Part shown: positions 1 to 64,000 of the stretch, piece by piece
Position numbering within the stretch: the first letter of the stretch is position 1
Layout of the letters: each line of letters starts with the position of its first letter
Assembly: GCF_027625935.1 (NCBI RefSeq)
Contig: NZ_CP115300.1
Coordinates: 4,960,001-5,024,000, forward strand
Direction of reading: 5' to 3'
Source of the DNA: Streptomyces camelliae
Lineage (GTDB): Bacteria; Actinomycetota; Actinomycetes; Streptomycetales; Streptomycetaceae
DNA length: 64,000 bases
Made by a program: the position numbers and the translations under genes
The notes under the pieces: generated by a model
What the model was told of the DNA's origin: nothing
What the model saw: only the letters and a program-made list of their open reading frames with translations
Database searches by the model: none

Positions 1-375
1 GTAGATCTTGCGGGTGTCCAGGTCCTTGATCTCGGACTTGTCGGCCTCGGTGACCTTGATCGCGCCTGAGGCGCCCCCGATGAGACAGACCTTGCCGTCC
101 TCGGTGACCACCTGGGAGTACCGGTCCTGCAGGAGTTGGTTGGTCGCCGGCGCGTTGCTGCAGTTGTCGAGCGTGTACTGCAGCTGGCCGAACTGCGAGG
201 TGCCGCGCAGCGACTTCTGCAGATCGCCGTCCAGCTGGTCGTACAGCTTCCCCTGCACGATGAACCAGCACGTCACCGACACCGCAGCCACCGCGAACGC
301 CACCGCCGCCGCGACCAGCATGGCCAGCCGGGCGCGGATGGGAAGGGAGCGGTACCGGCGGAGCAGCTTCCTCAC
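1..375 (-). CDS. Sensor histidine kinase, N-terminal part (cut by window edge)
   Basis: Only the first 125 residues are visible. The GTG start at 375 overlaps the stop of the upstream response regulator gene by 4 bp (GTGA), so the two are translationally coupled. A basic N-terminus is followed by a membrane segment at about residues 17-38. The rest looks like an extracytoplasmic sensor loop with two cysteines. The HAMP, H-box and ATPase domains would lie beyond the left edge. Pairing with an OmpR-family regulator makes a membrane sensor kinase the only reasonable call. The nearby protease gene suggests envelope stress or protein quality control as the signal, which is inference. Confidence 0.85.
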
Positions 376-1106
376 TCGGCGCCGCCCTGGCGGAGCACGT
401 AGCCGACGCCCCGGACCGTGTGCACCAGGCGCGGCTCGCCGCCCGCCTCGGTCTTGCGGCGCAGGTACATGACGTAGACGTCGAGGGAGTTGGACGAGGG
501 CTCGAAGTCGAAGCCCCACACCGCCTTCAGGATCTGCTCCCGGGTGAGGACCTGGCGCGGGTGCGCCATGAACATCTCCAGGAGAGTGAACTCGGTGCGG
601 GTCAGCTCCACCTGCCGGCCGCCCCGGGTGACCTCACGGGTCGCGAGGTCCATGCGCAGGTCGGCGAAGGTGAGCGCCTCGTCCTCCTGGACGTCGGGCA
701 GCGCGGCGGCCGCGTAGGAGCTGCGGCGCAGCAGGGCGCGGATGCGGGCGAAGAGCTCGTCCAGTTCGAAGGGCTTGACCAGGTAGTCGTCGGCACCCGC
801 GTCCAGTCCGGTCACCCGGTCGCCGACCGTGTCCCGGGCGGTGAGCATGAGGATCGGTGTCGTGTCGCCGGCGCCCCGGATGCGGCGGGCCGCGGTCAGG
901 CCGTCCATGCGCGGCATCTGGATGTCGAGGACGACCAGGTCGGGCTTGTAGGAGGTGGCCTTCTCCAGCGCGTCCGCGCCGTCGACGGCCACCTCCGTGT
1001 CGTACCCGTCGAACGCGAGGCTGCGCTGGAGCGCCTCGCGTACCGCCGGCTCGTCGTCGACGATCAGGATGCGCTGGGGGTCACGGTCGCCTTCGGCGGG
1101 GCTCAT
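372..1106 (-). CDS. OmpR-family response regulator (MprA-like)
   Basis: A 244-residue DNA-binding response regulator. The receiver domain covers about residues 12-125, with the acidic pair in ILIVDDEP, the phosphoacceptor Asp61 in VVLDIQMP and the conserved Lys in YLVKPF. A winged-helix output domain follows (about 145-240), ending in the typical [12 protein letters not shown] hairpin. The ATG at 1106 is the first start. The downstream kinase overlaps by 4 bp, giving a two-gene operon. The layout regulator-kinase with a trypsin-like protease gene upstream on the same strand resembles MprAB/PepD in mycobacteria, suggesting that the system controls the protease. That link is inferred from context only. 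Confidence 0.93.
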
Positions 1107-1140
1107 CGCTCGCGGTTCCTCGGGGTGCGGTGTGTGGGTG

Positions 1141-1181
1141 TGCGGGACTTTCCCGGCTGTGTGCGGGACTTTCCCGGCTGT
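1141..1181. repeat. Tandem duplication, 2 x 21 bp
   Basis: A 21-bp unit beginning TGCGGGACTTTCCCGG occurs twice back to back (1141-1161 and 1162-1181/2). It lies 35 bp upstream of the response regulator start, where promoter elements are expected, so it may double a regulator site or be a neutral duplication. Confidence 0.9.
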
Positions 1182-1198
1182 CTCTCAGCCTGCCACGC

Positions 1199-1429
1199 TC
1201 AGGCCCGCACCGCGGTCAGGCGGTTCAGCGGGACCTTGCGGCGGTGGGTGCGGACGGCGGGGGTGCGCAGGCCCATCAGCTGGGGCTGGGGGACCGGCCG
1301 GGTGACGACCTCGGGGGCGCGGGGCTTCGGGATCGGCAGGTGCAGATCGCGGGCGACCGAGAGTGCGATGGTGATGTCGGCGGGGTCGTGGCCGGTCATC
1401 GTGATCTGGTGCGAGATGTGCGTGATCAT
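1199..1429 (-). CDS. Small conserved-looking protein of unknown function
   Basis: A 76-residue reading frame with third codon positions almost all G or C and a good ribosome site (GGGAG, 6-7 bp before ATG 1429). It lies alone between the protease and the two-component genes, all on the same strand. The protein begins with a polar stretch (MITHISHQITMTG), continues with a proline-rich middle and ends in a strongly basic tail. No signal peptide or membrane segment is seen. I do not recognise the family. Codon bias and start signals favour a real gene; its position suggests it belongs to the regulon of the adjacent two-component system. Confidence 0.65.
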   Translation of the reverse strand: MITHISHQITMTGHDPADITIALSVARDLHLPIPKPRAPEVVTRPVPQPQLMGLRTPAVRTHRRKVPLNRLTAVRA

Positions 1430-1473
1430 GACGTACTCCCTGCTGACGGGTGAAGCGCCTTACTGGAGAGGGG

Positions 1474-2484
1474 TTAGCCGGTGGCGCCGGACCGCAGCTT
1501 GGCCAGGTCCGACTTGACGGTGTTGATCGGGATCGCGAAGCCGAGGCCGATGCTGCCCGCGTCGGAGGACGACGAGGACTGCTGACTCGACGAGTACATC
1601 GCGGAGTTGATGCCGATGATGTTGCCGCTCGCGTCGATCAGCGCGCCGCCGGAGTTGCCGGGGTTGAGGGACGCGTCGGTCTGGATGGCCTTGTACGTCG
1701 TCGTGGACGAACCGGTGTCGCCGTTGAACTGCCGGCCGCCGAACTGGAACGGCCAGTTGCCGTCGCCGTTCTGGTTCTGGCCCTGGTTCTCGTCCGTGGA
1801 GACGGTCACGTCCCGGTTGAGGGCGGAGACGATGCCGCTGGTGACGGTGCCGGTCAGGCCCTCGGGGGAGCCGATCGCGACGACCGTGTCACCGACCTGG
1901 ACGCCCGACGAGTTGCCGAGCGAGGCCGTCTTCAGACCCGAGGCGCCCTGGAGCTTGATCAGGGCCAGGTCCTTGGAGCTGTCGGTGCCGACGACCTGGG
2001 CGGTGTAGCTCTTGCCGTCGCTGGTGCGCACCTTGATCGACTGCGCGCCGGAGATGACGTGGTTGTTGGTGACGATCTCGCCGTTCGACGTGATGATCAC
2101 GCCGGAGCCGGTGGAGGAGCCACTGCTCAGGGTCGCGTTGATCTCGACGACGCTCGGGCTGACGGCGGCCGCGATCGCGGCGACATCGCCCCGCTTGCTT
2201 GAGGGCACCACAGTGGTGGTCGTGCCGCTGGAGGCGACCGTGGTCTTGCCGGTCAGCTCCTGGAAGGCGTACGCCGTGCCGCCGCCGACGGCCGCCGCGA
2301 CGATCGCGACCGCCGCGAGCAGGGTGACCGGCCCACGGTTGCGCTTCCTGCGCGGCGCGGGCTCCGGAGCCACGCCGGCCGCCGCGCCCGTCGGGGGCTG
2401 GTACGACGGCGGGGGCGGCCACTCGGGGTTCACAGGAGCGGAGTAGTGGTCCTGCTGCGGGTCGTTGCCCAGGCTCTCGGTCAT
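1474..2484 (-). CDS. Membrane-anchored trypsin-like serine protease (HtrA/DegP-like, no PDZ)
   Basis: A 336-residue S1C serine protease. The first 75 residues are cytoplasmic and rich in proline and glutamine, ending in a basic RRKRNRGP stop before one membrane helix (about residues 50-75), so the catalytic domain faces outside. The triad is visible as His in IVTNNHVI, Asp in SSKDLALI and Ser in NPGNSGGAL. The frame ends soon after the protease domain (IPINTVKSDL), so the PDZ domain of classical HtrA proteins is absent. The start ATG 2484 is chosen because longer forms would read back through tandem repeats. The preceding two-component system is a likely regulator. Confidence 0.92.
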   Translation of the reverse strand: MTESLGNDPQQDHYSAPVNPEWPPPPSYQPPTGAAAGVAPEPAPRRKRNRGPVTLLAAVAIVAAAVGGGTAYAFQELTGKTTVASSGTTTTVVPSSKRGDVAAIAAAVSPSVVEINATLSSGSSTGSGVIITSNGEIVTNNHVISGAQSIKVRTSDGKSYTAQVVGTDSSKDLALIKLQGASGLKTASLGNSSGVQVGDTVVAIGSPEGLTGTVTSGIVSALNRDVTVSTDENQGQNQNGDGNWPFQFGGRQFNGDTGSSTTTYKAIQTDASLNPGNSGGALIDASGNIIGINSAMYSSSQQSSSSSDAGSIGLGFAIPINTVKSDLAKLRSGATG

Positions 2485-2570
2485 GTGAAACAGAGTCCCC
2501 CGCGAACGTGAGAGCTTCCTGAGTGCTTGCTGAGAAGCCCGGCAGAACCTCGTTTGCCCCATATAAAGAC

Positions 2571-2657
2571 GGGCGCCGGAGGCACAAGCGGGCGCCGGAG
2601 GCACAAGCGGGCGCCGGAGGCACAGGCGGGCGGCGGAGGCACAGGCGGGCGCCGGGG
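2571..2657. repeat. 19-bp tandem repeat next to the lacI-type stop codon
   Basis: A unit GGGCGCCGGAGGCACAAGC is present four times with one or two changes (2571-2589, 2590-2608, 2609-2627, 2628-2646) plus a partial fifth copy that runs into the stop codon of the LacI-family gene at 2658. On the minus strand it forms the leader between that gene and the protease. Confidence 0.95.
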
Positions 2658-3680
2658 TCAGCCGCAGCCGCAGGACTTCCGCACCACCAGCCGGGACGGG
2701 AACGTCTTCAGCCGCTCCCGCCGGGAGCCCGCCACCCTCAGCCCGTCGTCCAGGACCAGGTCGACCGCCGCCCGGGCCATCGCCGAGCGGTCGGAGGCGA
2801 CCGTGGTCAGCGCCGGGTCGGCGAGCGCGGCCTCCTTGATGTCGTCGAAGCCCGCCACCGCCAGCTCGCCGGGCACGTCGATGCGCAGCTCGCGCGCGGC
2901 CCGCAGCAGGCCGATCGCCTGGTCGTCGGTGGAGCAGAAGATCGCGGGCGGCCGGTCCGGCCCGGACAGCACCTCCAGGGCGACCCGGTAGGCGTCGTAG
3001 CGGTTGTACGGCGCCTCGAACAGCCGGCCCTCGGTGCTCAGGCCCGCCTCGGCCATGGCCCGCTTCCAGCCCTCGACGTGGTCGGAGACCGGGTCGCCGA
3101 CGGCCGGCGTCTGCGCCGTACCGCCCATACAGGCGACGTACTCGTAGCCGTGCTCCAGCAGGTGGCGTACGGCGAGCTGGGCGCCGCCGAGGTCGTCGGT
3201 GACGACGGCGACGTCGTCGATGGCCTCGGGCCGCTCGTGCAGCAGCACCACCCGGGCGTCCCAGGCGTCGATCTCGGCGGCGGCGAGATCGTTCAGGGCG
3301 TGACTCACCAGAATCAGTCCGGACACACGCATGCCCAGAAAGGCGCGCAGATAGTGGACCTCGCGTTCGCCGATGTAATCGGTGTTGCCGACCAGGACCA
3401 TCTTGCCGCGCTCGGAGGCGGCCTGCTCGACCGCGTGCGCCATCTCGCCGAAGAACGGCTGACGGGCGTCCGGGATGATCAGGCCTATGAGGTCGGTGCG
3501 GCGCGAGGCCATGGCCTGGGCGACCCGGTCGGGCCGGTACCCCAGTTCCTTGATCGCAGCGAGGACACGCTCGCGCGTGGCCGGGGCGACCGGCCGGGGT
3601 CCGTTGTTGATGACATAGCTGACCACGGCGGTGGACGTTCCCGCCAGCCGCGCCACATCATCACGAGTCACCTTGGCCAC
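2658..3680 (-). CDS. LacI-family transcriptional regulator
   Basis: A 340-residue LacI/GalR repressor. The N-terminal helix-turn-helix is clear ([20 protein letters not shown]), followed by the hinge and a periplasmic-binding-protein-like sugar domain containing [20 protein letters not shown] and the D...[13 protein letters not shown] segment typical of the family. The start is the GTG at 3680. The C-terminus ends in a short Ser-Cys-Gly-Cys-Gly tail, unusual for the family. No sugar catabolic genes are adjacent, so the effector is unknown; it is more likely a dispersed or global regulator. Confidence 0.93.
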
Positions 3681-3797
3681 GCGCGGAGTCTACGCGGATG
3701 GACCCGCTCTGGGCAGGGCGTATCAGCGCGTGGACGGTGAAGCGATGTGCGGAAGCAATGCCCCGTCCGAGCGCTGGTCACACCTGCCCGGCGCGAG

Positions 3798-4601
3798 TTA
3801 CGCGTCCGCGTGGACCTCGGCGTCGTCCAGGACGCCGGATACGACGGTGGATGCGTCCGCATCCTCCGCCTTTGCCCGGCCCGCCTTGGCCTTGGCCTCC
3901 TCGGCGGCCTTCTCCGCGGCCCGGTCCACCTTCTCGGGTGTAACGAATCGATAACCGACGTTCCGCACGGTGCCGATCAGCGACTCGTGCTCCGGGCCGA
4001 GCTTGGCGCGCAGCCGTCGTACGTGCACGTCGACCGTGCGGGTGCCGCCGAAGTAGTCGTAGCCCCACACCTCCTGCAGCAGCTGGGCGCGGGTGAAGAC
4101 GCGGCCCGGGTGCTGGGCGAGGTACTTCAGCAGCTCGAACTCCTTGAAGGTGAGGTCGAGCACCCGCCCCTTGAGCTTGGCGGAGTACGTCGCCTCGTCC
4201 ACCGACAGATCGCCGTTGCGGATCTCCATCGGGGAGTCGTCGTTGACGATCTGCTGTCGCCCCATGGCGAGTCGCAGCCGTGCCTCCACCTCCGCGGGGC
4301 CGGCGGTGTCGAGGAGTACGTCGTCGATCCCCCAGTCGGCGGTGACGGCGGCGAGACCGCCCTCGGTGACGACGAGGAGCAGCGGACAGCCGGGTCCGGT
4401 GGACCGCAGCAGCTGGCACAGGCTGCGCACCTGCGGAAGGTCGCGGCGGCCGTCGACGAGGATGACGTCGGCGCCCGGGGTGTCGACCAGGGCGGGCCCC
4501 TCGGCGGGGGCCACCCGCACGTTGTGCAGAAGCAGGCCGAGGGCGGGCAGCACCTCCGTCGACGGCTGGAGGGCATTGGTCAGCAGCAGCAGAGAACTCA
4601 T
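3798..4601 (-). CDS. glnR: GlnR, global nitrogen response regulator
   Basis: A 267-residue orphan OmpR-type regulator that controls nitrogen assimilation genes (glnA, amtB, nir operons) in actinomycetes. The ATG at 4601 has a strong GGAGGAACC site upstream and gives exactly the usual GlnR length. The atypical receiver lacks the normal acidic cluster, as known for GlnR, which works without phosphorylation. The winged-helix domain (about 130-225) contains [20 protein letters not shown] and the TVRNVGYRF hairpin. The tail is alanine- and lysine-rich ([13 protein letters not shown]), then acidic. It is transcribed alone, with no kinase gene nearby. I recognise the sequence strongly. Confidence 0.97.
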
Positions 4602-4785
4602 ACGTCTGGTTCCTCCTCGGTCCCTGCGAGGACGTCGTGCGGACGGGCACTGCTCTGCGATCCCGAAGGCCCCGTACACAGCCACGGTCACCTGGGGTTT
4701 CCCGTTTCGTATACAACGCTTCCGAAAGCACAAAAGGACCCGGGGGCTACGCTGCCCGAGTCCTCTGCCCAGCAGAATAGCCCAC

Positions 4786-5637
4786 ATGAGGAACCGTTCG
4801 GCAGGTCAAGTGGCGCATTCCACCGTTCGTCCGCATCCCGAGACAGGCAGACAGGGGCCTATCCGGACGTTTCTGTGCAGCGCCGACGGAATTCCGGTCG
4901 ATTCCGTATACGATCCGGGCCCCGCCGTATACGAAACCCCGCCGGACACCCACCGTTCGGCCTCCCGTTCCCCGGTGTTCGTGATCGCCCACGGCTTCAC
5001 CGGGGACGTGGACCGGCCGCACGTACGAAGGGTGGCGGGTGTTCTGCGTGGTTACGGCGCGGTCGTCACCTTCTCCTTCCGGGGCCACGGACGCTCCGGC
5101 GGCCGCTCCACGGTCGGCGACAAGGAGGTGCTGGACCTCGCCGCCGCCGTCGACTGGGCCCGCCGTCTCGGGCACGCGCGCGTGGTGACCGTCGGCTTCT
5201 CCATGGGCGGCTCGGTCGTCCTGCGGCACGCGGCCCTGCACCCGGGCACGGCCGACGCGGTGGTCGCGGTCAGCGCCCCCGCCCGCTGGTACTACCGGGG
5301 CACCGCCCCCATGCGCCGGCTGCACTGGCTGGTCACCCGCCCCGAGGGCCGCCTGGTCGGCCGTTACGGCCTGCGCACCCGCATCCACCACCGCGACTGG
5401 GACCCGGTCCCGCTCTCCCCGGTGGAATCGGTCCCCAGGATCGCCCCGACCCCCCTCCTCATCGTGCACGGCGACCGGGACGGCTATTTCCCCCTCGACC
5501 ACCCCCGGATGCTCGCCGAGGCGGCCGGTGACCACGCGGAACTCTGGATCGAGCCCGGCATGGGCCACGCCGAACACGCGGCGGACGACGCCCTGCTGAC
5601 CCGGATCGCGGACTGGGCTGTCGGCACGGCGGGCTAG
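4786..5637 (+). CDS. Alpha/beta hydrolase
   Basis: A 283-residue serine hydrolase. The oxyanion strand FVIAHGFTG, nucleophile elbow GFSMGGSV (Ser), an acid in [10 protein letters not shown] and the histidine in GMGHAEHA are all visible, so the catalytic triad is complete. There is no signal peptide, so it is probably cytoplasmic. It resembles the acyl-glycerol lipase/peptidase-like hydrolases next to glnR in streptomycetes; the substrate is unknown. It is divergent from glnR and 59 bp upstream of the ThiS/MoaD-like gene. Confidence 0.88.
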
Positions 5638-5696
5638 CCTGACACCATCTGTATCTGTCGTCTTTGTATTTCCCTTGCCGTCGATTGAGGAACGAG

Positions 5697-5951
5697 ATGC
5701 CCAAGGTCACGGTGCGCTACTGGGCCGCCGCCAAGGCCGCGTCCGGCGTCGCCGAGGAGCCGTACGACGCGGACACGCTGGCCGACGCGCTGGCCGCCGT
5801 GCGCGCGCGACACCCCGGTGAGCTCACGCGCGTGCTGCAGCGATGCTCCTTCCTCATCGACGGTGACCCCGTCGGGACCCGCGCACATGAGACGGTACGG
5901 CTGGCCGAGGGCGGCACGGTCGAGGTGCTCCCGCCGTTCGCAGGAGGGTGA
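5697..5951 (+). CDS. MoaD/ThiS-family sulfur carrier protein
   Basis: An 84-residue beta-grasp protein ending in the required Gly-Gly (LPPFAGG), which is adenylated and thiocarboxylated in sulfur transfer for molybdopterin or thiamine synthesis. The N-terminal strand VTVRYWAAAKAASG is typical of MoaD. The start ATG 5697 follows GAGGAACGAG. The next gene begins 1 bp after its stop, suggesting co-transcription. No other cofactor genes are nearby, so the partner enzyme must be elsewhere. MoaD-like is favoured over ThiS from the N-terminal sequence. Confidence 0.88.
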   Translation: MPKVTVRYWAAAKAASGVAEEPYDADTLADALAAVRARHPGELTRVLQRCSFLIDGDPVGTRAHETVRLAEGGTVEVLPPFAGG

Positions 5952-5952
5952 G

Positions 5953-7161
5953 ATGAGCAACCAGCCGTATCAGGGTCCCTACGACGGCCAGGACCCGTAC
6001 CAGCAGCAACAACAGCAACAGCAGTGGCCCGGCTACGACCAGTACGGCCGGCAGCCCGGCCACGACCCCCATGACCCCCAGCCGACCCAGCAGTGGCAGG
6101 GCCAGACCTGGGAGACCCAGACGCACGCGCCGGTGCAGACGCCGCCGCAGACGTACGAGGCGCAGCAGCAGGCCTATCAGCAGCAGCCCCATCAGCAGTA
6201 CCAGCAGCAGCCGTATCAGCAGCAGTACGCGGAGCCCTACGCCCAGCCGTACGCCGCCCAGCCGTACGCCGCCGACCCGTACCCGCAGCCCACGCAGGCA
6301 CCCGAAGCCGCGCCGGAGCCGACACGGGCGCCGGAACCGGGACCGGAGCCGGCGGCCGAAGCCGCGCCGGAGTACGGCCCCGCGACGCTCGCCGGGAACG
6401 CCCGGATCACCGATGCCCAGCGGGCGCGCCTGGAGGGCCGTTCGCCGGTCATCGAGCCCGGGATGCAGCCGGCGCTGCTGACCGCGGTGCTGGGTCTGCT
6501 GCTGGCCGCGACGGCGCCGATCGGCTCGTACGCGCTGGTCGTCCCGCTGGTGCTGCTCCAGGCGGTGACGGCGGCGGGCTGGTTCCGGCTCAACGGCATG
6601 TGGCCGGCCCGGCAGGGCATCGCGCTGGCCTTCGCGGGCGGCCTGACGGCCGACGTGGCGGTCCTGGCCGCGGGCCGCGACAACGCCCCCGCCGCGATCC
6701 TCGGCCCCCTCGGCGTCTGGGTCCTTCTCTCCCTGGTCCTCCAGCTCCGCTCGCACGCCTCGCCGGACGAGCGGATGTACGGCCTGATGGCCACGGTCGT
6801 CTCGGCGTCCCTGTCGGTCCTGGCCACGGGGTATCTGGGCGCGAGCGGGCACGCGGTGACGGTCGGCGCGGCAGCGGTCGCGGTGGCCGTCCTGGCCCGC
6901 GCCCTGCCCCTGCCGACCCCGGCCTCGGTCGTCGTCGCCCTGCTGGCCGCAGCCGGTACGGGCATCGCGATGGGCGGCATGACGGGCTTCGGCAGCAAGG
7001 GCGCGCTGCTGGGCGCGGCGGCCGGAGCCTGCGCCCTGATCGGCCACCGGGTCGCGAGCTACGACTACCCGTCCCGCTTCGTCCACTTCACCGCGGGCGT
7101 GGCGCTGCCGCTGTCGGCGGCGGCACCGGTGGTGTGGGTACTGGGGCGGGCGCTGGGCTAG
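5953..7161 (+). CDS. Integral membrane protein with Gln/Tyr-rich cytoplasmic N-terminus
   Basis: A 402-residue protein. The first 110 residues are low-complexity, with a run of eight glutamines and repeated YQQQP/PYAQPYAA blocks; then a Pro/Glu-rich spacer (to about 150). The remainder holds about eight hydrophobic helices. It begins 1 bp after the MoaD-like gene, with GGAGGGTGAG as ribosome site. I do not recognise a functional family. Similar Gln/Pro/Tyr-rich N-termini on streptomycete membrane proteins are common and may be protein-interaction or phase-separating tails, which is inference. Confidence 0.85.
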   Translation: MSNQPYQGPYDGQDPYQQQQQQQQWPGYDQYGRQPGHDPHDPQPTQQWQGQTWETQTHAPVQTPPQTYEAQQQAYQQQPHQQYQQQPYQQQYAEPYAQPYAAQPYAADPYPQPTQAPEAAPEPTRAPEPGPEPAAEAAPEYGPATLAGNARITDAQRARLEGRSPVIEPGMQPALLTAVLGLLLAATAPIGSYALVVPLVLLQAVTAAGWFRLNGMWPARQGIALAFAGGLTADVAVLAAGRDNAPAAILGPLGVWVLLSLVLQLRSHASPDERMYGLMATVVSASLSVLATGYLGASGHAVTVGAAAVAVAVLARALPLPTPASVVVALLAAAGTGIAMGGMTGFGSKGALLGAAAGACALIGHRVASYDYPSRFVHFTAGVALPLSAAAPVVWVLGRALG

Positions 7162-7271
7162 GGCCGTCCCGAGCGGCCGATCCAGGACGGCCCACGGTCG
7201 GTGTCGTAACCGGTCTTCAGTTGCACGAACATGATCCTTTTTGGCGTGCGCGCAGTCTGGAATGTCGCTGG

Positions 7272-8249
7272 TCAGCACCGGTCGAGGTCCACACCGCCCG
7301 TCAGCAGGGTGCCGAGGGCGGTGCGTTCGTGTCTGACCGCGCGGCCGGCGCGGACCGTGTCGATCAGGCCCGCGGCGCGCAGGGTGGCCGCGTGGGTGGA
7401 GGCCGCGCCGAGGCTGATGCCGAGGTGACCGGCCAGTTCGCTGGTGCTCAGCGGATAGCCGAGGAGGCGCAGGGTGTGCGCCCGGGTGTTGCCGAGGACC
7501 GGGGCGAGCACGTCCTCGCCCGCGGCGGCGGGCATCAGCGGCATGCCGGGACCGGCCGGGTAGACCATCAGCAGCGGATCCTGCGCCTTGTCGGCGACCA
7601 GCGGCGCACAGGTCCAGTGGAAGGTGGGCAGCAGCAGCAGGCCACGGCCGGCGGACGCCACCTGCCGCCGGTAGGGCGCGTCGATCTCCCAGACGCCGTC
7701 GACCAACCGGGAGCCCGCACAGAGACGGGTCAGCGCGCCGACGACCCCGTGCTCGGCCGTGTTGAGGGCGTAGCGGGCGTACTCGGCGGAGTGCAGTGCC
7801 GTCACCCGGGGCCAGCTCGCACCGAGTACGGCCTGGTAGGCGTCCTGGAGGCTCTGGCAGAGCTGTTCCCGGGTGGCGGGGTCGCCCTGGGCCAGATCCC
7901 GGAGCCAGCGGGGCACCGGCTCCTGCCCCTCCCGCTGTGCCCACATCTCTTCGAGGCAGGCGCGCACCTGGCTGGTGGGCATGGTCCGCACCGCGTCCAG
8001 GCCGCTCGGCAGGTCGGGGCTGACCGGGTCCAGGAAGGCCGGGCCCCGGTACGGGGTGAGCAGGTCCCACAGCGGGCGGGTGGTGACGGGCAGCCGCTGC
8101 CGTAACTCGCGCCGCCACCGGCCGAACGTCTGCTCCGAGTCCTGGCGCCGCAGCATCATCAGCGAGAGCTTGAGTTCGACCAGCGGTGCCGGCTGCGGTG
8201 CGAACCGGATCAGCGCGAGGTCCTGTCCGGACAACTCGATGCGCAGCAT
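7272..8249 (-). CDS. ArsR-type winged-helix regulator with large N-terminal domain
   Basis: A 325-residue regulator with the winged helix at the C-terminal end (about 245-310: LRLLGYPLSTSELAGHLG, then ASTHAATLRAAGLI). The large N-terminal domain resembles the uncharacterised DUF5937-type sensor region of streptomycete ArsR-like proteins. The start ATG 8249 is preceded by a G-rich site. It is divergent from the secreted protein gene at 8367, which it may control. The effector is unknown. Confidence 0.83.
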   Translation of the reverse strand: MLRIELSGQDLALIRFAPQPAPLVELKLSLMMLRRQDSEQTFGRWRRELRQRLPVTTRPLWDLLTPYRGPAFLDPVSPDLPSGLDAVRTMPTSQVRACLEEMWAQREGQEPVPRWLRDLAQGDPATREQLCQSLQDAYQAVLGASWPRVTALHSAEYARYALNTAEHGVVGALTRLCAGSRLVDGVWEIDAPYRRQVASAGRGLLLLPTFHWTCAPLVADKAQDPLLMVYPAGPGMPLMPAAAGEDVLAPVLGNTRAHTLRLLGYPLSTSELAGHLGISLGAASTHAATLRAAGLIDTVRAGRAVRHERTALGTLLTGGVDLDRC

Positions 8250-8366
8250 GCCCAACCCCCCCGTTGGCAAGCCTTTTGGTCAGCGCAGAAAGGATGGCCC
8301 CGCCACCGCGCCCGCGCCAGGCTGAGTTCGCGCCACTCACAGGCGCCGGACAGGGAGGGGCACCAC

Positions 8367-8753
8367 ATGAGGATCAGATTCGGACGCCGGGCGGCGATGG
8401 CCGTGACGGCCGCGGCGCTGAGCGTCGGTGCGATCGTCACGACGGCGGGGACCGCCTCGGCCGCCGACGCCGTCCAGCTCACCACCAGCCACTGGGTCGG
8501 CATCTACGCGGACGCGAACACGAACTCCAAGATCGGGTGGCCTGACCTCGCTCCGGGTGACTGGATCTACGCCAACTGCTGGAAGGTCGGCCAGTCCATC
8601 GGCAGCTACGGCGACACCTGGTACCAGGTGAGCTACGTGGACTACGAGGACGGCTACGGCTGGCGGTACGTCGGTACCGGCTACACCTTCGCCGGCTACG
8701 TCGACAACAACGCCCACACCGTCAACCGGGATCCCAACATCCCGCAGTGCTGA
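8367..8753 (+). CDS. Small secreted SH3-like protein
   Basis: A 128-residue protein with a Sec signal peptide (RIRFGRRAAMAVTAAALS..., likely cut after TASA at about residue 32). The mature part is about 95 residues, rich in Tyr, Trp, Asp and Gly, with two cysteines that could pair. The pattern VGIYADANTNSKIG resembles the first strands of bacterial SH3 domains, which bind peptidoglycan, but the assignment is tentative. GGGAGGGGCACC precedes the ATG. A strong terminator lies 8 bp after the stop. Confidence 0.85.
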   Translation: MRIRFGRRAAMAVTAAALSVGAIVTTAGTASAADAVQLTTSHWVGIYADANTNSKIGWPDLAPGDWIYANCWKVGQSIGSYGDTWYQVSYVDYEDGYGWRYVGTGYTFAGYVDNNAHTVNRDPNIPQC

Positions 8754-8760
8754 ACAAGCC

Positions 8761-8808
8761 GAAGGGCCGCACCCCCCACGGCGTCCAACCCCGGGGGTGC
8801 GGCCCTTC
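8761..8808. terminator. Bidirectional hairpin terminator
   Basis: A perfect 16-bp inverted repeat (arms 8761-8776 and 8793-8808, left arm GAAGGGCCGCACCCCC) with a 16-nt loop. It separates the convergent secreted-protein and DUF1416 genes. Confidence 0.93.
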
Positions 8809-8845
8809 AGCTCGTCACTCAGCCGTCACTGAGCCCTCGGCTCGC

Positions 8846-9136
8846 TCAGACCGCGATGGCGACCTCAGCCAGCCCGCCCTTCTCCGCCACGACAACCGTG
8901 CGGTCGGCGGAGCCGCCCGGCACCAGCGCGCGCACGGTCCACGTGCCCTCGGCCGCGTAGAACCGGAACTGGCCGGTCGCCGAGGTCGGGACCTCGGCCG
9001 TGAACTCGCCGGTCGAGTCCAGCAGACGGACGTAGCCCGTCACCGGCTCGCCGTCGCGGGTCACCTGACCCTGGATCGTGGTCTCACCGGGCTTGATCGT
9101 CGAGGCGTCCGGGCCGCCGGCCTTCGCTCCGCACAT
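8846..9136 (-). CDS. DUF1416 protein, partner of thiosulfate sulfurtransferase
   Basis: A 96-residue protein that begins MCGAKAGGPD and forms a beta-rich (transthyretin-like) domain, as in the DUF1416 family. This family is found almost only next to the CysA/SseA-type sulfurtransferase in actinobacteria, and here the gap to that gene is 27 bp. The N-terminal cysteine could take part in sulfur transfer, but the biochemical role is not known to me. The start has a GAGG site upstream (TCAGGAGAAACAGC). Confidence 0.93.
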   Translation of the reverse strand: MCGAKAGGPDASTIKPGETTIQGQVTRDGEPVTGYVRLLDSTGEFTAEVPTSATGQFRFYAAEGTWTVRALVPGGSADRTVVVAEKGGLAEVAIAV

Positions 9137-9163
9137 GCTGTTTCTCCTGAGGGGTGGGATGTC

Positions 9164-10009
9164 TTACTTGCCGGAGCCGAGCTCGATCGGCACGCCGACG
9201 AGGGAGCCGTACTCGGTCCAGGAGCCGTCGTAGTTCTTGACGTTCTGGACGCCGAGCAGCTCGTGCAGCACGAACCAGGTCAGGGCCGAGCGCTCACCGA
9301 TGCGGCAGTAGGCGATCGTGTCCTTGGCGAGGTCGACGTTCTCGTCGGCGTAGAGCTCCTTGAGCTCCTCGTCCGACTTGAAGGTGCCGTCGTCGTTGGC
9401 GTTCTTGGACCACGGGATGTTCTTGGCGCTGGGCACGTGGCCGGGGCGCTGCGACTGCTCCTGCGGCAGGTGGGCCGGGGCGAGCAGCTTGCCGCTGAAC
9501 TCGTCGGGGGAGCGCACGTCGACCAGGTTGTGGCTGCCGATCGCGGCGACGACGTCGTCACGGAAGGCGCGGATCGAGGCGTCCTGCGGCTTGGCCTTGT
9601 ACTCCGTCTTGGCGCGCTCGGGGACCTCGTCGCCGGGGACCAGCTCGCGGGCGTCCAGCTCCCACTTCTTGCGGCCGCCGTCGAGCAGCTTGACGTTCTC
9701 GTGGCCGTACAGCTTGAAGTACCAGTAGGCGTACGACGCGAACCAGTTGTTGTTGCCGCCGTAGAGGATCACCAGCGTGTCGTTGGCGATGCCCTTCTCC
9801 GACAGCAGCTTCTCGAAGCCGGCCTGGTCGACGAAGTCGCGGCGGACCGGGTCCTGGAGGTCCTTGGTCCAGTCGATGCGGATCGCGTTCTTGATGTGGT
9901 TCTTCTCGTAGGCGGACGTGTCCTCGTCCACCTCCACGAGGGCGATGTTCGGGTTGTCCAGGTTCGCCTGGACCCAGTCGGCGTCTACGAGGACGTCGCT
10001 GCGGCTCAT
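9164..10009 (-). CDS. Thiosulfate sulfurtransferase (rhodanese)
   Basis: A 281-residue two-domain rhodanese. The N-terminal domain is inactive and structural; the C-terminal domain carries the active-site loop CRIGERS with Cys at about 235, which accepts the sulfane sulfur. The conserved DVRSPDEFSG motif starts the catalytic domain. The CRxGxR loop identifies a thiosulfate rather than a mercaptopyruvate sulfurtransferase. It heads an operon with DUF1416. The cysteine-containing leader peptide 133 bp upstream implies control by cysteine supply. Confidence 0.95.
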   Translation of the reverse strand: MSRSDVLVDADWVQANLDNPNIALVEVDEDTSAYEKNHIKNAIRIDWTKDLQDPVRRDFVDQAGFEKLLSEKGIANDTLVILYGGNNNWFASYAYWYFKLYGHENVKLLDGGRKKWELDARELVPGDEVPERAKTEYKAKPQDASIRAFRDDVVAAIGSHNLVDVRSPDEFSGKLLAPAHLPQEQSQRPGHVPSAKNIPWSKNANDDGTFKSDEELKELYADENVDLAKDTIAYCRIGERSALTWFVLHELLGVQNVKNYDGSWTEYGSLVGVPIELGSGK

Positions 10010-10141
10010 GCTCTTTCTCCTCCGGGGCAGTCGCGGCGGGGCGTGCAGAAGTGGCGGGGGTGCGCGCTCGACGGTGCGGGCGGCGCACGGGTGCCCTTAC
10101 CAGCAGGGCGGCTGAGGGATGCGGAAGCGCTCGGCTTCCAC

Positions 10142-10222
10142 TCAGAAGGGGCGACAGAGCATGGCGGCAACGCGGCACAGGTCCACTGCCCGCCGCTTGG
10201 TGAGATCCGCCTGTCGCCTCAT
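10142..10222 (-). CDS. Cysteine-containing leader peptide of the sulfurtransferase operon
   Basis: A 26-codon frame MRRQADLTKRRAVDL-CRV..., ending in MLCRPF, with cysteines at codons 16 and 23. It matches the type of putative leader peptide (RRAVDLCRVAAMLC) that precedes sulfur-metabolism genes in Streptomyces. It lies 133 bp before the sulfurtransferase start on the same strand. Ribosome stalling at the Cys codons when Cys-tRNA is short would be the expected mechanism, by analogy with Cys uORFs upstream of sulfur genes in mycobacteria; here it is inferred. Confidence 0.8.
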   Translation of the reverse strand: MRRQADLTKRRAVDLCRVAAMLCRPF

Positions 10223-10421
10223 GGCCCCGATCGTAGGGACGTACGGCCGGGCGTGTCACCGGTGTGTCATATGACGAGACGCGATCGTCCGAATGATGGG
10301 ACGTGCATCGCGCCCGGGGCAGGCTCGCGCGGCCTCCGGGCGCCCGTGTGGGTGATGGCATCTACGGTACGGACGTCACCGTCTCGCCAGTCGGACGAGG
10401 GGGCGTCCACCGCGAGTGTCC

Positions 10422-11165
10422 CTACCCCGCCAGCTTGACGTCCGAACCCTTGACCAGGATCTCCACACCGTTCGGCGCGGCCTGCACCTTGTCCAGCTTG
10501 ATGCCGCCGGGCAGCTGGTTGATGGCCTGCTGGAAGTCGGTGATCTGGCGGACGCGGTTCTCGGCGACGGAGATGGCGGCCAGCTTGGGCAGGGAGTCGG
10601 CGTGGACCTCGACCTTGTTGTCCACGACGGTCACCGAGCTGAGCACGGACGTCGTCTGGTCGACCGGGATGGACAGGAACGAGCCCGTCACATGGACCGC
10701 GACCTTGATCTTGCCGTTGCCGCCGTCGGACAGACCCACGACCCGGGCCTGGAGCCCCGGGGCGACCTCGGTCGGCTCGGACTTGGCGGTCTTCAGCAGC
10801 TCGGCGTAGGAGATGGTCGCGGTACCGGTGGCGCTGTCGGCGGTGGCGGAGCTGTAGTCGCCGGAGAAGGAGACGCCCTTCATGTCGGCCTTCAGATCGT
10901 CGATCCGGATCGTCTTGCCGGCGGTCCCCGTGGTGGCGTTGTAGTTCTTGATCCCCACCTCGACGTCGTCCAGCGACCCGCCCGCGACCTGCGTGAGGAA
11001 CGGGAACCCCTTGATGCTGACGTCGGGCGTCGAGGCCAGGTTCTCCGTCGACTTCAGCTTGTCGGCGGCCTGCCCCTCGGCGAAGTGCACGGCGACCCGG
11101 TCCGCGATCACGAACAGCCCGCCCAGGATGACGACGAGGATCAGGATTATTCGCAGGGCGCGCAT
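10422..11165 (-). CDS. LmeA-like (DUF2993) envelope lipid-binding protein
   Basis: A 247-residue protein with one N-terminal membrane anchor (ALRIILILVVILGGLFVIAD, residues 3-22) and a DUF2993 domain. In mycobacteria the family member LmeA binds phospholipid and supports lipomannan elongation. Recognisable features are the amphipathic helix after the anchor (AVHFAEGQAADKLK) and the segment VSIKGFPFLTQVAGGSLDDV. ATG 11165 is chosen over an upstream start because GGGGGAACC precedes it. It is a single gene. The function in Streptomyces is not established. Confidence 0.88.
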   Translation of the reverse strand: MRALRIILILVVILGGLFVIADRVAVHFAEGQAADKLKSTENLASTPDVSIKGFPFLTQVAGGSLDDVEVGIKNYNATTGTAGKTIRIDDLKADMKGVSFSGDYSSATADSATGTATISYAELLKTAKSEPTEVAPGLQARVVGLSDGGNGKIKVAVHVTGSFLSIPVDQTTSVLSSVTVVDNKVEVHADSLPKLAAISVAENRVRQITDFQQAINQLPGGIKLDKVQAAPNGVEILVKGSDVKLAG

Positions 11166-11315
11166 GTGGTGGTTCCCCCGGGGTCGGTGGCGTTCTTCTG
11201 CCATGCGGTACGGCGACGGCGTACGCCACGGTAACCCGGCGGGGCGGGGCGCCGGGGGGATTGTGGATCACCTGTGACAGGGGCCGGGTGGGACCGGCGG
11301 CTACCGGGCCCGCGG

Positions 11316-11510
11316 TTACCGGGCTCGTGTGACGGTCAGCAACACCGGTGTACGGACCCCCAGTCCGGCCGCGAGGTCGGCCATGGTCTCGGCCGGCCGG
11401 CCGACCGCGTCGCACGACCACTCGGCAAGGTCTCCGCGCAGCAGTACGCCATGGAGCGCCGGGCCGTTCCAGAAGACAAGGACAGCCCCCAGAGCGTTCT
11501 TACGCGGCAC
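11316..11510 (-). CDS. Possible small protein, unknown function
   Basis: A 64-residue frame from GTG 11510. Codon third positions are mostly G or C, and the product has a folded appearance (ALGAVLVFWNGPALHGVLLR). The ribosome site is weak (GAGGGAA about 12 bp upstream). It lies between LmeA and the DUF3099 gene. It may be a genuine small gene or chance coding bias; an upstream extension in the same frame has no good start. Confidence 0.4.
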   Translation of the reverse strand: MPRKNALGAVLVFWNGPALHGVLLRGDLAEWSCDAVGRPAETMADLAAGLGVRTPVLLTVTRAR

Positions 11511-11640
11511 GTCAGCGCATTTCCCTCACGTTTCGCCGATGCCGCGAACCTAGATCGCGGCCACCACGGTGAGGAGACGCCGACGGAGTGGAGGGGGCGC
11601 AGGAGGGGTCCGGCCGCATGCTCCGAATTACGCTTGATGT

Positions 11641-11904
11641 ATGTACACGCGGCGGCGTCACATCTACTTCGCCATGATGGGGACGTGCATCGGGCTCTTC
11701 GTCCTGGCCTGGGCAGTCGTCCGCATCTGGTCGATCCCCGCGGCCGTCGCCCTGTGCATCGTGGCCATGCTGATCCCTCCGGTCGCCGCGATGATCGCCA
11801 ACCGGCGGGGGCCGGAGGACCGCTGGTGGGACGATCCGTCCGGCGACCCGCAGTCCGACGAGTGGTGGGACGAGCTGGACGGCAAGAAGCCCCCCAGGCG
11901 GTGA
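11641..11904 (+). CDS. DUF3099 small membrane protein
   Basis: An 87-residue protein beginning MYTRRRHIYFAMMGTCIGLF. Two membrane helices (about 8-28 and 32-50) are joined by a short loop and followed by an acidic, Trp-rich tail (DRWWDDPSGD, DEWWDELDG) and a basic end. This arrangement fits the actinobacterial DUF3099 family. The ribosome site is weak, so a leaderless or short-leader mRNA is likely. Function unknown. Confidence 0.85.
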   Translation: MYTRRRHIYFAMMGTCIGLFVLAWAVVRIWSIPAAVALCIVAMLIPPVAAMIANRRGPEDRWWDDPSGDPQSDEWWDELDGKKPPRR

Positions 11905-12064
11905 GCGGTCCGCCGGCAGTGCCGCGATACGCCGCCGGTCGGCGGCTGCGGGTCCGCCGCGGCTGGTCGCGCGGTTCCTCGCGTCCCTCCGGGGCGCTGC
12001 CGAACCGCACCGGACTTCGCCGAACCCGCTTGGACGCCCCGTCCCGCTCCCGGCGGCTCACCCC

Positions 12065-12310
12065 TCATGGGCCGGTGAGCGCGCCCTGAGCGGTGGCCAG
12101 TGCGGCGAGTACGTCCCGGGCGGCCGCGCGGACTGCGGCCTCGGCCGGCCCGGCGGGGGGGCGGTGGCAGGGCGGCGGACGGGTCCGCCTCGATCCCGGC
12201 GGCGAGGGTGCCGAGCATCGCGTGCAGCTCGCGCCGCAGCAGTTCGGTGAACAGCCGCTCCTTCGTCTTGAGGGCAGGCGGTTGCTGCGGATCGTCCGTC
12301 GCGGTGCCGT
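12065..12310 (-). pseudogene. Frameshifted small gene, unknown family
   Basis: Two minus-strand frames join into one plausible protein if one C is removed from the seven-C run at 12155-12161. The upstream part reads ATDDPQQPPALKTKERLF then TELLRRELHAMLGTLAAGIE; the downstream part reads PAEAAVRAAARDVLAALATA and stops at 12065. Both halves have strong third-position GC bias. No ATG, GTG or TTG starts the frame; a GCG sits where a start would fit before TDDPQQ. It is either a decayed gene or a sequencing error in a homopolymer. Divergent from the HIT gene. Confidence 0.45.
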
Positions 12311-12321
12311 AGCCTCGGGCC

Positions 12322-12792
12322 GTGGCCAGGACATGGGCGGATTCGTGGGAAGCGGAATGGTCGGGCGAGGGGTGCGCCAAATGCGCGCAGGGCAGGCCGG
12401 ACGAGGACGAGTGGGGCGTCCGCTGGTACGCCGGTGAGTTCGCCGACGCGTATCTGCTGAAGCGGCCCGCGAGCCCGGGGTACAGCGTGGTGGTGTTCCG
12501 GGGCCGGCACGTACCCGATCCCGCGCTGTTCACCGACGCGGAGGTCACCGGCTACTGGTCGGCGGTCCGGACGGTCGGCGCCGCGATCCATCGCGTTTAC
12601 GCGCCCGCACAGATCAACTACCAGTGCATGAACAACTCCGTGGCGCACGTGCATACCCACGTGCTGCCGCGCTACCTGGATGACCCGGGCCCACGCACCA
12701 TGCTCCCGGACCAGGCATTCGCCACCGCCCGCTCACTCGATCCGGCCGAGCTGCTGGCGCAGCTCGCCCACCTGCAGGCGGCGCTGCGGTAG
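12322..12792 (+). CDS. HIT-family hydrolase
   Basis: A 156-residue histidine triad protein. The active-site triad appears as HVHTHVLPRY (His-x-His-x-His), and an N-terminal Cys-x-x-Cys (CAKC) may bind zinc. HIT proteins cleave nucleoside 5'-phosphoramidates or dinucleoside polyphosphates. The GTG start at 12322 lies just after a TAGCCT -10-like box, which suggests a leaderless transcript. The N-terminus is longer and more acidic (WADSWEAEWSGEGC) than that of ordinary Hint proteins. Confidence 0.88.
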   Translation: MARTWADSWEAEWSGEGCAKCAQGRPDEDEWGVRWYAGEFADAYLLKRPASPGYSVVVFRGRHVPDPALFTDAEVTGYWSAVRTVGAAIHRVYAPAQINYQCMNNSVAHVHTHVLPRYLDDPGPRTMLPDQAFATARSLDPAELLAQLAHLQAALR

Positions 12793-12864
12793 CGTCCGGC
12801 AAGCACGTCGCCGACGAGCCACTCCGCAAGGCCGCGAACAGGGCGAACGTCGCTTGATGCGGCA

Positions 12865-13227
12865 CTAGTAGACGAGGGCCTGGGCGCCGTCCGCCAGCGC
12901 CTCCTGGACGAAGACCTGCGCACCCGCGATCCGCACGCCCTCGATGACGTCCTTCTCGGTGATCTCGCGCCGGGCCGCACACTGCGTGCACAGCGTGATG
13001 CGCCCGGCGGCCAGGATCGCCTCGACCAGATCCGGCAGCGGAGCGGCGTGCGGCAGCTCGAACTCCGCCGCCCGCCCCGGCAGCGCGAACCAGGACGACT
13101 CCCCGGTCAGCCACAGCGAGACCTCGACGCCGCTGGCCACGGCCACCGCCGCCACGGTGAACGCCTGCGAACAGCGCTCGGGCGCGTCGGCCCCGGCCGT
13201 CACCTTGATCACGAGCTTCTTGGTCAT
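12865..13227 (-). CDS. DsrE-like sulfur-relay family protein
   Basis: A 120-residue protein of the DsrE/DsrF-like fold: MTKKLVIKVTAGADAPERC at the N-terminus, then a valine-rich strand-helix core and LCTQCAARREI, with a Cys-x-x-Cys that may carry sulfur or bind metal. Its start ATG overlaps the stop of the previous gene by 4 bp, and that gene overlaps the one before in the same way. This gives a tight three-gene minus-strand operon. The exact role is unknown. Confidence 0.85.
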   Translation of the reverse strand: MTKKLVIKVTAGADAPERCSQAFTVAAVAVASGVEVSLWLTGESSWFALPGRAAEFELPHAAPLPDLVEAILAAGRITLCTQCAARREITEKDVIEGVRIAGAQVFVQEALADGAQALVY

Positions 13228-13490
13228 GAGGGAAGCGTAGCCGCGACGACGACGGTGACGACCAGGGTGACCACGCAGAGGATGGTGAGCGCGCCGCTGA
13301 CGAGGGCTCCGTCGACGGAGCGGGTGCGCCGGTGCCGGTTCTCGTTCCGGTGCCGGGCGCGGGGCCGGGGCTGGTGGTCGGGGTGGAAGGGCGGCAGGGC
13401 GTAGGCGGGCGGGGTGTCGTGTTCGGCCGTCCGTAAGGTCCACCCCTCGTCCCGCCACCGCTTGCACTCCTCGTACGGCAGTCCGCTCAT
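13224..13490 (-). CDS. Small protein with C-terminal membrane helix
   Basis: An 88-residue protein, middle gene of the DsrE operon, overlapping both neighbours by 4 bp. The N-terminus (MSGLPYEECKRWRDEGWT) is polar, the middle is basic and His/Arg-rich, and the last 30 residues form one membrane helix (ALVSGALTILCVVTLVVTVV). This makes a tail-anchored topology likely. I do not recognise the family. Confidence 0.75.
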   Translation of the reverse strand: MSGLPYEECKRWRDEGWTLRTAEHDTPPAYALPPFHPDHQPRPRARHRNENRHRRTRSVDGALVSGALTILCVVTLVVTVVVAATLPS

Positions 13491-13744
13491 GCCCTGTGCT
13501 CCTGTCGCTGGTGCTGCCGCAGCAACACGTTGGCGTCCGTCTCCGCGCTCCGGTCGTACGCCACCCGCGCCGACTCCCGCCGCTCGGCGAGCGTCAGGCA
13601 CGCCGCGCATCCCGGGACGGGGCGGGGCGGCCGGCTCAGGTCCTCGGGGTCCGGCGGCAGCGCCTGCGCGCGCTCGTTGGCGGCCCGGACGTCGGCACGG
13701 AGGCGTACGGGGTCGTACAGCGGGGTGGCCGGATCCGTTCCCAT
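13487..13744 (-). CDS. Small hydrophilic protein heading the DsrE operon
   Basis: An 85-residue charged protein with a Cys-x-x-Cys (GCAACLTLAERRESA) in the middle. The ATG at 13744 is chosen because GAAAGGAG lies 8 bp upstream; a 7-codon longer form lacks such a site. The helical C-terminal half (SAETDANVLLRQHQRQEHR) fits an interaction role. Such small proteins often stand beside DUF397/XRE modules in streptomycetes, as here with the divergent XRE gene. Function unknown. Confidence 0.75.
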   Translation of the reverse strand: MGTDPATPLYDPVRLRADVRAANERAQALPPDPEDLSRPPRPVPGCAACLTLAERRESARVAYDRSAETDANVLLRQHQRQEHRA

Positions 13745-13916
13745 AGGCTTTGCTCCTTTCCTCAATATCTATACGGAATGCGACAGTTGCACTACTCTGC
13801 GTGCACCTGGGCTGGTATTGAGGATGGCCCAGTGCGGAGGCGGAATCGAGCGGAATGGCCGTTAGTGCCGGATCGGCCGTCTAAATTCCACAAGTTCGAC
13901 AGTCGGGGAGGGCGCG

Positions 13917-14756
13917 GTGCCGCAGCGCAGGGCGATCACAGGTCGTAGCCAGGAGCCGAGGGCTCGTTTCGCCGAGGAGTTGCGGTTACTGCGCGCGATG
14001 AAGGGCGTGAGCTTGCGGGCGCTGGCGGATGCGGTGGGCTGGGACGCGTCGCTGTTCGGGAAGATGGAGAAGGGGCAGACGCTCGGGGGACCGGAGGTCG
14101 TAGAGGCGCTGGATCTGTACTACGGCACGGGCGACAAGTTGCTCACGCTGTGGGAGTTGGCGATGGCCGACCAGACGCAGTTCAGGGAGCGGTATCGGCG
14201 GTACATGCTGCTTGAGGCCGAGGCGGTGAGTATGTGGCAGTACTCGCCGGGCATCATGCCTGGCCTGCTGCAAACTCCCGAGTACGCCACCGAGTTGCTC
14301 CAGCAGGGCGGGCTGACGGGTGCTGAGCTGGAGAAGCAGGTGGCAGCCCGTATGGGACGCCGGGAACTGCTGCTGGCGGAGGGCGGGCCGCAGTTCCGCG
14401 CGATCCTCTCCGAGGCGGTGTTGCGCACCCCGCTCCGTGATCCGGAGGCGTGGCGGGTGCAATTGCGCCATCTTCTGGAGATGGGGGAGCGCCCCAATGT
14501 CATCGTCCAGGTGCTGCCGTCGGCGAAGGGGCTGCATGGGCTGACGGACACCGACACCATGTTCCTGCAAGGCCCCGCAGGGACCGTCGCCTGGGTGGAA
14601 ACGGGCTACTCAGGCGAACTGGTCCAAGAAAGTACGGCTGTCCAGCGGCTCCAGCTTCGATACGATCGAGTACGCGATTTGGCCCTAACCCCGGACGAAT
14701 CGCGGGAGTTCATCAAGCGGATGCTGGAGGAAGCGCCATGCGAGCCATCGACCTGA
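13917..14756 (+). CDS. XRE regulator with DUF5753 (Scr1-type)
   Basis: A 279-residue protein. The helix-turn-helix is at about 17-75 (LRAMKGVSLRALADAVGW, DASLFGKMEKG). A DUF5753 domain fills the rest (YSPGIMPGLLQTPEYATELL, VIVQVLPSAKGLHGL). Streptomycetes carry many such regulators paired with a DUF397 protein; WhiJ and the Scr1/Scr2 pair are examples that behave like antitoxin/toxin-type or developmental regulators. The start is GTG 13917. The last 19 bp overlap the DUF397 gene. Confidence 0.92.
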   Translation: MPQRRAITGRSQEPRARFAEELRLLRAMKGVSLRALADAVGWDASLFGKMEKGQTLGGPEVVEALDLYYGTGDKLLTLWELAMADQTQFRERYRRYMLLEAEAVSMWQYSPGIMPGLLQTPEYATELLQQGGLTGAELEKQVAARMGRRELLLAEGGPQFRAILSEAVLRTPLRDPEAWRVQLRHLLEMGERPNVIVQVLPSAKGLHGLTDTDTMFLQGPAGTVAWVETGYSGELVQESTAVQRLQLRYDRVRDLALTPDESREFIKRMLEEAPCEPST

Positions 14757-15016
14757 GCAACGTGACGTGGCGCAAGAGCAGCTACAGCAACCAGGACGGC
14801 GGCGCCTGCGTCGAGGTCTCCGACGATCTCCTGGCCGCGGCCGACTGGCGCAAGAGCAGCTACAGCAACCAGGACGGCGGCAACTGCCTGGAGATCGCCG
14901 ACAACCTCCCCGCCAAGGGCCTCGTCCCCGTCCGCGACAGCAAGGACACCACCCGCACCCCCCTCCTCTTCGGCGCCCCCGCCTGGAAGGCTTTCGTCGA
15001 CGGCGTCAAGGGCTGA
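14738..15016 (+). CDS. DUF397 protein with internally duplicated motif
   Basis: A 92-residue partner of the upstream XRE gene. DUF397 proteins normally carry one WRKSSYSN-type motif. Here it occurs twice (about residues 11-22 and 37-48), and the underlying DNA is identical for at least 35 bp, showing a recent internal duplication of about 80 bp. The usual C-terminal VPVRDSKD and W-x-AF-V-x-G-V elements are present once. The ATG at 14738 lies within the end of the XRE gene, so translation is coupled. Confidence 0.92.
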   Translation: MRAIDLSNVTWRKSSYSNQDGGACVEVSDDLLAAADWRKSSYSNQDGGNCLEIADNLPAKGLVPVRDSKDTTRTPLLFGAPAWKAFVDGVKG

Positions 15017-15113
15017 GCGCCCGGACAGCGCACCTCATACGGAGAGCCAGGCCCCGGCCGCGTAAGCTGGGGCCCGGCTCTGTCGTATGCCCACCCTCGC
15101 TCAAGGAGCACCC

Positions 15114-15212
15114 GTGGAGATCTTCTTCGAAACCCTGCTGGTCCTGGTCTGCGTCGGCGTGCTCGCCTTCGCCGGTCTGGCCGTGAAGAAGCTGTACCAG
15201 GGCCAGCGCTGA
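15114..15212 (+). CDS. 32-residue single-span membrane peptide
   Basis: A short gene starting at GTG 15114 with an ideal AAGGAG site 7 bp upstream. The product MEIFFETLLVLVCVGVLAF continues to a short basic tail KKLYQGQR. One membrane helix (about 5-24) with an acidic outside end and basic inside end predicts N-out/C-in topology. It is 26 bp upstream of the nitrobindin-like gene and probably co-transcribed with it. Family and function unknown to me. Confidence 0.75.
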   Translation: MEIFFETLLVLVCVGVLAFAGLAVKKLYQGQR

Positions 15213-15238
15213 ACCTCGTCTAGGAAAGCTTGCCGATC

Positions 15239-15814
15239 ATGATCGAGATCCCGTCCGACCTGCACAAGGGCCTCGTCCCGCTCGCCTTCCTGCTCGGCAA
15301 CTGGGCCGGCGCGGGCGTGCACGACTTCCCCGGCTCGGAGAAGTGCAACTTCGGGCAGGAGGTCACCTTCAGCCACGACGGCCGGGACTTCCTGGAGTAC
15401 CGCTCCCACACCTGGGTGCTGGACAACGACGGCAACAAGGTCCGCCCCCTGGAGTCGGAGCACGGCTTCTGGCGGATCGACGCCGACCGCAAGGTCGAGG
15501 TCACGATGACCCGCGACGACGGTGTCATCGAGATCTGGTACGGCGAGCTGGCCGACAAGAAGCCGCAGATCGATCTCGTCACGGACGCCGTCGCCCGCAC
15601 GGCCGCCGCCCGGCCGTACAGCGGTGGCAAGCGGCTCTACGGCTACGTCAAGAGCGACCTGATGTGGGTCGGCGAGAAGCAGACCCCCGAGGTCGAGCTG
15701 CGCCCCTACATGTCGGCCCACCTGAAGAAGGTCGTCACGCCGGAGGAAGTCGAGCGCTGGGCCAAGGCCCTCCCGCAGGACATGCCCGACGACGGCATCG
15801 CCTTCTTCAAGTAG
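15239..15814 (+). CDS. Nitrobindin-like / FABP-like heme-domain protein
   Basis: A 191-residue beta-barrel protein of the UPF0678 (nitrobindin) family. The signature GNWAGAGVHDFP (G-x-W-x-G-x-G) is near the N-terminus, and a C-terminal His in MSAHLKKVV could be the heme ligand. Nitrobindins bind ferric heme and isomerise peroxynitrite. The start ATG 15239 is preferred, although an in-frame TTG 9 bp upstream is possible. The Nur gene follows after 16 bp. Confidence 0.9.
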   Translation: MIEIPSDLHKGLVPLAFLLGNWAGAGVHDFPGSEKCNFGQEVTFSHDGRDFLEYRSHTWVLDNDGNKVRPLESEHGFWRIDADRKVEVTMTRDDGVIEIWYGELADKKPQIDLVTDAVARTAAARPYSGGKRLYGYVKSDLMWVGEKQTPEVELRPYMSAHLKKVVTPEEVERWAKALPQDMPDDGIAFFK

Positions 15815-15830
15815 TCCTAGACTCGTCGGT

Positions 15831-16280
15831 GTGGTGAGCACCGACTGGAAGAGTGACCTCAGGCAGCGAGGCTACCGGCTGACGCCGCAGCGGCAGCTTG
15901 TGCTCGAAGCCGTGGACAACCTTGAGCACGCGACCCCCGACGCCATCCTCACGGAAGTGAAGAAGACGGCGTCGGGGGTCAACATTTCCACGGTGTACCG
16001 GACGCTGGAGCTCCTGGAGGAGCTCGGTCTGGTCAGCCACGCCCATCTGGGGCACGGTGCGCCCACCTACCACCTCGCCGACCGGCATCATCATCTGCAC
16101 CTGGTGTGCCGGGACTGCGAGAGGGTGATCGAGGCCGATGTGGACGTGGCCACGGAGTTCACCGCCAAGCTGCGGGCGCAGTTCGGGTTCGACACCGACA
16201 TGAAGCACTTCGCGATCTTCGGCCGGTGCAAGGACTGTTCGCTGAAAGGATCATCGGAGAGTTCGACTACCGCGTCGTAG
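15831..16280 (+). CDS. nur: Nur, nickel-responsive Fur-family repressor
   Basis: A 149-residue Fur-family regulator that in Streptomyces represses nickel uptake genes and sodF and allows sodN expression. The winged helix (GYRLTPQRQLVLEAVDNL) and the metal-site histidines (YHLADRHHHLHLVCRDC) are clear; the second Cys-x-x-Cys (GRCKDCSL) is near the end. The sequence closely matches what I recall of S. coelicolor Nur, including the N-terminus VSTDWKSDLRQRGYR. The GTG start sits just after TAGACT, compatible with a leaderless mRNA. Confidence 0.95.
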   Translation: MVSTDWKSDLRQRGYRLTPQRQLVLEAVDNLEHATPDAILTEVKKTASGVNISTVYRTLELLEELGLVSHAHLGHGAPTYHLADRHHHLHLVCRDCERVIEADVDVATEFTAKLRAQFGFDTDMKHFAIFGRCKDCSLKGSSESSTTAS

Positions 16281-16289
16281 GGTGGCCGT

Positions 16290-17255
16290 ATGAAGAGCCC
16301 TCTGCTGTCCCTGCCCGGCGCCGTTCCCGCCGAGGGCGTGGACGAAGGTGTCGCCGCGCACTACGGCGATCTGTTCCGGGAGCAGCGCGCCCTCGCCGAC
16401 GGCACCGGATTCGTCGACCTGTCCCATCGCGGTGTCATCACCGTCACCGGCGACGACCGGCTGAGCTGGCTGCATCTGCTCCTCACCCAGCACGTCAGCG
16501 AGCTGCCGGTCGGCGAGGCCACCGAGGCGCTGATCCTCTCCGCGCACGGCCACATCGAGCACGCGTTGTACCTGGTCGACGACGGTACGACCGTGTGGGC
16601 GCATGTGGAGCCGGGGACGCGGGAGGCGCTCGTCGCCTACCTGGAGTCGATGAAGTTCTTCTACCGGGTCGAGGTCGCCGACCGGACGGACGACTTCGCC
16701 GTCGTCCACCTTCCCGCCGGGTCCATCGGGGAGGTGCCGGACGGGGTCGTCGTACGGGAGACCCCGTACGGGCGTGATCTGTTCCTGCCGCGCGCCGACC
16801 TGGAGTCCTTCGCCGAGTCGCACGGGCCCGCCGCCGGGATCCTCGCCTACGAGGCGCTGCGCGTCGAGCACCACCGGCCCCGGCTCGGCTTCGAGACCGA
16901 CCACCGGACCATCCCGCACGAGCTGGGCTGGATCGGTACGGCCGTGCATCTGCAGAAGGGCTGCTACCGGGGGCAGGAGACCGTGGCCCGGGTGCAGAAC
17001 CTGGGCAAGCCGCCGCGCCGGCTGGTCTTCCTCCACCTGGACGGGAGTGACGTCCATCTGCCGGTGCCGGGGACCGAGATCCGGCTCGCGGACGAGGGGC
17101 CCGACGGACGCAAGATCGGGTTCGTGACCACGTCCGTCCGGCACCATGAGCTGGGGCCGGTGGCGCTGGCGCTGGTCAAGCGGAACGTGCCCCTCGACGC
17201 GCGGCTGGTCGCCGGGGACACCGCCGCCGCGCAGGAAGTCGTCGTCGAGCCGTAG
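16290..17255 (+). CDS. ygfZ: YgfZ/GcvT-like folate-binding protein
   Basis: A 321-residue aminomethyltransferase-fold protein. The YgfZ signature KGCYRGQE with its conserved Cys is present in the C-terminal half. YgfZ uses tetrahydrofolate and supports repair and maturation of iron-sulfur enzymes. The N-terminal DLSHRGVITVTGDDRLSWLH is typical. It starts 9 bp after nur and may share its transcript. Confidence 0.93.
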   Translation: MKSPLLSLPGAVPAEGVDEGVAAHYGDLFREQRALADGTGFVDLSHRGVITVTGDDRLSWLHLLLTQHVSELPVGEATEALILSAHGHIEHALYLVDDGTTVWAHVEPGTREALVAYLESMKFFYRVEVADRTDDFAVVHLPAGSIGEVPDGVVVRETPYGRDLFLPRADLESFAESHGPAAGILAYEALRVEHHRPRLGFETDHRTIPHELGWIGTAVHLQKGCYRGQETVARVQNLGKPPRRLVFLHLDGSDVHLPVPGTEIRLADEGPDGRKIGFVTTSVRHHELGPVALALVKRNVPLDARLVAGDTAAAQEVVVEP

Positions 17256-17278
17256 GACGCCGTCAGGGAGGGGAGGAT

Positions 17279-17704
17279 TCACATCTCCAGCAGCACCGTG
17301 AACGGGCCGTCGTTCGTCAGTGACACCTTCATCTGTGCGCCGAACCGGCCCGTCGCCACCGTCGCGCCGAGGGCGCGCAGCTGGGAGACCACCTCGTCCA
17401 CCAGGGGCTCGGCGACATCGCCGGGGGCCGCCGCGTTCCAGGTGGGGCGGCGGCCCTTGCGGGCGTCGCCGTAGAGCGTGAACTGGCTGATGACCAGCAG
17501 GGGGGCGTCGATGTCGCTGCAGGACTTCTCGTCCTGGAGCATCCGGATCGACCACAGCTTGCGGGCGAGCTGGGCCGCCTTCTCCTTGGTGTCCTCATGG
17601 GTCACCCCGACGAGGACGCACAGCCCCTCGCCCTCGATCGCGCCCACCGTCTCGCCGTCCACGACGACACTGGCGCCGTCCACCCGCTGTACCACCGCTC
17701 GCAT
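17279..17704 (-). CDS. dtd: D-aminoacyl-tRNA deacylase
   Basis: A 141-residue enzyme that hydrolyses D-aminoacyl-tRNAs. The start [13 protein letters not shown], the catalytic [15 protein letters not shown] segment and the cross-subunit GP motif ([10 protein letters not shown]) are all present, and the length is the family norm. It is convergent with the ygfZ gene, with a 23-bp gap. Confidence 0.96.
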
Positions 17705-17864
17705 GCGGACCATCATGCCGGGTGCCCGGCGCCCGCTCACAGCGGGTCCATTATCAATCCCTTACCGCCCATGTGCGGCCGTTCGGGGGCACTCGGTCAC
17801 ATAGCGGTCGCTCGGGGTGGCACGATGCTTCCAGGCGCCGGTCGAGGGGACGGTCAGGAGCACC

Positions 17865-18491
17865 ATGAGCACACCGAGTACCAGCGGTCGGCTGGGGACC
17901 CAAGGGGTCCAGGCACAGCCGCCGGAGACGGCGTACCGGCCGCCCGCCCAGCGTGCCGAGGCCTTGCAGGGTCCCGCGCTGCCCGGGGAGCCCTGTGAGC
18001 ACGATCTGGCCCGGCTCAGTCTGCCCGAGCTGCGCACCCTGCGCCGGGACGCCCAGCGCGACGAGGCCGACCTCAGCTATGTGCGGCGGCTGCTCCAGGG
18101 CCGGATCGACATCCTGCGCGCGGAGCTCACCCGGCGCGGCCGGGCCGCCGTGCCGGCGCCGGCGGACGGCTCCGTGGTGGACCGGCTGCCGGAGATCCTG
18201 CAGGACGCCCCGGCCCAGTACCGCTCCTCCGCCCGCCATGTCACGCTCGGCACCCCGCACAACGAGGAGTTCCGGCAGCTGGCCGCCGACATGCTCGGCG
18301 AGGTCGAGCTGAGCGATCTCGTGGCCCGCACCGATCTCGAACTGGCCAGTGCGATGGGCCGGTTGGTGCGGTATGAGCAGGAGGTCTCCCGGCGCCGGCA
18401 GCGGCTCCAGGGGACCACCGACGAGTGCAGCGCGGAGATCGCCCGCCGGTACCGGGTCGGCGAGGCCCAGGTGGACGATCTGCTGAGCTGA
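17865..18491 (+). CDS. rsiG: RsiG, c-di-GMP-dependent anti-sigma factor for WhiG
   Basis: A 208-residue helical protein. Both copies of the diagnostic c-di-GMP-binding motif E-x3-S-x2-R-x3-Q-x3-D are present: E67-S71-R74-Q78-D82 and E171-S175-R178-Q182-D186. RsiG uses a stacked c-di-GMP dimer held by these two helices to sequester the sporulation sigma factor WhiG. The first 45 residues are disordered and Pro/Gln-rich. The ATG at 17865 follows AGGAGCACC. The whiG gene is not adjacent, as expected. Confidence 0.94.
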
Positions 18492-18534
18492 AAAGGGGGC
18501 GACGGCCGGAAGGCCGTGTGCTTATCGTGAGGCG

Positions 18535-19818
18535 ATGAGCGACCTGGACGTACGCACCATCGGTGAGGACGAGCGCGAGAACTGGCTGCGGGCCGTGAAC
18601 ACCGGCTTCCTGAGCCCGCCCACCCCGGGCGAGGACCAGCTGGAGCTCAGCCGCCGGACGGACGCCGAGGGCTCGTCCCGGCGGCTCGGCGCCTTCGACG
18701 GTGACCGGTGCGTGGGGACGCTGCGCTCCTTCCCGCAGCAACTCACCGCGGTCGGCGGTGCGTTCGTCCCCGCTGACGCCGTCTCCGGCGTCACCGTCAG
18801 CCCCACCCACCGGCGCCGGGGCCTGCTCACCCGCATGCTGGGCCGGGACCTCGCGGCGGCGAAGGAGCGCGGTGACGTCGTCGCCACGCTGATCGCCGCC
18901 GAGTACCCGATCTACGGCCGCTACGGCTTCGGCCCGGCGAGCTGGGCCGCCCAGTGGGCCGTCGAGGTGCCCCGGGCCGGTCTCGACGCGCGCTGGGCCG
19001 GTCCCGCGGGTGGGGGTCCCTCCCGCGCGAGCGAAGCCGAGCGTGGGGGAGGCCGGATCGATCTGATCGACGGCGCCGAGGTACGCAAGCTCGGCCCCGA
19101 GCTGCATGAGCGGTTCCGGGCCGGGCAGCCCGGCGCGGTCAGCCGTATCCCGGCGTGGTGGGACCTGGCCACCGGCGTCCTGCGCTCCGGCCCGGACTGG
19201 AAGGAGCCCTTCCACGCCGTCTACCGCGCGGCCTCCGGCGAGGTCGAGGGCCTGGTGTCGTACAAGGCCGAGCACGTCTGGCAGGGCAACCAGCCGGAGG
19301 ACGCCCTCACCGTGAACTGGCTGCTCGCCACCACCCCGGCGGCCGAGCGCGCCCTGTGGCACTACCTGTGCTCGATCGACTGGGTGGCCAGGGTGACCAG
19401 CGGCCGGCGCGCCCCGGACGACCTGCTGCCCCACCTCCTGCCCGACCCCCGCGCGGCCCGCGTCACCGAGCACACGGACTGGCTGTGGGTGCGGATCCTG
19501 GACGTCGTACGGGCCCTGGAGGCGCGGACGTACGAGACGGCCGGTGCGGTGGTTCTTGAGGTCGTCGACAAGGACGGATACGGCGGGGGGCGGTTCCGGC
19601 TGGAGGCCTCGGCGGAGGGCGCGTCCTGTACGGGCACGTCCGCGACCGCCGATCTCACCCTCGACATCGGGGAGTTGGGGTCCGTATGGCTCGGCGGGGA
19701 GTCGCTGACGCGGCTCGTGGCGCTGGGCCGGGTGCGGGAAGAACGAGAGGGTGCCGCCCGCAAGGCCGACGCCCTGTTCCGCTCGCCCAGGCTCCCGTGG
19801 TGCCCGGACCTTTTTTGA
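18535..19818 (+). CDS. Eis-like GNAT N-acetyltransferase
   Basis: A 427-residue protein with the Eis architecture: an N-terminal GNAT domain with the acetyl-CoA loop ([19 protein letters not shown]), a second GNAT-like domain and a C-terminal sterol-carrier-like domain. Eis proteins acetylate amines such as aminoglycosides; the natural substrate here is unknown. An in-frame insertion at about residues 160-173 ([15 protein letters not shown]) is encoded by a GC-rich mini-element and is likely to form a surface loop. Confidence 0.9.
19011..19052. repeat. GC-rich palindromic mini-element inside a coding region
   Basis: A 42-bp sequence starting TGGGGGTCCCTCCCGCGCGA and ending GAGCGTGGGGGAGG, an imperfect hairpin (outer CTCCC pairs with GGGAG). 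It inserts 14 residues in frame in the acetyltransferase. A shorter copy lies at 39081-39115. Confidence 0.8.
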
Positions 19819-19891
19819 TGCCGGGTGTGCAGTTGTGGCTGCTGCCGACCAACTGCCCGAAGTTGGCGCAAAGTTGTACCGTTCGAGTGTG

Positions 19892-20545
19892 ATGTCGGAA
19901 GGTTCGTTCGTGCCGGGGCCGGCCGCCCTGCCGCAGCCCACGCTCGTCGGTCTGGCCCCTCGCATGACGGAGGCGTTCCAGGCACCGCACGTGACGCTCG
20001 ACGCCCTGTGTCTGACCTCGGTCTCGCTGACCCTCGCGATCGGCGAGCCGCTCCGCCTGATCCACGCCGGACGGCTCAAACCGGCCAGGATCGACGTCAG
20101 GGTGCTGCTGCCCAGCCACGACATCGACCTCGCCTTCCCGGCGCCGGTCACCGAGGACGGCGGGCTGCTGCACCGGCGCTGGCTGGCCCAGCGCAACGCC
20201 CAGGGCATGGTGCTGGCGCAGAACCTGTGGGCCCTGCGGAGCACGCACGGCATCGACGTGCACGTCTCCTTCCGCGCCCTGCCGTTCACCCCGCCGGTCA
20301 AGCTGTATCTGCTGAACGGCTCCGAGGCGCTGTTCGCGTACTACACGCTCCTGCGGCGCGAGCGGGAGATCGAGCACGAGCTTCTGGAGCTGTACGACGC
20401 CGACGGCACCCGCTCGATGCTGTTCGCCTTCGAGGCGCGGGCCGGGGTCCGGGACGCGGTGTTCGTGGAGCGGTCGCAGAAGTGGTTCGACGCGCTGTGG
20501 GAGACGATCAGTTCGGACCTGCCCCTGGGAGGCGGACGGCCGTGA
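19892..20545 (+). CDS. Stand-alone PLD-like sensor-domain protein (paralogue of next gene)
   Basis: A 217-residue protein without a DNA-binding part. It is the same domain as the C-terminal two thirds of the next gene. Shared landmarks are an N-terminal PQPTLVGLAPRMTEAFQAPH, the strand IDVRVLLPS, FRALPFTPPVKLYLLNG and the terminal ERSQKWFDALWETI. The K-L-Y-L-L-N segment recalls the Lys half of a phospholipase D HxK motif with the His lost, so it is probably a binding rather than a catalytic domain (inference). The stop overlaps the next start by 4 bp. Confidence 0.82.
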   Translation: MSEGSFVPGPAALPQPTLVGLAPRMTEAFQAPHVTLDALCLTSVSLTLAIGEPLRLIHAGRLKPARIDVRVLLPSHDIDLAFPAPVTEDGGLLHRRWLAQRNAQGMVLAQNLWALRSTHGIDVHVSFRALPFTPPVKLYLLNGSEALFAYYTLLRREREIEHELLELYDADGTRSMLFAFEARAGVRDAVFVERSQKWFDALWETISSDLPLGGGRP

Positions 20546-21438
20546 ACGGCAGCGGAAGACACACGGCCCAGGGGGTCGCCGACACTCTGCGTGAACGCAT
20601 CCGCACGGGTGCCCTGCGCCCCGGCGAGCGGCTGCCGACGCAGACCGAGCTGGCCGAGGAGTTCGGGGTCGTGCGGGGTGCCGTGCGCCAGGCGCTGCGC
20701 ATCCTCCAGCAGGAGGGCCTGCTCAGCAACGTCGGCAAGGGGAGCCCGCCACGGGCCGCCGAGCCGCGGCCGGCCAGTGAGGTCCTGCGGCCGGCCAGTG
20801 AGGTCCTGCGGCCGGCCAGTGAGGTCCCGCAGCCGACCATGGTGGCGCTCGCGCCCCGGCTGATCGAGGCGTTCGCGGCGCCGCACGTGCGCATCGAGGC
20901 CGTCTGCCTGACCGCTCAGAGCCTGATCCCGGCGCTCGGCGAGCCGCTGCGGCTGATCCACGAGGGACGGCTGCGGCCGGACCGGATCGACGCCCGGATC
21001 ATGCTGCCCAGCCGGGACATCAACCTCGCCTTCCCGGTCTCGGTCGACGCCGGGAGCGCGGAGGACGACACCGTGCACCAGCGGTGGCTGGCCATGCGCA
21101 ACGCCGTGGGGCAGGTGCTCCGGTACAACCTCCAGTCGCTGCGCGGCACCCACGACATCGACGTCCAGGTCACCTTCCGGGAGCTGCCGTTCACCCCGCC
21201 GGTCAAGCTGTACCTGCTCAACGGGGTGGAGGCGCTGTTCGCGCACTACATGATCACGCGGCGCGAGGAGCCCACCGACAGCGGCACGCTGGAGATGTAC
21301 GACACCCTCGGCTTGGAGTCCCTGCTGTTCTCCTTCGAGCAGCGGGCCGGACAGCGGGACGCGGCGTTCGTGGAGCAGTCGCAGAAGTGGTTCGACGCCC
21401 TCTGGGAAACCATCACGACGGACCTGACACTCTCCTAG
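20542..21438 (+). CDS. GntR-type regulator fused to PLD-like sensor domain
   Basis: A 298-residue protein from GTG 20542, overlapping the preceding stop. Residues 1-70 are a GntR winged helix (TLRERIRTGALRPGERLPTQ). A linker made of three PASEVLR repeats follows. Residues 95-298 are the same sensor domain as the preceding protein (MVALAPRLIEAFAAPHVRIE, FRELPFTPPVKLYLLNGVEA, SQKWFDALWETI). The pair is a clear tandem duplication in which one copy has the DNA-binding part. The next gene starts on the last base of its stop codon. Confidence 0.88.
   Translation: MNGSGRHTAQGVADTLRERIRTGALRPGERLPTQTELAEEFGVVRGAVRQALRILQQEGLLSNVGKGSPPRAAEPRPASEVLRPASEVLRPASEVPQPTMVALAPRLIEAFAAPHVRIEAVCLTAQSLIPALGEPLRLIHEGRLRPDRIDARIMLPSRDINLAFPVSVDAGSAEDDTVHQRWLAMRNAVGQVLRYNLQSLRGTHDIDVQVTFRELPFTPPVKLYLLNGVEALFAHYMITRREEPTDSGTLEMYDTLGLESLLFSFEQRAGQRDAAFVEQSQKWFDALWETITTDLTLS
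20770..20832 (+). repeat. 21-bp in-frame tandem repeat (PASEVLR linker)
   Basis: Three copies of a 21-bp unit starting CCGGCCAGTGAGGTCCTG encode a heptapeptide linker between the winged helix and the sensor domain. The third copy has diverged at its end. Repeat number can change without shifting the frame. Confidence 0.95.
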
Positions 21439-22172
21439 TGACTTCTGATGCGCATTCTGATGTGACCTCTGATGCGAGCGAGATCGAAAAGCTTCGGGAA
21501 CTGATCACACCGGCCCGCTGTGTGTTGTGGGCCTTCGACGGACCGATCTGCCGGCTGTTCGCGCGGCACACGGCGGAACGCGTGGCAGCCGAGCTGCTGG
21601 ACTGGCTGGCCGGGCGCGGGCTGCACGATCTGCTCAGCGACGTCGAGCGCGACTCGCTGGACCCGCATGTGGTGCTGCGTGCCGTGCACCGCCGGTACCC
21701 CGGCAGTGACCTCGTGGCCGAGCTGGAGGAACGCCTCACCCAGGAGGAACTGCGCGCCGCCGGTTCCGCGATGCCCACCGTCTACGCCGACCCCCTGATA
21801 CGCACCTGGACCGCGGTCGGATCCCGGCTGGCCATCACCACCGACAACTCGCCCAAGGTGGTCCGCGCCTATCTGAACGACCGTGGCCTGACGTCCTGCT
21901 TCGCCCCCCATATCTACGGCCGCACGACCGACCTGCACCTCCTCAAGCCCGACCCGCACTGCCTGAACCGGGCCCTGTCCGCGATGGGTTCCGCCCCCGA
22001 GGCGGCCCTGACGATCGGCGGCTCATCCGCCGATCTCGCCGCCGCGCACGACGCGGGCGTGCCGTTTCTCGGCTACGCGCGCAACGCGCACAAGGAGCGG
22101 CTCCTGCGGGCCGCGGGCGCCGGACTGGTCGTACAGTCGCTGGAACCGCTCCTGATGCTCCTCAGGACATAG
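21438..22172 (+). CDS. HAD-fold protein with lost catalytic residues (pseudophosphatase)
   Basis: A 244-residue HAD-superfamily protein, 1-bp overlap with the regulator gene. Compared with the active paralogue downstream, motif I DFDGP has become AFDGP (Ala32 replaces the nucleophile), and motif IV GDTPTD has become GGSSAD. The Thr of motif II and the Lys of motif III (LLKPDPH) remain. Phosphatase activity is therefore not expected. The N-terminus contains a short in-frame repeat (VTSDA twice). Confidence 0.85.
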   Translation: MTSDAHSDVTSDASEIEKLRELITPARCVLWAFDGPICRLFARHTAERVAAELLDWLAGRGLHDLLSDVERDSLDPHVVLRAVHRRYPGSDLVAELEERLTQEELRAAGSAMPTVYADPLIRTWTAVGSRLAITTDNSPKVVRAYLNDRGLTSCFAPHIYGRTTDLHLLKPDPHCLNRALSAMGSAPEAALTIGGSSADLAAAHDAGVPFLGYARNAHKERLLRAAGAGLVVQSLEPLLMLLRT

Positions 22173-22250
22173 GCCGGGTGTTCGCGGCCGGTTCCGGGGC
22201 AGGCTGGCAGGGTACGGCGGGTGACCGGTTCGAGGAGCGGGTGGAACGGC

Positions 22251-22976
22251 ATGGCTGGTACGTACGAGGACGCCGAGGAGGCGTGGCAGCTCCTGACCGA
22301 CGGGACCGGCCCGGCCTGCGTGCTGTTCGACTTCGACGGGCCGCTGTGCCGGTTGTTCCCGTACGACAGCTCGCTGCCGCTCGCGGACGCCCTGCGGGAG
22401 ACCGTGGCCGCCGAGGGCCTGCTGGACGTGCTCTCCCCGGCCGAGCGGAGCGACAAGGACCCGCACGTGGTGCTGCGCGCCGTCCACCGCGCCCGGCGGC
22501 AGCGGGACGTCGGCGACCTGGTGGCGCGAATGGAGCAGCAGGTCACCGTCGGCGAGCGGAGAGCCGCCCGGACCGCGCTGCCCACTCCTGGCGCGGCCGA
22601 GTTGATCGAGTGGCTGACCGGGCGCGGCACCCGGCTGGCCGTCGTCACGAACAACGCGGCGGCCGCGGCGGAGGACTACCTGCGCGCGAAAGGGCTGTGG
22701 GAGAGTTTCGCGGTCGTTCACGGCCGCGAAGCCGACCCCGACCTGATGAAGCCGCACCCCGACGTGCTCGACCGCGCCCTGAAGGACCTGCGCCTGCCGC
22801 CGGACGAGGCAGTGATGATCGGTGACACCCCGACGGACTTCATGGCGGCCGAGCAGGCGGGCGTCCGGTTCCTCGGCATCGGACGCAATACCGGGAAGCG
22901 GCAGCTGATGCGCGATGCCGGGGCCAAGATCGTGCTGGCGTCGTACGCGCCCCTGCTCGCCCGGATCCCGCGCTGA
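22251..22976 (+). CDS. HAD-family hydrolase (probably active)
   Basis: A 241-residue phosphatase-like protein with the full set of HAD motifs: DFDGP (Asp27 nucleophile, Asp29 acid), VVTNN, LMKPHPD and GDTPTD. The cap domain is helical (type C1), as in phosphoglycolate phosphatases. Homology to the upstream inactive copy is evident throughout (DPHVVLRAVHR in both). An in-frame GTG at 22221 would add ten residues. The substrate is unknown; location suggests a role linked to the sensor-domain proteins. Confidence 0.87.
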   Translation: MAGTYEDAEEAWQLLTDGTGPACVLFDFDGPLCRLFPYDSSLPLADALRETVAAEGLLDVLSPAERSDKDPHVVLRAVHRARRQRDVGDLVARMEQQVTVGERRAARTALPTPGAAELIEWLTGRGTRLAVVTNNAAAAAEDYLRAKGLWESFAVVHGREADPDLMKPHPDVLDRALKDLRLPPDEAVMIGDTPTDFMAAEQAGVRFLGIGRNTGKRQLMRDAGAKIVLASYAPLLARIPR

Positions 22977-23067
22977 ACCGGACCGGTGCGACCCTCTTCC
23001 TGAGCGGACCCGGCACCGGGCACCATGAACGGCACGATTCCAACGCGCCTGCCAGTAGGGGGATTTG

Positions 23068-24060
23068 GTGGCGGAGAGCACGTTGAGGAGCAGGGTGGCG
23101 GCCGGCTGGGCGCGGGCCGAGGGCACGGTGTCGAAGGTCGTGCTGCTGGCCGTGTTCGGCCTGAACCTGGTGGCCCAGTTCGTGAAGCCGCTGGGCGACG
23201 CCCTGCAGGGCAACGTCTACATCGGCGGGGCGCTGCTCAGCCTGGTGGGCTTCCTGCTCTACAGCGAGGTGCAGCGGCTGAACTCGGCCCACGAGACCCA
23301 GCGGGAGACCACGGCGGAGCTGCGGGACACCATCCGGGTCCTGAGCGGGCAGGTGGCCCTGCTCGGCGAGGCCCAGCGGTCGGCGGCCGGGGCGCCGATC
23401 ACCCAGAACCAGGTGCTGGCGGAGTTCCACAGCGCGCTGCGGGACAAGGAGCGGGTCGAGTTCCGCGTCATGTGCTTCACCGGGGAGACCGTCGTCACCA
23501 GCCTCAAGGAGTCCCTCCAGGCCCTGCCCGCCTACGCGGGGCGCGAGGTGACCGTGCGGTTCCTCGTCCCGGACTTCCTGCGGGAGATGGACGTGCCGGG
23601 GCAGGTGGTCGACGGCCAGGCGTGTGACTCGCCCGAGTTCCGCGCCCGCCTGGACGACCAGGTCCGCCGCTACGAGCGGGACCTGAAGCAGGCCAAGGTC
23701 CGGATGCGCGACCGCGGACAGGGAAACCTGTCGGTCGAGTTCCAGGTGCTGCACTTCACGCCGGGCGAGAAGCTGTATCTGATCGACGACAGCTTCATGG
23801 CCGAGGGCGCGTACGACAAGGCCGTGCTGTGGCCCGACGAGAACGGCAGGCAGGTGCTCGACCTCCTCGGGAACGAGGTGATGCTGACCGGCTGGCGCTG
23901 GGAGGACGGACAGCGGGCGCGGGACACCATCAGCCGCAAACGGGAGTACTTCGACACCCTCTGGAACCAGGCCCGTGCCCTGACCGCACCCGCCTCGGCG
24001 ACTCCGGCGCCCCCGGCTGCCCCGGCAACCCCGGTCCCGGCTCCCCAGAGCGGTGACTGA
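23068..24060 (+). CDS. Membrane-anchored PLD-like sensor-domain protein
   Basis: A 330-residue protein. Two membrane helices (about 23-42 and 50-69) are followed by a coiled coil (QRLNSAHETQRETTAELRDT) and a soluble domain that aligns with the two upstream sensor domains: VEFRVMCFTGETVVTSLKES, VTVRFLVPDFLREMDVP, PGEKLYLIDDSFM and REYFDTLWNQA. Here the K-x4-D half of an HxKxxxxD motif is intact, but the His is Gly. A Pro/Ala tail ends the protein. GTG 23068 is preferred because of the GTAGGGGGA site. Confidence 0.85.
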   Translation: MAESTLRSRVAAGWARAEGTVSKVVLLAVFGLNLVAQFVKPLGDALQGNVYIGGALLSLVGFLLYSEVQRLNSAHETQRETTAELRDTIRVLSGQVALLGEAQRSAAGAPITQNQVLAEFHSALRDKERVEFRVMCFTGETVVTSLKESLQALPAYAGREVTVRFLVPDFLREMDVPGQVVDGQACDSPEFRARLDDQVRRYERDLKQAKVRMRDRGQGNLSVEFQVLHFTPGEKLYLIDDSFMAEGAYDKAVLWPDENGRQVLDLLGNEVMLTGWRWEDGQRARDTISRKREYFDTLWNQARALTAPASATPAPPAAPATPVPAPQSGD

Positions 24061-24080
24061 CCCGGCATAGGCTCGGCCTC

Positions 24081-24695
24081 ATGGGTGAGATGGGCCTGCG
24101 TGAGCGCAAGAAGCAGCGGATGTACCAGGACGTGTCGGACATCGCCGTACGGCTGTTCCTGGAGCGGGGCTTCGACGCGGTGTCCGTGGCGGAGGTCGCC
24201 GCCGCGGCCGGGATCTCCAAGCCGACTCTCTTCCGGTACTTCCCGGCCAAGGAGGACCTGGTCCTGCACCGGATCGCCGACCACGAGACGGAGGCCGCGC
24301 GGGTGGTCGCCGGTGCGGCCGACCCGGTGGACGTGCTGCGCCGGCACTTCCTCGCCGGGCTGGAGCGCCGCGACCCGGTCACCGGCCTGAACGACCACCC
24401 GGCCGTCCTCGCCTTCCACACCCTGCTCTACGGCACCCCGTCCCTGGTCGCACGGGCGTACCGGCACCAGGAGCGGTCGGAGGCGGCCCTCGCCGAGGCG
24501 CTCGGCGGGGACCTGGACGCCCGGCTCGCCGCCGGGCAGATCATCGCCGTGCAGCGGATCCTCGCGCTGGAGAACTTCCGGCGGATCGCGGCGGGGGAGC
24601 CGGTCGAGGGGGTGGCGCCGGACGCCGTACGGGCCGCCGAGCGGGCGTTCGCGCGGCTGGCGAAGTGTCTGCCGCGCCTGGATGTCGATGAATGA
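24081..24695 (+). CDS. TetR-family regulator
   Basis: A 204-residue TetR regulator. The HTH is at about 15-60 (VAEVAAAAGISKPTLFRYFP). The ligand domain is helical. The gene is 50 bp upstream of the HelD-like helicase, same strand, with an inverted repeat in the gap that is a candidate operator. It probably represses the helicase gene; the ligand is unknown. Confidence 0.9.
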   Translation: MGEMGLRERKKQRMYQDVSDIAVRLFLERGFDAVSVAEVAAAAGISKPTLFRYFPAKEDLVLHRIADHETEAARVVAGAADPVDVLRRHFLAGLERRDPVTGLNDHPAVLAFHTLLYGTPSLVARAYRHQERSEAALAEALGGDLDARLAAGQIIAVQRILALENFRRIAAGEPVEGVAPDAVRAAERAFARLAKCLPRLDVDE

Positions 24696-24697
24696 GA

Positions 24698-24719
24698 CCG
24701 GGTTAAAAATGTAACTCGG
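24698..24719. promoter_or_regulatory. Candidate TetR operator before the helicase gene
   Basis: Inverted repeat CCGGGTTA-N6-TAACTCGG, 7 of 8 bp matching, in an otherwise unusual A/T-rich spot. It lies upstream of a TACGCT box that is 6 bp before the helicase ATG, so a bound repressor would cover the -35 region of a leaderless promoter. Confidence 0.55.
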
Positions 24720-24745
24720 TAACGCTATGGCGGTACGCTGGCGTC

Positions 24746-26791
24746 ATGACGTCACTCGATCCCGCCCTCACCGACCCCGCCCTCACCGAAACCCTCCACG
24801 CCGAGCGCGCCCACCACGACCGCTGCCGTGCCGCCCTCACCGCGATGATCGAGGGCGCCGCCGAGCAGGTCGTCATCGGCGAGGACGTCTCCGCCTCCGG
24901 GGCCGACGCCGAGGTGCTCGGACACCGGCTGCGCAGCCAGGCCAAGGAGCTGCGCGAACTCCCGCCCGGCCCGCTGTTCTTCGGCCGCCTGGACTTCGCC
25001 GACGACGACCCCGGGCACGGCGGCATGGACTACCACGTGGGCCGCCTCCGCATCACCGAGGACCCGGCCGCCCCGCCCCTTGTGATCGACTGGCGGGCCC
25101 CCGTCTCCCGCGCCTTCTACCAGGCGAGCGCCCGCGATCCCCAGGGTGTGGAGATACGGCGCCGGTTCGGCTGGGCGCCCGGCGGCAGCGGCGACTCCGC
25201 CGACCTCACCGGGCTGGAGGACGAGTACCTGGGCCGGGGCGATTCCCGGACCAGCGACATCGTCGCCCGCGAGATCGAGCGGCCCCGGGTCGGCCCCATG
25301 CGGGACATCGCCGCCACCATCCAGCCCGAACAGGACGACCTGGTCCGCGCCGCCCTCACCGACTCGGTGTGCGTCCAGGGCGCCCCCGGCACCGGCAAGA
25401 CCGCCGTGGGCCTGCACCGCGCCGCCTACCTCCTCTACACCCACCCCAAACGGCTCCAGCGCGCCGGCCTGCTGATCCTCGGCCCCAACCGCACGTTCCT
25501 CTCCTACATCGCCGAGGTGCTGCCGTCCCTGGGGGAGTCAGGGGTCCGGCAGGCCACCCTGCCGGAGGAGATCGCCCACCAGCCGGTCAAGGGCACCGAC
25601 CCCGTGGCCACCGCCACCGTCAAGCACGATGCCCGCATGGCCGAGGTGCTGCGCCGGGCGCTGTACGCGCGCGTGAGCACCGAGGGGATCGCCGACCTCG
25701 CCGTACCGGACGGCTCGTACCGCTGGCGGGTGTCCGCCGCCGAGCTGGCCGGCATCGTCGCGGAGGTGCGCGCCGAGGAGCCGCCGTACGCCATCGGGCG
25801 GGAGCGGGTGCGCACCCGGGTGGTACGGCGGCTGCGCGAGCAGGCCGAGCGGCGCTCCGGGGTGCTGCCGGCCGCCTGGGTGCGCCGCATCGAACGGGCC
25901 CGGCCGCTGACCGCCCACCTGGACGCGGTGTGGCCGAAGGCCCGCCCGGAGGAGGTGCTCGCCGAACTCCTCACGGACGCACGGGCGTTGGCGCGGGCGG
26001 CGGACGGCCTCCTGGACCCGGACGAGCAGGCGGCACTGGTGTGGCCCCGCCCGCCGCGCTCGTACAAGTCGGCCCGCTGGTCGGCGGCGGATCTGGTGCT
26101 CCTGGACGAGTTGTCGGGGCTGATCGAGCACCCCGAGGGCTATGGGCACATCGTGGTGGACGAGGCGCAGGACCTGTCGCCCATGGAGTGCCGGGCGATC
26201 GCCCGCCGGGCCGCCTTCGGCTCGCTGACCGTCCTCGGCGACCTCGCCCAGGGCACCACCCCGTGGGCCGCCCGCGACTGGCCGGCCCAGCTGCGCCACC
26301 TTGGCAAACCGGACGCGACGGTGGTGCCGCTGACGACCGGCTTCCGGGTACCGGCGGCCGTCGTCGCCCTGGCCAACAGGCTGCTGGCGGGCCTGGACGT
26401 GTCGGTCCCGGCCGCCCGGTCCCTGCGCACCGACGGGGAGGTGAGGCTCCGGCCGACGACGGACGTGCCGGGCACGACGGTCACGGCGGTCCGCGAGGCG
26501 CTGGCCCGGGAGGGCTCGGTGGGTGTGGTCGCGGCGGACGCGGACACGGTGGACGTGGCGGCGGCCCTGACGGCGGCCGGGATCGCCACGTCCGGCCCGG
26601 ACACACTGGGCGCCCGGGTGACCGTCGTACCGGCGAGCATGGTCAAGGGCCTGGAGTACGACCACGTGGTGGCCGTGGAACCGGCGGCGGTCGCGGAGGC
26701 GGAGGAGCGGGGCGCGCACCGGCTGTACGTCGTCCTGACCCGGGCGGTGTCCCGGCTGGACGTGATCCACTCCCGCCCGCTGCCGTTCTGA
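24746..26791 (+). CDS. HelD/HelR-like RNA-polymerase-associated helicase
   Basis: A 681-residue SF1 (UvrD/Rep-type) ATPase of the HelD class. A coiled N-terminal arm precedes the ATPase. Walker A GAPGTGKT is at about 210, Walker B VVDEAQD at about 470, motif V KGLEYDHV and motif VI VVLTRAVSRL at about 660. HelD proteins bind RNA polymerase, insert arms into its channels and release stalled complexes; actinobacterial HelR proteins can displace rifamycin. Whether this one protects against rifamycin is inference. The upstream TetR gene suggests inducible expression. Confidence 0.88.
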   Translation: MTSLDPALTDPALTETLHAERAHHDRCRAALTAMIEGAAEQVVIGEDVSASGADAEVLGHRLRSQAKELRELPPGPLFFGRLDFADDDPGHGGMDYHVGRLRITEDPAAPPLVIDWRAPVSRAFYQASARDPQGVEIRRRFGWAPGGSGDSADLTGLEDEYLGRGDSRTSDIVAREIERPRVGPMRDIAATIQPEQDDLVRAALTDSVCVQGAPGTGKTAVGLHRAAYLLYTHPKRLQRAGLLILGPNRTFLSYIAEVLPSLGESGVRQATLPEEIAHQPVKGTDPVATATVKHDARMAEVLRRALYARVSTEGIADLAVPDGSYRWRVSAAELAGIVAEVRAEEPPYAIGRERVRTRVVRRLREQAERRSGVLPAAWVRRIERARPLTAHLDAVWPKARPEEVLAELLTDARALARAADGLLDPDEQAALVWPRPPRSYKSARWSAADLVLLDELSGLIEHPEGYGHIVVDEAQDLSPMECRAIARRAAFGSLTVLGDLAQGTTPWAARDWPAQLRHLGKPDATVVPLTTGFRVPAAVVALANRLLAGLDVSVPAARSLRTDGEVRLRPTTDVPGTTVTAVREALAREGSVGVVAADADTVDVAAALTAAGIATSGPDTLGARVTVVPASMVKGLEYDHVVAVEPAAVAEAEERGAHRLYVVLTRAVSRLDVIHSRPLPF

Positions 26792-26809
26792 CGGCGATAG
26801 CGTGCGGGC

Positions 26810-27439
26810 ATGACCGACACCGAAGCCGAAGCCTTTGCCGGAATCCCGACGACCACCTTCGCCGACCTGCTCGGCCGTGCACACGTCATGGACATCGGGA
26901 TACGGCCGCTGTGGGGACCCGTACCGCGCGTCGCCGGACCGGCGTTCACCGTCAGCTGCCCGCCCGGCGACAACCTCATGCTGCACGCCGCCATCCACCG
27001 CGCCCCGTCCGGTTCGGTGATCGTGGTCGAGTCCGGGGACCTCGACTTCGCGCTGGCCGGCGGCAACGTGTGCGCGGTCGCGCAGCGCAACGGCGTGGCC
27101 GCCTTCGTCGCCGACGGTCTCATCCGCGACCTCGGCGAGGTCCGCGAGCTGGGCTTCCCCGTCTTCGCCCGGGGGATCATCCCGATCCCGGGCGCGAAGA
27201 AGGCGGTACGACCGCTGAACCAGCCCGTGCGCTGCGGGGGTGTCCGGGTGGAGTCGGGGGACGTGGTCGTGGCGGACGAGGAGGGCGTGGTGGTCGTACC
27301 GGCGGCACGGGCGGAGGAAGTCCTGCGGGCGGCGCGGGCGAAGCTCGCGAAGGAGGCCGAGGAGACCTTGGACGACTGGGAGAAGGCTCATCGGGCGCGG
27401 ATCGACGAGCTGTTGGCGGCCGGTGGGTTCGAGGGCTGA
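26810..27439 (+). CDS. RraA-like / 4-hydroxy-4-methyl-2-oxoglutarate aldolase family
   Basis: A 209-residue protein with the RraA fold. It contains FADLLGRAHVMD, the GxN(V)xA segment GGNVCAVAQRNGVAAFVADG with the substrate and metal residues, and the invariant GLIRDLGEV (Arg and Asp). Family members are class II HMG/CHA aldolases or oxaloacetate decarboxylases; the exact substrate is not clear. The gene starts 18 bp after the helicase gene, possibly co-transcribed. Confidence 0.88.
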   Translation: MTDTEAEAFAGIPTTTFADLLGRAHVMDIGIRPLWGPVPRVAGPAFTVSCPPGDNLMLHAAIHRAPSGSVIVVESGDLDFALAGGNVCAVAQRNGVAAFVADGLIRDLGEVRELGFPVFARGIIPIPGAKKAVRPLNQPVRCGGVRVESGDVVVADEEGVVVVPAARAEEVLRAARAKLAKEAEETLDDWEKAHRARIDELLAAGGFEG

Positions 27440-27564
27440 GGGGGGTGGGGCAGGCCGGGGGAGCCGACGGCACCGCGACTCCCCAGGGGCGCGGGGAACT
27501 GCGCGGCTACGGAGCACCCGCACCCGGCAGCGAACCGAGAGCCCAACGGCGCTGAACCGCTCCC

Positions 27565-29931
<2,367 letters not shown>

Positions 29932-29995
29932 GCCGGCCAACCTAACGCCGCCCGCCCGGCCGGCGCTTCTCGAATCCTGACCACATCCGCAGGGG

Positions 29996-30634
29996 CTACG
30001 CCGGTCCCGAGGTGTCGGCGGCCAGCGAGACGGCGAGCGCACCCAGCACCGTGCCCATCAGCCGGCGCTGCACCTTCAGCCAGGAGGGGCGGCGGGCGAG
30101 GAAGACCGCGATGGTGCCGGCGGCGAGCACGATGGCCGTGTTCACCGCGATGCTCACCACGATCTGCACGGAGCCCAGCACCAGCCCCTGGAGCAGGACA
30201 TGGCCCCGGCCCGGATCGATGAACTGCGGGATGAGGGAGACGTACATGACGGCGATCTTCGGGTTGAGCAGATTCGTCGTCAGGCCCATCGTGAACAGCC
30301 TGCGCGGCGAGTCGTGCGGCACGTCCTGCGGGGCGAAGACCGAGATGCCGCCCGGCTTCAGGGCGCTCCAGGCGAGATACGCGAGATAGGCGGCGCCGGC
30401 CAGCTTCACCGCGACGTACAGCTCGGGTACGGCGGTGAAGACGACGGACAGGCCCAGGTTCGCGGCGAGCAGGTATGTCAGGAAGCCCAGGGCCACGCCG
30501 CCCAGGGAGATCATCCCGGCGCGCCTGCCCTGGGTGATGCTGCGCGAGACGAGATAGATCATGTTCGGGCCGGGGGTGAGCACCATGCCGAGTGCCACCA
30601 CGCTCACGCCGAACACTTCGCTTGGCTCGATCAT
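29996..30634 (-). CDS. LysE-family amino acid exporter
   Basis: A 212-residue protein with six membrane helices. The N-terminal LTPGPNMIYLVSRSITQGRR carries the conserved P-G-P motif of LysE/RhtB transporters. It is divergent from the MocR-type regulator, with 81 bp between them containing repeated TGCAAT sites, so that regulator probably controls export. Confidence 0.93.
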   Translation of the reverse strand: MIEPSEVFGVSVVALGMVLTPGPNMIYLVSRSITQGRRAGMISLGGVALGFLTYLLAANLGLSVVFTAVPELYVAVKLAGAAYLAYLAWSALKPGGISVFAPQDVPHDSPRRLFTMGLTTNLLNPKIAVMYVSLIPQFIDPGRGHVLLQGLVLGSVQIVVSIAVNTAIVLAAGTIAVFLARRPSWLKVQRRLMGTVLGALAVSLAADTSGPA

Positions 30635-30665
30635 GCGGGGAGCGTAGGTCAGTTCAATAGCTCAG

Positions 30666-30694
30666 TGCAATCAAAAGATTGCTCTCGGTGCAAT
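30666..30694. promoter_or_regulatory. Candidate MocR operator
   Basis: In the divergent promoter gap a perfect inverted repeat GCAATC-AAAA-GATTGC (30667-30682) overlaps a TGCAAT direct repeat (30666-30671 and 30689-30694, 23 bp apart). Mixed direct and inverted repeats are typical MocR binding sites. Confidence 0.65.
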
Positions 30695-30715
30695 TCTGTG
30701 GTGAGGTGGCTGACC

Positions 30716-32056
30716 GTGACCGACTACCTGAGCGTCGCCGACGCCGTGGCCGAGGAGATCCGCTCCGGCGCCCTGCGCCCCGGCGACCGGCTGCCCCCGC
30801 AGCGCGCGTTCGCGAAACGGCACGGCATCGCCAACTCCACCGCCACGCGCGTGTACCGCGAACTGGCCCGCCGCGGCCTGACCGTGGGCGAGGTCGGACG
30901 CGGTACGTACGTCCGCGCGGCGCAGGACGAGACCGCTCCCGCGCTCACCGAACCGGCGGCCGGCGGCCGGATCGACCTGGAGCTGAACTACCCGGCCGTA
31001 CCCGGACAGAGCGCACTGCTCGCCGAGGGGCTCGGCGGCCTGCTGCGCCCCGACGCCCTCGCGCACGCCCTGCGCCCGGTCGGCGCCGCCGGCCTGCCCG
31101 CCGTCCAGGAGTCCGCCGCCGGCCTCCTCGCCCGCGGCGGCTGGCGCCCCGACCCTGCGCGGGTGCTGTTCGCGGCGGGCGGCCGGCAGGCCCTCTCCGC
31201 CGCCGTCACCGCCCTGGTGCCGCCGGGCGGCCGCCTCGGGGTGGAGGAGCTCACGTACCCGGTGATCAAGGCGGTGGCGGCCCGGCTCGGCATCACCCTC
31301 GTCCCGCTGCCCATGGACGAGGACGGCCTGGTCCCGCAGGCGCTGGCCGAGGCCCACGCGGCCGCCCCGCTGCACGCCCTCTACGTCCAGCCGAGGCTGC
31401 ACAACCCGCTCTCGCTCACCATGCCCGAGCGGCGGATCGAGGAGCTGGCCGAGGTGCTGCTGAGCCTCGGACTGCCCGCCGTGGAGGACGCGATCTGGGC
31501 GTTCCTGCGCGACGAACTCCCGCCGCTCGCCGCGTACGCCCCCGAGCGGACCGTCCTGATCGACAGCCTCTCCAAGCGCATCGCCCCCGGCCTGACCCTG
31601 GGCTTCGCGGTCGCCCCGCCCGCCCTGACGGCCTCGGTCGCCGCCGCCCTGCGCGCGGGCGGCTGGGCCCCGATGCGCTTCGCCCTGGAGGCCGCCCACC
31701 GCTGGCAGCAGGACGGCACGGTACGGAAGCTGGTCGCCGCCAAGCAGCGGGAGGCGACGGTACGGCAGGAGCTCGCGGCCCGGTGCCTCGCCGGGTTCCC
31801 GGTGCGCGGCGAGCCGCGCTCCTACCACTGCTGGTGGCACCTCCCGCGCCCCTGGCGGGCGGACACCTTCGTCGCCGCCGCCGCGCGGCACGGCATCGGG
31901 GTCGTACCCGCCGCCGCGTTCACCGTCGACGCCGGCCACGCCCCGAACGCCGTCCGCCTGGGCCTGGCCACACCCCCGCCGGACGTCCTCGCCCAGGCGC
32001 TCACCACCCTCGCCGGCCTGGCCCGCTCGGCCCCGGAGGACCTCGTCACGGACTGA
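30716..32056 (+). CDS. MocR-type regulator (GntR HTH + aminotransferase fold)
   Basis: A 446-residue protein. The GntR winged helix is at 1-70 (AVAEEIRSGALRPGDRLPPQ), followed by a class I aminotransferase-like PLP domain with the lysine in LIDSLSKRIAPGL and the aspartate in AVEDAIWAF (usual D/Y partly replaced). The start GTG 30716 has GAGGTGG upstream; GTGs at 30698 and 30701 are alternatives. MocR proteins sense PLP or amino acids. The divergent LysE exporter is its likely target. Confidence 0.9.
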   Translation: MTDYLSVADAVAEEIRSGALRPGDRLPPQRAFAKRHGIANSTATRVYRELARRGLTVGEVGRGTYVRAAQDETAPALTEPAAGGRIDLELNYPAVPGQSALLAEGLGGLLRPDALAHALRPVGAAGLPAVQESAAGLLARGGWRPDPARVLFAAGGRQALSAAVTALVPPGGRLGVEELTYPVIKAVAARLGITLVPLPMDEDGLVPQALAEAHAAAPLHALYVQPRLHNPLSLTMPERRIEELAEVLLSLGLPAVEDAIWAFLRDELPPLAAYAPERTVLIDSLSKRIAPGLTLGFAVAPPALTASVAAALRAGGWAPMRFALEAAHRWQQDGTVRKLVAAKQREATVRQELAARCLAGFPVRGEPRSYHCWWHLPRPWRADTFVAAAARHGIGVVPAAAFTVDAGHAPNAVRLGLATPPPDVLAQALTTLAGLARSAPEDLVTD

Positions 32057-32153
32057 CGCGAGCCCGGGTGTCACATCCGCGCACCGGCCGGTGTCTTCAT
32101 GCCGAACCACCGGACAGGCCACACGACTTAGACCTTCGTACGGGGAGAAGACG

Positions 32154-32705
32154 ATGACGGTGCGCATTCCGAAGGCAGAAATTCCCGCCGGGCTGCGGCA
32201 GGCGGTGCTGGAACAGCTCGGCTCGGTGCCCGAGCCCTTCGAAGTGCTGTGGAACCACCCGAAGCTCGCCGAGGCCAACCAGGAGTTCTCGGCGGCGATC
32301 GGTTCGCTGGACGAGGCCGACGCGAGCCTCAAGACCTTCGCGCACATGGCGGTCGCGGCCCAGGTCGGCTGCTGCTGGTGCCTCGACATCAACTACTTCC
32401 ACGCGCTGAACCAGAACCTGGACCTGGCCAAGGCGAGCCAGGTGCCGCGCTGGCGGGTGTCGGACGTGTTCACCCCGCTGGAGCGGGACGTGCTGGAGTA
32501 CGCGGAGGCCATGACGAACACCCCGTCGACCGTCACCGACGAGCTCTCGGCGCGGCTGCTCGACCGGCTCGGCCCGGCGGCCCTGGTCGAACTCACCGTG
32601 TTCATCGGCTTCGCCAACCTGGCGACCCGGTGCAACACGGCGCACGGCATCACCTCGCAGGGCTACTCCGACGCCTGCTCGATCCCCCTGGCGCCGAAGG
32701 CATGA
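32154..32705 (+). CDS. Carboxymuconolactone decarboxylase-like protein (ECF41 partner)
   Basis: A 183-residue AhpD-like helical protein. The redox/active motif is C-C-W-C (GCCWCLDINYFHAL), with a downstream His. It ends by overlapping the ATG of the broken sigma gene (ATGA). In ECF41 loci a carboxymuconolactone decarboxylase, oxidoreductase or epimerase gene is the invariable neighbour and target of the sigma factor; this gene fits that role. The reaction is unknown. Confidence 0.88.
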   Translation: MTVRIPKAEIPAGLRQAVLEQLGSVPEPFEVLWNHPKLAEANQEFSAAIGSLDEADASLKTFAHMAVAAQVGCCWCLDINYFHALNQNLDLAKASQVPRWRVSDVFTPLERDVLEYAEAMTNTPSTVTDELSARLLDRLGPAALVELTVFIGFANLATRCNTAHGITSQGYSDACSIPLAPKA

Positions 32706-33067
32706 CCGAGGACCCGTTCGTCGCCCACCGCAGCCTGCTCTTCACGGTCGCCTACGAGATCCTCGGCTCGGCCGCCGACGCCGAGGACGTGCTCCAGGAG
32801 TCCTGACTGCGCTGGGCCGGCGTCGACCGGGCCAGGGTCCGCGACCCGCGGTCGTACCTCGTCCGGACGGTCACCCGCCAGTCGCTCAACCGCCTGCGCA
32901 GCCTGTCGCGCAGGCGCGCGGAGTACGTCGGCGAGTGGCTGCCCGAACCGCTGCTCACCAGCCCCGATGTCGCCGAGGACGTCGAGCTCGCGGAGAGCGT
33001 CTCGATGGCGATGCTGACCGTGCCGGAGACCCTCGGGCCGACCTGGCGGCACCTCCCACGCCCTTAA
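32702..33067 (+). pseudogene. Broken ECF41-type (SigJ-like) sigma factor
   Basis: Starts properly at ATG 32702, but codon 35 is TGA (32804-32806) where the family has Trp in the motif LQES-W-LRW. After this stop the same frame continues with recognisable region 2 sequence (VRDPRSYLVRTVTRQSLNRL) and an ECF41-style linker (EYVGEWLPEPL) up to SMAMLTV, then loses homology and ends at 33067. Region 4 and the C-terminal SnoaL-like domain are missing. So it has one nonsense change and one 3' deletion and cannot be functional. Confidence 0.85.
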
Positions 33068-33151
33068 CCCCGCTGGAGACGACGCCGGTGTGGCTGACCA
33101 GGCTGGACGAACCGTCGGAACTGTCCCGGTAGTTCCGCGGGTGCAGTGCGC

Positions 33152-33526
33152 TCAGCTCAGACGGGCTCGCAGGAGGCAGAATTCGTTGCCTTCGGGGTCG
33201 GCCAGGACGTGCCAGGGCTCGTCGCCGTTCTGGCCGATGTCGGCCGGGCGCGCCCCGAGCTTCAGGAGGCGTTCCAGTTCGGCGGCCTGATCGCGGTCGG
33301 TGGCGTTGACGTCGAAGTGCAGCCGCAGCGGGCCCGCCTTGGGCTCGGTGGCGGGGACGAAGACCAGAGTCGGCTGCAGTCCGCCGAACCCCTCCCGTGG
33401 CCCGATCTCCACCGCGCCGCCGTCGTCGGGGTCGAGCACGATGAAGTCCAGCACCTCGCACCAGAACGCCGCCAGCCGCTGCGGATCCTGGCAGGGAATG
33501 ATCAGTTCGGAAATACGGCACGCCAT
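33152..33526 (-). CDS. Glyoxalase/VOC-superfamily protein
   Basis: A 124-residue protein with the duplicated beta-alpha-beta-beta-beta fold: MACRISELIIPCQDPQRLAA, LRLHFDVNATDRD, and the terminal VLADPEGNEFCLL, which contributes a metal-ligand Glu. Such short proteins are common in streptomycetes and can be lyases, dioxygenases or antibiotic-binding proteins. No substrate can be assigned. Confidence 0.88.
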   Translation of the reverse strand: MACRISELIIPCQDPQRLAAFWCEVLDFIVLDPDDGGAVEIGPREGFGGLQPTLVFVPATEPKAGPLRLHFDVNATDRDQAAELERLLKLGARPADIGQNGDEPWHVLADPEGNEFCLLRARLS

Positions 33527-33595
33527 GATCGGCACCCTACGAGGCGGCGACCGCAGGCAGCCAGTCCTTAATCGGCCCACCCGTGCGACACACTT

Positions 33596-33615
33596 TTGCA
33601 AGCGGATGCTTGCAA
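33596..33615. promoter_or_regulatory. Candidate operator of the XRE gene
   Basis: A perfect inverted repeat TTGCAAGC-GGAT-GCTTGCAA, 30 bp upstream of the XRE start, in an A/T-rich stretch. Perfect symmetry and position suggest autoregulation. Confidence 0.65.
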
Positions 33616-33645
33616 TTGTTAGCAGGGGTGGGGCAAGGTGGAGGC

Positions 33646-34074
33646 ATGGCATCGCTGAACGTCGGCAACCTCGGTGAGTACCTGCGCGAACAGCGGCGGA
33701 ACGCCCAGCTGTCGCTGCGGCAGCTCGCCGATGCCGCCGGGGTGTCCAATCCGTACCTGAGCCAGATCGAGCGCGGGCTGCGCAAGCCCAGCGCGGAGGT
33801 GCTCCAGCAGGTCGCCAAGGCCCTGCGCATCTCCGCCGAGACGTTGTACGTCCGCGCCGGGATCCTCGACGCGGAGCGGGACCTGGACGAAGTGGAGACC
33901 CGGGCGGTCATCCTCGCCGATCCCTCGCTCAACGAGCGGCAGAAGCAGGTGCTGCTCCAGATCTACGAGTCCTTCCGCAAGGAGAACGGACTCGGGGTCG
34001 GCGAGCCCGCCGGGGCCGAGGACGGCGATGCCGATGTCGATATCGATGCCGGTCCGCGGCGGACGGCCGGATAA
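33646..34074 (+). CDS. XRE-family regulator (HbhA-linked type)
   Basis: A 142-residue regulator. The HTH occupies about 9-65 (LREQRRNAQLSLRQLADAAG, VSNPYLSQIERGLRKPSAEV). An acidic, Asp-rich tail follows (DGDADVDIDAG). The same type of regulator precedes the heparin-binding haemagglutinin gene in mycobacteria, and here an HbhA-like gene follows after 78 bp. It is likely to control itself and that gene. Confidence 0.92.
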   Translation: MASLNVGNLGEYLREQRRNAQLSLRQLADAAGVSNPYLSQIERGLRKPSAEVLQQVAKALRISAETLYVRAGILDAERDLDEVETRAVILADPSLNERQKQVLLQIYESFRKENGLGVGEPAGAEDGDADVDIDAGPRRTAG

Positions 34075-34152
34075 CCGGACCAGGGCGCCGGCCGCCCCAC
34101 CGCGGACCACACCAACCTCAGCCGAACGCGAATCCGGGAGGACCTGAACACC

Positions 34153-34749
34153 ATGGCCATCACCGACGACCTGCGCAAGACCCTCAGCGACCCGACTCCG
34201 CTCTACTTCGCCGCCGGCACCGCCGACCTCGCCTACCAGCAGGCCAAGAAGGTGCCCGCCCTGGTCGAGCAGCTGCGCGCCGAGGCACCGGCCCGCATCG
34301 AGGCCGTGCGCAACACCGACCCCAAGGCCGTGCAGGAGAAGGCCGCCGCCCGCGCCAAGGAGGCGCAGGAGACCCTCCAGACGAAGGTCAACGAGTTCCT
34401 CGGCACCCTCGACGTGGACCTGAAGAAGCTCGGCGAGCAGGCCCAGGACCTCGCCCTGCGCGGCGTCGGCGTCGCCGCCGAGTACGCCGTCAAGGCCCGC
34501 GAGACCTACGAGAAGGTCGCCGAGCACGGCGAGCAGACCGTGAAGCACTGGCGCGGCGAGGCCGCCGAGGGCATCGAGGAACTGGCCGTCGCCGTCGAGG
34601 GCGAGCCCGAGCCGGCCGGGGCCAAGGACGAGCCGAAGCCCGCCGAGGCCACGTCCGAGCCCGCCGCGGACAAGAAGCCGGCCGCCCGGAAGGCCCCGGC
34701 CCCGCGCAAGAGCACCACGGCGAAGAAGACCACGCCGCCGGCGAAGTGA
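34153..34749 (+). CDS. HbhA-like helical surface/lipid-associated protein
   Basis: A 198-residue, largely alpha-helical coiled-coil protein (residues 10-150) with a C-terminal tail rich in Lys, Pro and Ala (KKPAARKAPAPRKSTTAKKT). This resembles the heparin-binding haemagglutinin of mycobacteria, an adhesin also linked to lipid inclusions and polar growth. No signal peptide is seen, as in HbhA. In a soil organism a role in lipid droplets or cell envelope is more likely than host adhesion (inference). Confidence 0.85.
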   Translation: MAITDDLRKTLSDPTPLYFAAGTADLAYQQAKKVPALVEQLRAEAPARIEAVRNTDPKAVQEKAAARAKEAQETLQTKVNEFLGTLDVDLKKLGEQAQDLALRGVGVAAEYAVKARETYEKVAEHGEQTVKHWRGEAAEGIEELAVAVEGEPEPAGAKDEPKPAEATSEPAADKKPAARKAPAPRKSTTAKKTTPPAK

Positions 34750-34858
34750 GCGCGGGCGACGCGACGACAGCGATACCGGGCCGGGCACCTTCGGGGTGTC
34801 CGGCCCGTTGTATGGGTACGGTGGCTGTACGGACGAGTCGACTCGGGTGGTGGGTACT

Positions 34859-35215
34859 GTGCTGATGACTGCAGTCGGCGGAGTGATGTGGCTGATCTTC
34901 ACGGCCATGCTGGCGTTCGCCATCGTGGCGTTCGTGATGGCCGCGATCTTCCGCGAGGACGCCTACCGCGCCGCGGACAAGCAGAACAAGGGCTTCTGGC
35001 TGATCATCCTGGGCGTGGCGGTGGGCGTGAACCTCTTCGTGCCCATGCTGTTCCTCCAGCTCGCGGGTCTGGTCGCCACGATCGTCTTCTTCGTCGACGT
35101 CCGCCCGGCCCTTCAGCAGGTCTCCGGCGGGCGGGGCGGCCGGGGCGGCTTCCGCCGCCGGGGCAGGGGAAGCAGCAGCGACGGCCCGTACGGTCCGTAC
35201 AACGGGGGCCGCTGA
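34859..35215 (+). CDS. DUF2516 membrane protein
   Basis: A 118-residue protein with about three membrane helices (MWLIFTAMLAFAIVAFVMAA, FWLIILGVAVGVNLFVPML, AGLVATIVFFVDVRPAL) and a Gly/Arg-rich tail (GGRGGRGGFRRRGRG). The order XRE, HbhA-like, DUF2516 is conserved in actinomycetes as I recall. GTG 34859 or ATG 34865 may be the start. Confidence 0.87.
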   Translation: MLMTAVGGVMWLIFTAMLAFAIVAFVMAAIFREDAYRAADKQNKGFWLIILGVAVGVNLFVPMLFLQLAGLVATIVFFVDVRPALQQVSGGRGGRGGFRRRGRGSSSDGPYGPYNGGR

Positions 35216-35245
35216 AAATTGCGCCCCTGGAGTCAGCCATCAGCC

Positions 35246-35290
35246 GTCAGCTGTCAGCCATCAGCGGACAGTTGATGGCTGACAGCTGAC
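35246..35290. terminator. Bidirectional hairpin terminator
   Basis: A perfect 18-bp inverted repeat (left arm GTCAGCTGTCAGCCATCA, 35246-35263; right arm 35273-35290) with a 9-nt loop, between convergent genes. The arms consist of TCAGC-like words, the same words as the heptamer array at 38176. Confidence 0.93.
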
Positions 35291-35314
35291 CGAGGGGCGC
35301 GGGCGGGACTTCGC

Positions 35315-36625
35315 CTACGACGTCCTGTCCAGCAACACCACAGCCACGTCGTCCGTCAGCTCGCCCCCATTGAGCTCACGGACCTCGGTGACCGCGGCCC
35401 GCAACAGCGCCTCTCCCCGCAGCCCCTCGGAGAGCTGCCGGCGGATCATCGACACCATCCCGTCCTGCCCCAGACGCTCACCGCCCGCACCGACCCGGCC
35501 CTCGATCAGCCCGTCGGTGTAGAGCATCAGACTCCACTCGGCCCCGAGCTCCACCTGCATCCGCGGCCACCGGGCCCCGGGCAGCAGCCCGAGCGCGGGC
35601 CCGTTGTTGTCGTACGGCAGCAGTCGCGCGTCCCGCCCGGGACGGGCGAGCAGCGGCGCCGGGTGCCCGGCCAGGCACAGGCCCGCACTCCGCCCGTCCG
35701 GCGCGATGTCCACCGTGCACAGCGTCGCGAAGATCTCCTCGTCGGCGCGCTCGTGCTCCAGCACCTGCTGCAGCGTGCCCAGCAGCTCGTCCCCGCACAG
35801 CCCGGCCAGCGTCAGCGCACGCCAGGCGATGCGCAGCTCCACGCCGAGCGCGGCCTCGTCCGGGCCGTGGCCGCAGACGTCACCGATCATGGCGTGCACC
35901 GTGCCGTCGGGTGTGCGGACGGCGTCGTAGAAGTCGCCGCCGAGCAGGGCCCGCGAGCGGCCGGGGCGGTAGCGGGCGGCGAAGCGCAGCGAGGAGCCGT
36001 CCAGCAGGGGCGTGGGCAGCAGCCCGCGCTCCAGCCGGCGGTTCTCCTGCGCGCGCAGCCGGCCCTCGGCCAGCCGCCGCTCGGCGGTGTCGGAACGTTT
36101 CCGCTCCACCGCGTACCGGATGGCGCGGCTGAGCAGCCGGCCGTCCAGCTCGTCCCGGAAGAGATAGTCCTGGGCGCCCACGCGCACGGCCTCGGCGCCG
36201 CGCTCGGCGTCGGCGGAGGCGGTCAGCGCGAGCACGGCGTGCCGGGGCGCGAGCCGGAGCACGTGCTTGAGCACGGCCAGCTCGTCGTCGGCGTCGCTGC
36301 CGCCCGGCGCGGGCAGGGCGAGGTCCAGCAGGATGCAGTGGACGTCGTCGGTGAGCAGCCGCTCGGCCTCGGTGAGGTTGCGGGCGGTGCGCACCCGGAT
36401 CGGCTTGCCGGACGCGTCCAGCAGTTCGGGCACGATCGGCGAGCCGGCCGGATCGTCCTCGATCAGCAGCAGGGTGAGCGTGGTGCCGGTGCCGCTCGTG
36501 GGCGTGGCGTCGCGGTGGGCCAGCTGGGCCTCTTCCTTGAGGGGGCCGCCGACTGTGGAGGCGGCCTCAGCCTGACCACTCTCCGCGGCCGGGATCGCTC
36601 TCTGCCGCGGTATGGGTACGGGCAT
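35315..36625 (-). CDS. Response regulator fused to PP2C phosphatase (RsbU/SpoIIE type)
   Basis: A 436-residue protein. A receiver domain (about 50-170) shows LTLLLIEDDP, the phosphoacceptor in CILLDLALP and a less typical C-terminal end (YLFRDELDG). A short coiled linker leads to a SpoIIE-type phosphatase domain with metal-binding Asp residues in GGDFYDAV, MIGDVCGHG and ELTDDVAVVLL. Such proteins dephosphorylate anti-anti-sigma factors in partner-switching circuits. ATG 36625 is preferred, with GGAGGGAAGGAA upstream. No sigma or anti-sigma gene is adjacent. Confidence 0.92.
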   Translation of the reverse strand: MPVPIPRQRAIPAAESGQAEAASTVGGPLKEEAQLAHRDATPTSGTGTTLTLLLIEDDPAGSPIVPELLDASGKPIRVRTARNLTEAERLLTDDVHCILLDLALPAPGGSDADDELAVLKHVLRLAPRHAVLALTASADAERGAEAVRVGAQDYLFRDELDGRLLSRAIRYAVERKRSDTAERRLAEGRLRAQENRRLERGLLPTPLLDGSSLRFAARYRPGRSRALLGGDFYDAVRTPDGTVHAMIGDVCGHGPDEAALGVELRIAWRALTLAGLCGDELLGTLQQVLEHERADEEIFATLCTVDIAPDGRSAGLCLAGHPAPLLARPGRDARLLPYDNNGPALGLLPGARWPRMQVELGAEWSLMLYTDGLIEGRVGAGGERLGQDGMVSMIRRQLSEGLRGEALLRAAVTEVRELNGGELTDDVAVVLLDRTS

Positions 36626-36901
36626 CGTCTTGGGTTCCTTCCCTCCCCCCGAGGGCATGGGCGGCGCCGAGGGTCTCGAAGCCACCGACGGGTGACCATA
36701 GCGGCATTGCCCGTCCCGATGGAATGGTGTGAGCCGCGTCGCTCCCGCGCAGGCCGCCGTCATATGCCGCGTTCCGTACCGCAGTTGGACAGGGCGCCGG
36801 ACCACCCGGAATGACGAAGCTCACGTCCTGCCGGGGTTTGGGCGCGAGTGGGCGTGCGGTGGGTCACGTGACCCGTGTCACCGCACACCCCTCCGTGAGG
36901 G

Positions 36902-37999
36902 CTATGCGTCGGGCCGTACGACCCCCAGGATCGGCATCGAGCCGGCGCCCGCGATCGTCACGTTCCGGCCCGGGCGCGGGGCCTGGATGATCGCGCCGTC
37001 GCCGATGTAGAGGGCGACATGGCTGGCGTCGGTGAAGTAGAGGATGAGGTCGCCGGGCCGCATGTCCTTGATGTCGATGTGCTTGAGCTGCTGCCACTGC
37101 TCCTGCGAGGTGCGCGGGATGGGGTGGCCGGCCGCCGCCCAGGCCTGGGAGGTCAGGCCCGAGCAGTCGTACGACTCCGGGCCCTCGGCGCCCCAGACGT
37201 ACGGCTTGCCGAGCTGGGCGGTGGCGAACGCGACGGCCTTCTTGCCCTGCTCGGACGCCTTGCCGTTGATCTCCTTGAGGATGCCGGTGTCCAGCCAGGA
37301 GGTCTGCGCCTGCAGCGCGGCCTGGTCCTCCAGCTGCCGCAGCCGCTCCTGGTCCCGCTTCGCCAGCTCGGACTCCAGCTTCTTGGCGGCGGAGATCTGC
37401 TGCTCGATCTTCTTCTTGGCGGCGGCCTTCGCCTTGCGCTCGGTGTCCAGCTTCTGCCACTGCTCGGCGGCGTCGTCGGCGTACGCCTGCAAGTCGTTCT
37501 GGGTGCGGGTCAGTTCGCCGATCAGGTCCCTCGTCGCCCGCTGGCCCTGGAGCACCAGCCCGGCGCCGTCCAGGACCTGGGCCGGGTCGTCGCTGAGCAG
37601 GAACTGGGCGGTGGGCGGGATGCCTCCGGTGCGGTACTGCTCGCGGGCCGCCGCGCCCGCCTGGTCCTTGAGCCGGTCGAGCTTCTCCTGCCCCTCGACG
37701 ATCTTCTTCGCCAGCGCGACGATCTCGGCGGACTGTTTCTTGGCCTTCTCCTCGGCCGCGTTGTAGGCGTCGGTGGCGACGGCCGCGTCGTGATACAGCC
37801 CGTCGAGCTTCTCGCGGACCTTCTCAAGGTCCTTGCTGGGCGCGGGAGTTGAGGACGGCGAAGGGGAGGGGGCCGGGGAAGGGGACGTACTCGGTGTCGG
37901 TACCGGGGCGGCGAAGGCCGCGCCGGGTGCCGCCAGCGCGGTCACCGCGCAGACCACGGTCACGGCGGCCGTCAGGATGCCGCGCTTGCCCCAGCCCAT
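36902..37999 (-). CDS. Secreted NlpC/P60 peptidoglycan endopeptidase
   Basis: A 365-residue secreted protein. Signal peptide at 1-32 (GILTAAVTVVCAVTALAAPG, cut near AFA). A Ser/Pro spacer is followed by a long coiled coil (about 60-235), then the NlpC/P60 domain with catalytic Cys in YDCSGL, His in SHVALYIG and a third polar residue in DGAIIQAP. This RipA/SwlC-like layout cleaves gamma-D-Glu-mDAP bonds during growth and sporulation. ATG 37999 follows GGGGGTACGG. Confidence 0.93.
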   Translation of the reverse strand: MGWGKRGILTAAVTVVCAVTALAAPGAAFAAPVPTPSTSPSPAPSPSPSSTPAPSKDLEKVREKLDGLYHDAAVATDAYNAAEEKAKKQSAEIVALAKKIVEGQEKLDRLKDQAGAAAREQYRTGGIPPTAQFLLSDDPAQVLDGAGLVLQGQRATRDLIGELTRTQNDLQAYADDAAEQWQKLDTERKAKAAAKKKIEQQISAAKKLESELAKRDQERLRQLEDQAALQAQTSWLDTGILKEINGKASEQGKKAVAFATAQLGKPYVWGAEGPESYDCSGLTSQAWAAAGHPIPRTSQEQWQQLKHIDIKDMRPGDLILYFTDASHVALYIGDGAIIQAPRPGRNVTIAGAGSMPILGVVRPDA

Positions 38000-38173
38000 C
38001 ACCCGTACCCCCAAACTGATTTACCGTCAGTAACTTACCGTATCTGGGGGATCGTGCCACGTCACGGCGCAAAGCGACAGAGGCAGGTGTTTCTCTCCTG
38101 TTCCCCCCTCACCGGCCCCGGTATGACGATCTCCCCGCCGGTGTGACGAACGACGCGCAGAGATCGTTCCTGC

Positions 38174-39135
<962 letters not shown>

Positions 39136-39655
39136 GCCTACGAGGGTAAGGGGGCGGGTACGGCGTCGGCCGGGCTGGAGGTGGGTGCGGCGCCGACCGG
39201 GCCGGACGTGGTGGTTGGCCGGGCCGGGCGTGGTGGTTGCCGGGCCGGGCGTGGTGGTGGCGGTCGGCCGACCGGTGGCGACGGCGGTGCCGGTCGGCGG
39301 GCCGAGCGCCGGCGTCGGCTGGAGGGGCTTGTCGGGCCCGGCCTGGAGTGGTCGGGCCTGGTGTCGGGGTCGGCGGGAGTGGTCTGCCGGGTCGGATGGC
39401 GGGGCCGGCTGTCGTGGCTTGTCGGCCCGGCCTGGAATGGTCGGGCCCGGTGCATGGGTCGGTGGGATCGGCCTGCCGGGCTGGATGGCCGGGCCCGTTG
39501 TCGTGGCCTGCCGGGCTCGGCCTGGAATGGTCGGGCCCAGTGCCGGAGTCGCCGGGAAGCGGTTCGCCGGGCCCGGCGCCGGAGGCGGCGGGAAGCCGCT
39601 CCCCGGGCCGGGCGCCGCAGTCAGTCGGAGCGGCTTGCCCAGCCGGATGCCGGGC
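39136..39655. repeat. Gene-free stretch with degenerate 90-bp tandem repeats
   Basis: No gene is recognised in this 520-bp gap. From 39331 a unit of about 90 bp, beginning GTCGGGCCCGGCCTGGAGTG, is present three times with many changes (39331-39420, 39421-39509, 39510 to about 39600). Before it, GCCGGGCCGGGCGTGGTGGT-like 20-bp units repeat between 39190 and 39265. Confidence 0.8.
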
Positions 39656-40363
39656 TCAGCCGGCGCGGTGTGCCGTGCGGCGGCGCAGGGCTGTGACGAT
39701 GCCGGCGCCCGCGAGGACCAGCGCCGCTGCCGCGCCGGCGATCAGCGGGGTGTTGCCGGAGGCGCCGGTCGAGGCGAGGTGCGTACCGCCGCCCGCGGGT
39801 GACGGGGCGCTGCTCGCCACGGGAGAGGCGGCCGTGCCACCGCCGCTGTGCACCGGGGCCGGGGTGGCGGACGGCGCCGAGGACGCGGGAGCGGTGGGGG
39901 CCGAGGACGCGGGGGCGGTCGGCGTCGGGGAGGCCGAGGAGGAGCCGGCGGGGGCGCAGGTGAAGTTGTCCGGTACGACCACCGGGGGCTTGAGGTCCTC
40001 GTCGACGCTGTCGCCCGCCTTGACGTGGATCACGAAGGTCTGTCCGGCGTGCCAGGTCAGGGGATGCAGGTCGACGCTGACGCCCTGCGCGGTCGGGTGC
40101 TGGATCGTCTGCGTGTCGAGGTCCCGCTCCCCGCCGGGCATGCTCAGCTCAATTTTCAGGGTGAGCGTGGCCGGCGTGCCGGAGGGGTCCTTGTCGGTGA
40201 CCCGGACGACCGGCTTGCCCGAGCTGTCGCAGGCGGGGGCGGCGGAGAAGTCGGCGATGCTGCAGGCGAGCGCGGTCTGGGCGGCGGCGACGGAGAGCGC
40301 GGCCGCGGCGGCTGACGTGCCGACGACACGAGCCGCCCTGGTGAGGTGACGGGAACGGAACAC
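39656..40363 (-). CDS. Sortase-anchored surface protein (LAxTG)
   Basis: A 235-residue protein from GTG 40363 (GAGGACC site). The signal peptide is at about 1-35 (VVGTSAAAAALSVAAAQTALA). The mature part is a beta-rich domain with a pair of cysteines (CSIADF, APACDSS) followed by a Ser/Ala/Pro stalk (about 120-195). It ends with LASTG, a hydrophobic helix and RRRTAHRAG, the arrangement for streptomycete class E sortase (LAxTG) anchoring. The function is unknown; the class resembles small cell-wall proteins near aerial surface proteins. Confidence 0.88.
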   Translation of the reverse strand: MFRSRHLTRAARVVGTSAAAAALSVAAAQTALACSIADFSAAPACDSSGKPVVRVTDKDPSGTPATLTLKIELSMPGGERDLDTQTIQHPTAQGVSVDLHPLTWHAGQTFVIHVKAGDSVDEDLKPPVVVPDNFTCAPAGSSSASPTPTAPASSAPTAPASSAPSATPAPVHSGGGTAASPVASSAPSPAGGGTHLASTGASGNTPLIAGAAAALVLAGAGIVTALRRRTAHRAG

Positions 40364-40655
40364 GCTGGTCCTCGGGGTTCGGTGAGGGGGGGTGACATCC
40401 GACGAGGAAGCGTGTACCGGGGCTGGCCGTGTCCTGTCAAAGGTTGTATCGGCGCAGGTCAAGGCTGGTCCAAGGGTCTCCTCTTGGTGGGTCAAGTACC
40501 CCCACCCCTGCCCCCGAACGGTTGATCGACCCCGGGTCATGATTGAGTAAAGCCGCTTGATCGGGAAATGGCGGGACGCCCGGCCGCTGTTGACTCCCTC
40601 GGAGGCCGAGCCCGGACCTCCGTCCGGCATGCCCGCAGTAAGGAGGAACGCCACG

Positions 40656-41993
40656 GTGAGCCACTACGTCAGCAGGCTCGGGCGACGCTCCCCGGCCGCC
40701 TCCCCCCGGCTCCGGCTGCACCGCCGACCCCGCCGGGTCGCCATGCTCTCCGTGCACACGTCCCCGCTCCACCAGCCCGGCACCGGCGACGCCGGCGGCA
40801 TGAACGTCTACATCGTGGAGCTGGCCCAGCGCCTCGCCGCGCAGGGCATCGAGGTCGAGATCTTCACCCGCGCCACCTCCGGCGGCCTCGCCCCCACCGT
40901 CCAGCTGGCCCCGGGCGTCCTCGTGCGCCATGTCGACGCGGGGCCGTACGAAGGCCTCGCCAAGGAGGACCTGCCCGCCCAGCTGTGCGCCTTCACACAC
41001 GGCGTGATGCAGGCCTGGGCCGGCCACCGCCCCGGCTACTACGACCTCGTCCACTCCCACTACTGGCTCTCCGGCCACGTCGGCTGGCTCGCCGCCCAGC
41101 GCTGGGGCGTGCCCCTGGTGCACGCCATGCACACCATGGCCAAGGTCAAGAACGCCAACCTGGCCGACGGCGACACGCCCGAGCCCGCCGCCCGCGTCAT
41201 CGGTGAGACCCAGATCGTGGCCGCCGCCGACCGGCTCATCGCCAACACGGACGAGGAGGCCGACGAGCTGGTCCGGCACTACGCGGCCGACCCCGCCAAG
41301 GTCGCCGTGGTCCACCCCGGCGTGAACCTCGACCGCTTCCGCCCGGCCGACGGCCGCGCCGCCGCCCGCCTCCGCCTGGGCCTGCCCCAGGACGCCCTGA
41401 TCCCGCTCTTCGCGGGCCGCATACAGCCCCTGAAGGCCCCGGACGTCCTGCTGCGTGCCGTGGCGGTGCTGCTGGACGAGCGCCCCGAGCTGCGCTCGCG
41501 CATCCTCGTCCCGGTCGTCGGCGGCCCGAGCGGCAGCGGCCTCGCCAAGCCGGAGGGCCTGCAGAAGCTCGCCGCACGGCTCGGCATCGCGGACGTCGTA
41601 CGGTTCCGGCCGCCGGTCGGCCAGGAACAGCTCGCGGACTGGTTCCGGGCCGCGTCCGTGCTGGTCATGCCGTCGTACAGCGAGTCGTTCGGGCTGGTCG
41701 CCATAGAGGCGCAGGCGGCCGGTACGCCGGTGCTGGCGGCGTCCGTCGGCGGTCTCCCGGTGGCCGTGCGCGACGGCGAGACCGGCTTCCTCGTGGCGGG
41801 CCACAACCCGGCCGACTACGCGCGCGTGCTGCACCGGTTCGCCGACGAGCCGTCCCTCGCGACGAGCATGGGGCAGGCCGCCGCTCGCCACGCCCAGTCC
41901 TTCGGCTGGGACACGGCGGCCGCCGCCACCGCCGAGGTCTACATGGCCGCGACCCAGTCCCACCGCCGTCGCGTACGCTCCCCCCATGGGTGA
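40656..41993 (+). CDS. mshA: MshA, mycothiol glycosyltransferase
   Basis: A 445-residue GT4 enzyme that transfers GlcNAc from UDP-GlcNAc to inositol 3-phosphate, the first step in mycothiol synthesis. The N-terminal [20 protein letters not shown] and [11 protein letters not shown], and the C-terminal [19 protein letters not shown] (E-x7-E), are characteristic. GTG 40656 has an AAGGAGGAA site. It overlaps the next gene by 8 bp. Confidence 0.97.
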
Positions 41994-42486
41994 TGTGGAG
42001 AAGGCGGGGCAGATCCTCGAAGGTGCCCTCAAGGACGCCGAACTGGAGTGGGAGAGCCCCGAGCCCGGGAACTACGTGGTCAAACTCCCCGGCACCCGCA
42101 AGCTGTCCACGACGGTCTCCTTCCTGGTGGGCCGTCACTCGCTGTCCCTGAACGCCTTCGTCGTCCGCCACCCCGACGAGAACGAGCCCGGCGTCCACCG
42201 CTGGCTCCTGGAGCGCAACCTCAAGCTGTACGGCGTCAGTTACGCCGTGGACCGCCTCGGCGACATCTACGTCACCGCCCGCCTCCCCCTCGCCTCCGTC
42301 ACCCCCGACGAGATCGACCGCCTCCTCGGCCAGGTCCTGGAAGCGGCCGACGGCGCCTTCAACACCCTGCTGGAGCTGGGCTTCGCCTCTTCCATCCGCA
42401 AGGAGTACGCCTGGCGGGTGTCCCGGGGCGAGTCCACGCGCAACCTGGACGCGTTCCGCCATCTGATCGAGCGCCCGGCCGACTGA
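41986..42486 (+). CDS. YbjN-domain protein
   Basis: A 166-residue protein of the YbjN/type III secretion chaperone-like fold ([34 protein letters not shown]). It overlaps mshA by 8 bp, an arrangement I recall as conserved in actinomycetes. The role is unknown; chaperone-like binding is suggested by the fold. Confidence 0.88.
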
Positions 42487-42492
42487 CGGTCG

Positions 42493-43302
42493 CTACGACG
42501 ACCGGCGCGAACTGACCCGGTAGCGCCCCGGAGTGACCCCGACCAGCTTCTTGAAGTGCCGGGTGAGATGGGCCTGGTCGCAGAAGCCGGTCGCCGCCGC
42601 CACCTCGCCCGGCGCCTGCCCGTCCAGCAGCAGCCGCCGGGCCCGCCCGACCCGCCGTGACATGAGGTACTGGTGCGGTGCGATGCCGTAAGCGGCGCTG
42701 AACGCCCGTACCAGATGGGCGGGGTGGGCGTGCAGCAGCCGCGCGGCCTCCTCCAGCCGCATCCCGTCGACGACCCGGGCGTCCAGCAGCTCGCGCAGCC
42801 GTCCGGCGAGGAGCGGATCGCTCCGGTGCGCGGACGTACCGCCCCGGCCCCGCAGATGGTCCCGCAACCGCTCCCCGACGAGGGTCAGCCGGCTCTCCGC
42901 CTCCAGCTCGTCGCCGGGCCGGGCGAGGGCGGAGTGCAGCTGCCCGACGCGCCGCCGCAGCAGGGGGTCGACGAGATCGGGCCGGTCGACGGCGGGGCCG
43001 ATGAGGTCGGCACCGAGCCGGCTGGTGTCGAGGTACAGCACCCGCTTGCGGAAGCCCTGCGGGGTGGCGGGGGAGCCGTTGTGCGGGACGTGCGGCGGCA
43101 GCAGGGTCACGGTGCCGAGCGGGGTTCCGTGCTCGTGCCGGTCCAGCTCGTACCGTACGGCCCCGTCGTCCACGATGAGCAGCGTCCAGACGTCATGGAC
43201 GTGCATCGGATAGGCGTACTCGGTGAATCGGGCGTGGAAGACCTCCACGACACCCGGGACCCGTGGGCGCCAGGCGGAGACGTCCGGCTGAGCTGCGGCC
43301 AC
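42493..43302 (-). CDS. AraC-family regulator
   Basis: A 269-residue regulator with an N-terminal cupin-like sensing domain (VVEVFHARFTEYAYPMHVHD) and two C-terminal HTH motifs (RLEEAARLLHAHPAHLVRAF; GEVAAATGFCDQAHLTRHFK). The start is uncertain: GTG 43302 is listed, and a TTG at 43317 would add five residues; no clear ribosome site is seen for either. Divergent from a DUF2000 gene, its probable target. Confidence 0.9.
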   Translation of the reverse strand: MAAAQPDVSAWRPRVPGVVEVFHARFTEYAYPMHVHDVWTLLIVDDGAVRYELDRHEHGTPLGTVTLLPPHVPHNGSPATPQGFRKRVLYLDTSRLGADLIGPAVDRPDLVDPLLRRRVGQLHSALARPGDELEAESRLTLVGERLRDHLRGRGGTSAHRSDPLLAGRLRELLDARVVDGMRLEEAARLLHAHPAHLVRAFSAAYGIAPHQYLMSRRVGRARRLLLDGQAPGEVAAATGFCDQAHLTRHFKKLVGVTPGRYRVSSRRSS

Positions 43303-43351
43303 GCAAAGAACGTACAAGACCGCCCGCCCGGCGGCGCGGCAGTCTCAGTCC

Positions 43352-43777
43352 ATGAACACCGAACCGATCCGCTTCGACACGAAGATCGCCGTACTGCTCC
43401 GCGAGGACCTGGAGCCCTGGCAGCGCCTCAATGTGACCGCGTTCCTGGTCAGCGGCCTGGGCAGCGAGATCGAGGAGGTGATCGGGGAGCCGTACGAGGA
43501 CGCGGACGGGGTGTCGTACCTGCCGATGTTCCGCCAGCCGGTCCTGGTCTTCGAGGGTACGAAGGAGACCCTGAAGGCGGCCCACACAAGGGTGTTGAAC
43601 CGCGCCCTGCCCCGCGCGGTCTTCACGGCGGACCTCTTCACGACGGGCAACGACCGCGACAACCGCGCGGCGGTACGGGCCGTGCCGACGGCCGAGCTGG
43701 ACCTCGTGGGGCTGGCGGTGTACGGCCCCCGGAACGGGGTGGACAAGGTGCTGAAGGGGGCCCGGATGCACCCGTGA
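43352..43777 (+). CDS. DUF2000 protein
   Basis: A 141-residue protein of the DUF2000 family (peptidyl-tRNA hydrolase-like fold): FDTKIAVLLREDLEPWQRLN, then VLVFEGTKETLKAAHTRVLN. Genes of this family are often divergent from AraC regulators, as here (49 bp gap). Function unknown. Confidence 0.88.
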   Translation: MNTEPIRFDTKIAVLLREDLEPWQRLNVTAFLVSGLGSEIEEVIGEPYEDADGVSYLPMFRQPVLVFEGTKETLKAAHTRVLNRALPRAVFTADLFTTGNDRDNRAAVRAVPTAELDLVGLAVYGPRNGVDKVLKGARMHP

Positions 43778-43806
43778 GGTGACCCGCGCCCCCTGGCACG
43801 TCGCGG

Positions 43807-44283
43807 TCAGTGCTGGAACTGGCCCGGCTGGTAGTCGCCGGCGGGCATCCGGACGATGACGTTCAGGCGGTTGTACGCGTTGATGAGCGCGACCAGCGTC
43901 ATCAGGCCGAAGAGCTGGTTCTCGTCGTAGTGCTTGGCGGCGTTCGCCCACACGTCGTCCGGGACACCACCGGCCGCGTCGGCGATCCGGGTGCCCTCCT
44001 CCACCAGCTCCAGGGCGGCCCGCTCGGCCTCGGAGAACACCTTGGCCTCCCGCCACACCGCGACGAGGTGCAGCCGCTGCTCGGTCTCACCGGCGGCGCG
44101 CGCGTCCTTGGTGTGCATGTCGGTGCAGAACCCGCAGCCGTTGATCTGGCTGGCCCGGATCTTCACCAGTTCCTGAGTGGCGGCGGGGAGCCCGGACTCC
44201 ACGACCACCTGGCCCACCGCGTTCAGGTGCTTGATCGCCCGGCCGGCGAGCGGGTTGCCGAAGAGGTTCAGACGCGGTTCCAT
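43807..44283 (-). CDS. AhpD-like carboxymuconolactone decarboxylase family protein
   Basis: A 158-residue helical protein with the redox motif C-G-F-C-T-D-M-H (CxxCxxxH) preceded by a conserved Glu (ATQELVKIRASQINGC). This fits the peroxidase-type alkylhydroperoxidase D subfamily. It is convergent with the DUF2000 gene and otherwise isolated. Confidence 0.9.
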   Translation of the reverse strand: MEPRLNLFGNPLAGRAIKHLNAVGQVVVESGLPAATQELVKIRASQINGCGFCTDMHTKDARAAGETEQRLHLVAVWREAKVFSEAERAALELVEEGTRIADAAGGVPDDVWANAAKHYDENQLFGLMTLVALINAYNRLNVIVRMPAGDYQPGQFQH

Positions 44284-44403
44284 GATCTACTCCTGTGTCC
44301 TCGGTGCTGACTACACCCGTCTGACGCCGGGGGATGCCGGGATGTGACATGGCGAGAGGCGATGTGACGGCAGTCACGCGTGGAGCGCTGCGCTCGGCGC
44401 CGC

Positions 44404-44682
44404 TCAGTCACGCCGGGCGGAGAACAGGCGCGCCACCACGGCCAGCACCAGCCCGGCCGCGAGGAGATAGAGGCCGAGACGTCCTTCGGACACTGCCGGT
44501 GACCACACCCGCCAGGCCGACGGGCTGTAGCTGTCGGCTGCCAGGTAGGACCCGTAGGAGGAAGAGGAGAGCGTAAGAGGCGTACCGGTCCGGCTGCGTA
44601 TCCACAGCAGAGCGCCTATGACGGCGCAGGTCGCGGATACGGCATACAGGGCTGTGGTGCAGCGCGAGGCGGGTCTGCTCAC
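44404..44682 (-). CDS. Small two-helix membrane protein
   Basis: A 92-residue protein with membrane segments at about 8-27 (LYAVSATCAVIGALLWI) and 65-87 (LGLYLLAAGLVLAVVARLF), joined by a Ser/Tyr-rich loop. GTG 44682 has a GAGGAAG site. No family is recognised. Confidence 0.75.
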   Translation of the reverse strand: MSRPASRCTTALYAVSATCAVIGALLWIRSRTGTPLTLSSSSYGSYLAADSYSPSAWRVWSPAVSEGRLGLYLLAAGLVLAVVARLFSARRD

Positions 44683-44859
44683 GGGTTCTTCCTCACCTTG
44701 GTCAGATCAGCGGTGGGCGGGACGTCCAGGTGTGCCGTACGCAACCCCGGCCAGGCAAACGGGTGTATCACGCACGCCTCGGGGACGAGCCTCTCCCTGT
44801 CCGTCTGCCGTGCCGCCGAAGCTACGAACGACCCGCTTCGAACGCAGGATGAGGAGACG

Positions 44860-46674
44860 ATGATGCAGAGGACGGCGTCTGGGCGCGCACGAAGACGGCG
44901 CGCTCGCCTGTGGGGAGGGCTGCTGGCCCTGAGCGCCGCCGCCCTGGGATTCGGCGGGCCGTCCGCGGCCGCGCAGGCCGGCCAGGACGTCAAGATCTCC
45001 GACCACCAGTACGTCCGCGATGACGGGGGCAGCGACCCGACGATCGCCGCGTGCTCGGTCAACAAGCGCCAGCAGAACGAGCCGACGACCACGGTCGCGC
45101 CCCACAACCGGCAGCTGCTGACCGCCGGCGCCAATGACTACTGCGCGGCGGCGACGACCGGAGGGTCGGCCTGGGCCGGGTTCTACTACTCCGCCGACGG
45201 CGGGCAGTCGTGGACCGACAGCCTGCTGCCCGGCTACCCGACGGACACCTCGGCCGAGGGCCAGGCCTCGCCGATGTACCAGATGCACGAGAACCAGGCC
45301 GGCGACCCCGTCCAGGCCTGGGACAACAACGGGCACCTGTACTACGCGACCATCGCGGACAACCTCACGAGCAATCCCAACGCGTCGCTCTTCGTCTCGC
45401 GCTACGACTGGACCTCCGGCCCGAAGCCCAACCACCGATACACCACGCTCGTCGCCCGGTCCACCCCGGTCCAGGACTTCCGCGGACTCTTCCAGGACAA
45501 GCCTGCGCTGGAGGTCGACCGCGGTGCCGACAGCCCGAACGCCGGCAACATCTACGTCTGCTGGACCCGCTTCACCGGCCCGAACTCCCCGAACGCCGTG
45601 TATGTGGCCCGCTCGACCGACCAGGGCCGCACGTTCACCACGAACAGGGTCACCAATTCCGTGACCGCGTCCGACATCTGCGACGTCACGGTCACCCGCA
45701 ACGGCAGCGTCTACGTCAGCTGGCACCAGCTGGCGGCGAACGGCCTGGGCAACAGCTCCATCGGCTGGGTGAAGTCGACCGACGGCGGGCGCTCGTTCAC
45801 CAGGCCGAGGGTCGCCACGTCCTACGTCGGCTGGCAGGCGCTGGACCAGACAGTGTTGCCCGGCACCGATCCCCGTGACTGCGGTGACGGCCCCCTCGCC
45901 TGCCAGTCCGGCTATACGTTCGCCCGCGTAGGCAGCCAGGTCCGCCTGGCCGCCGACCCCACCTCCGCCGGTAACCCCGACGAGGTCTTCCTGGTCTACG
46001 ACGGCACGGTGCCCGGTTCGCAGACACCGACCGGGACGACGTACGGAACCGTCGGCAGGGGAACCGGAAGCCAGGACGCGCTCTACTTCATGCGGACAGG
46101 TGACGGCGGCGCGACCTGGAGCAGCCCGCAGCGCATCGACCCGCAGGCGAAGGGCCACCAGTTCCTCCCCGACATCGCCGCCGACTCGGGCCGGCTGCAC
46201 GTCGTCTGGCAGGACAGCCGGGACGACACCGCGAGCGGGCCGGGAGGCGGGGACTTCCGTACGGTGCCGGTCTCCAACCGCTGGGTGAGCGACAACCCGC
46301 CGGGTTCCGTGTCGACCGGAACAGGCCTGGACACCTACTACGCGACCTCGTCGGACTCCGGAGGGAGCTGGGCGGTCAACAAGGTGTCCACCCAGTCGAC
46401 CATGCCGCAGTACGAGCAGTTCACCGACGCCGACGAGCCGTTCTTCGGCGACTACAACTACATCGCCGCGTCGGGTCCGACCGCGTTCCTGGCCTGGACC
46501 GACCAGCGCGACACCGTCCCCGGCACCGACCCGAGGTACCCGGCGGCCGAGGGGACGGACGGGTTCGATGTGCACCAGTGCCGTACCCAGAACCCGGACG
46601 GCACCTGGGGACCGGACACCTGCCTTGACGCGGGCGGGCGGAACCAGAACATCTACGGGGCAGTGGTGGGCTGA
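44860..46674 (+). CDS. Secreted beta-propeller protein (sialidase/BNR-like)
   Basis: A 604-residue exported protein. The first 40 residues form a twin-arginine-like or Sec signal (GRARRRRARLWGGLLALSAA, cut near AAQA). Five Asp-box repeats (S-x-D-x-G-x-x-W/F) are visible: SADGGQSW, STDQGRTF, STDGGRSF, TGDGGATW and SSDSGGSW, marking a six-bladed propeller of the sialidase superfamily. No full sialidase active site (FRIP and Arg triad) is seen, so the enzymatic role is unclear; carbohydrate binding or hydrolysis is possible. Confidence 0.87.
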   Translation: MMQRTASGRARRRRARLWGGLLALSAAALGFGGPSAAAQAGQDVKISDHQYVRDDGGSDPTIAACSVNKRQQNEPTTTVAPHNRQLLTAGANDYCAAATTGGSAWAGFYYSADGGQSWTDSLLPGYPTDTSAEGQASPMYQMHENQAGDPVQAWDNNGHLYYATIADNLTSNPNASLFVSRYDWTSGPKPNHRYTTLVARSTPVQDFRGLFQDKPALEVDRGADSPNAGNIYVCWTRFTGPNSPNAVYVARSTDQGRTFTTNRVTNSVTASDICDVTVTRNGSVYVSWHQLAANGLGNSSIGWVKSTDGGRSFTRPRVATSYVGWQALDQTVLPGTDPRDCGDGPLACQSGYTFARVGSQVRLAADPTSAGNPDEVFLVYDGTVPGSQTPTGTTYGTVGRGTGSQDALYFMRTGDGGATWSSPQRIDPQAKGHQFLPDIAADSGRLHVVWQDSRDDTASGPGGGDFRTVPVSNRWVSDNPPGSVSTGTGLDTYYATSSDSGGSWAVNKVSTQSTMPQYEQFTDADEPFFGDYNYIAASGPTAFLAWTDQRDTVPGTDPRYPAAEGTDGFDVHQCRTQNPDGTWGPDTCLDAGGRNQNIYGAVVG

Positions 46675-46687
46675 GCCGACCGTGAAA

Positions 46688-46726
46688 ATGCCCCTGACCT
46701 GCGCCGGAAACGCAGGTCAGGGGCAT
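46688..46726. terminator. Bidirectional hairpin terminator
   Basis: A perfect 16-bp stem (left ATGCCCCTGACCTGCG, right 46711-46726) with a 7-nt loop between convergent genes. Confidence 0.95.
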
Positions 46727-46737
46727 GATCGAAAAGG

Positions 46738-47499
46738 TTACTTCTTCTTGCCCTGGTTCTTGACCGCCTCGATCGCCGCCGCGGCCGCCTCGGGGTCGAG
46801 GTACGTGCCGCCGGGGGTGACCGGCTTGAAGTTCTCGTCCAGCTCGTAGGAGAGCGGGATGCCCGTCGGGATGTTCAGGCCCGCGATGTCGGCGTCGGAG
46901 ATGCCGTCCAGGTGCTTGACCAGGGCGCGCAGGCTGTTGCCGTGGGCGGCGACGAGGACCGTGCGGCCGGCCAGGAGGTCGGGGACGATGCCGTCGTACC
47001 AGTAGGGGAGCATCCGGACGACGACGTCCTTCAGGCACTCCGTGGCCGGGCGCAGCTCCGGCGGGATGGAGGCGTAGCGCGGGTCGTGCGCCTGGGAGAA
47101 CTCGGAGTCGTCCGCGAGCGGCGGGGGCGGGGTGTCGTACGAGCGGCGCCAGAGCATGAACTGCTCTTCGCCGAACTCGGCCAGCGTCGCCGCCTTGTCC
47201 TTGCCCTGCAGGGCGCCGTAGTGGCGCTCGTTCAGGCGCCAGCTGCGGTGGACCGGGATCCAGTGGCGGTCGGCGGCCTCCAGGGCCAGCTGCGCGGTGC
47301 GGATCGCGCGCTTCTGGAGGGACGTGTGGACCACGTCGGGGAGAAGGTCGGCGTCCTTCAGGAGCTCGCCACCGCGGACTGCCTCCTTCTCGCCCTTCTC
47401 GTTGAGGTTGACGTCCACCCAGCCGGTGAACAGGTTCTTCGCGTTCCACTCGCTCTCGCCGTGGCGGAGGAGGATCAGCTTGTACGGTGCGTCGGCCAT
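46738..47499 (-). CDS. gpmA: 2,3-bisphosphoglycerate-dependent phosphoglycerate mutase
   Basis: A 253-residue glycolytic enzyme. The phosphohistidine motif [10 protein letters not shown], the second active-site segment ERHYGALQG and the second His in [13 protein letters not shown] are present, at the family length. It interconverts 3- and 2-phosphoglycerate in the cytoplasm. Monocistronic, with a clear terminator downstream. Confidence 0.96.
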
Positions 47500-47678
47500 G
47501 GGAAAGAGCGTAATCCACCCGTTCGGGGCGCCGCCCGGGTCGGCCGATGGGTGGACAGTTGACGGCATCTGTTAATCCAGTGGCCGGCGGCATCCCCCTG
47601 TTTGTAAGTTGTGCCTACCGCTTGAGCCGCTTACAACGCCCCACGCCGAGGCGTCGTACACCCATGGGGGGATCCGCC

Positions 47679-48932
47679 ATGTCCGCCGCCCGTCTCCGAC
47701 GTGCCGCCCGGGAGACCGTCTCCGGGCTCCCCCGTGAGTTCTGGTGGCTGTGGACCAGCACCCTGGTCAACCGGCTCGGCGCCTTCGTGGCCACCTTCAT
47801 GGCCCTCTACCTCACCCTCGACCGCGGCTACTCCGCCTCGTACGCCGGTCTCGTCGCCTCGCTGCACGGGCTCGGCGGGGTCGTCTCCTCGCTGGGCGGC
47901 GGGGTGATGGCCGACCGGCTGGGCAGGCGGCCGACCCTGCTGATCGCGCAGTCCGCGACGGCCGCCTCGGTCGCGCTGCTCGGCTTCATGACCGACCCGG
48001 CCGCCATCGCCGCCGTCGCCTTCCTCGTGGGCATGGCCTCCAACGCCTCGCGCCCGGCCGTGCAGGCGATGATGGCCGACATCGTCCGTCCCGAGGACCG
48101 CCTCCGCGCCTTCTCCCTGAACTACTGGGCCATCAACCTCGGGTTCGCCGTCTCCTCCATGGCCGCCGGGTTCATCGCCGAGTTCAGCTATCTCGCCGGG
48201 TTCCTGATCGAGGCCGGGATGACGGCCGGCTGCGCGCTCGTCGTCTTCCTGAAGGTGCCCGAGTCCCGCCCCGCGCTCACGGCCAAGCAGGCGGAGGACG
48301 AGGTCAGCCTCAAGGCCGTGCTGCGCGACGGGCGCTACATGGCCGTCGTCGGCCTGTCCTTCCTGGTCGCCCTGATCTTCCAGCAGGGGTCCGTCGGACT
48401 GCCGGTGGCCATGGGGGAGGCCGGGTTCTCGCCCGCCGACTACGGCCTCGCCATCGCGGTCAACGGCATCCTGATCGTCGCCCTGCAGATCCCGGTCACC
48501 CGGTTCATCGAGCACCGCGACCCGCGCACCCTGCTGATCGTCTCCTCGGTGCTCGCCGGCTACGGCTTCGGTCTCACGGCCTTCGCGGGCTCGGTCGGCG
48601 TCTTCATGGTCACCGTGTGCGTCTGGACCCTCGCCGAGATCGTCAACGCGCCCACCCAGACCGGCCTCGTCGTCCGCCTGTCCCCGGTGCACGGCCGCGG
48701 CCGCTACCAGGGCGTCTACACCCTGTCCTGGTCGGTCGCCGCCCTGGTCGCCCCGCTGATGTCCGGCGCGGTCATCGACCGGTGGGGTGCGCAGTGGCTG
48801 TGGGGGATGTGCGCGGTGGTGGGGACGGTCGCCGGGCTGGGGTACGGGGTGCTCATGCGGAGGCTGCCGACCGAGCGGCCGGCGGCCGAGCGGAGCGGCG
48901 CGCGTGCCGCCGGATCGGCGTCGACCATTTAA
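47679..48932 (+). CDS. MFS transporter
   Basis: A 417-residue protein with about 12 membrane helices. The MFS loop 2-3 motif ADRLGRRPTLL and proline/glycine-rich helices indicate a drug-exporter-like (DHA1) member. ATG 47679 has GGGGGGATC upstream. It is followed by a tandem repeat that begins inside the stop codon. The substrate is unknown. Confidence 0.9.
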   Translation: MSAARLRRAARETVSGLPREFWWLWTSTLVNRLGAFVATFMALYLTLDRGYSASYAGLVASLHGLGGVVSSLGGGVMADRLGRRPTLLIAQSATAASVALLGFMTDPAAIAAVAFLVGMASNASRPAVQAMMADIVRPEDRLRAFSLNYWAINLGFAVSSMAAGFIAEFSYLAGFLIEAGMTAGCALVVFLKVPESRPALTAKQAEDEVSLKAVLRDGRYMAVVGLSFLVALIFQQGSVGLPVAMGEAGFSPADYGLAIAVNGILIVALQIPVTRFIEHRDPRTLLIVSSVLAGYGFGLTAFAGSVGVFMVTVCVWTLAEIVNAPTQTGLVVRLSPVHGRGRYQGVYTLSWSVAALVAPLMSGAVIDRWGAQWLWGMCAVVGTVAGLGYGVLMRRLPTERPAAERSGARAAGSASTI

Positions 48933-48980
48933 TTCCAGTGGCCGACCATCTCATTAATTCCAGTGGCCGACCATCTCATT
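48931..48980. repeat. 25-bp tandem duplication after the MFS stop codon
   Basis: Unit AATTCCAGTGGCCGACCATC + TCATT, two perfect copies (48931-48955, 48956-48980), and a third copy begins (CCAGT). The last bases of the gene itself (TCGACCATTTAATTCCAGTG) look like a diverged copy, so the duplication spans the stop. Confidence 0.93.
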
Positions 48981-49122
48981 CCAGTATTCACGGAATGTAA
49001 TTGCACGCATATTCATAAGTCTTCGCCGCTGCGTCAACAGGCACTCGAAAACTCCCCTTTCGAGCCACCTGGATCCCTCGAACGCCCCAAACCCCGCTTC
49101 CGGGAGCCGTCGTTAGCTCACC

Positions 49123-49293
49123 GTGACGCGATTGGACTGGTGCACTGCCGAAGATAATCCGACGACGCTCCACTGGGGTGATGAGGTGGACCGCACGTCG
49201 TGCTCGGACCTGCTTGTCGATTTTCTGAAGAGACTCAGCGCAATGGAAAATGAATACTGGCGGGCCATGGCGGATCTGTACGGGGCGTCCTGA
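49123..49293 (+). CDS. 56-residue acidic protein, unknown
   Basis: A short frame beginning GTG 49123 (an in-frame TAG is only 6 bp upstream) and ending 22 bp before the DUF2637 gene. The product starts MTRLDWCTAEDNPTTLHWGD and ends with LKRLSAMENEYWRAMADLYG. It is acidic and contains two Cys, three Trp and an amphipathic C-terminal helix. It is probably co-transcribed with the next gene. I do not recognise the family. Confidence 0.65.
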   Translation: MTRLDWCTAEDNPTTLHWGDEVDRTSCSDLLVDFLKRLSAMENEYWRAMADLYGAS

Positions 49294-49315
49294 GGCTGGG
49301 CCCGGAGGTTTATCG

Positions 49316-50026
49316 ATGGACAGGATTCATCACGACACAGGCTGCTACGACGCGGGCCGCTACGACGCGGGCCGTTACGACGACGCGGGCCGCTACGACT
49401 CCGGTCTCTACGACGACGCCTGGAGCGTGCCGGACGCGGGCATGGCGCCGAACGACTGGGACCCGGTCGAGGAACTGGCCCAGATGCTGGCCGCGCCGAC
49501 CGTCGCCATCCCCGTTCCCGACCCGCCGACCGTGCCGGCCCCGCGCCGGAGCAGCCGGCGGCGGGTCCGCCAGGAATCCCATCTGCTCGACGGCGGCCGT
49601 CGTATCACCCACATCACGCTGCTGATCGTGGCGGTCTCGCTGTGTGCGGTGTGCATGCTGGCATGGTCCGTCTGCTATTCGTACGGCCAATTGTGCGTGA
49701 TCGCCTCGTCGGTGCTGCCGGCGAGTCTCGCGAAATGCTGGCCGCTGACGGTGTACGGGCCCTGGTTCGTGGCGGCGCTCTCCGTCCTGCGGGCCACCGC
49801 ACAACGCCGGGGTGCGCGGCGATCCTGGGGCGTGGTGCTGGCGGCCTCCGCGATGGCCGTGGCGCTGTGCGTCAGTCACTCGTCGCACGCGCTGCTCTCG
49901 TTAGTGATCTTCGGAATTCCGCCGGTCACCGCTCTGGTGTGTTTCTGGGAACTGGTCGGCCAGATCTCGACCAGGAGCCGGGCCCGGCACGCCACATATA
50001 CCGATCCGCCGAATTCCCTGCCGTGA
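49316..50026 (+). CDS. DUF2637 membrane protein
   Basis: A 236-residue protein. The N-terminal 30 residues are a YDAGRYDAGRYDD-type Asp/Tyr repeat. After a Pro-rich spacer come membrane helices from about residue 95 (ITLLIVAVSLCAVCMLAWSV and three more), as in DUF2637 proteins, which include Spd/Tra-associated proteins of actinomycete mobile elements. GGAGG lies 9 bp before ATG 49316. It may be a relic of an integrated element. Confidence 0.82.
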   Translation: MDRIHHDTGCYDAGRYDAGRYDDAGRYDSGLYDDAWSVPDAGMAPNDWDPVEELAQMLAAPTVAIPVPDPPTVPAPRRSSRRRVRQESHLLDGGRRITHITLLIVAVSLCAVCMLAWSVCYSYGQLCVIASSVLPASLAKCWPLTVYGPWFVAALSVLRATAQRRGARRSWGVVLAASAMAVALCVSHSSHALLSLVIFGIPPVTALVCFWELVGQISTRSRARHATYTDPPNSLP

Positions 50027-50028
50027 CG

Positions 50029-50074
50029 ACCGAGCCCCCTGTCCGGCGGTTCTCCGCGGGACAGGGGGCTCGGT
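50029..50074. terminator. Bidirectional hairpin terminator
   Basis: A perfect 16-bp stem (left ACCGAGCCCCCTGTCC at 50029-50044, right 50059-50074), 14-nt loop, between the DUF2637 and the peptide genes. Confidence 0.95.
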
Positions 50075-50096
50075 GCGGTCAGGCCGGCAGCGCGCC

Positions 50097-50306
50097 TCAG
50101 AGGGAGACGCTGACGCTGGCGTGGCCGTACTGGCCGAGGAGGCCGAGGGCCTCGCCCTTGACGCCGTCGAGCTGGGACAGCACCTCGGTGCTGCTGAGGG
50201 TCGTGGTGCCGAGGGTGGCGTTCGCCTCGGGGCTCAGGCCGCCGGAGACGTTGTCGAGCTCGGCGTCGGAGATCTCGACGGTCTGAACCTGGTGAGCGGA
50301 GTTCAT
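50097..50306 (-). CDS. Peptide with double-glycine leader (RiPP/bacteriocin-like precursor)
   Basis: A 69-residue peptide. The leader half contains QTVEISDAELDNVSGG, the E-L-D-x-V-S-G-G pattern typical of leaders cut by C39 peptidases after the double glycine. The core (LSPEANATLGTTTLSSTEVL then QLDGVKGEALGLLGQYGHAS) has many Ser/Thr, no Cys, and ends in VSVSL. Without cysteine it cannot be a lanthipeptide; an unmodified bacteriocin, linear dehydrated peptide or signalling peptide is possible. No modification or export genes are nearby. Confidence 0.65.
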   Translation of the reverse strand: MNSAHQVQTVEISDAELDNVSGGLSPEANATLGTTTLSSTEVLSQLDGVKGEALGLLGQYGHASVSVSL

Positions 50307-50697
50307 GGGGAAACTGCCCTTCGCATGGATGGTCCACAAGGGGGAGCGGCCCGGCTGGGGACAGACGACGGGCCGCGGCCGCAGGTACGCGCCAGCCTTT
50401 TCAGGTCACCTTGGCGCGATCCCGGCGGCCCGAGCGATCAAACCACGGAGCGCGCCGGGCATCCAGTCAACCGCCGCTCCCACCTGCCCAGTTGGCAGCC
50501 CTGTTCGACATATCGGTGCACGCGTGGTCACGCGTTGAGGGCAGTTTCTCCACACATCCTTGCCACACAGGCGGGTCACAGCTCTTGTTGTGGCCATGCC
50601 GATCGGGACAACTCCGTACGAACGGAACCCGGAAGCCCACAGTTGCGTGCGCACTGTGCAGATTCGGTTCACGGACCCGACGGCGCACACGACAAAG
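50307..50697. other. Intergenic stretch without a recognised gene
   Basis: About 390 bp upstream of the double-glycine peptide gene. Lower GC bias and no strong reading frame on either strand; it presumably holds the promoter of the peptide gene and the 3' flank of the Cys-rich peptide gene. I see no tRNA. Confidence 0.6.
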
Positions 50698-50726
50698 GGC
50701 CGGTGTGAAACGAGTTCACACCGGCC
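50698..50726. terminator. Hairpin after the Cys-rich peptide gene
   Basis: Perfect 12-bp stem GGCCGGTGTGAA-N5-TTCACACCGGCC, 22 bp beyond the stop of the minus-strand peptide gene. Confidence 0.9.
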
Positions 50727-50747
50727 CCGGGTGTCGCGGGTGTTTCG

Positions 50748-50903
50748 TCAGCCGCACTGGCAGGGGTTGCCCTGCTGGCACCCGCAGCCGCAGCCCGAGC
50801 CGCAGCCGCACGCGCCGAACAGCGGAAGGCTCCTGGTCTCGGCGGGCTGGTCGCTCTGGCGCTCCTGGGTGGGGTCGGGCGTGGTGCTGGGGGATTCGGC
50901 CAT
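50748..50903 (-). CDS. 51-residue Cys/Gly-rich peptide
   Basis: A short gene with a perfect AGGAGGG site 5 bp before ATG 50903 and its own terminator. The first 30 residues are hydrophilic (MAESPSTTPDPTQERQSDQP). The last 20 contain seven cysteines: ACGCGSGCGCGCQQGNPCQC then G. The regular C-G-C spacing suggests a metal-binding peptide (metallothionein-like) or an azole/thiazole-type peptide precursor. No modifying enzymes are adjacent, which favours metal binding. Upstream is phoU on the same strand. Confidence 0.75.
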   Translation of the reverse strand: MAESPSTTPDPTQERQSDQPAETRSLPLFGACGCGSGCGCGCQQGNPCQCG

Positions 50904-51019
50904 GGGTCCCTCCTGGATGCTGGGGCAGCGGTGCCCTCGCCCATTTCATGCCCGCTCCCCAGGGCGCATCAACGGCGCATGGAGGCGCCCACGCCCCCCA
51001 CGGCCCGGCCCCGGCGGGG

Positions 51020-51709
51020 TTACGCGCCCTCGACGCCCGTCACCGGCTGGATGTCCGGCTGGAGCTCGTCCGCGTGCTCGCCCGTGACCAGATAGACGAC
51101 GCGCTTGGCGACCGCGACCGCGTGGTCGGCGTACCGCTCGTAGTAGCGGCCGAGGAGCGTGACGTCCACCGCCGTCTCGATGCCGTGCTTCCAGCGCTCG
51201 TCGATCAGGTGCTGGAAGAGCGTGCGGTGCAGCAGGTCCATCTCGTCGTCGTCCTGCTCCAGCTGGAGCGCGAGATCGACGTCCTTCGTGATGATCACCT
51301 CGGCCGCCTTCGCCATCAGGCGCTGCGCGAGCTGGCCCATCTCCAGGATCGTGGCGTGCAGGTCGTTCGGGACCGCGCGCTCGGGGAAGCGCAGCCGGGC
51401 CAGCTTCGCCACGTGCTGGGCCAGGTCGCCGGAGCGCTCCAGGTCGGCGGACATGCGCAGGCTGGTGACGACGATGCGGAGGTCGGTCGCCACCGGCTGC
51501 TGCCGCGCCAGCAGGGCTATGGCCCGCGCCTCCAGGTCGTGCTGGAGCTCGTCGACCTTCTGGTCCGCCTCGATGACACTCTCGGCCAGCTTCAGGTCGG
51601 CGTCCAGGATGGCGGTCGTGGCGCGCCCGATCGCCGACCCGACCAGCCGGGCCATCTCCACCAGACCGTCGCCGATCGAGTCAAGTTCCTCGTGGTACGC
51701 GTCCCGCAT
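51020..51709 (-). CDS. phoU: PhoU, phosphate signalling modulator
   Basis: A 229-residue all-helical protein with two PhoU repeats, each holding metal-cluster acidic residues (LIEADQKVDELQHDLE, ERSGDLAQHV). PhoU links the Pst transporter to PhoR and represses the regulon in high phosphate. It is divergent from phoR-phoP with PHO boxes between, the conserved streptomycete arrangement. Confidence 0.96.
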   Translation of the reverse strand: MRDAYHEELDSIGDGLVEMARLVGSAIGRATTAILDADLKLAESVIEADQKVDELQHDLEARAIALLARQQPVATDLRIVVTSLRMSADLERSGDLAQHVAKLARLRFPERAVPNDLHATILEMGQLAQRLMAKAAEVIITKDVDLALQLEQDDDEMDLLHRTLFQHLIDERWKHGIETAVDVTLLGRYYERYADHAVAVAKRVVYLVTGEHADELQPDIQPVTGVEGA

Positions 51710-51783
51710 CAGGGTTCCCTCTCATAGGTGTGCTTGGTCCCCACGCTCCCACGTTCTGCCCCACACGCGTCCGTTTCTGCCAC

Positions 51784-51816
51784 CCCAAATGAACCAATAC
51801 TGGCTCCAAGGTGAAC
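51784..51816 (-). promoter_or_regulatory. PHO box upstream of phoU/phoRP
   Basis: Read on the minus strand: GTTCACCTTGG, AGCCAGTATTG, GTTCATTTGGG, three 11-bp direct repeat units; the outer two match the GTTCACC consensus of PhoP sites. Position between the divergent genes implies autoregulation. Confidence 0.85.
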
Positions 51817-51889
51817 TCTGGGCGACGAGTGTTCGAGGACGCACGATGACGGCTGTGGTCATGTCGTACCCCCTGCTTAACCTGGATGC

Positions 51890-53149
51890 ATGGACGTGAA
51901 CGCGGCGGTCGCCGCAGCGGCAGCGATCGCCGGGGTGCTCACCGGCGTCATCGCCATGCTGGCGTTCCGCTGGAGCGAACGCGACCAGAAGCGACCGACC
52001 AGGACTTCCTTGCACACCGATCCCGTACTCCCGCCCGGCGTGGACACCGTGCTGTCCGTGCTCCGCTCCTCGGCCGTCGTCCTCGACGAGGCCGACGCCG
52101 TGGTCAAGGCCAGCTCCGCCGCCTACGCCCTCGGGCTGGTCCGCGGCGGCAAGCTCTCCGTCGAGCCCATGCTCCAGATGGCGCGGGACACCCGGAGAGA
52201 CGGCGAGATACGCCAGGTCGAGCTGGATCTGCCCCGCCGCGGCACCGGACGCGGCGAGGCCCTCGCCGTCTCCGCGCGCGTGGCCCCGCTCGGCTCCCGT
52301 CTGGTCCTGCTGCTGGTCGAGGACCTGACCGAGGCCCGCCGGATCGAGGCGGTACGACGCGACTTCGTGGCGAACGTCAGCCATGAGCTGAAGACGCCCG
52401 TCGGCGCGCTGTCCCTCCTCTCCGAGGCGGTCATGGACGCCTCCGACGACCCCGAGGCCGTGCAGCGCTTCGCGGGCCGCATGCAGATCGAGGCGACCCG
52501 GCTGACCAACCTGGTCCAGGAGCTCATCGACCTCTCCCGCGTGCAGAACGACGATCCGCTGGAGGACGCCGAGCCCGTCCGCGTGGACGAGCTGGTCGCC
52601 GAGGCCATGGACCGCTGCCGCCACCAGGCCGGTACGAAGCAGATCATCATGTCCGCCGGGGGCACGGCCGACCTGCACGTCTGGGGGAACCGCGGCCAGC
52701 TGGCCGCCGCCCTCGGCAACCTCGTCGAGAACGCCGTGAACTACTCCCCGGCCCGCACCCGCGTCGGCATAGCCGCCCGCCGGGTCAACGCACCCGGCGG
52801 GGACATGATCGAGCTGGCCGTCACGGACCAGGGCATCGGCATCTCCGACAAGGACAAGGAGCGCATCTTCGAGCGCTTCTACCGCGTCGACCCGGCCCGC
52901 TCCCGGGCCACCGGAGGCACCGGTCTGGGTCTCGCGATCGTCAAGCACGTGGTCGCCTCGCACGGCGGGGAGGTCACGGTCTGGAGCGCCGAAGGCCAGG
53001 GCTCCACGTTCACCCTCAGGCTGCCGGAGGCGGGCGCGGCCCGCGACCGCGCATCGCAGCACCCCGACCCCGACCTCGATGACGAGGCCGGCGGCTCCAC
53101 CGCGTCATCCCCGTACGAACCGCTTCCCGCCCCGGAGGTCCTTCCGTGA
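51890..53149 (+). CDS. phoR: PhoR, phosphate sensor kinase
   Basis: A 419-residue kinase with one N-terminal membrane anchor (about 4-24), a PAS-like region, H-box FVANVSHELKTPVGA, N-box LGNLVENAVNYSP, G1 DQGIGIS and G2 GTGLGLAIVKH. It resembles SenX3/PhoR of actinomycetes. The stop overlaps the phoP start by 4 bp. Confidence 0.96.
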   Translation: MDVNAAVAAAAAIAGVLTGVIAMLAFRWSERDQKRPTRTSLHTDPVLPPGVDTVLSVLRSSAVVLDEADAVVKASSAAYALGLVRGGKLSVEPMLQMARDTRRDGEIRQVELDLPRRGTGRGEALAVSARVAPLGSRLVLLLVEDLTEARRIEAVRRDFVANVSHELKTPVGALSLLSEAVMDASDDPEAVQRFAGRMQIEATRLTNLVQELIDLSRVQNDDPLEDAEPVRVDELVAEAMDRCRHQAGTKQIIMSAGGTADLHVWGNRGQLAAALGNLVENAVNYSPARTRVGIAARRVNAPGGDMIELAVTDQGIGISDKDKERIFERFYRVDPARSRATGGTGLGLAIVKHVVASHGGEVTVWSAEGQGSTFTLRLPEAGAARDRASQHPDPDLDDEAGGSTASSPYEPLPAPEVLP

Positions 53150-53826
53150 CCCGAGTGCTCGTCGTCGAGGACGAGGAGTCCTTCTCCGACGCCCTGTCGT
53201 ACATGCTCCGCAAGGAGGGCTTCGAGGTCGCCGTCGCGGCCACCGGGCCCGACGGACTCGACGAGTTCGAGCGCAACGGCGCCGACCTCGTCCTCCTCGA
53301 CCTGATGCTGCCGGGTCTGCCCGGTACGGAGGTGTGCCGACAGCTGCGCGGCCGCTCCAACGTCCCCGTGATCATGGTGACCGCGAAGGACAGCGAGATC
53401 GACAAGGTCGTGGGCCTCGAAATAGGAGCCGACGACTACGTCACCAAGCCCTTCTCCTCCCGCGAGCTGGTCGCCCGCATCCGCGCGGTGCTCCGCCGCC
53501 GCGGCGAGCCGGAGGAGGTCACCCCGGCCGCGCTGGAGGCGGGCCCGGTCCGCATGGACGTCGACCGCCACGTGGTGACGGTGGCCGGCTCCAAGGTCGA
53601 CCTCCCGCTCAAGGAGTTCGACCTCCTGGAGATGCTGCTGCGCAACGCGGGCCGCGTCCTGACCCGCATGCAGCTGATCGACCGCGTCTGGGGCGCCGAC
53701 TACGTGGGCGACACCAAGACCCTCGACGTCCACGTCAAGCGCCTCCGCGCCAAGATCGAACCGGACCCGGGCGCGCCGCGGTATCTGGTGACGGTCCGGG
53801 GCCTGGGCTACAAGTTCGAGCCGTAG
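53146..53826 (+). CDS. phoP: PhoP, phosphate response regulator
   Basis: A 226-residue OmpR-family regulator with phosphoacceptor Asp52 (LLDLMLPG), Lys in VTKPFSSREL and a C-terminal winged helix ending in RYLVTVRGLGYKFEP. It activates phosphate scavenging and affects antibiotic production. GTG 53146 overlaps phoR. The last 22 codons are the start of a tandem array that continues past the stop codon. Confidence 0.97.
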   Translation: MTRVLVVEDEESFSDALSYMLRKEGFEVAVAATGPDGLDEFERNGADLVLLDLMLPGLPGTEVCRQLRGRSNVPVIMVTAKDSEIDKVVGLEIGADDYVTKPFSSRELVARIRAVLRRRGEPEEVTPAALEAGPVRMDVDRHVVTVAGSKVDLPLKEFDLLEMLLRNAGRVLTRMQLIDRVWGADYVGDTKTLDVHVKRLRAKIEPDPGAPRYLVTVRGLGYKFEP

Positions 53827-54312
53827 ACCGGGCTCGCCTCGGTTGCCGGACGGAGTCCGGCTCAGCACTTCGAAGCCTGCGGAGCAGTGCGAGGGGTGCG
53901 TCGAGGATGGTGCTCGAACCGGACCCGGGCGCGCCGCGGTACCTGGTGACGGTCCGGGGCCTGGGCTACAAGTTCGAGCCGTAGACCGGGCTCGCCTCGG
54001 TTGCCGGACGGAGTCCGGCTCAGCACTTCGAAGCCTGCGGAGCAGTGCGAGGGGTGCGTCGAGGATGGTGCTCGAACCGGACCCGGGCGCGCCGCGGTAT
54101 CTGGTGACGGTCCGGGGCCTGGGCTACAAGTTCGAGCCGTAGACCGGGCTCGCCTCGGTTGCCGGACGGAGTCCGGCTCAGCACTTCGAAGCCTGCGGAG
54201 CAGTGCGAGGGGTGCGTCGAGGATGGTGCTCGAACCGGACCCGGGCGCGCCGCGGTACCTGGTGACGGTCCGGGGCCTGGGCTACAAGTTCGAGCCCTAA
54301 ACCGGGCTCCGA
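53756..54312 (+). repeat. Tandem array of the phoP 3' end, 158-bp unit
   Basis: The last ~66 bp of phoP plus 92 bp of downstream DNA are repeated: the string CCGGACCCGG begins at 53761, 53919, 54077 and 54235. Each extra copy restores an ATG (e.g. 53908) and encodes MVLEPDPGAPRYLVTVRGLG-YKFEP with stop. One site alternates T, C, T, C over the four copies (TATCTG/TACCTG), so the array arose by doubling a dimer. The last copy ends CCCTAA and loses homology at about 54312. Confidence 0.97.
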
Positions 54313-54364
54313 GTCCGAGCCGTAAGGCGTACGGCGGTCGTACGACTCGCGGCACCCACGACGA

Positions 54365-54394
54365 AGGGCGGCGCCCCCGCAGGGGTGCCGCCCT
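54365..54394. terminator. Hairpin between the phoP array and the lipoprotein gene
   Basis: AGGGCGGCGCCCC-cgca-GGGGTGCCGCCCT, 13-bp stem with one G-T pair, between convergent genes. Confidence 0.88.
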
Positions 54395-54408
54395 CGTGTG
54401 TACGTCGG

Positions 54409-55098
54409 TCAGTGACCGGTGGTCGACTGGGACGCCGAGTCGGTCGGGGTGGCGCCGGTGGACGCGGACTCGCTCGCGCCCGCCGACGGGGTCGCCTTGC
54501 CGCCCTTGCCCTTGCCCTTCGCCGGCTTGCCGCTGGCGGAAGCGGACGCGCCCGGGGCGCCGGACGGGCTCGCCGGAGCGGACGGGATCGTGCTCGGGCC
54601 CCACTTGTCGAAGTAGCTGGTGGCCGGGACCACGAAGGCGTCCAGGCTCACGGCGCCGGTCTTGCTGAGGGTGAAGGTGAGCTTCTGGACGTTGCCGTCC
54701 TGGACCGCCTCACGGCCGCTGGGCAGCTCGGCGGAGGCGTTGCCCTTGCCGCCGAGGAGCAGGGAGCCGTGCGCCGGGACGGTCAGGCTCTGGCCCTTGG
54801 GTGCGGTCAGCGTGACCGACCCGCTCGTGCCCGGGAGGGAGATGGACTGGAGGGTCTCGTCCGAGGAGCCCTGGTTGAACAGGGTCGCGGAGATCACGGC
54901 CGGCCCGGTGGACTGCAGGTCCGGCTGGGTGATGATCAGGGCGTTCTGGACCTTGATGTTGCCGACGGCGGTCGCCGCGTTGTCCGGCTTGATTCCCAGG
55001 GTCTGTGAGTCGTTGCCGGCGCCGCAGGCGGCGAGCGAGGCGATCGAGAAGACGATGGCGGAGGCGGCGAGGGCGCCGCGTCGAAGGCTGCTGCTCAC
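54409..55098 (-). CDS. Lipoprotein with DUF461/PCuAC-like domain
   Basis: A 229-residue lipoprotein: signal peptide and lipobox LAAC at about 22-25, then a beta-sandwich domain (VKVQNALIITQP region, VPAHGSLLLGGKG) of the copper-chaperone-like DUF461 type without the usual Met/His set. The tail is Ser/Ala/Thr-rich with a Lys stretch (KGKGKGGKA). It precedes the carD promoter region, divergent from carD. Confidence 0.87.
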   Translation of the reverse strand: MSSSLRRGALAASAIVFSIASLAACGAGNDSQTLGIKPDNAATAVGNIKVQNALIITQPDLQSTGPAVISATLFNQGSSDETLQSISLPGTSGSVTLTAPKGQSLTVPAHGSLLLGGKGNASAELPSGREAVQDGNVQKLTFTLSKTGAVSLDAFVVPATSYFDKWGPSTIPSAPASPSGAPGASASASGKPAKGKGKGGKATPSAGASESASTGATPTDSASQSTTGH

Positions 55099-55764
55099 GG
55101 CGGCGGCAACTCCTTGAACGCGCGGGCGGCTCCCCTTATAAAGCCACCCTAAGTGTCTGTCAGCGGGCTTAGGTTACCGAGCCGTTCCCACGCCACCGCA
55201 CCCGACCCTCCCCAAGAGGCCGCCTTGGCCTCCGGCTGGGGGTACTGCGGGCCTCTCGTCACTCCAGTCACAAGTGACTCTTGAGTCACTTTGGCGAGGC
55301 GCTCGTCCGCCATTCGCATAACCGCGCGCAAAATTTCCGTGAAGGAATGTGCGCCCCTTCGATGACGTCTTCGATGACGCCTTCGATGACCGTCTTCGAG
55401 GACCGTCCCCGATATTGATCACCGGGCACCCCTCCGCGCGTCGTTGATCAATTCCGGATTCGTGACGCGTCCGGCTCCGCACCGGTCCCCGCACGCCGAA
55501 CGGAGTAGCGGAAGTCGCACGCTTGGAACAGGACAAATCGGGATGTTAGGCCACTTGGAGAGGGCGCTCGGTGTGTGTAACGTACGCGTTTCACCCCGCC
55601 TGAAGAGCCCCTCCGACCTGCGAATACCCGCTTCCGCAGGCCCTTCGAAGCACGTTCCTGTCGCTGTTGTCAAGCCCCGAGATATGCCCTGACCTGCGAA
55701 AACGCCATTCAGAAGACGCCGTATCCGTGTTACCCTGGATAGCCACGGAAGGGGTACCTGTCAC
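55099..55764. other. Long intergenic region with carD promoter
   Basis: 666 bp without a convincing gene. It contains a cluster of AGTCAC/GTGACT words around 55262-55292, an imperfect 12-13-bp repeat CTTCGATGACGT four times (55357-55406) and, near the end, the leader of carD (GGAAGGGGTACC before ATG). The length suggests a long regulated 5' region or an unrecognised small RNA. Confidence 0.6.
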
Positions 55765-56247
55765 ATGACGTTCAAGGTTGGCGACACCGTGGTCTATCCC
55801 CATCACGGGGCCGCGCTGATCGAGGCCATCGAAACTCGCCAGATCAAAGGCGTGGACAAGACCTACTTGGTGCTGAAGGTTGCCCAGGGTGACCTGACGG
55901 TACGTGTGCCAGCGGACAATGCTGAGTTCGTGGGCGTGCGTGATGTGGTCGGTCAGGACGGGCTGGACCGGGTCTTCGAGGTGCTGCGCGCGCCGTACGC
56001 CGAGGAGCCCACGAACTGGTCGCGTCGCTACAAGGCAAACCTGGAGAAGCTCGCCTCCGGTGATGTCATCAAGGTCGCGGAAGTCGTGCGTGACCTGTGG
56101 CGTCGTGAGCGCGAGCGCGGACTGTCCGCCGGTGAGAAGCGCATGCTCGCCAAGGCCCGCCAGATCCTGGTGAGCGAGCTGGCTCTCGCGGAGAACACGA
56201 ACGAGGACAAGGCCGAGGCCCTGCTCGACGAGGTGCTCGCCTCCTGA
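55765..56247 (+). CDS. carD: CarD, RNA polymerase-binding transcription factor
   Basis: A 160-residue essential-type regulator. N-terminal Tudor-like RNA-polymerase interaction domain ([20 protein letters not shown]) and a C-terminal helical DNA-binding domain with the conserved Trp ([15 protein letters not shown]). CarD stabilises open complexes at rRNA and other promoters. The length and sequence match actinobacterial CarD closely. Confidence 0.97.
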
Positions 56248-56607
56248 CACGCGCCGTGGGCGGCGACCTCTCGCTGCCGGCACGCTCAGCACAGTGAAAT
56301 GCCGCGGTGCCCGATGACACTGACCCTGTCGCCGGGCGCTGCGGCATGTTCGTCCTCGCGGGTCGTCCCCGCAGGCGGGTCTGTGTCGGGGAACCGGTGG
56401 ATCCTGGTGAATCCAGTGAATCCCCGGCCGCTGGATCCTTGGTGGACCCTCGGTCGATCAGCGGACGCGCCCCCCGATACTTGATGTGCCGGGCCCGGGC
56501 AGCTGACCTCGACCAGGGTCACGGAAGGGTCCGGTCAAGGGCGTCGCGCCCGGCACTCCTCCAGGCCATACCCACCTAGGTCGAGCACACAAACCTGACA
56601 GGAACCG
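56248..56607. other. Intergenic region carD-ispD with hairpin
   Basis: 360 bp without a clear gene. An imperfect hairpin with arms 56299-56313 (ATGCCGCGGTGCCCG) and 56333-56347 probably terminates carD. The rest is likely the ispD leader; no confident promoter was identified. Confidence 0.6.
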
Positions 56608-57360
56608 ATGTCTGACGAATCGCGCCCCTCACCTGCGCAGACCCCCGTCGCAGCCGTGATTCCCGCCGCCGGCCGGGGCGTACGCCTCGGTCCGGGCGCC
56701 CCCAAGGCGCTGCGCGCGCTGAACGGCACGCCCATGCTCATCCACGCGGTCCGCGCGCTCGCCGCGTCCCGCCATGTCTCCCTGGTGGTCGTCGTCGCCC
56801 CGTCCGACGGCGCCGCCGAGGTCAAGTCACTGCTCGACGTGCACGCGCTGCCGGACCGCACGGACTTCCTGGTCGTCCCGGGCGGCGACACCCGCCAGGA
56901 GTCGGTCAAGCTCGGCCTGGACGCCCTGCCTCCCGAGTACGGCATCGTCCTCGTGCACGACGCGGCCCGCCCGCTCGTCCCGGTCGACACGGTCGACGCG
57001 GTCATCGAGGCCGTCCGCGAGGGCGCGCCGGCCGTCGTCCCGGCGCTGCCGCTGGCCGACACGGTCAAGGAGGTCGAGCCCGCGGCCGTCGCCGGCGAGC
57101 CGGAACCGGTCGTCGCCACGCCCGAGCGGGCCCGCCTGCGCGCCGTGCAGACGCCGCAGGGCTTCGACCGTACGACCCTGATCCGCGCGCACGAGACCGT
57201 CACCGGCGATGTGACGGACGACGCGAGCATGGTCGAGCAGCTCGGCCTGCCGGTCGTGACCGTCCCCGGTCACGAGGAGGCCTTCAAGGTCACCCGCCCC
57301 CTCGACCTGGTCCTCGCCGAGGCGGTCCTGGCCCGCAGGAGGCTCAACGATGGCTTCTGA
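56608..57360 (+). CDS. ispD: IspD, MEP cytidylyltransferase
   Basis: A 250-residue enzyme that makes CDP-methylerythritol in the non-mevalonate isoprenoid pathway. The nucleotide-binding [38 protein letters not shown] and [11 protein letters not shown] motifs are complete. It overlaps ispF by 11 bp. Confidence 0.97.
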
Positions 57361-57856
57361 GGCCGGCTTCGTGCTGCCCCTGCCGCAGGTCGGCATCGGC
57401 ACCGACATCCACGCCTTCGAGGAGGGTCGCGAGCTGTGGTGCGCGGGCCTGAAGTGGGAGGGGGAAGGCCCCGGGCTGGCCGGCCACTCCGACGCCGACG
57501 TCGTCGCCCACGCGGCCTGCAACGCCCTCTTCTCCGCCGCCGGGCTCGGTGACCTGGGGCAGCACTTCGGCACCGGCCGGCCCGAGTGGTCGGGCGCGCC
57601 CGGAGTCACGCTGCTCACCGAGGCCGCCCGGATCGTCCGCGCGGCGGGCTTCACCATCGGCAATATCGCCGTCCAGGTGATCGGCCCCCGCCCGAAGATC
57701 GGCAAGCGGCGCACCGAGGCCCAGAAGGTCCTCTCCGAGGCGGCCGGCGCCCCCGTCTCCGTCTCCGGCGCGACGACGGACGGCCTCGGCTTTCCCGGCC
57801 GCGACGAGGGCCTGATGGCGATCGCGACGGCACTGGTGGTGCGGACGGCGGGCTGA
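57350..57856 (+). CDS. ispF: IspF, MEcPP synthase
   Basis: A 168-residue enzyme forming 2C-methyl-erythritol 2,4-cyclodiphosphate. GIGTDIHAF with metal-binding Asp and His, [13 protein letters not shown] with the second His, and [17 protein letters not shown] are present. The last 21 bp recur in three downstream tandem copies. Confidence 0.97.
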
Positions 57857-57952
57857 TGGCTGCGCCGGTGATGGGGATGGTGGGCTGACGGCTGCGCCGG
57901 TGGTGCGGACGGCGGGCTGACGACTGCGCCGGTGGTGCGGAGGGGCTGCTGA
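57857..57952 (+). repeat. Three 32-bp tandem copies of the ispF 3' end
   Basis: Three 32-bp units (57857, 57889, 57921), each ending in a TGA like the ispF stop. Copy two carries the exact ispF end GTGGTGCGGACGGCGGGCTGA preceded by GGCTGCGCCG; copies one and three have diverged. Confidence 0.93.
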
Positions 57953-58029
57953 CGGTGGCGCTCGCGATGCGCGTGTGCCGAGAGCGTGCGAGGGTACCCG
58001 GAGAGTCATCGTTGACCGAGGAGGTACCC

Positions 58030-58434
58030 ATGCCCGCCACCCTGCCCGACCGGCTCAAGTCCCTGCTCGACGGCCCCGTCTTCATCGTGGTGGGCACGAT
58101 CCAGCCCGACGGCCGCCCGCAGATGTCCCCGGTGTGGGTGAAGCGGGACGGCGACCAGATCCTGTTCTCCACGACCGTCGACCGCCGCAAGAAGAAGAAC
58201 CTCGACCGCGACCCCCGGGTGAGCGTCATCGTCCAGGACCCCGAGATGCCCTACGTCTACGGCGAGGTCCGGGGCACCGCGGAGTTCACCACCCAGGGCG
58301 CCAGGGACCTGATCGACGAACTGTCGATGAAGTACACCGGCAAGAAGTACGCCGAGTTCAACCCCGACTCCGTGAACGACGCCGCGCGGGTGATCGTCAA
58401 GATCACTCCCGAGAAGGTCGTGGGAATGTTCTGA
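58030..58434 (+). CDS. PPOX-class F420/flavin-dependent oxidoreductase
   Basis: A 134-residue split-barrel protein (PNPOx/FDOR): FIVVGTIQPDGRPQMSPVWV and FSTTVDRRKKKNLDRDPRV, with a short C-terminal stretch. Such FDOR-B/A proteins use F420 or FMN to reduce small molecules or biliverdin. GAGGAGGTACCC precedes the ATG. The 3' 12 bp are duplicated after the stop. Confidence 0.9.
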   Translation: MPATLPDRLKSLLDGPVFIVVGTIQPDGRPQMSPVWVKRDGDQILFSTTVDRRKKKNLDRDPRVSVIVQDPEMPYVYGEVRGTAEFTTQGARDLIDELSMKYTGKKYAEFNPDSVNDAARVIVKITPEKVVGMF

Positions 58435-58452
58435 GCCGGAATGTTCTGAGCC
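58423..58452 (+). repeat. 15-bp tandem duplication spanning the PPOX stop codon
   Basis: GGAATGTTCTGAGCC occurs twice (58423-58437 and 58438-58452); the first copy contains the stop codon. Confidence 0.95.
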
Positions 58453-58494
58453 AAGAGGCGCAAGGCACCGCTCCGCGCCCACTACCCTGGAGTG

Positions 58495-59889
58495 GTGACT
58501 ATTCGCCTGTACGACACCAGCGCCCGGCAGATCCGTGACTTCGCCCCGCTCAAGCCGGGTTGTGTCTCGATCTACCTGTGTGGCGCCACCGTGCAGGCCG
58601 CACCGCACATCGGGCACATCCGGTCGGGGCTCAACTTCGACATCATGCGCCGGTGGTTCACGTACCGCGGCTATGACGTGACGTTCATCCGGAACGTCAC
58701 GGACATCGACGACAAGATCATCGCCAAGGCCCATGAGCAGGGCCGCCCCTGGTGGTCGATCGGGTACGAGAACGAGCGTGCCTTCAACGAGGGCTACGCC
58801 GCCCTCGGCTGCCTGCCGCCGACGTACGAGCCGCGCGCCACCGGCCACATCACCGAGATGGTCGAGATGATGCAGCGCCTCATCGAGCGCGGCCACGCCT
58901 ACGCGGCGGACGGCAACGTCTACTTCGACGTACGGTCCTTCCCGCAGTACCTGGAGCTGTCCCGGCAGGAGCTGGACAATCTGCGCCAGCCGTCCGGCGA
59001 GGGCGAGACCGGCAAGCGGGACGAGCGGGACTTCGCGATGTGGAAGTCCGCCAAGCCGGGCGAGCCGACCTGGCCGACCCCGTGGGGAGAGGGCCGTCCC
59101 GGCTGGCACCTGGAGTGCTCGGCCATGGCGCACAAGTACCTGGGCACCGCCTTCGACATCCACGGCGGCGGCCTCGACCTGATCTTCCCGCACCACGAGA
59201 ACGAGATCGCCCAGGCCAAGGCCTACGGCGACGACTTCGCCCGGTACTGGGTGCACAACGCCTGGGTCACCATGGCCGGCGACAAGATGTCCAAGTCGCT
59301 CGGCAACAGCGTCCTGGTCAGCGAGATGGTCAAGCAGTGGCGGCCGATCGTGCTCCGCTACTACCTGGGCACCCCGCACTACCGCTCGATGATCGAGTAC
59401 AGCGAGGAGTCCCTGCGCGAGGCCGAGTCGGCGTTCGCGCGGATCGAGGGCTTCGTGCAGCGGGTCATCGAGCTGGCCGGGGCCGTCGAGCCGGCCGCCG
59501 AGGTCCCGCCGGCCTTCGCCGAGGCGATGGACGACGACCTGGGTGTCCCGCAGGCCCTCGCGATCGTGCACACCACGGTCCGGCAGGGCAACAGCGCGCT
59601 GGCCGCCGACGACAAGGAAGCCGCCGTCGCCCGGCTCGCCGAGGTGCGGGCCATGCTCGGTGTCCTCGGCCTCGACCCGCTGGACGAGCAGTGGGCGGGC
59701 GAGTCCGACCAGGGCGAAGACCTGCACGGCGTGGTCGACAGCCTCGTCCGGCTGGTGCTGGACCAGCGCGAGTCCGCCCGCGCCCGCAAGGACTGGTCGA
59801 CCGCCGACGCCATCCGCGACCAGCTCGCCCAGTCCGGCCTCGCCATCGAGGACAGCCCGCAGGGCCCGCGCTGGAGCCTCAAGCCCTAG
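58495..59889 (+). CDS. cysS: Cysteinyl-tRNA synthetase
   Basis: A 464-residue class I synthetase. HIGH motif in APHIGHIRSG, zinc cysteines (YLCGATV, LECSAMAH) and KMSKS (GDKMSKSLGNSV) are intact. GTG 58495 gives the N-terminus TIRLYDTSARQIRDF; TACCCT just upstream fits a leaderless mRNA, so GTG 58492 is an alternative. Downstream is a terminator. Confidence 0.97.
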   Translation: MTIRLYDTSARQIRDFAPLKPGCVSIYLCGATVQAAPHIGHIRSGLNFDIMRRWFTYRGYDVTFIRNVTDIDDKIIAKAHEQGRPWWSIGYENERAFNEGYAALGCLPPTYEPRATGHITEMVEMMQRLIERGHAYAADGNVYFDVRSFPQYLELSRQELDNLRQPSGEGETGKRDERDFAMWKSAKPGEPTWPTPWGEGRPGWHLECSAMAHKYLGTAFDIHGGGLDLIFPHHENEIAQAKAYGDDFARYWVHNAWVTMAGDKMSKSLGNSVLVSEMVKQWRPIVLRYYLGTPHYRSMIEYSEESLREAESAFARIEGFVQRVIELAGAVEPAAEVPPAFAEAMDDDLGVPQALAIVHTTVRQGNSALAADDKEAAVARLAEVRAMLGVLGLDPLDEQWAGESDQGEDLHGVVDSLVRLVLDQRESARARKDWSTADAIRDQLAQSGLAIEDSPQGPRWSLKP

Positions 59890-59908
59890 CCCCGGACCAG
59901 AAGATCAA

Positions 59909-59938
59909 GTGTGCCGCCCGGCCCTCCGGGCGGCACAC
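59909..59938. terminator. Hairpin terminator after cysS
   Basis: Perfect 12-bp stem GTGTGCCGCCCG-N6-CGGGCGGCACAC, 20 bp after the cysS stop. Confidence 0.93.
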
Positions 59939-59993
59939 TGCATAAGACGTACGTACGACGCTCAACACGAAGCTCAACGGAGACGAGTAACTC

Positions 59994-60935
59994 ATGGCCG
60001 CGAACAACCGCCGCATGTCCGGCAAGAAGGGCGCGCAGGTCGGCAGCGGTGGCCAGCGGCGCCGGGGCCTGGAGGGCAAGGGCCCGACCCCGCCCGCCGA
60101 GATGCGCAAGGGGCACGCCAAGCAGCGCGCCGCCGCCGCGAAGGCCCGCCGCGCACAGGGGCGTCCGCAAGCGCGCCGCGGCAGCGGCAAGTCGGCGTCC
60201 GAGCTGGTCGTCGGCCGTAACCCGGTCGTCGAGGCGCTCCGCGAGGGCGTTCCCGCCTCGACGCTCTACGTCCAGCAGTTCATCGACAACGACGAGCGCG
60301 TCCGCGAGGCCCTCCAGCTCGCCGCCGAGCGCGGCGGCATCAACCTGATGGAGGCCCCGCGCCCCGAGCTGGACCGCATGACCAACGGCCTCAACCACCA
60401 GGGCCTCGTCCTGCAGGTCCCGCCGTACGAGTACGCGCACCCCGAGGACCTGCTCGACGCGGCGGCCGACGAGGGCGAGGACCCGCTGGTCGTCGCGCTC
60501 GACGGGGTCACCGACCCGCGCAACCTCGGCGCCGTCGTCCGCTCCGTCTCCGCCTTCGGCGGCCACGGTGTCGTCGTACCCGAGCGCCGCTCGGCCGGCA
60601 TGACCGCCGGTGCCTGGAAGACCTCCGCCGGCGCGGCCGCCCGTACCCCGGTCGCCCGCGCCACCAACCTCACCCGCGTCCTGGAGTCGTACAAGAAGGC
60701 CGGCGTCACGGTCGTCGGGCTGGCGGCGGACGGCGAGGTCGAACTGGGCGAGCTCCAGGCACTGGACGGCCCGGTCGTGATCGTGGTCGGCAGCGAGGGC
60801 AAGGGCCTGTCCCGCCTGGTCGGCGAAACCTGCGACTTCCGTGTGCGCATCCCGATGCCGGGTGGCGCGGAGTCGCTGAACGCCGGTGTGGCGGCGGGCA
60901 TCGTCCTCTACGAGGCGGCGCGTCGGCGCGGCTGA
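59994..60935 (+). CDS. rlmB: RlmB-like 23S rRNA (Gm) methyltransferase
   Basis: A 313-residue SPOUT methyltransferase. A basic N-terminal extension (about 1-65) precedes the substrate domain ([20 protein letters not shown]). The knot has motif 1 [16 protein letters not shown], motif 2 [16 protein letters not shown] and motif 3 [18 protein letters not shown]. Probable target is 23S rRNA G2251, by family. Confidence 0.94.
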
Positions 60936-61088
60936 CGGCACGGCGCGCCGACGGGACTGAACATCCGTCCGGAACTTCACCCTTGCGGGGTAATTCTGGT
61001 GCTCCTGTGGTGTTCGAGACGACTTTGACGGGGTCCGGACACATCCGCCCGGTCAAAGCAGTGTCCTAACTCCACGTCACTCGGTTAG

Positions 61089-62828
61089 ATGAGTGTGGAC
61101 ACCAGAACACCCCGCACACCCACGGGGGGACGCTCGTCGGGATTCAGCTCGGGATTCGCTTCCGGGCCCGACGAGGCTCCCGCGCTGAGCATGGTGAAGG
61201 TGCCGAGCGATCCGGCGCAGGTCATCGTCAATCACGCCAGCTTCCGCGTGCAGCTGGGCGCGTCGGCGAAGCGCTCCCAATCCTCGCGGATCGCCCGGCA
61301 TCTGAGCGCCGCCCAGGACACCGCCCGGATGCCCGTCGGGGGCCCGGCGGGCCGGGCGGGCGCCGCCGCCCGCCGCCGCCCCGTCGTGTGGAGCGGCAAG
61401 TCCGCCCCCGACGACACCGGCGCGCACCGGCTCCTCCAGGCCGTGCGGGGCAGCGTCCGCCAGGCCGACGAGACCGAGCCCGGCGCCACCCAGGTCATCC
61501 CGCGCGTCGGCACCGGCTACGGCGACGCCTACGACGACCTGGACCAGACGGTCGAGACCCCCGTCGTGGGCCACCAGCGCACCGCCCCCGAGGCCGCCGA
61601 CGGCACCCGTCTGCTGCCGCACATGCGCTCGACGACCGGCGCCTACGACGAACCCCCGTACGCGGAAACGGACTTCGAGCCCCACGACCGCTACGACGAC
61701 TACGACGATCACGACCGCTACGACCGCTACGACGATCACGACCGCCACGACGACTACGCGGAAGCAGCCGCCCAGGACGACACCCCGCGCCCCGCCCGCC
61801 ACCAGGGCGACGACCCGGCCCGGCACGCCTACTACCCCGGCCGCCGGATGAACCTGGGCGTCGTCCTCCTCCCCCTGCGCATCTTCCTCGGCTTCATCTC
61901 CATCTACGCCGGCATGGGCAAGCTGTGCGACCCCGTCTACTTCGACGGCGGCAAGCGCGGCTCCATGGTCAAGTGGCTCAACACCCTGCACCCGTGGGAC
62001 GTGGCCGAGCCGCTGCGCCAGACCGCCCTGCACCACCCGGTCGGCGCCGGCCTGGTCATCGCCTTCCTCCAGGTGGTCGTCGGCGTCCTCACGATCCTCG
62101 GCTGCTGGCAGCGCGTGGCCGCGGTCGTCGGCGCCCTGCTCTCCGCCGCCCTGATCGTCACGGTCAGCTGGAAGACGGTCCCCGCCTACGACGCCCCCGA
62201 CATCATCTACCTCGCCGCCTGGTCCCCGCTGATCATCGCCGGCGCCCCCGTCTACTCCGTGGACGGCCGCCTCGCCGCCGGCGCCTGGCGCCGCCTCGGC
62301 CCCCGCTCCGACATCTGGGAGCTGCGCCGCTACGTCCTGCGCCGCGGCGCGCTGATCACGGCCATCACGGTCGGCGTCACCCTGCTCGTCGGCTCCCTGC
62401 TGGGCGGCGCCGTACGCGACTCCAGCCGCGTGGTCGTCCCCGGCCCCGGCGAGGCCCCCCGCAACAACCTCCCCGGCTCCCCGCTCCCGCAGGGACCGGG
62501 CACGCGGCACCGCACCAGCCCGTCGGCCTCCACAGCCCCCACAGGCGGCGCCACGGCCGGCGCGAGCCCGTCCGGCGCGGCGACGACCCCGGGCGCCACG
62601 CACACGGCGGGCGGTACGACGACGACCCCGAGCGAGACCCAGGGCACCACGGGCCAGATCCCGCCCCGCCACTCCTCCCCGGCAGGCGGCACCCCGAGCA
62701 CCACCGCGGGCCCGACGAGCACCGGCGGCACCTCGACCGGGGGCAGCTCCCCGTCGGGCGGCACGACCAGCTCCGGCGGCGCTTCGTCCTCCGGCCAGCC
62801 GGGCCTGGTGGGCGGCCTGCTGGGCTGA
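61089..62828 (+). CDS. DoxX-family membrane protein with disordered tails
   Basis: A 579-residue protein. Residues 1-250 are mostly disordered, with an Arg-rich and an Asp/Tyr/His repeat (DRYDDYDDHDRYDRYDDHDR). A DoxX domain follows (about 255-400: VVLLPLRIFLGFISIYAGMG, GCWQRVAAVVGALLSAALIV). One more membrane helix leads to a Ser/Thr/Gly/Pro tail ending GGLLG. DoxX proteins act in redox stress or sulfur metabolism. Confidence 0.88.
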   Translation: MSVDTRTPRTPTGGRSSGFSSGFASGPDEAPALSMVKVPSDPAQVIVNHASFRVQLGASAKRSQSSRIARHLSAAQDTARMPVGGPAGRAGAAARRRPVVWSGKSAPDDTGAHRLLQAVRGSVRQADETEPGATQVIPRVGTGYGDAYDDLDQTVETPVVGHQRTAPEAADGTRLLPHMRSTTGAYDEPPYAETDFEPHDRYDDYDDHDRYDRYDDHDRHDDYAEAAAQDDTPRPARHQGDDPARHAYYPGRRMNLGVVLLPLRIFLGFISIYAGMGKLCDPVYFDGGKRGSMVKWLNTLHPWDVAEPLRQTALHHPVGAGLVIAFLQVVVGVLTILGCWQRVAAVVGALLSAALIVTVSWKTVPAYDAPDIIYLAAWSPLIIAGAPVYSVDGRLAAGAWRRLGPRSDIWELRRYVLRRGALITAITVGVTLLVGSLLGGAVRDSSRVVVPGPGEAPRNNLPGSPLPQGPGTRHRTSPSASTAPTGGATAGASPSGAATTPGATHTAGGTTTTPSETQGTTGQIPPRHSSPAGGTPSTTAGPTSTGGTSTGGSSPSGGTTSSGGASSSGQPGLVGGLLG

Positions 62829-62852
62829 CGGAACGAGCCAGGAGAGAGACAG

Positions 62853-62890
62853 CAGAGGGCCCCGTACCAGGGAAGGTACGGGGCCCTCTG
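62853..62890. terminator. Bidirectional hairpin terminator
   Basis: Perfect 16-bp stem (left CAGAGGGCCCCGTACC at 62853-62868; right 62875-62890) with a 6-nt loop, between convergent genes. Confidence 0.95.
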
Positions 62891-62894
62891 ACCG

Positions 62895-63626
62895 TCAACG
62901 ACCCAACGCCGCAAGCTCCTTGGCCGCCTCCGTCAGATCCTTCGCGGTGTCGATGGCCCGCCAGTACGCCCCCTGCGGAATAGGGAACCCGAAGAGCCGC
63001 TCCTCCCGGGCCAGCCGGGGAAACGTGGTCCGCTCATGGTCGCCCCGCTCGGGGAGCAGCTCGGCGAACTCGGGCGAGAAGACGTACACACCGGCGTTGA
63101 TCTCGAACGTCGACGGCGGCGCCTCGATGAAGTCGGTGACGTGCCCGAACCCGTCGGTCCGCACCGCACCCCAGGGAATACGGGGCCGGGCCAGAGCCAG
63201 CGTCGCGACAGCGTCCCGCTCAGTGTGGAAGTCGGCCATGTCCCGCAGGGAGAAGCGGGTCCAGATGTCGCCGTTGGTGGCGTACCACGGCTGGCCGGGG
63301 CGGGGGAGATGCGCGGCGGCGTACCGGAGGCCGCCGCCGCGGCCGAGGGGCTCGGTCTCCACGACGGTGGTGACGGAGACCGGCAGGTCGGCGGAGTCCA
63401 GCCACTTCTGCAGGACCTCGGCGAGGTGGCCGCAGGAGACCACCACGTCCGTCACGCCTTCCTCGGCGAGCCAGGTCAGCTGATGGCCGATGATCGGGGT
63501 GCCCGTGCCGGGGATCTCGACCATCGGCTTGGGCCGGTCATCGGTGTACGGACGCAGCCGGGAGCCCTGGCCACCGGCCAGGATCACGGCTTGGGTGGGG
63601 CGCGACGCGGCGCTGGGATGGGTCAT
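62895..63626 (-). CDS. Sugar nucleotidyltransferase family protein
   Basis: A 243-residue GT-A-fold nucleotidyltransferase: VILAGGQGSRLRPYTDDRPK (nucleotide-binding and Lys), YATNGDIWTRFSL (metal Asp), and EINAGVYVFSP. It has no C-terminal left-handed helix, resembling RmlA/ManC-like short enzymes that activate sugar 1-phosphates. The start ATG 63626 is preferred to one 45 bp upstream. Substrate unknown. Confidence 0.9.
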   Translation of the reverse strand: MTHPSAASRPTQAVILAGGQGSRLRPYTDDRPKPMVEIPGTGTPIIGHQLTWLAEEGVTDVVVSCGHLAEVLQKWLDSADLPVSVTTVVETEPLGRGGGLRYAAAHLPRPGQPWYATNGDIWTRFSLRDMADFHTERDAVATLALARPRIPWGAVRTDGFGHVTDFIEAPPSTFEINAGVYVFSPEFAELLPERGDHERTTFPRLAREERLFGFPIPQGAYWRAIDTAKDLTEAAKELAALGR

Positions 63627-63646
63627 GCCCGCACTGTACGCGGCGC

Positions 63647-63856
63647 CCTGCCCGGAGCGGGCCGACAGCAACGCACTGCCTCTGGCCCCTGCCCGGGGCG
63701 GCCGACAGACGACGTGCTGCTTACGGCTCCTGTCCGGGGCGGCCGGCAGCGACGCGCTGTTTACGGTTTACGGCCCCTGCCCGGAGCCGGCCGACAGCGA
63801 CGCGCTGCCTACGGCCCTTGCCCGGGGCGGCCGGCAGGGACGCGATGCCGACCGGC
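63647..63856. repeat. Degenerate 41-bp tandem repeat, about five copies
   Basis: Units such as CCTGCCCGGGGCGGCCGACA-GCGACGCGCTGCCTACGGC repeat about five times with changes, in the gap between two minus-strand genes and ending 12 bp from the stop of the right-hand one. Confidence 0.85.
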
Positions 63857-63867
63857 CTCCCGGGGGC

Positions 63868-64000
63868 TCAGCGCGCCGCGGCGAGCACACCCGAGGCGAA
63901 CGACGTGTCGCACACCGGACGGGCGAAGGACTGGGCGCGCGAGGCGCCGTACATGCGCACCGCGGCCTGGCCCAGCGCGCGGGCGATGGACGAGCAGTGC
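63868..64000 (-). CDS. C-terminal end of an unidentified gene
   Basis: The last 43 codons of a minus-strand gene cut by the window edge: HCSSIARALGQAAVRMYGAS and ASGVLAAAR at the end. High third-position GC supports coding. The stretch has two cysteines and no membrane segment; the family cannot be named from this fragment. Confidence 0.6.
   Translation of the reverse strand, partial: HCSSIARALGQAAVRMYGASRAQSFARPVCDTSFASGVLAAAR

Follow-up and report, generated by a model that had tools for sequence, protein, structure and literature searches.

Five genes of Streptomyces camelliae that look like a remodelled dev locus, with one sensor domain in three formats and two HAD proteins

The Streptomyces dev locus and its probable counterpart in the window

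The closest described system is the dev locus of Streptomyces coelicolor, comprising devE (SCO4188), devA (SCO4190) and devB, a co-transcribed phosphatase gene (PMC3187754). DevA represses devA-devB, a case of negative autoregulation, and mutants in devA, devE and devB have developmental (sporulation) phenotypes, those of devA and devE being distinct (PMC3187754). Knowledge of which metabolites DevA and DevE respond to was, according to that 2011 paper, ‘still in its early stages’, and the words ‘kinase’, ‘phospholipase’ and ‘membrane’ are absent from its text (PMC3187754). In published passages on neighbouring genes, SCO4189 is devC, with a published sigma-F/H/N promoter, and SCO4193 is annotated as a ‘putative ATP/GTP-binding membrane protein’ (PMC4340878); our literature search found nothing tying SCO4193, a kinase or a phospholipase D (PLD) fold to DevA.

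The window, i.e. the whole 64,000-nt stretch of S. camelliae DNA analysed here, contains five neighbouring plus-strand genes, A to E, whose frames and coordinates were confirmed, as was the claim in the original prediction of co-directional genes with overlaps of 1–4 bp. Genes A (19889..20545) and B (20542..21438) share 4 bp (20542–20545) and B and C (21438..22172) a single one (21438), while C is separated from D (22251..22976) by 78 bp and D from E (23068..24060) by 91 bp. Upstream, ~70 bp lie between gene A and the stop codon of a plus-strand gene for a GNAT acetyltransferase with an SCP2_2 domain (18535..19818; assigned by Pfam), which adjoins many dev loci. Downstream on the same strand, a TetR regulator (24081..24695; Pfam TetR_N) stands in place of SCO4194 and a UvrD-like helicase of 681 aa (24746..26791; Pfam UvrD-helicase, 3.1e-6) in place of the 680-aa HelD protein SCO4195, as far as the cited passages on these S. 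coelicolor genes extend. A promoter and terminator scan returned no promoters and a single terminator-like site (minus strand; 1.2 expected).

Judged by locus number in the same passages, the gene order agrees with SCO4188–SCO4195, and E occupies the position of SCO4193, before the TetR gene. B fits the DevA subfamily, having a HAD gene directly 3′ and a devE paralogue 5′, an arrangement as in PMC3187754. From architecture, order and flanks, we infer that A, B and C are the orthologues of S. coelicolor devE, devA and devB. The whole locus thus looks like a remodelled version of dev, a known sporulation-control locus of Streptomyces, and the earlier view of its composition as undescribed is not supported: three of the five genes correspond to published ones (PMC3187754), and a membrane protein is annotated at the position of E in the S. 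coelicolor passages. Among the loci surveyed, the exact five-gene arrangement was limited to the window and Streptomyces sp. CoH27, which is labelled as the same species; the wider dev locus is common within Streptomyces.

A shared sensor domain with a predicted PLD fold

The sensor of A is 63% identical to that of B over 205 aa and 26% identical to that of E over 178 aa (E=1e-9). In whole-genome searches, A as query matched E at 8.9e-5, and E as query retrieved B at 3.4e-6 and A at 2.0e-4. Alignment by hhalign of a profile built from GntR-only sensors (19 sequences) with an E-family profile (57 sequences) gave a probability of 99.6% (E=2.5e-24, 192 columns), placing the likeness of A and B to E well beyond chance. 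The original prediction had staked its case on this homology, and the profile comparison upholds it, together with the view that one homologous domain comes in three formats: alone, on a GntR winged helix and in a membrane-type protein. The sensor has no family of its own in Pfam, NCBIfam or PADLOC; DUF7543 matched E weakly (E=1.2e-4, under the Pfam cut-off), and sequence searches of solved structures returned almost exclusively GntR-type winged-helix chains, or nothing convincing. An antiphage-defence role was dropped, the PADLOC matches being weak (best E=0.0056).

The three carriers differ outside the sensor. B has an N-terminal winged helix (Pfam GntR, 2.9e-17), an AF2 model with a pLDDT of 91 and a dN/dS of 0.09 relative to CoH27. 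E, which more likely starts at GTG 23068 (P0121 begins MAESTL), has hydrophobic segments at residues ~18–44 and 46–69 by hydropathy, both probable membrane segments, and a long predicted helix (51–108; AF2 pLDDT 84); E-family genes lay within dev loci in 51 of 53 cases. A has no Pfam or NCBIfam match and does not have the GntR winged helix of DevE. Its more likely start is GTG 19889, as the other strain has no ATG at the following codon (P0001: V-T-S-E-G), and as far as this GTG its upstream sequence is like the devE promoters of relatives. A is accordingly devE-derived, not a DNA-binding DevE, and CoH27 carries the same sensor-only form, 98.6% identical between the two strains. Among the loci surveyed, a devE-position sensor without winged helix was seen in this species only. 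Sensors with no detected winged helix also occurred in L066, L096, L098 and L109, of which L096 and L109 show apparent split matches and L098 another HTH-like stretch upstream; in L066 a third sensor lacks an in-frame winged helix, so what sets this species apart may be the devE placement rather than the sensor-only form itself.

Structure comparison points to a PLD fold for the sensor domain, nearest to the TrmB sugar-binding domain: PLD-fold structures match the predicted models of B (residues ~90–298) and E. Membership of the TrmB family by sequence was considered and rejected, as A gave no Pfam match up to E=1 and Pfam TrmB matches among A1 members were accompanied by other HTH families; the likeness in fold is a separate matter. 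The catalytic PLD motif HxKxxxxD is not present in the sensor. In three overlapping sets of aligned sequences its His was found in 0/65, 0/57 and 0/23, while its Lys was kept in 64/65, 53/57 and 23/23; the Asp position is mostly Asn. Absence of the His throughout, and a match of both the B and E models to the PLD-fold domain of FAM83B, which we take to work as a scaffold, would also suit a domain that serves mainly for dimerisation or protein binding and takes up no small molecule, a reading we consider distinctly improbable. Lys, Arg and Asn residues are conserved in the sensor, and basic residues are kept in both sensor families. This pattern in the sequences is compatible with the phosphorylated ligand originally proposed, and the domain probably binds an anionic small metabolite, likely phosphorylated, although a PLD fold predicted from models is not in itself evidence of binding.

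HAD proteins, linked kinases and conservation across genomes

In C, the nucleophilic Asp of motif I is replaced by Ala (AFDG vs. DFDG in relatives) and the Asp of motif IV by Gly (GG vs. GD), predicting that C is inactive as a HAD phosphatase. D, 44% identical to C, matches Pfam HAD_2 at 4.2e-22 and retains all catalytic residues of motifs I–IV, making it a putative active phosphatase; the pairing of a dead with an intact HAD had been recognised correctly from the outset. Relative to CoH27, dN/dS is 0.79 for C and 0.71 for D from small counts (1.01 for the flanking TetR gene), which suggests relaxed constraint on both.

Some of these features would fit a locus in decay, the main rival reading, in which A would be the remnant of a shortened devE, C a devB on the way to being lost and B, D and E the only genes still working, with no three-format circuit. 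A dead HAD at devB, like the loss of the devE winged helix, was seen in this species only, a short devE-devA gap and kinase loss are seen here and in few others, and the dN/dS of C is high; moreover, S. flaveolus (L107) is without devE and kinase and has a Lys-to-Glu change in motif III of devB. Against decay, A and C are full-length open frames in both strains, A retains a devE-type promoter and start along with its near-identity between strains, and A, B and C overlap. We regard decay as quite possible, if on balance doubtful.

An APH-family kinase is encoded in 48 of 53 E-family loci and in 27 of 30 syntenic loci, and an HxDxxxxN-type motif was present in all 29 kinase genes examined. The dev locus of the window contains none, nor was a dev-type kinase found across the window genome: one dev kinase used as query gave 35 bits at best, and a dev-kinase profile 26 bits, compared with 393 to 430 for four of five dev kinases and 88 for the fifth. 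No kinase was seen in nine non-Streptomyces regions either (two of them just 3.2 and 9 kb long). In all nine of these, the GntR-sensor and HAD genes are neighbours, and the two are directly adjacent in 26/30 syntenic and 5/9 other Streptomyces regions. Joint conservation of the genes, as originally envisaged, therefore applies to this pair and to the residence of E-family genes in dev loci, but not to the five-gene arrangement.

With GntR-sensor plus HAD as the common denominator, the system could be one of clean-up, in which the GntR protein, on detecting a damaging by-product that carries phosphate, switches on the HAD to break it down, the developmental phenotypes being secondary. HAD phosphatases are known in clean-up roles of this kind. 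However, the linked kinase and membrane-type sensor of Streptomyces exceed what clean-up needs, and different developmental defects upon loss of devA or devE (PMC3187754) also speak against it, so that we deem this unlikely.

A conserved upstream repeat and a proposed signalling scheme

Upstream of A, at the devE-type promoter, lies a plus-strand direct repeat with an 11-bp period, AGTTG-N6-AGTTGT (19861..19877), which we propose as a DevA/DevE operator on the basis of its conservation. The pattern matched once in the window, against none in 100 shuffles, and once in the genome, where a backwards control pattern likewise matched once. In relatives (window excluded), AG[AT]TG-N6-AGTTGT was found in 61 of 68 distinct devE and 50 of 79 distinct devA upstream sequences, the first half-repeat of most devE copies being AGATG rather than AGTTG, and in none of 62 E-type or 47 third-GntR upstream sequences. 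On the devA side the repeat is near the published sigma-F/H/N promoter of SCO4189 (devC), going by the excerpt that describes it, so the promoter itself may account for some of the conservation.

Taken together, we favour a remodelled dev locus in which DevA is tuned by a phosphorylated metabolite, with a probability of roughly 55%. Its computed basis consists of the homologies, the fold prediction, the states of the motifs, the conservation, the stretches that were lost and the conserved repeat; the class of ligand, the direction of the response, the operator function, the roles given to A and E and the orthology to the S. coelicolor genes are its conjectural parts. B (DevA) would be a GntR repressor of its own operon with a non-catalytic PLD fold as effector domain, and binding of an anionic, likely phosphorylated metabolite to this sensor would change its grip on the AGTTG-N6-AGTTG repeat. 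D, and DevB as the ancestor of C, would strip the phosphate from that metabolite, so that a DevA-controlled product resets the signal, and in most relatives the APH-family kinase would add it; in the window genome, where no dev-type kinase was found, phosphate addition would require other means. E would present the same sensor behind its pair of probable membrane segments. In this species, DevE would have become a sensor-only protein by losing its winged helix in frame, perhaps to act as a partner of DevA or a store of ligand, loss of the devE-devA intergenic region would have left devA reliant on the devE promoter, and devB would have lost its catalytic Asp residues in a locus where the kinase is absent.

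More broadly, and only tentatively, Streptomyces sporulation might be under the partial control of a phosphorylated small molecule, a signal that APH kinases write, DevB-type HADs erase and pseudo-PLD domains read, both on DNA (in DevA and DevE) and, in E, at the membrane; here devB would have turned into a pseudo-enzyme and the devE reader into a DevA partner that does not bind DNA. This generalisation we hold to be rather doubtful. New here are the PLD-fold prediction, the APH kinases at dev loci, the species-specific remodelling and the conserved repeat before A. The question of the DevA/DevE ligand is now narrowed by the fold predicted for the effector domain, by the linked genes for a kinase and a phosphatase and by the membrane-type homologue, and the window locus offers a natural experiment, a repressor minus its DNA-binding domain with promoter and partner gene retained.

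Comparison with known systems

Like the archaeal regulators TrmB and TrmBL2, which gave the best matches for E and the top Foldseek matches for B, the DevA-type protein would combine a DNA-binding domain with a PLD-fold domain. It differs in that no sequence relation was found, its winged helix is GntR-type and HAD and APH genes are linked to it. Unlike the single-domain PLD nucleases Nuc, NucT and Zucchini, the window sensors are without the catalytic His, and their motif Asp is mostly Asn. With devE-devA-devB of S. coelicolor, the locus shares a tandem GntR pair followed by a HAD and, by locus number in the passages cited, TetR and HelD genes downstream. In contrast, A is without a winged helix, neither devC nor a devA promoter has space between the overlapping A and B, D adds a second HAD and C is predicted to be inactive. 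SCO4193, to which E is likened by position, also precedes the TetR gene in those passages, and many NCBI names of E relatives likewise read ‘ATP/GTP-binding protein’; yet E matched no nucleotide-binding family in Pfam or NCBIfam and is instead a predicted PLD-fold protein homologous to the DevA effector domain.

Five co-directional genes and their remodelling

Genes A to E run co-directionally through 19889–24060 and comprise a devE-derived sensor (A), a devA-type GntR regulator with winged helix and sensor (B), a devB-type HAD predicted to be inactive (C), a second HAD with intact catalytic residues (D), and a protein combining two hydrophobic segments, a long predicted helix and the sensor (E). 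A and B overlap by 4 bp, B and C by 1 bp. The sensor domain, a predicted PLD fold, is 63% identical between A and B across 205 aa and remotely similar between A and E (26% across 178 aa, E=1e-9); profile–profile comparison of the E family with the GntR-linked sensor gave a probability of 99.6% over 192 columns. The two HAD proteins, C and D, are paralogues with 44% identity. Coordinates, frames and sequence comparison bore out the original prediction of one sensor domain in three formats accompanied by two HAD proteins, with two start codons corrected. In the linker of B (20770–20830), a 7-aa repeat (RPASEVL/P) occurs three times, and a 7-aa gap in the alignment with the counterpart from CoH27, a Streptomyces strain labelled as the same species, suggests strain-to-strain variation in the number of repeats.

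Neither A nor its CoH27 counterpart has a winged helix. By eye, the sequence 5′ of A resembles the devE promoters of relatives as far as their GTG start, past which the winged-helix coding stretch is absent from A, in frame. From devE sensor to devA winged helix, the median distance over 73 loci, counting the window and duplicate records, is 427 bp; it is −1 bp in the window, −7 bp in CoH27 and 36 bp in S. cellostaticus. The −1 bp stretch leaves no space for devC, which separates devE from devA in S. coelicolor, or for a devA promoter. All six catalytic positions are present in 114 of 124 HAD matches (duplicates counted) and five matches are partial; Asp→Ala plus Asp→Gly occurs in three, one from the window and two from a CoH27 contig that is present in duplicate, and Lys→Glu in two (one S. 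flaveolus record). The main rival to a signalling role is that A and C are decaying. The dN/dS values relative to CoH27 are 0.09 for B, 0.37 for A, 0.48 for E, 0.71 for D and 0.79 for C, and are noisy given that the flanks span 0.05 to 1.01.

Candidate operator and signalling model

A direct repeat of 11-bp period, AG[AT]TG-N6-AGTTGT, was present in 61 of 68 devE and 50 of 79 devA distinct upstream sequences, vs. none of 62 E-type and 47 third-GntR ones (window excluded throughout). Mononucleotide shuffles of upstream sequences yielded near 0 repeats; because upstream sequences share descent, a better control than these shuffles is provided by the E-type and third-GntR sets. Restricted to AGTTG, the pattern has a single match in the window (none in 100 shuffles), which is also its single match genome-wide and sits immediately 5′ of A, yet uniqueness alone is no proof, as the backwards control likewise has one genomic match. 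In devA upstream sequences, the repeat is close to the mapped promoter of SCO4189 (PMC8346170). We infer that this repeat is a candidate DevA/DevE operator.

Six representative dev kinases (APH-family kinases of such loci) matched Pfam APH (E 6.2e-18 to 4.7e-44), and all 29 kinase genes examined contain an HxDxxxxN-type motif, present twice in each of the ten double kinases. In relatives' loci, the pairing of kinase and HAD suggests that the one writes and the other erases a phosphorylated signal. No dev-kinase counterpart was found in the window's genome, where the best match, at 7.25 Mb, reached 35 bits (26 bits with the dev-kinase profile). Kinase-less loci make up 5 of the 53 in the E-family scan, namely CoH27 (L105), S. 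flaveolus (L107), S. cellostaticus (L112), and L111 and L113, both E copies with little other dev content. In the window's species, the data suggest that the signal writer is different or lost.

With moderate confidence, we propose that DevA (B) would repress the A-B-C operon via the upstream repeat, tuned by an anionic metabolite from which D is predicted to be able to take off phosphate. E would bring the sensor to the membrane, and A may pair with DevA or may hold ligand.

Distribution of dev loci

The window is assigned to Streptomyces, the genus of its named relatives. Query A matched 79 of 121 Streptomyces genomes; across the class, the sensor profile matched 28 of 246 genomes, in 5 of 103 genera (window genome counted in both searches). 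In the nine non-Streptomyces regions, two of them short, a HAD adjoins in all, a winged helix was detected in eight and a dev-type kinase in none. Of 40 Streptomyces regions picked non-randomly from the matches, one placeholder was left out; thirty of the other 39 hold syntenic dev loci, with a HAD in 29, a kinase in 27 and an E gene in 11 (one on the opposite strand). The 53 E-family loci, overlapping the former set in genomes (e.g. L073, L107), are all from Streptomyces by title; 51 have a GntR-sensor, 52 a HAD (a weak piece in L113), 48 a kinase and 49 two complete tandem GntR-sensors, the exceptions being CoH27, S. flaveolus, L111 and L113.

E-type genes also occur outside the dev locus, in L082/L111 (0.6 Mb of a 10.7-Mb chromosome), L102 and L159 (near the end of a 10.0-Mb contig). 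Outside the dev locus, the sensor domain at L098:8254-8883 lies 3′ of a stretch that by eye is an XRE-like HTH and takes the place of the GntR winged helix, which may make this a fourth format. The dev locus at L066:9936-12405 has a third sensor with no in-frame winged helix, and an E-type gene and HAD on the opposite strand.

Neighbouring genes and correspondence to S. coelicolor

The gene at 17862–18491 matches Pfam RsiG (3.7e-35, two stretches), which we take to be a c-di-GMP-binding anti-sigma factor of sporulation; two developmental regulators thus adjoin here and at many dev loci. Farther 5′, a small ORF (14738–15016) contains two DUF397 domains (Pfam 3.5e-30), directly preceded by a gene (13917–14756) that by eye looks like an XRE-type regulator. 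The TetR gene at 24081–24695, in the position of SCO4194, is kept beside the dev genes, sometimes inverted.

In S. coelicolor, devE is SCO4188, devA is SCO4190 and devB is a phosphatase gene co-transcribed with devA, the devA-devB pair being repressed by DevA (Clark and Hoskisson 2011, PMC3187754); SCO4193 is a putative ATP/GTP-binding membrane protein (PMC4340878), SCO4194 (AcrT) a TetR regulator with reported binding at the promoter of actI-ORF1 (PMC8546615), and SCO4195 a 680-aa HelD (PMC8655204). Based on architecture and order as the grounds for orthology, the window locus is very likely a dev locus: A-B-C match the S. coelicolor dev genes in architecture, order and flanks, and by position E corresponds to SCO4193, the TetR gene to SCO4194 and a 681-aa UvrD-like gene to SCO4195.
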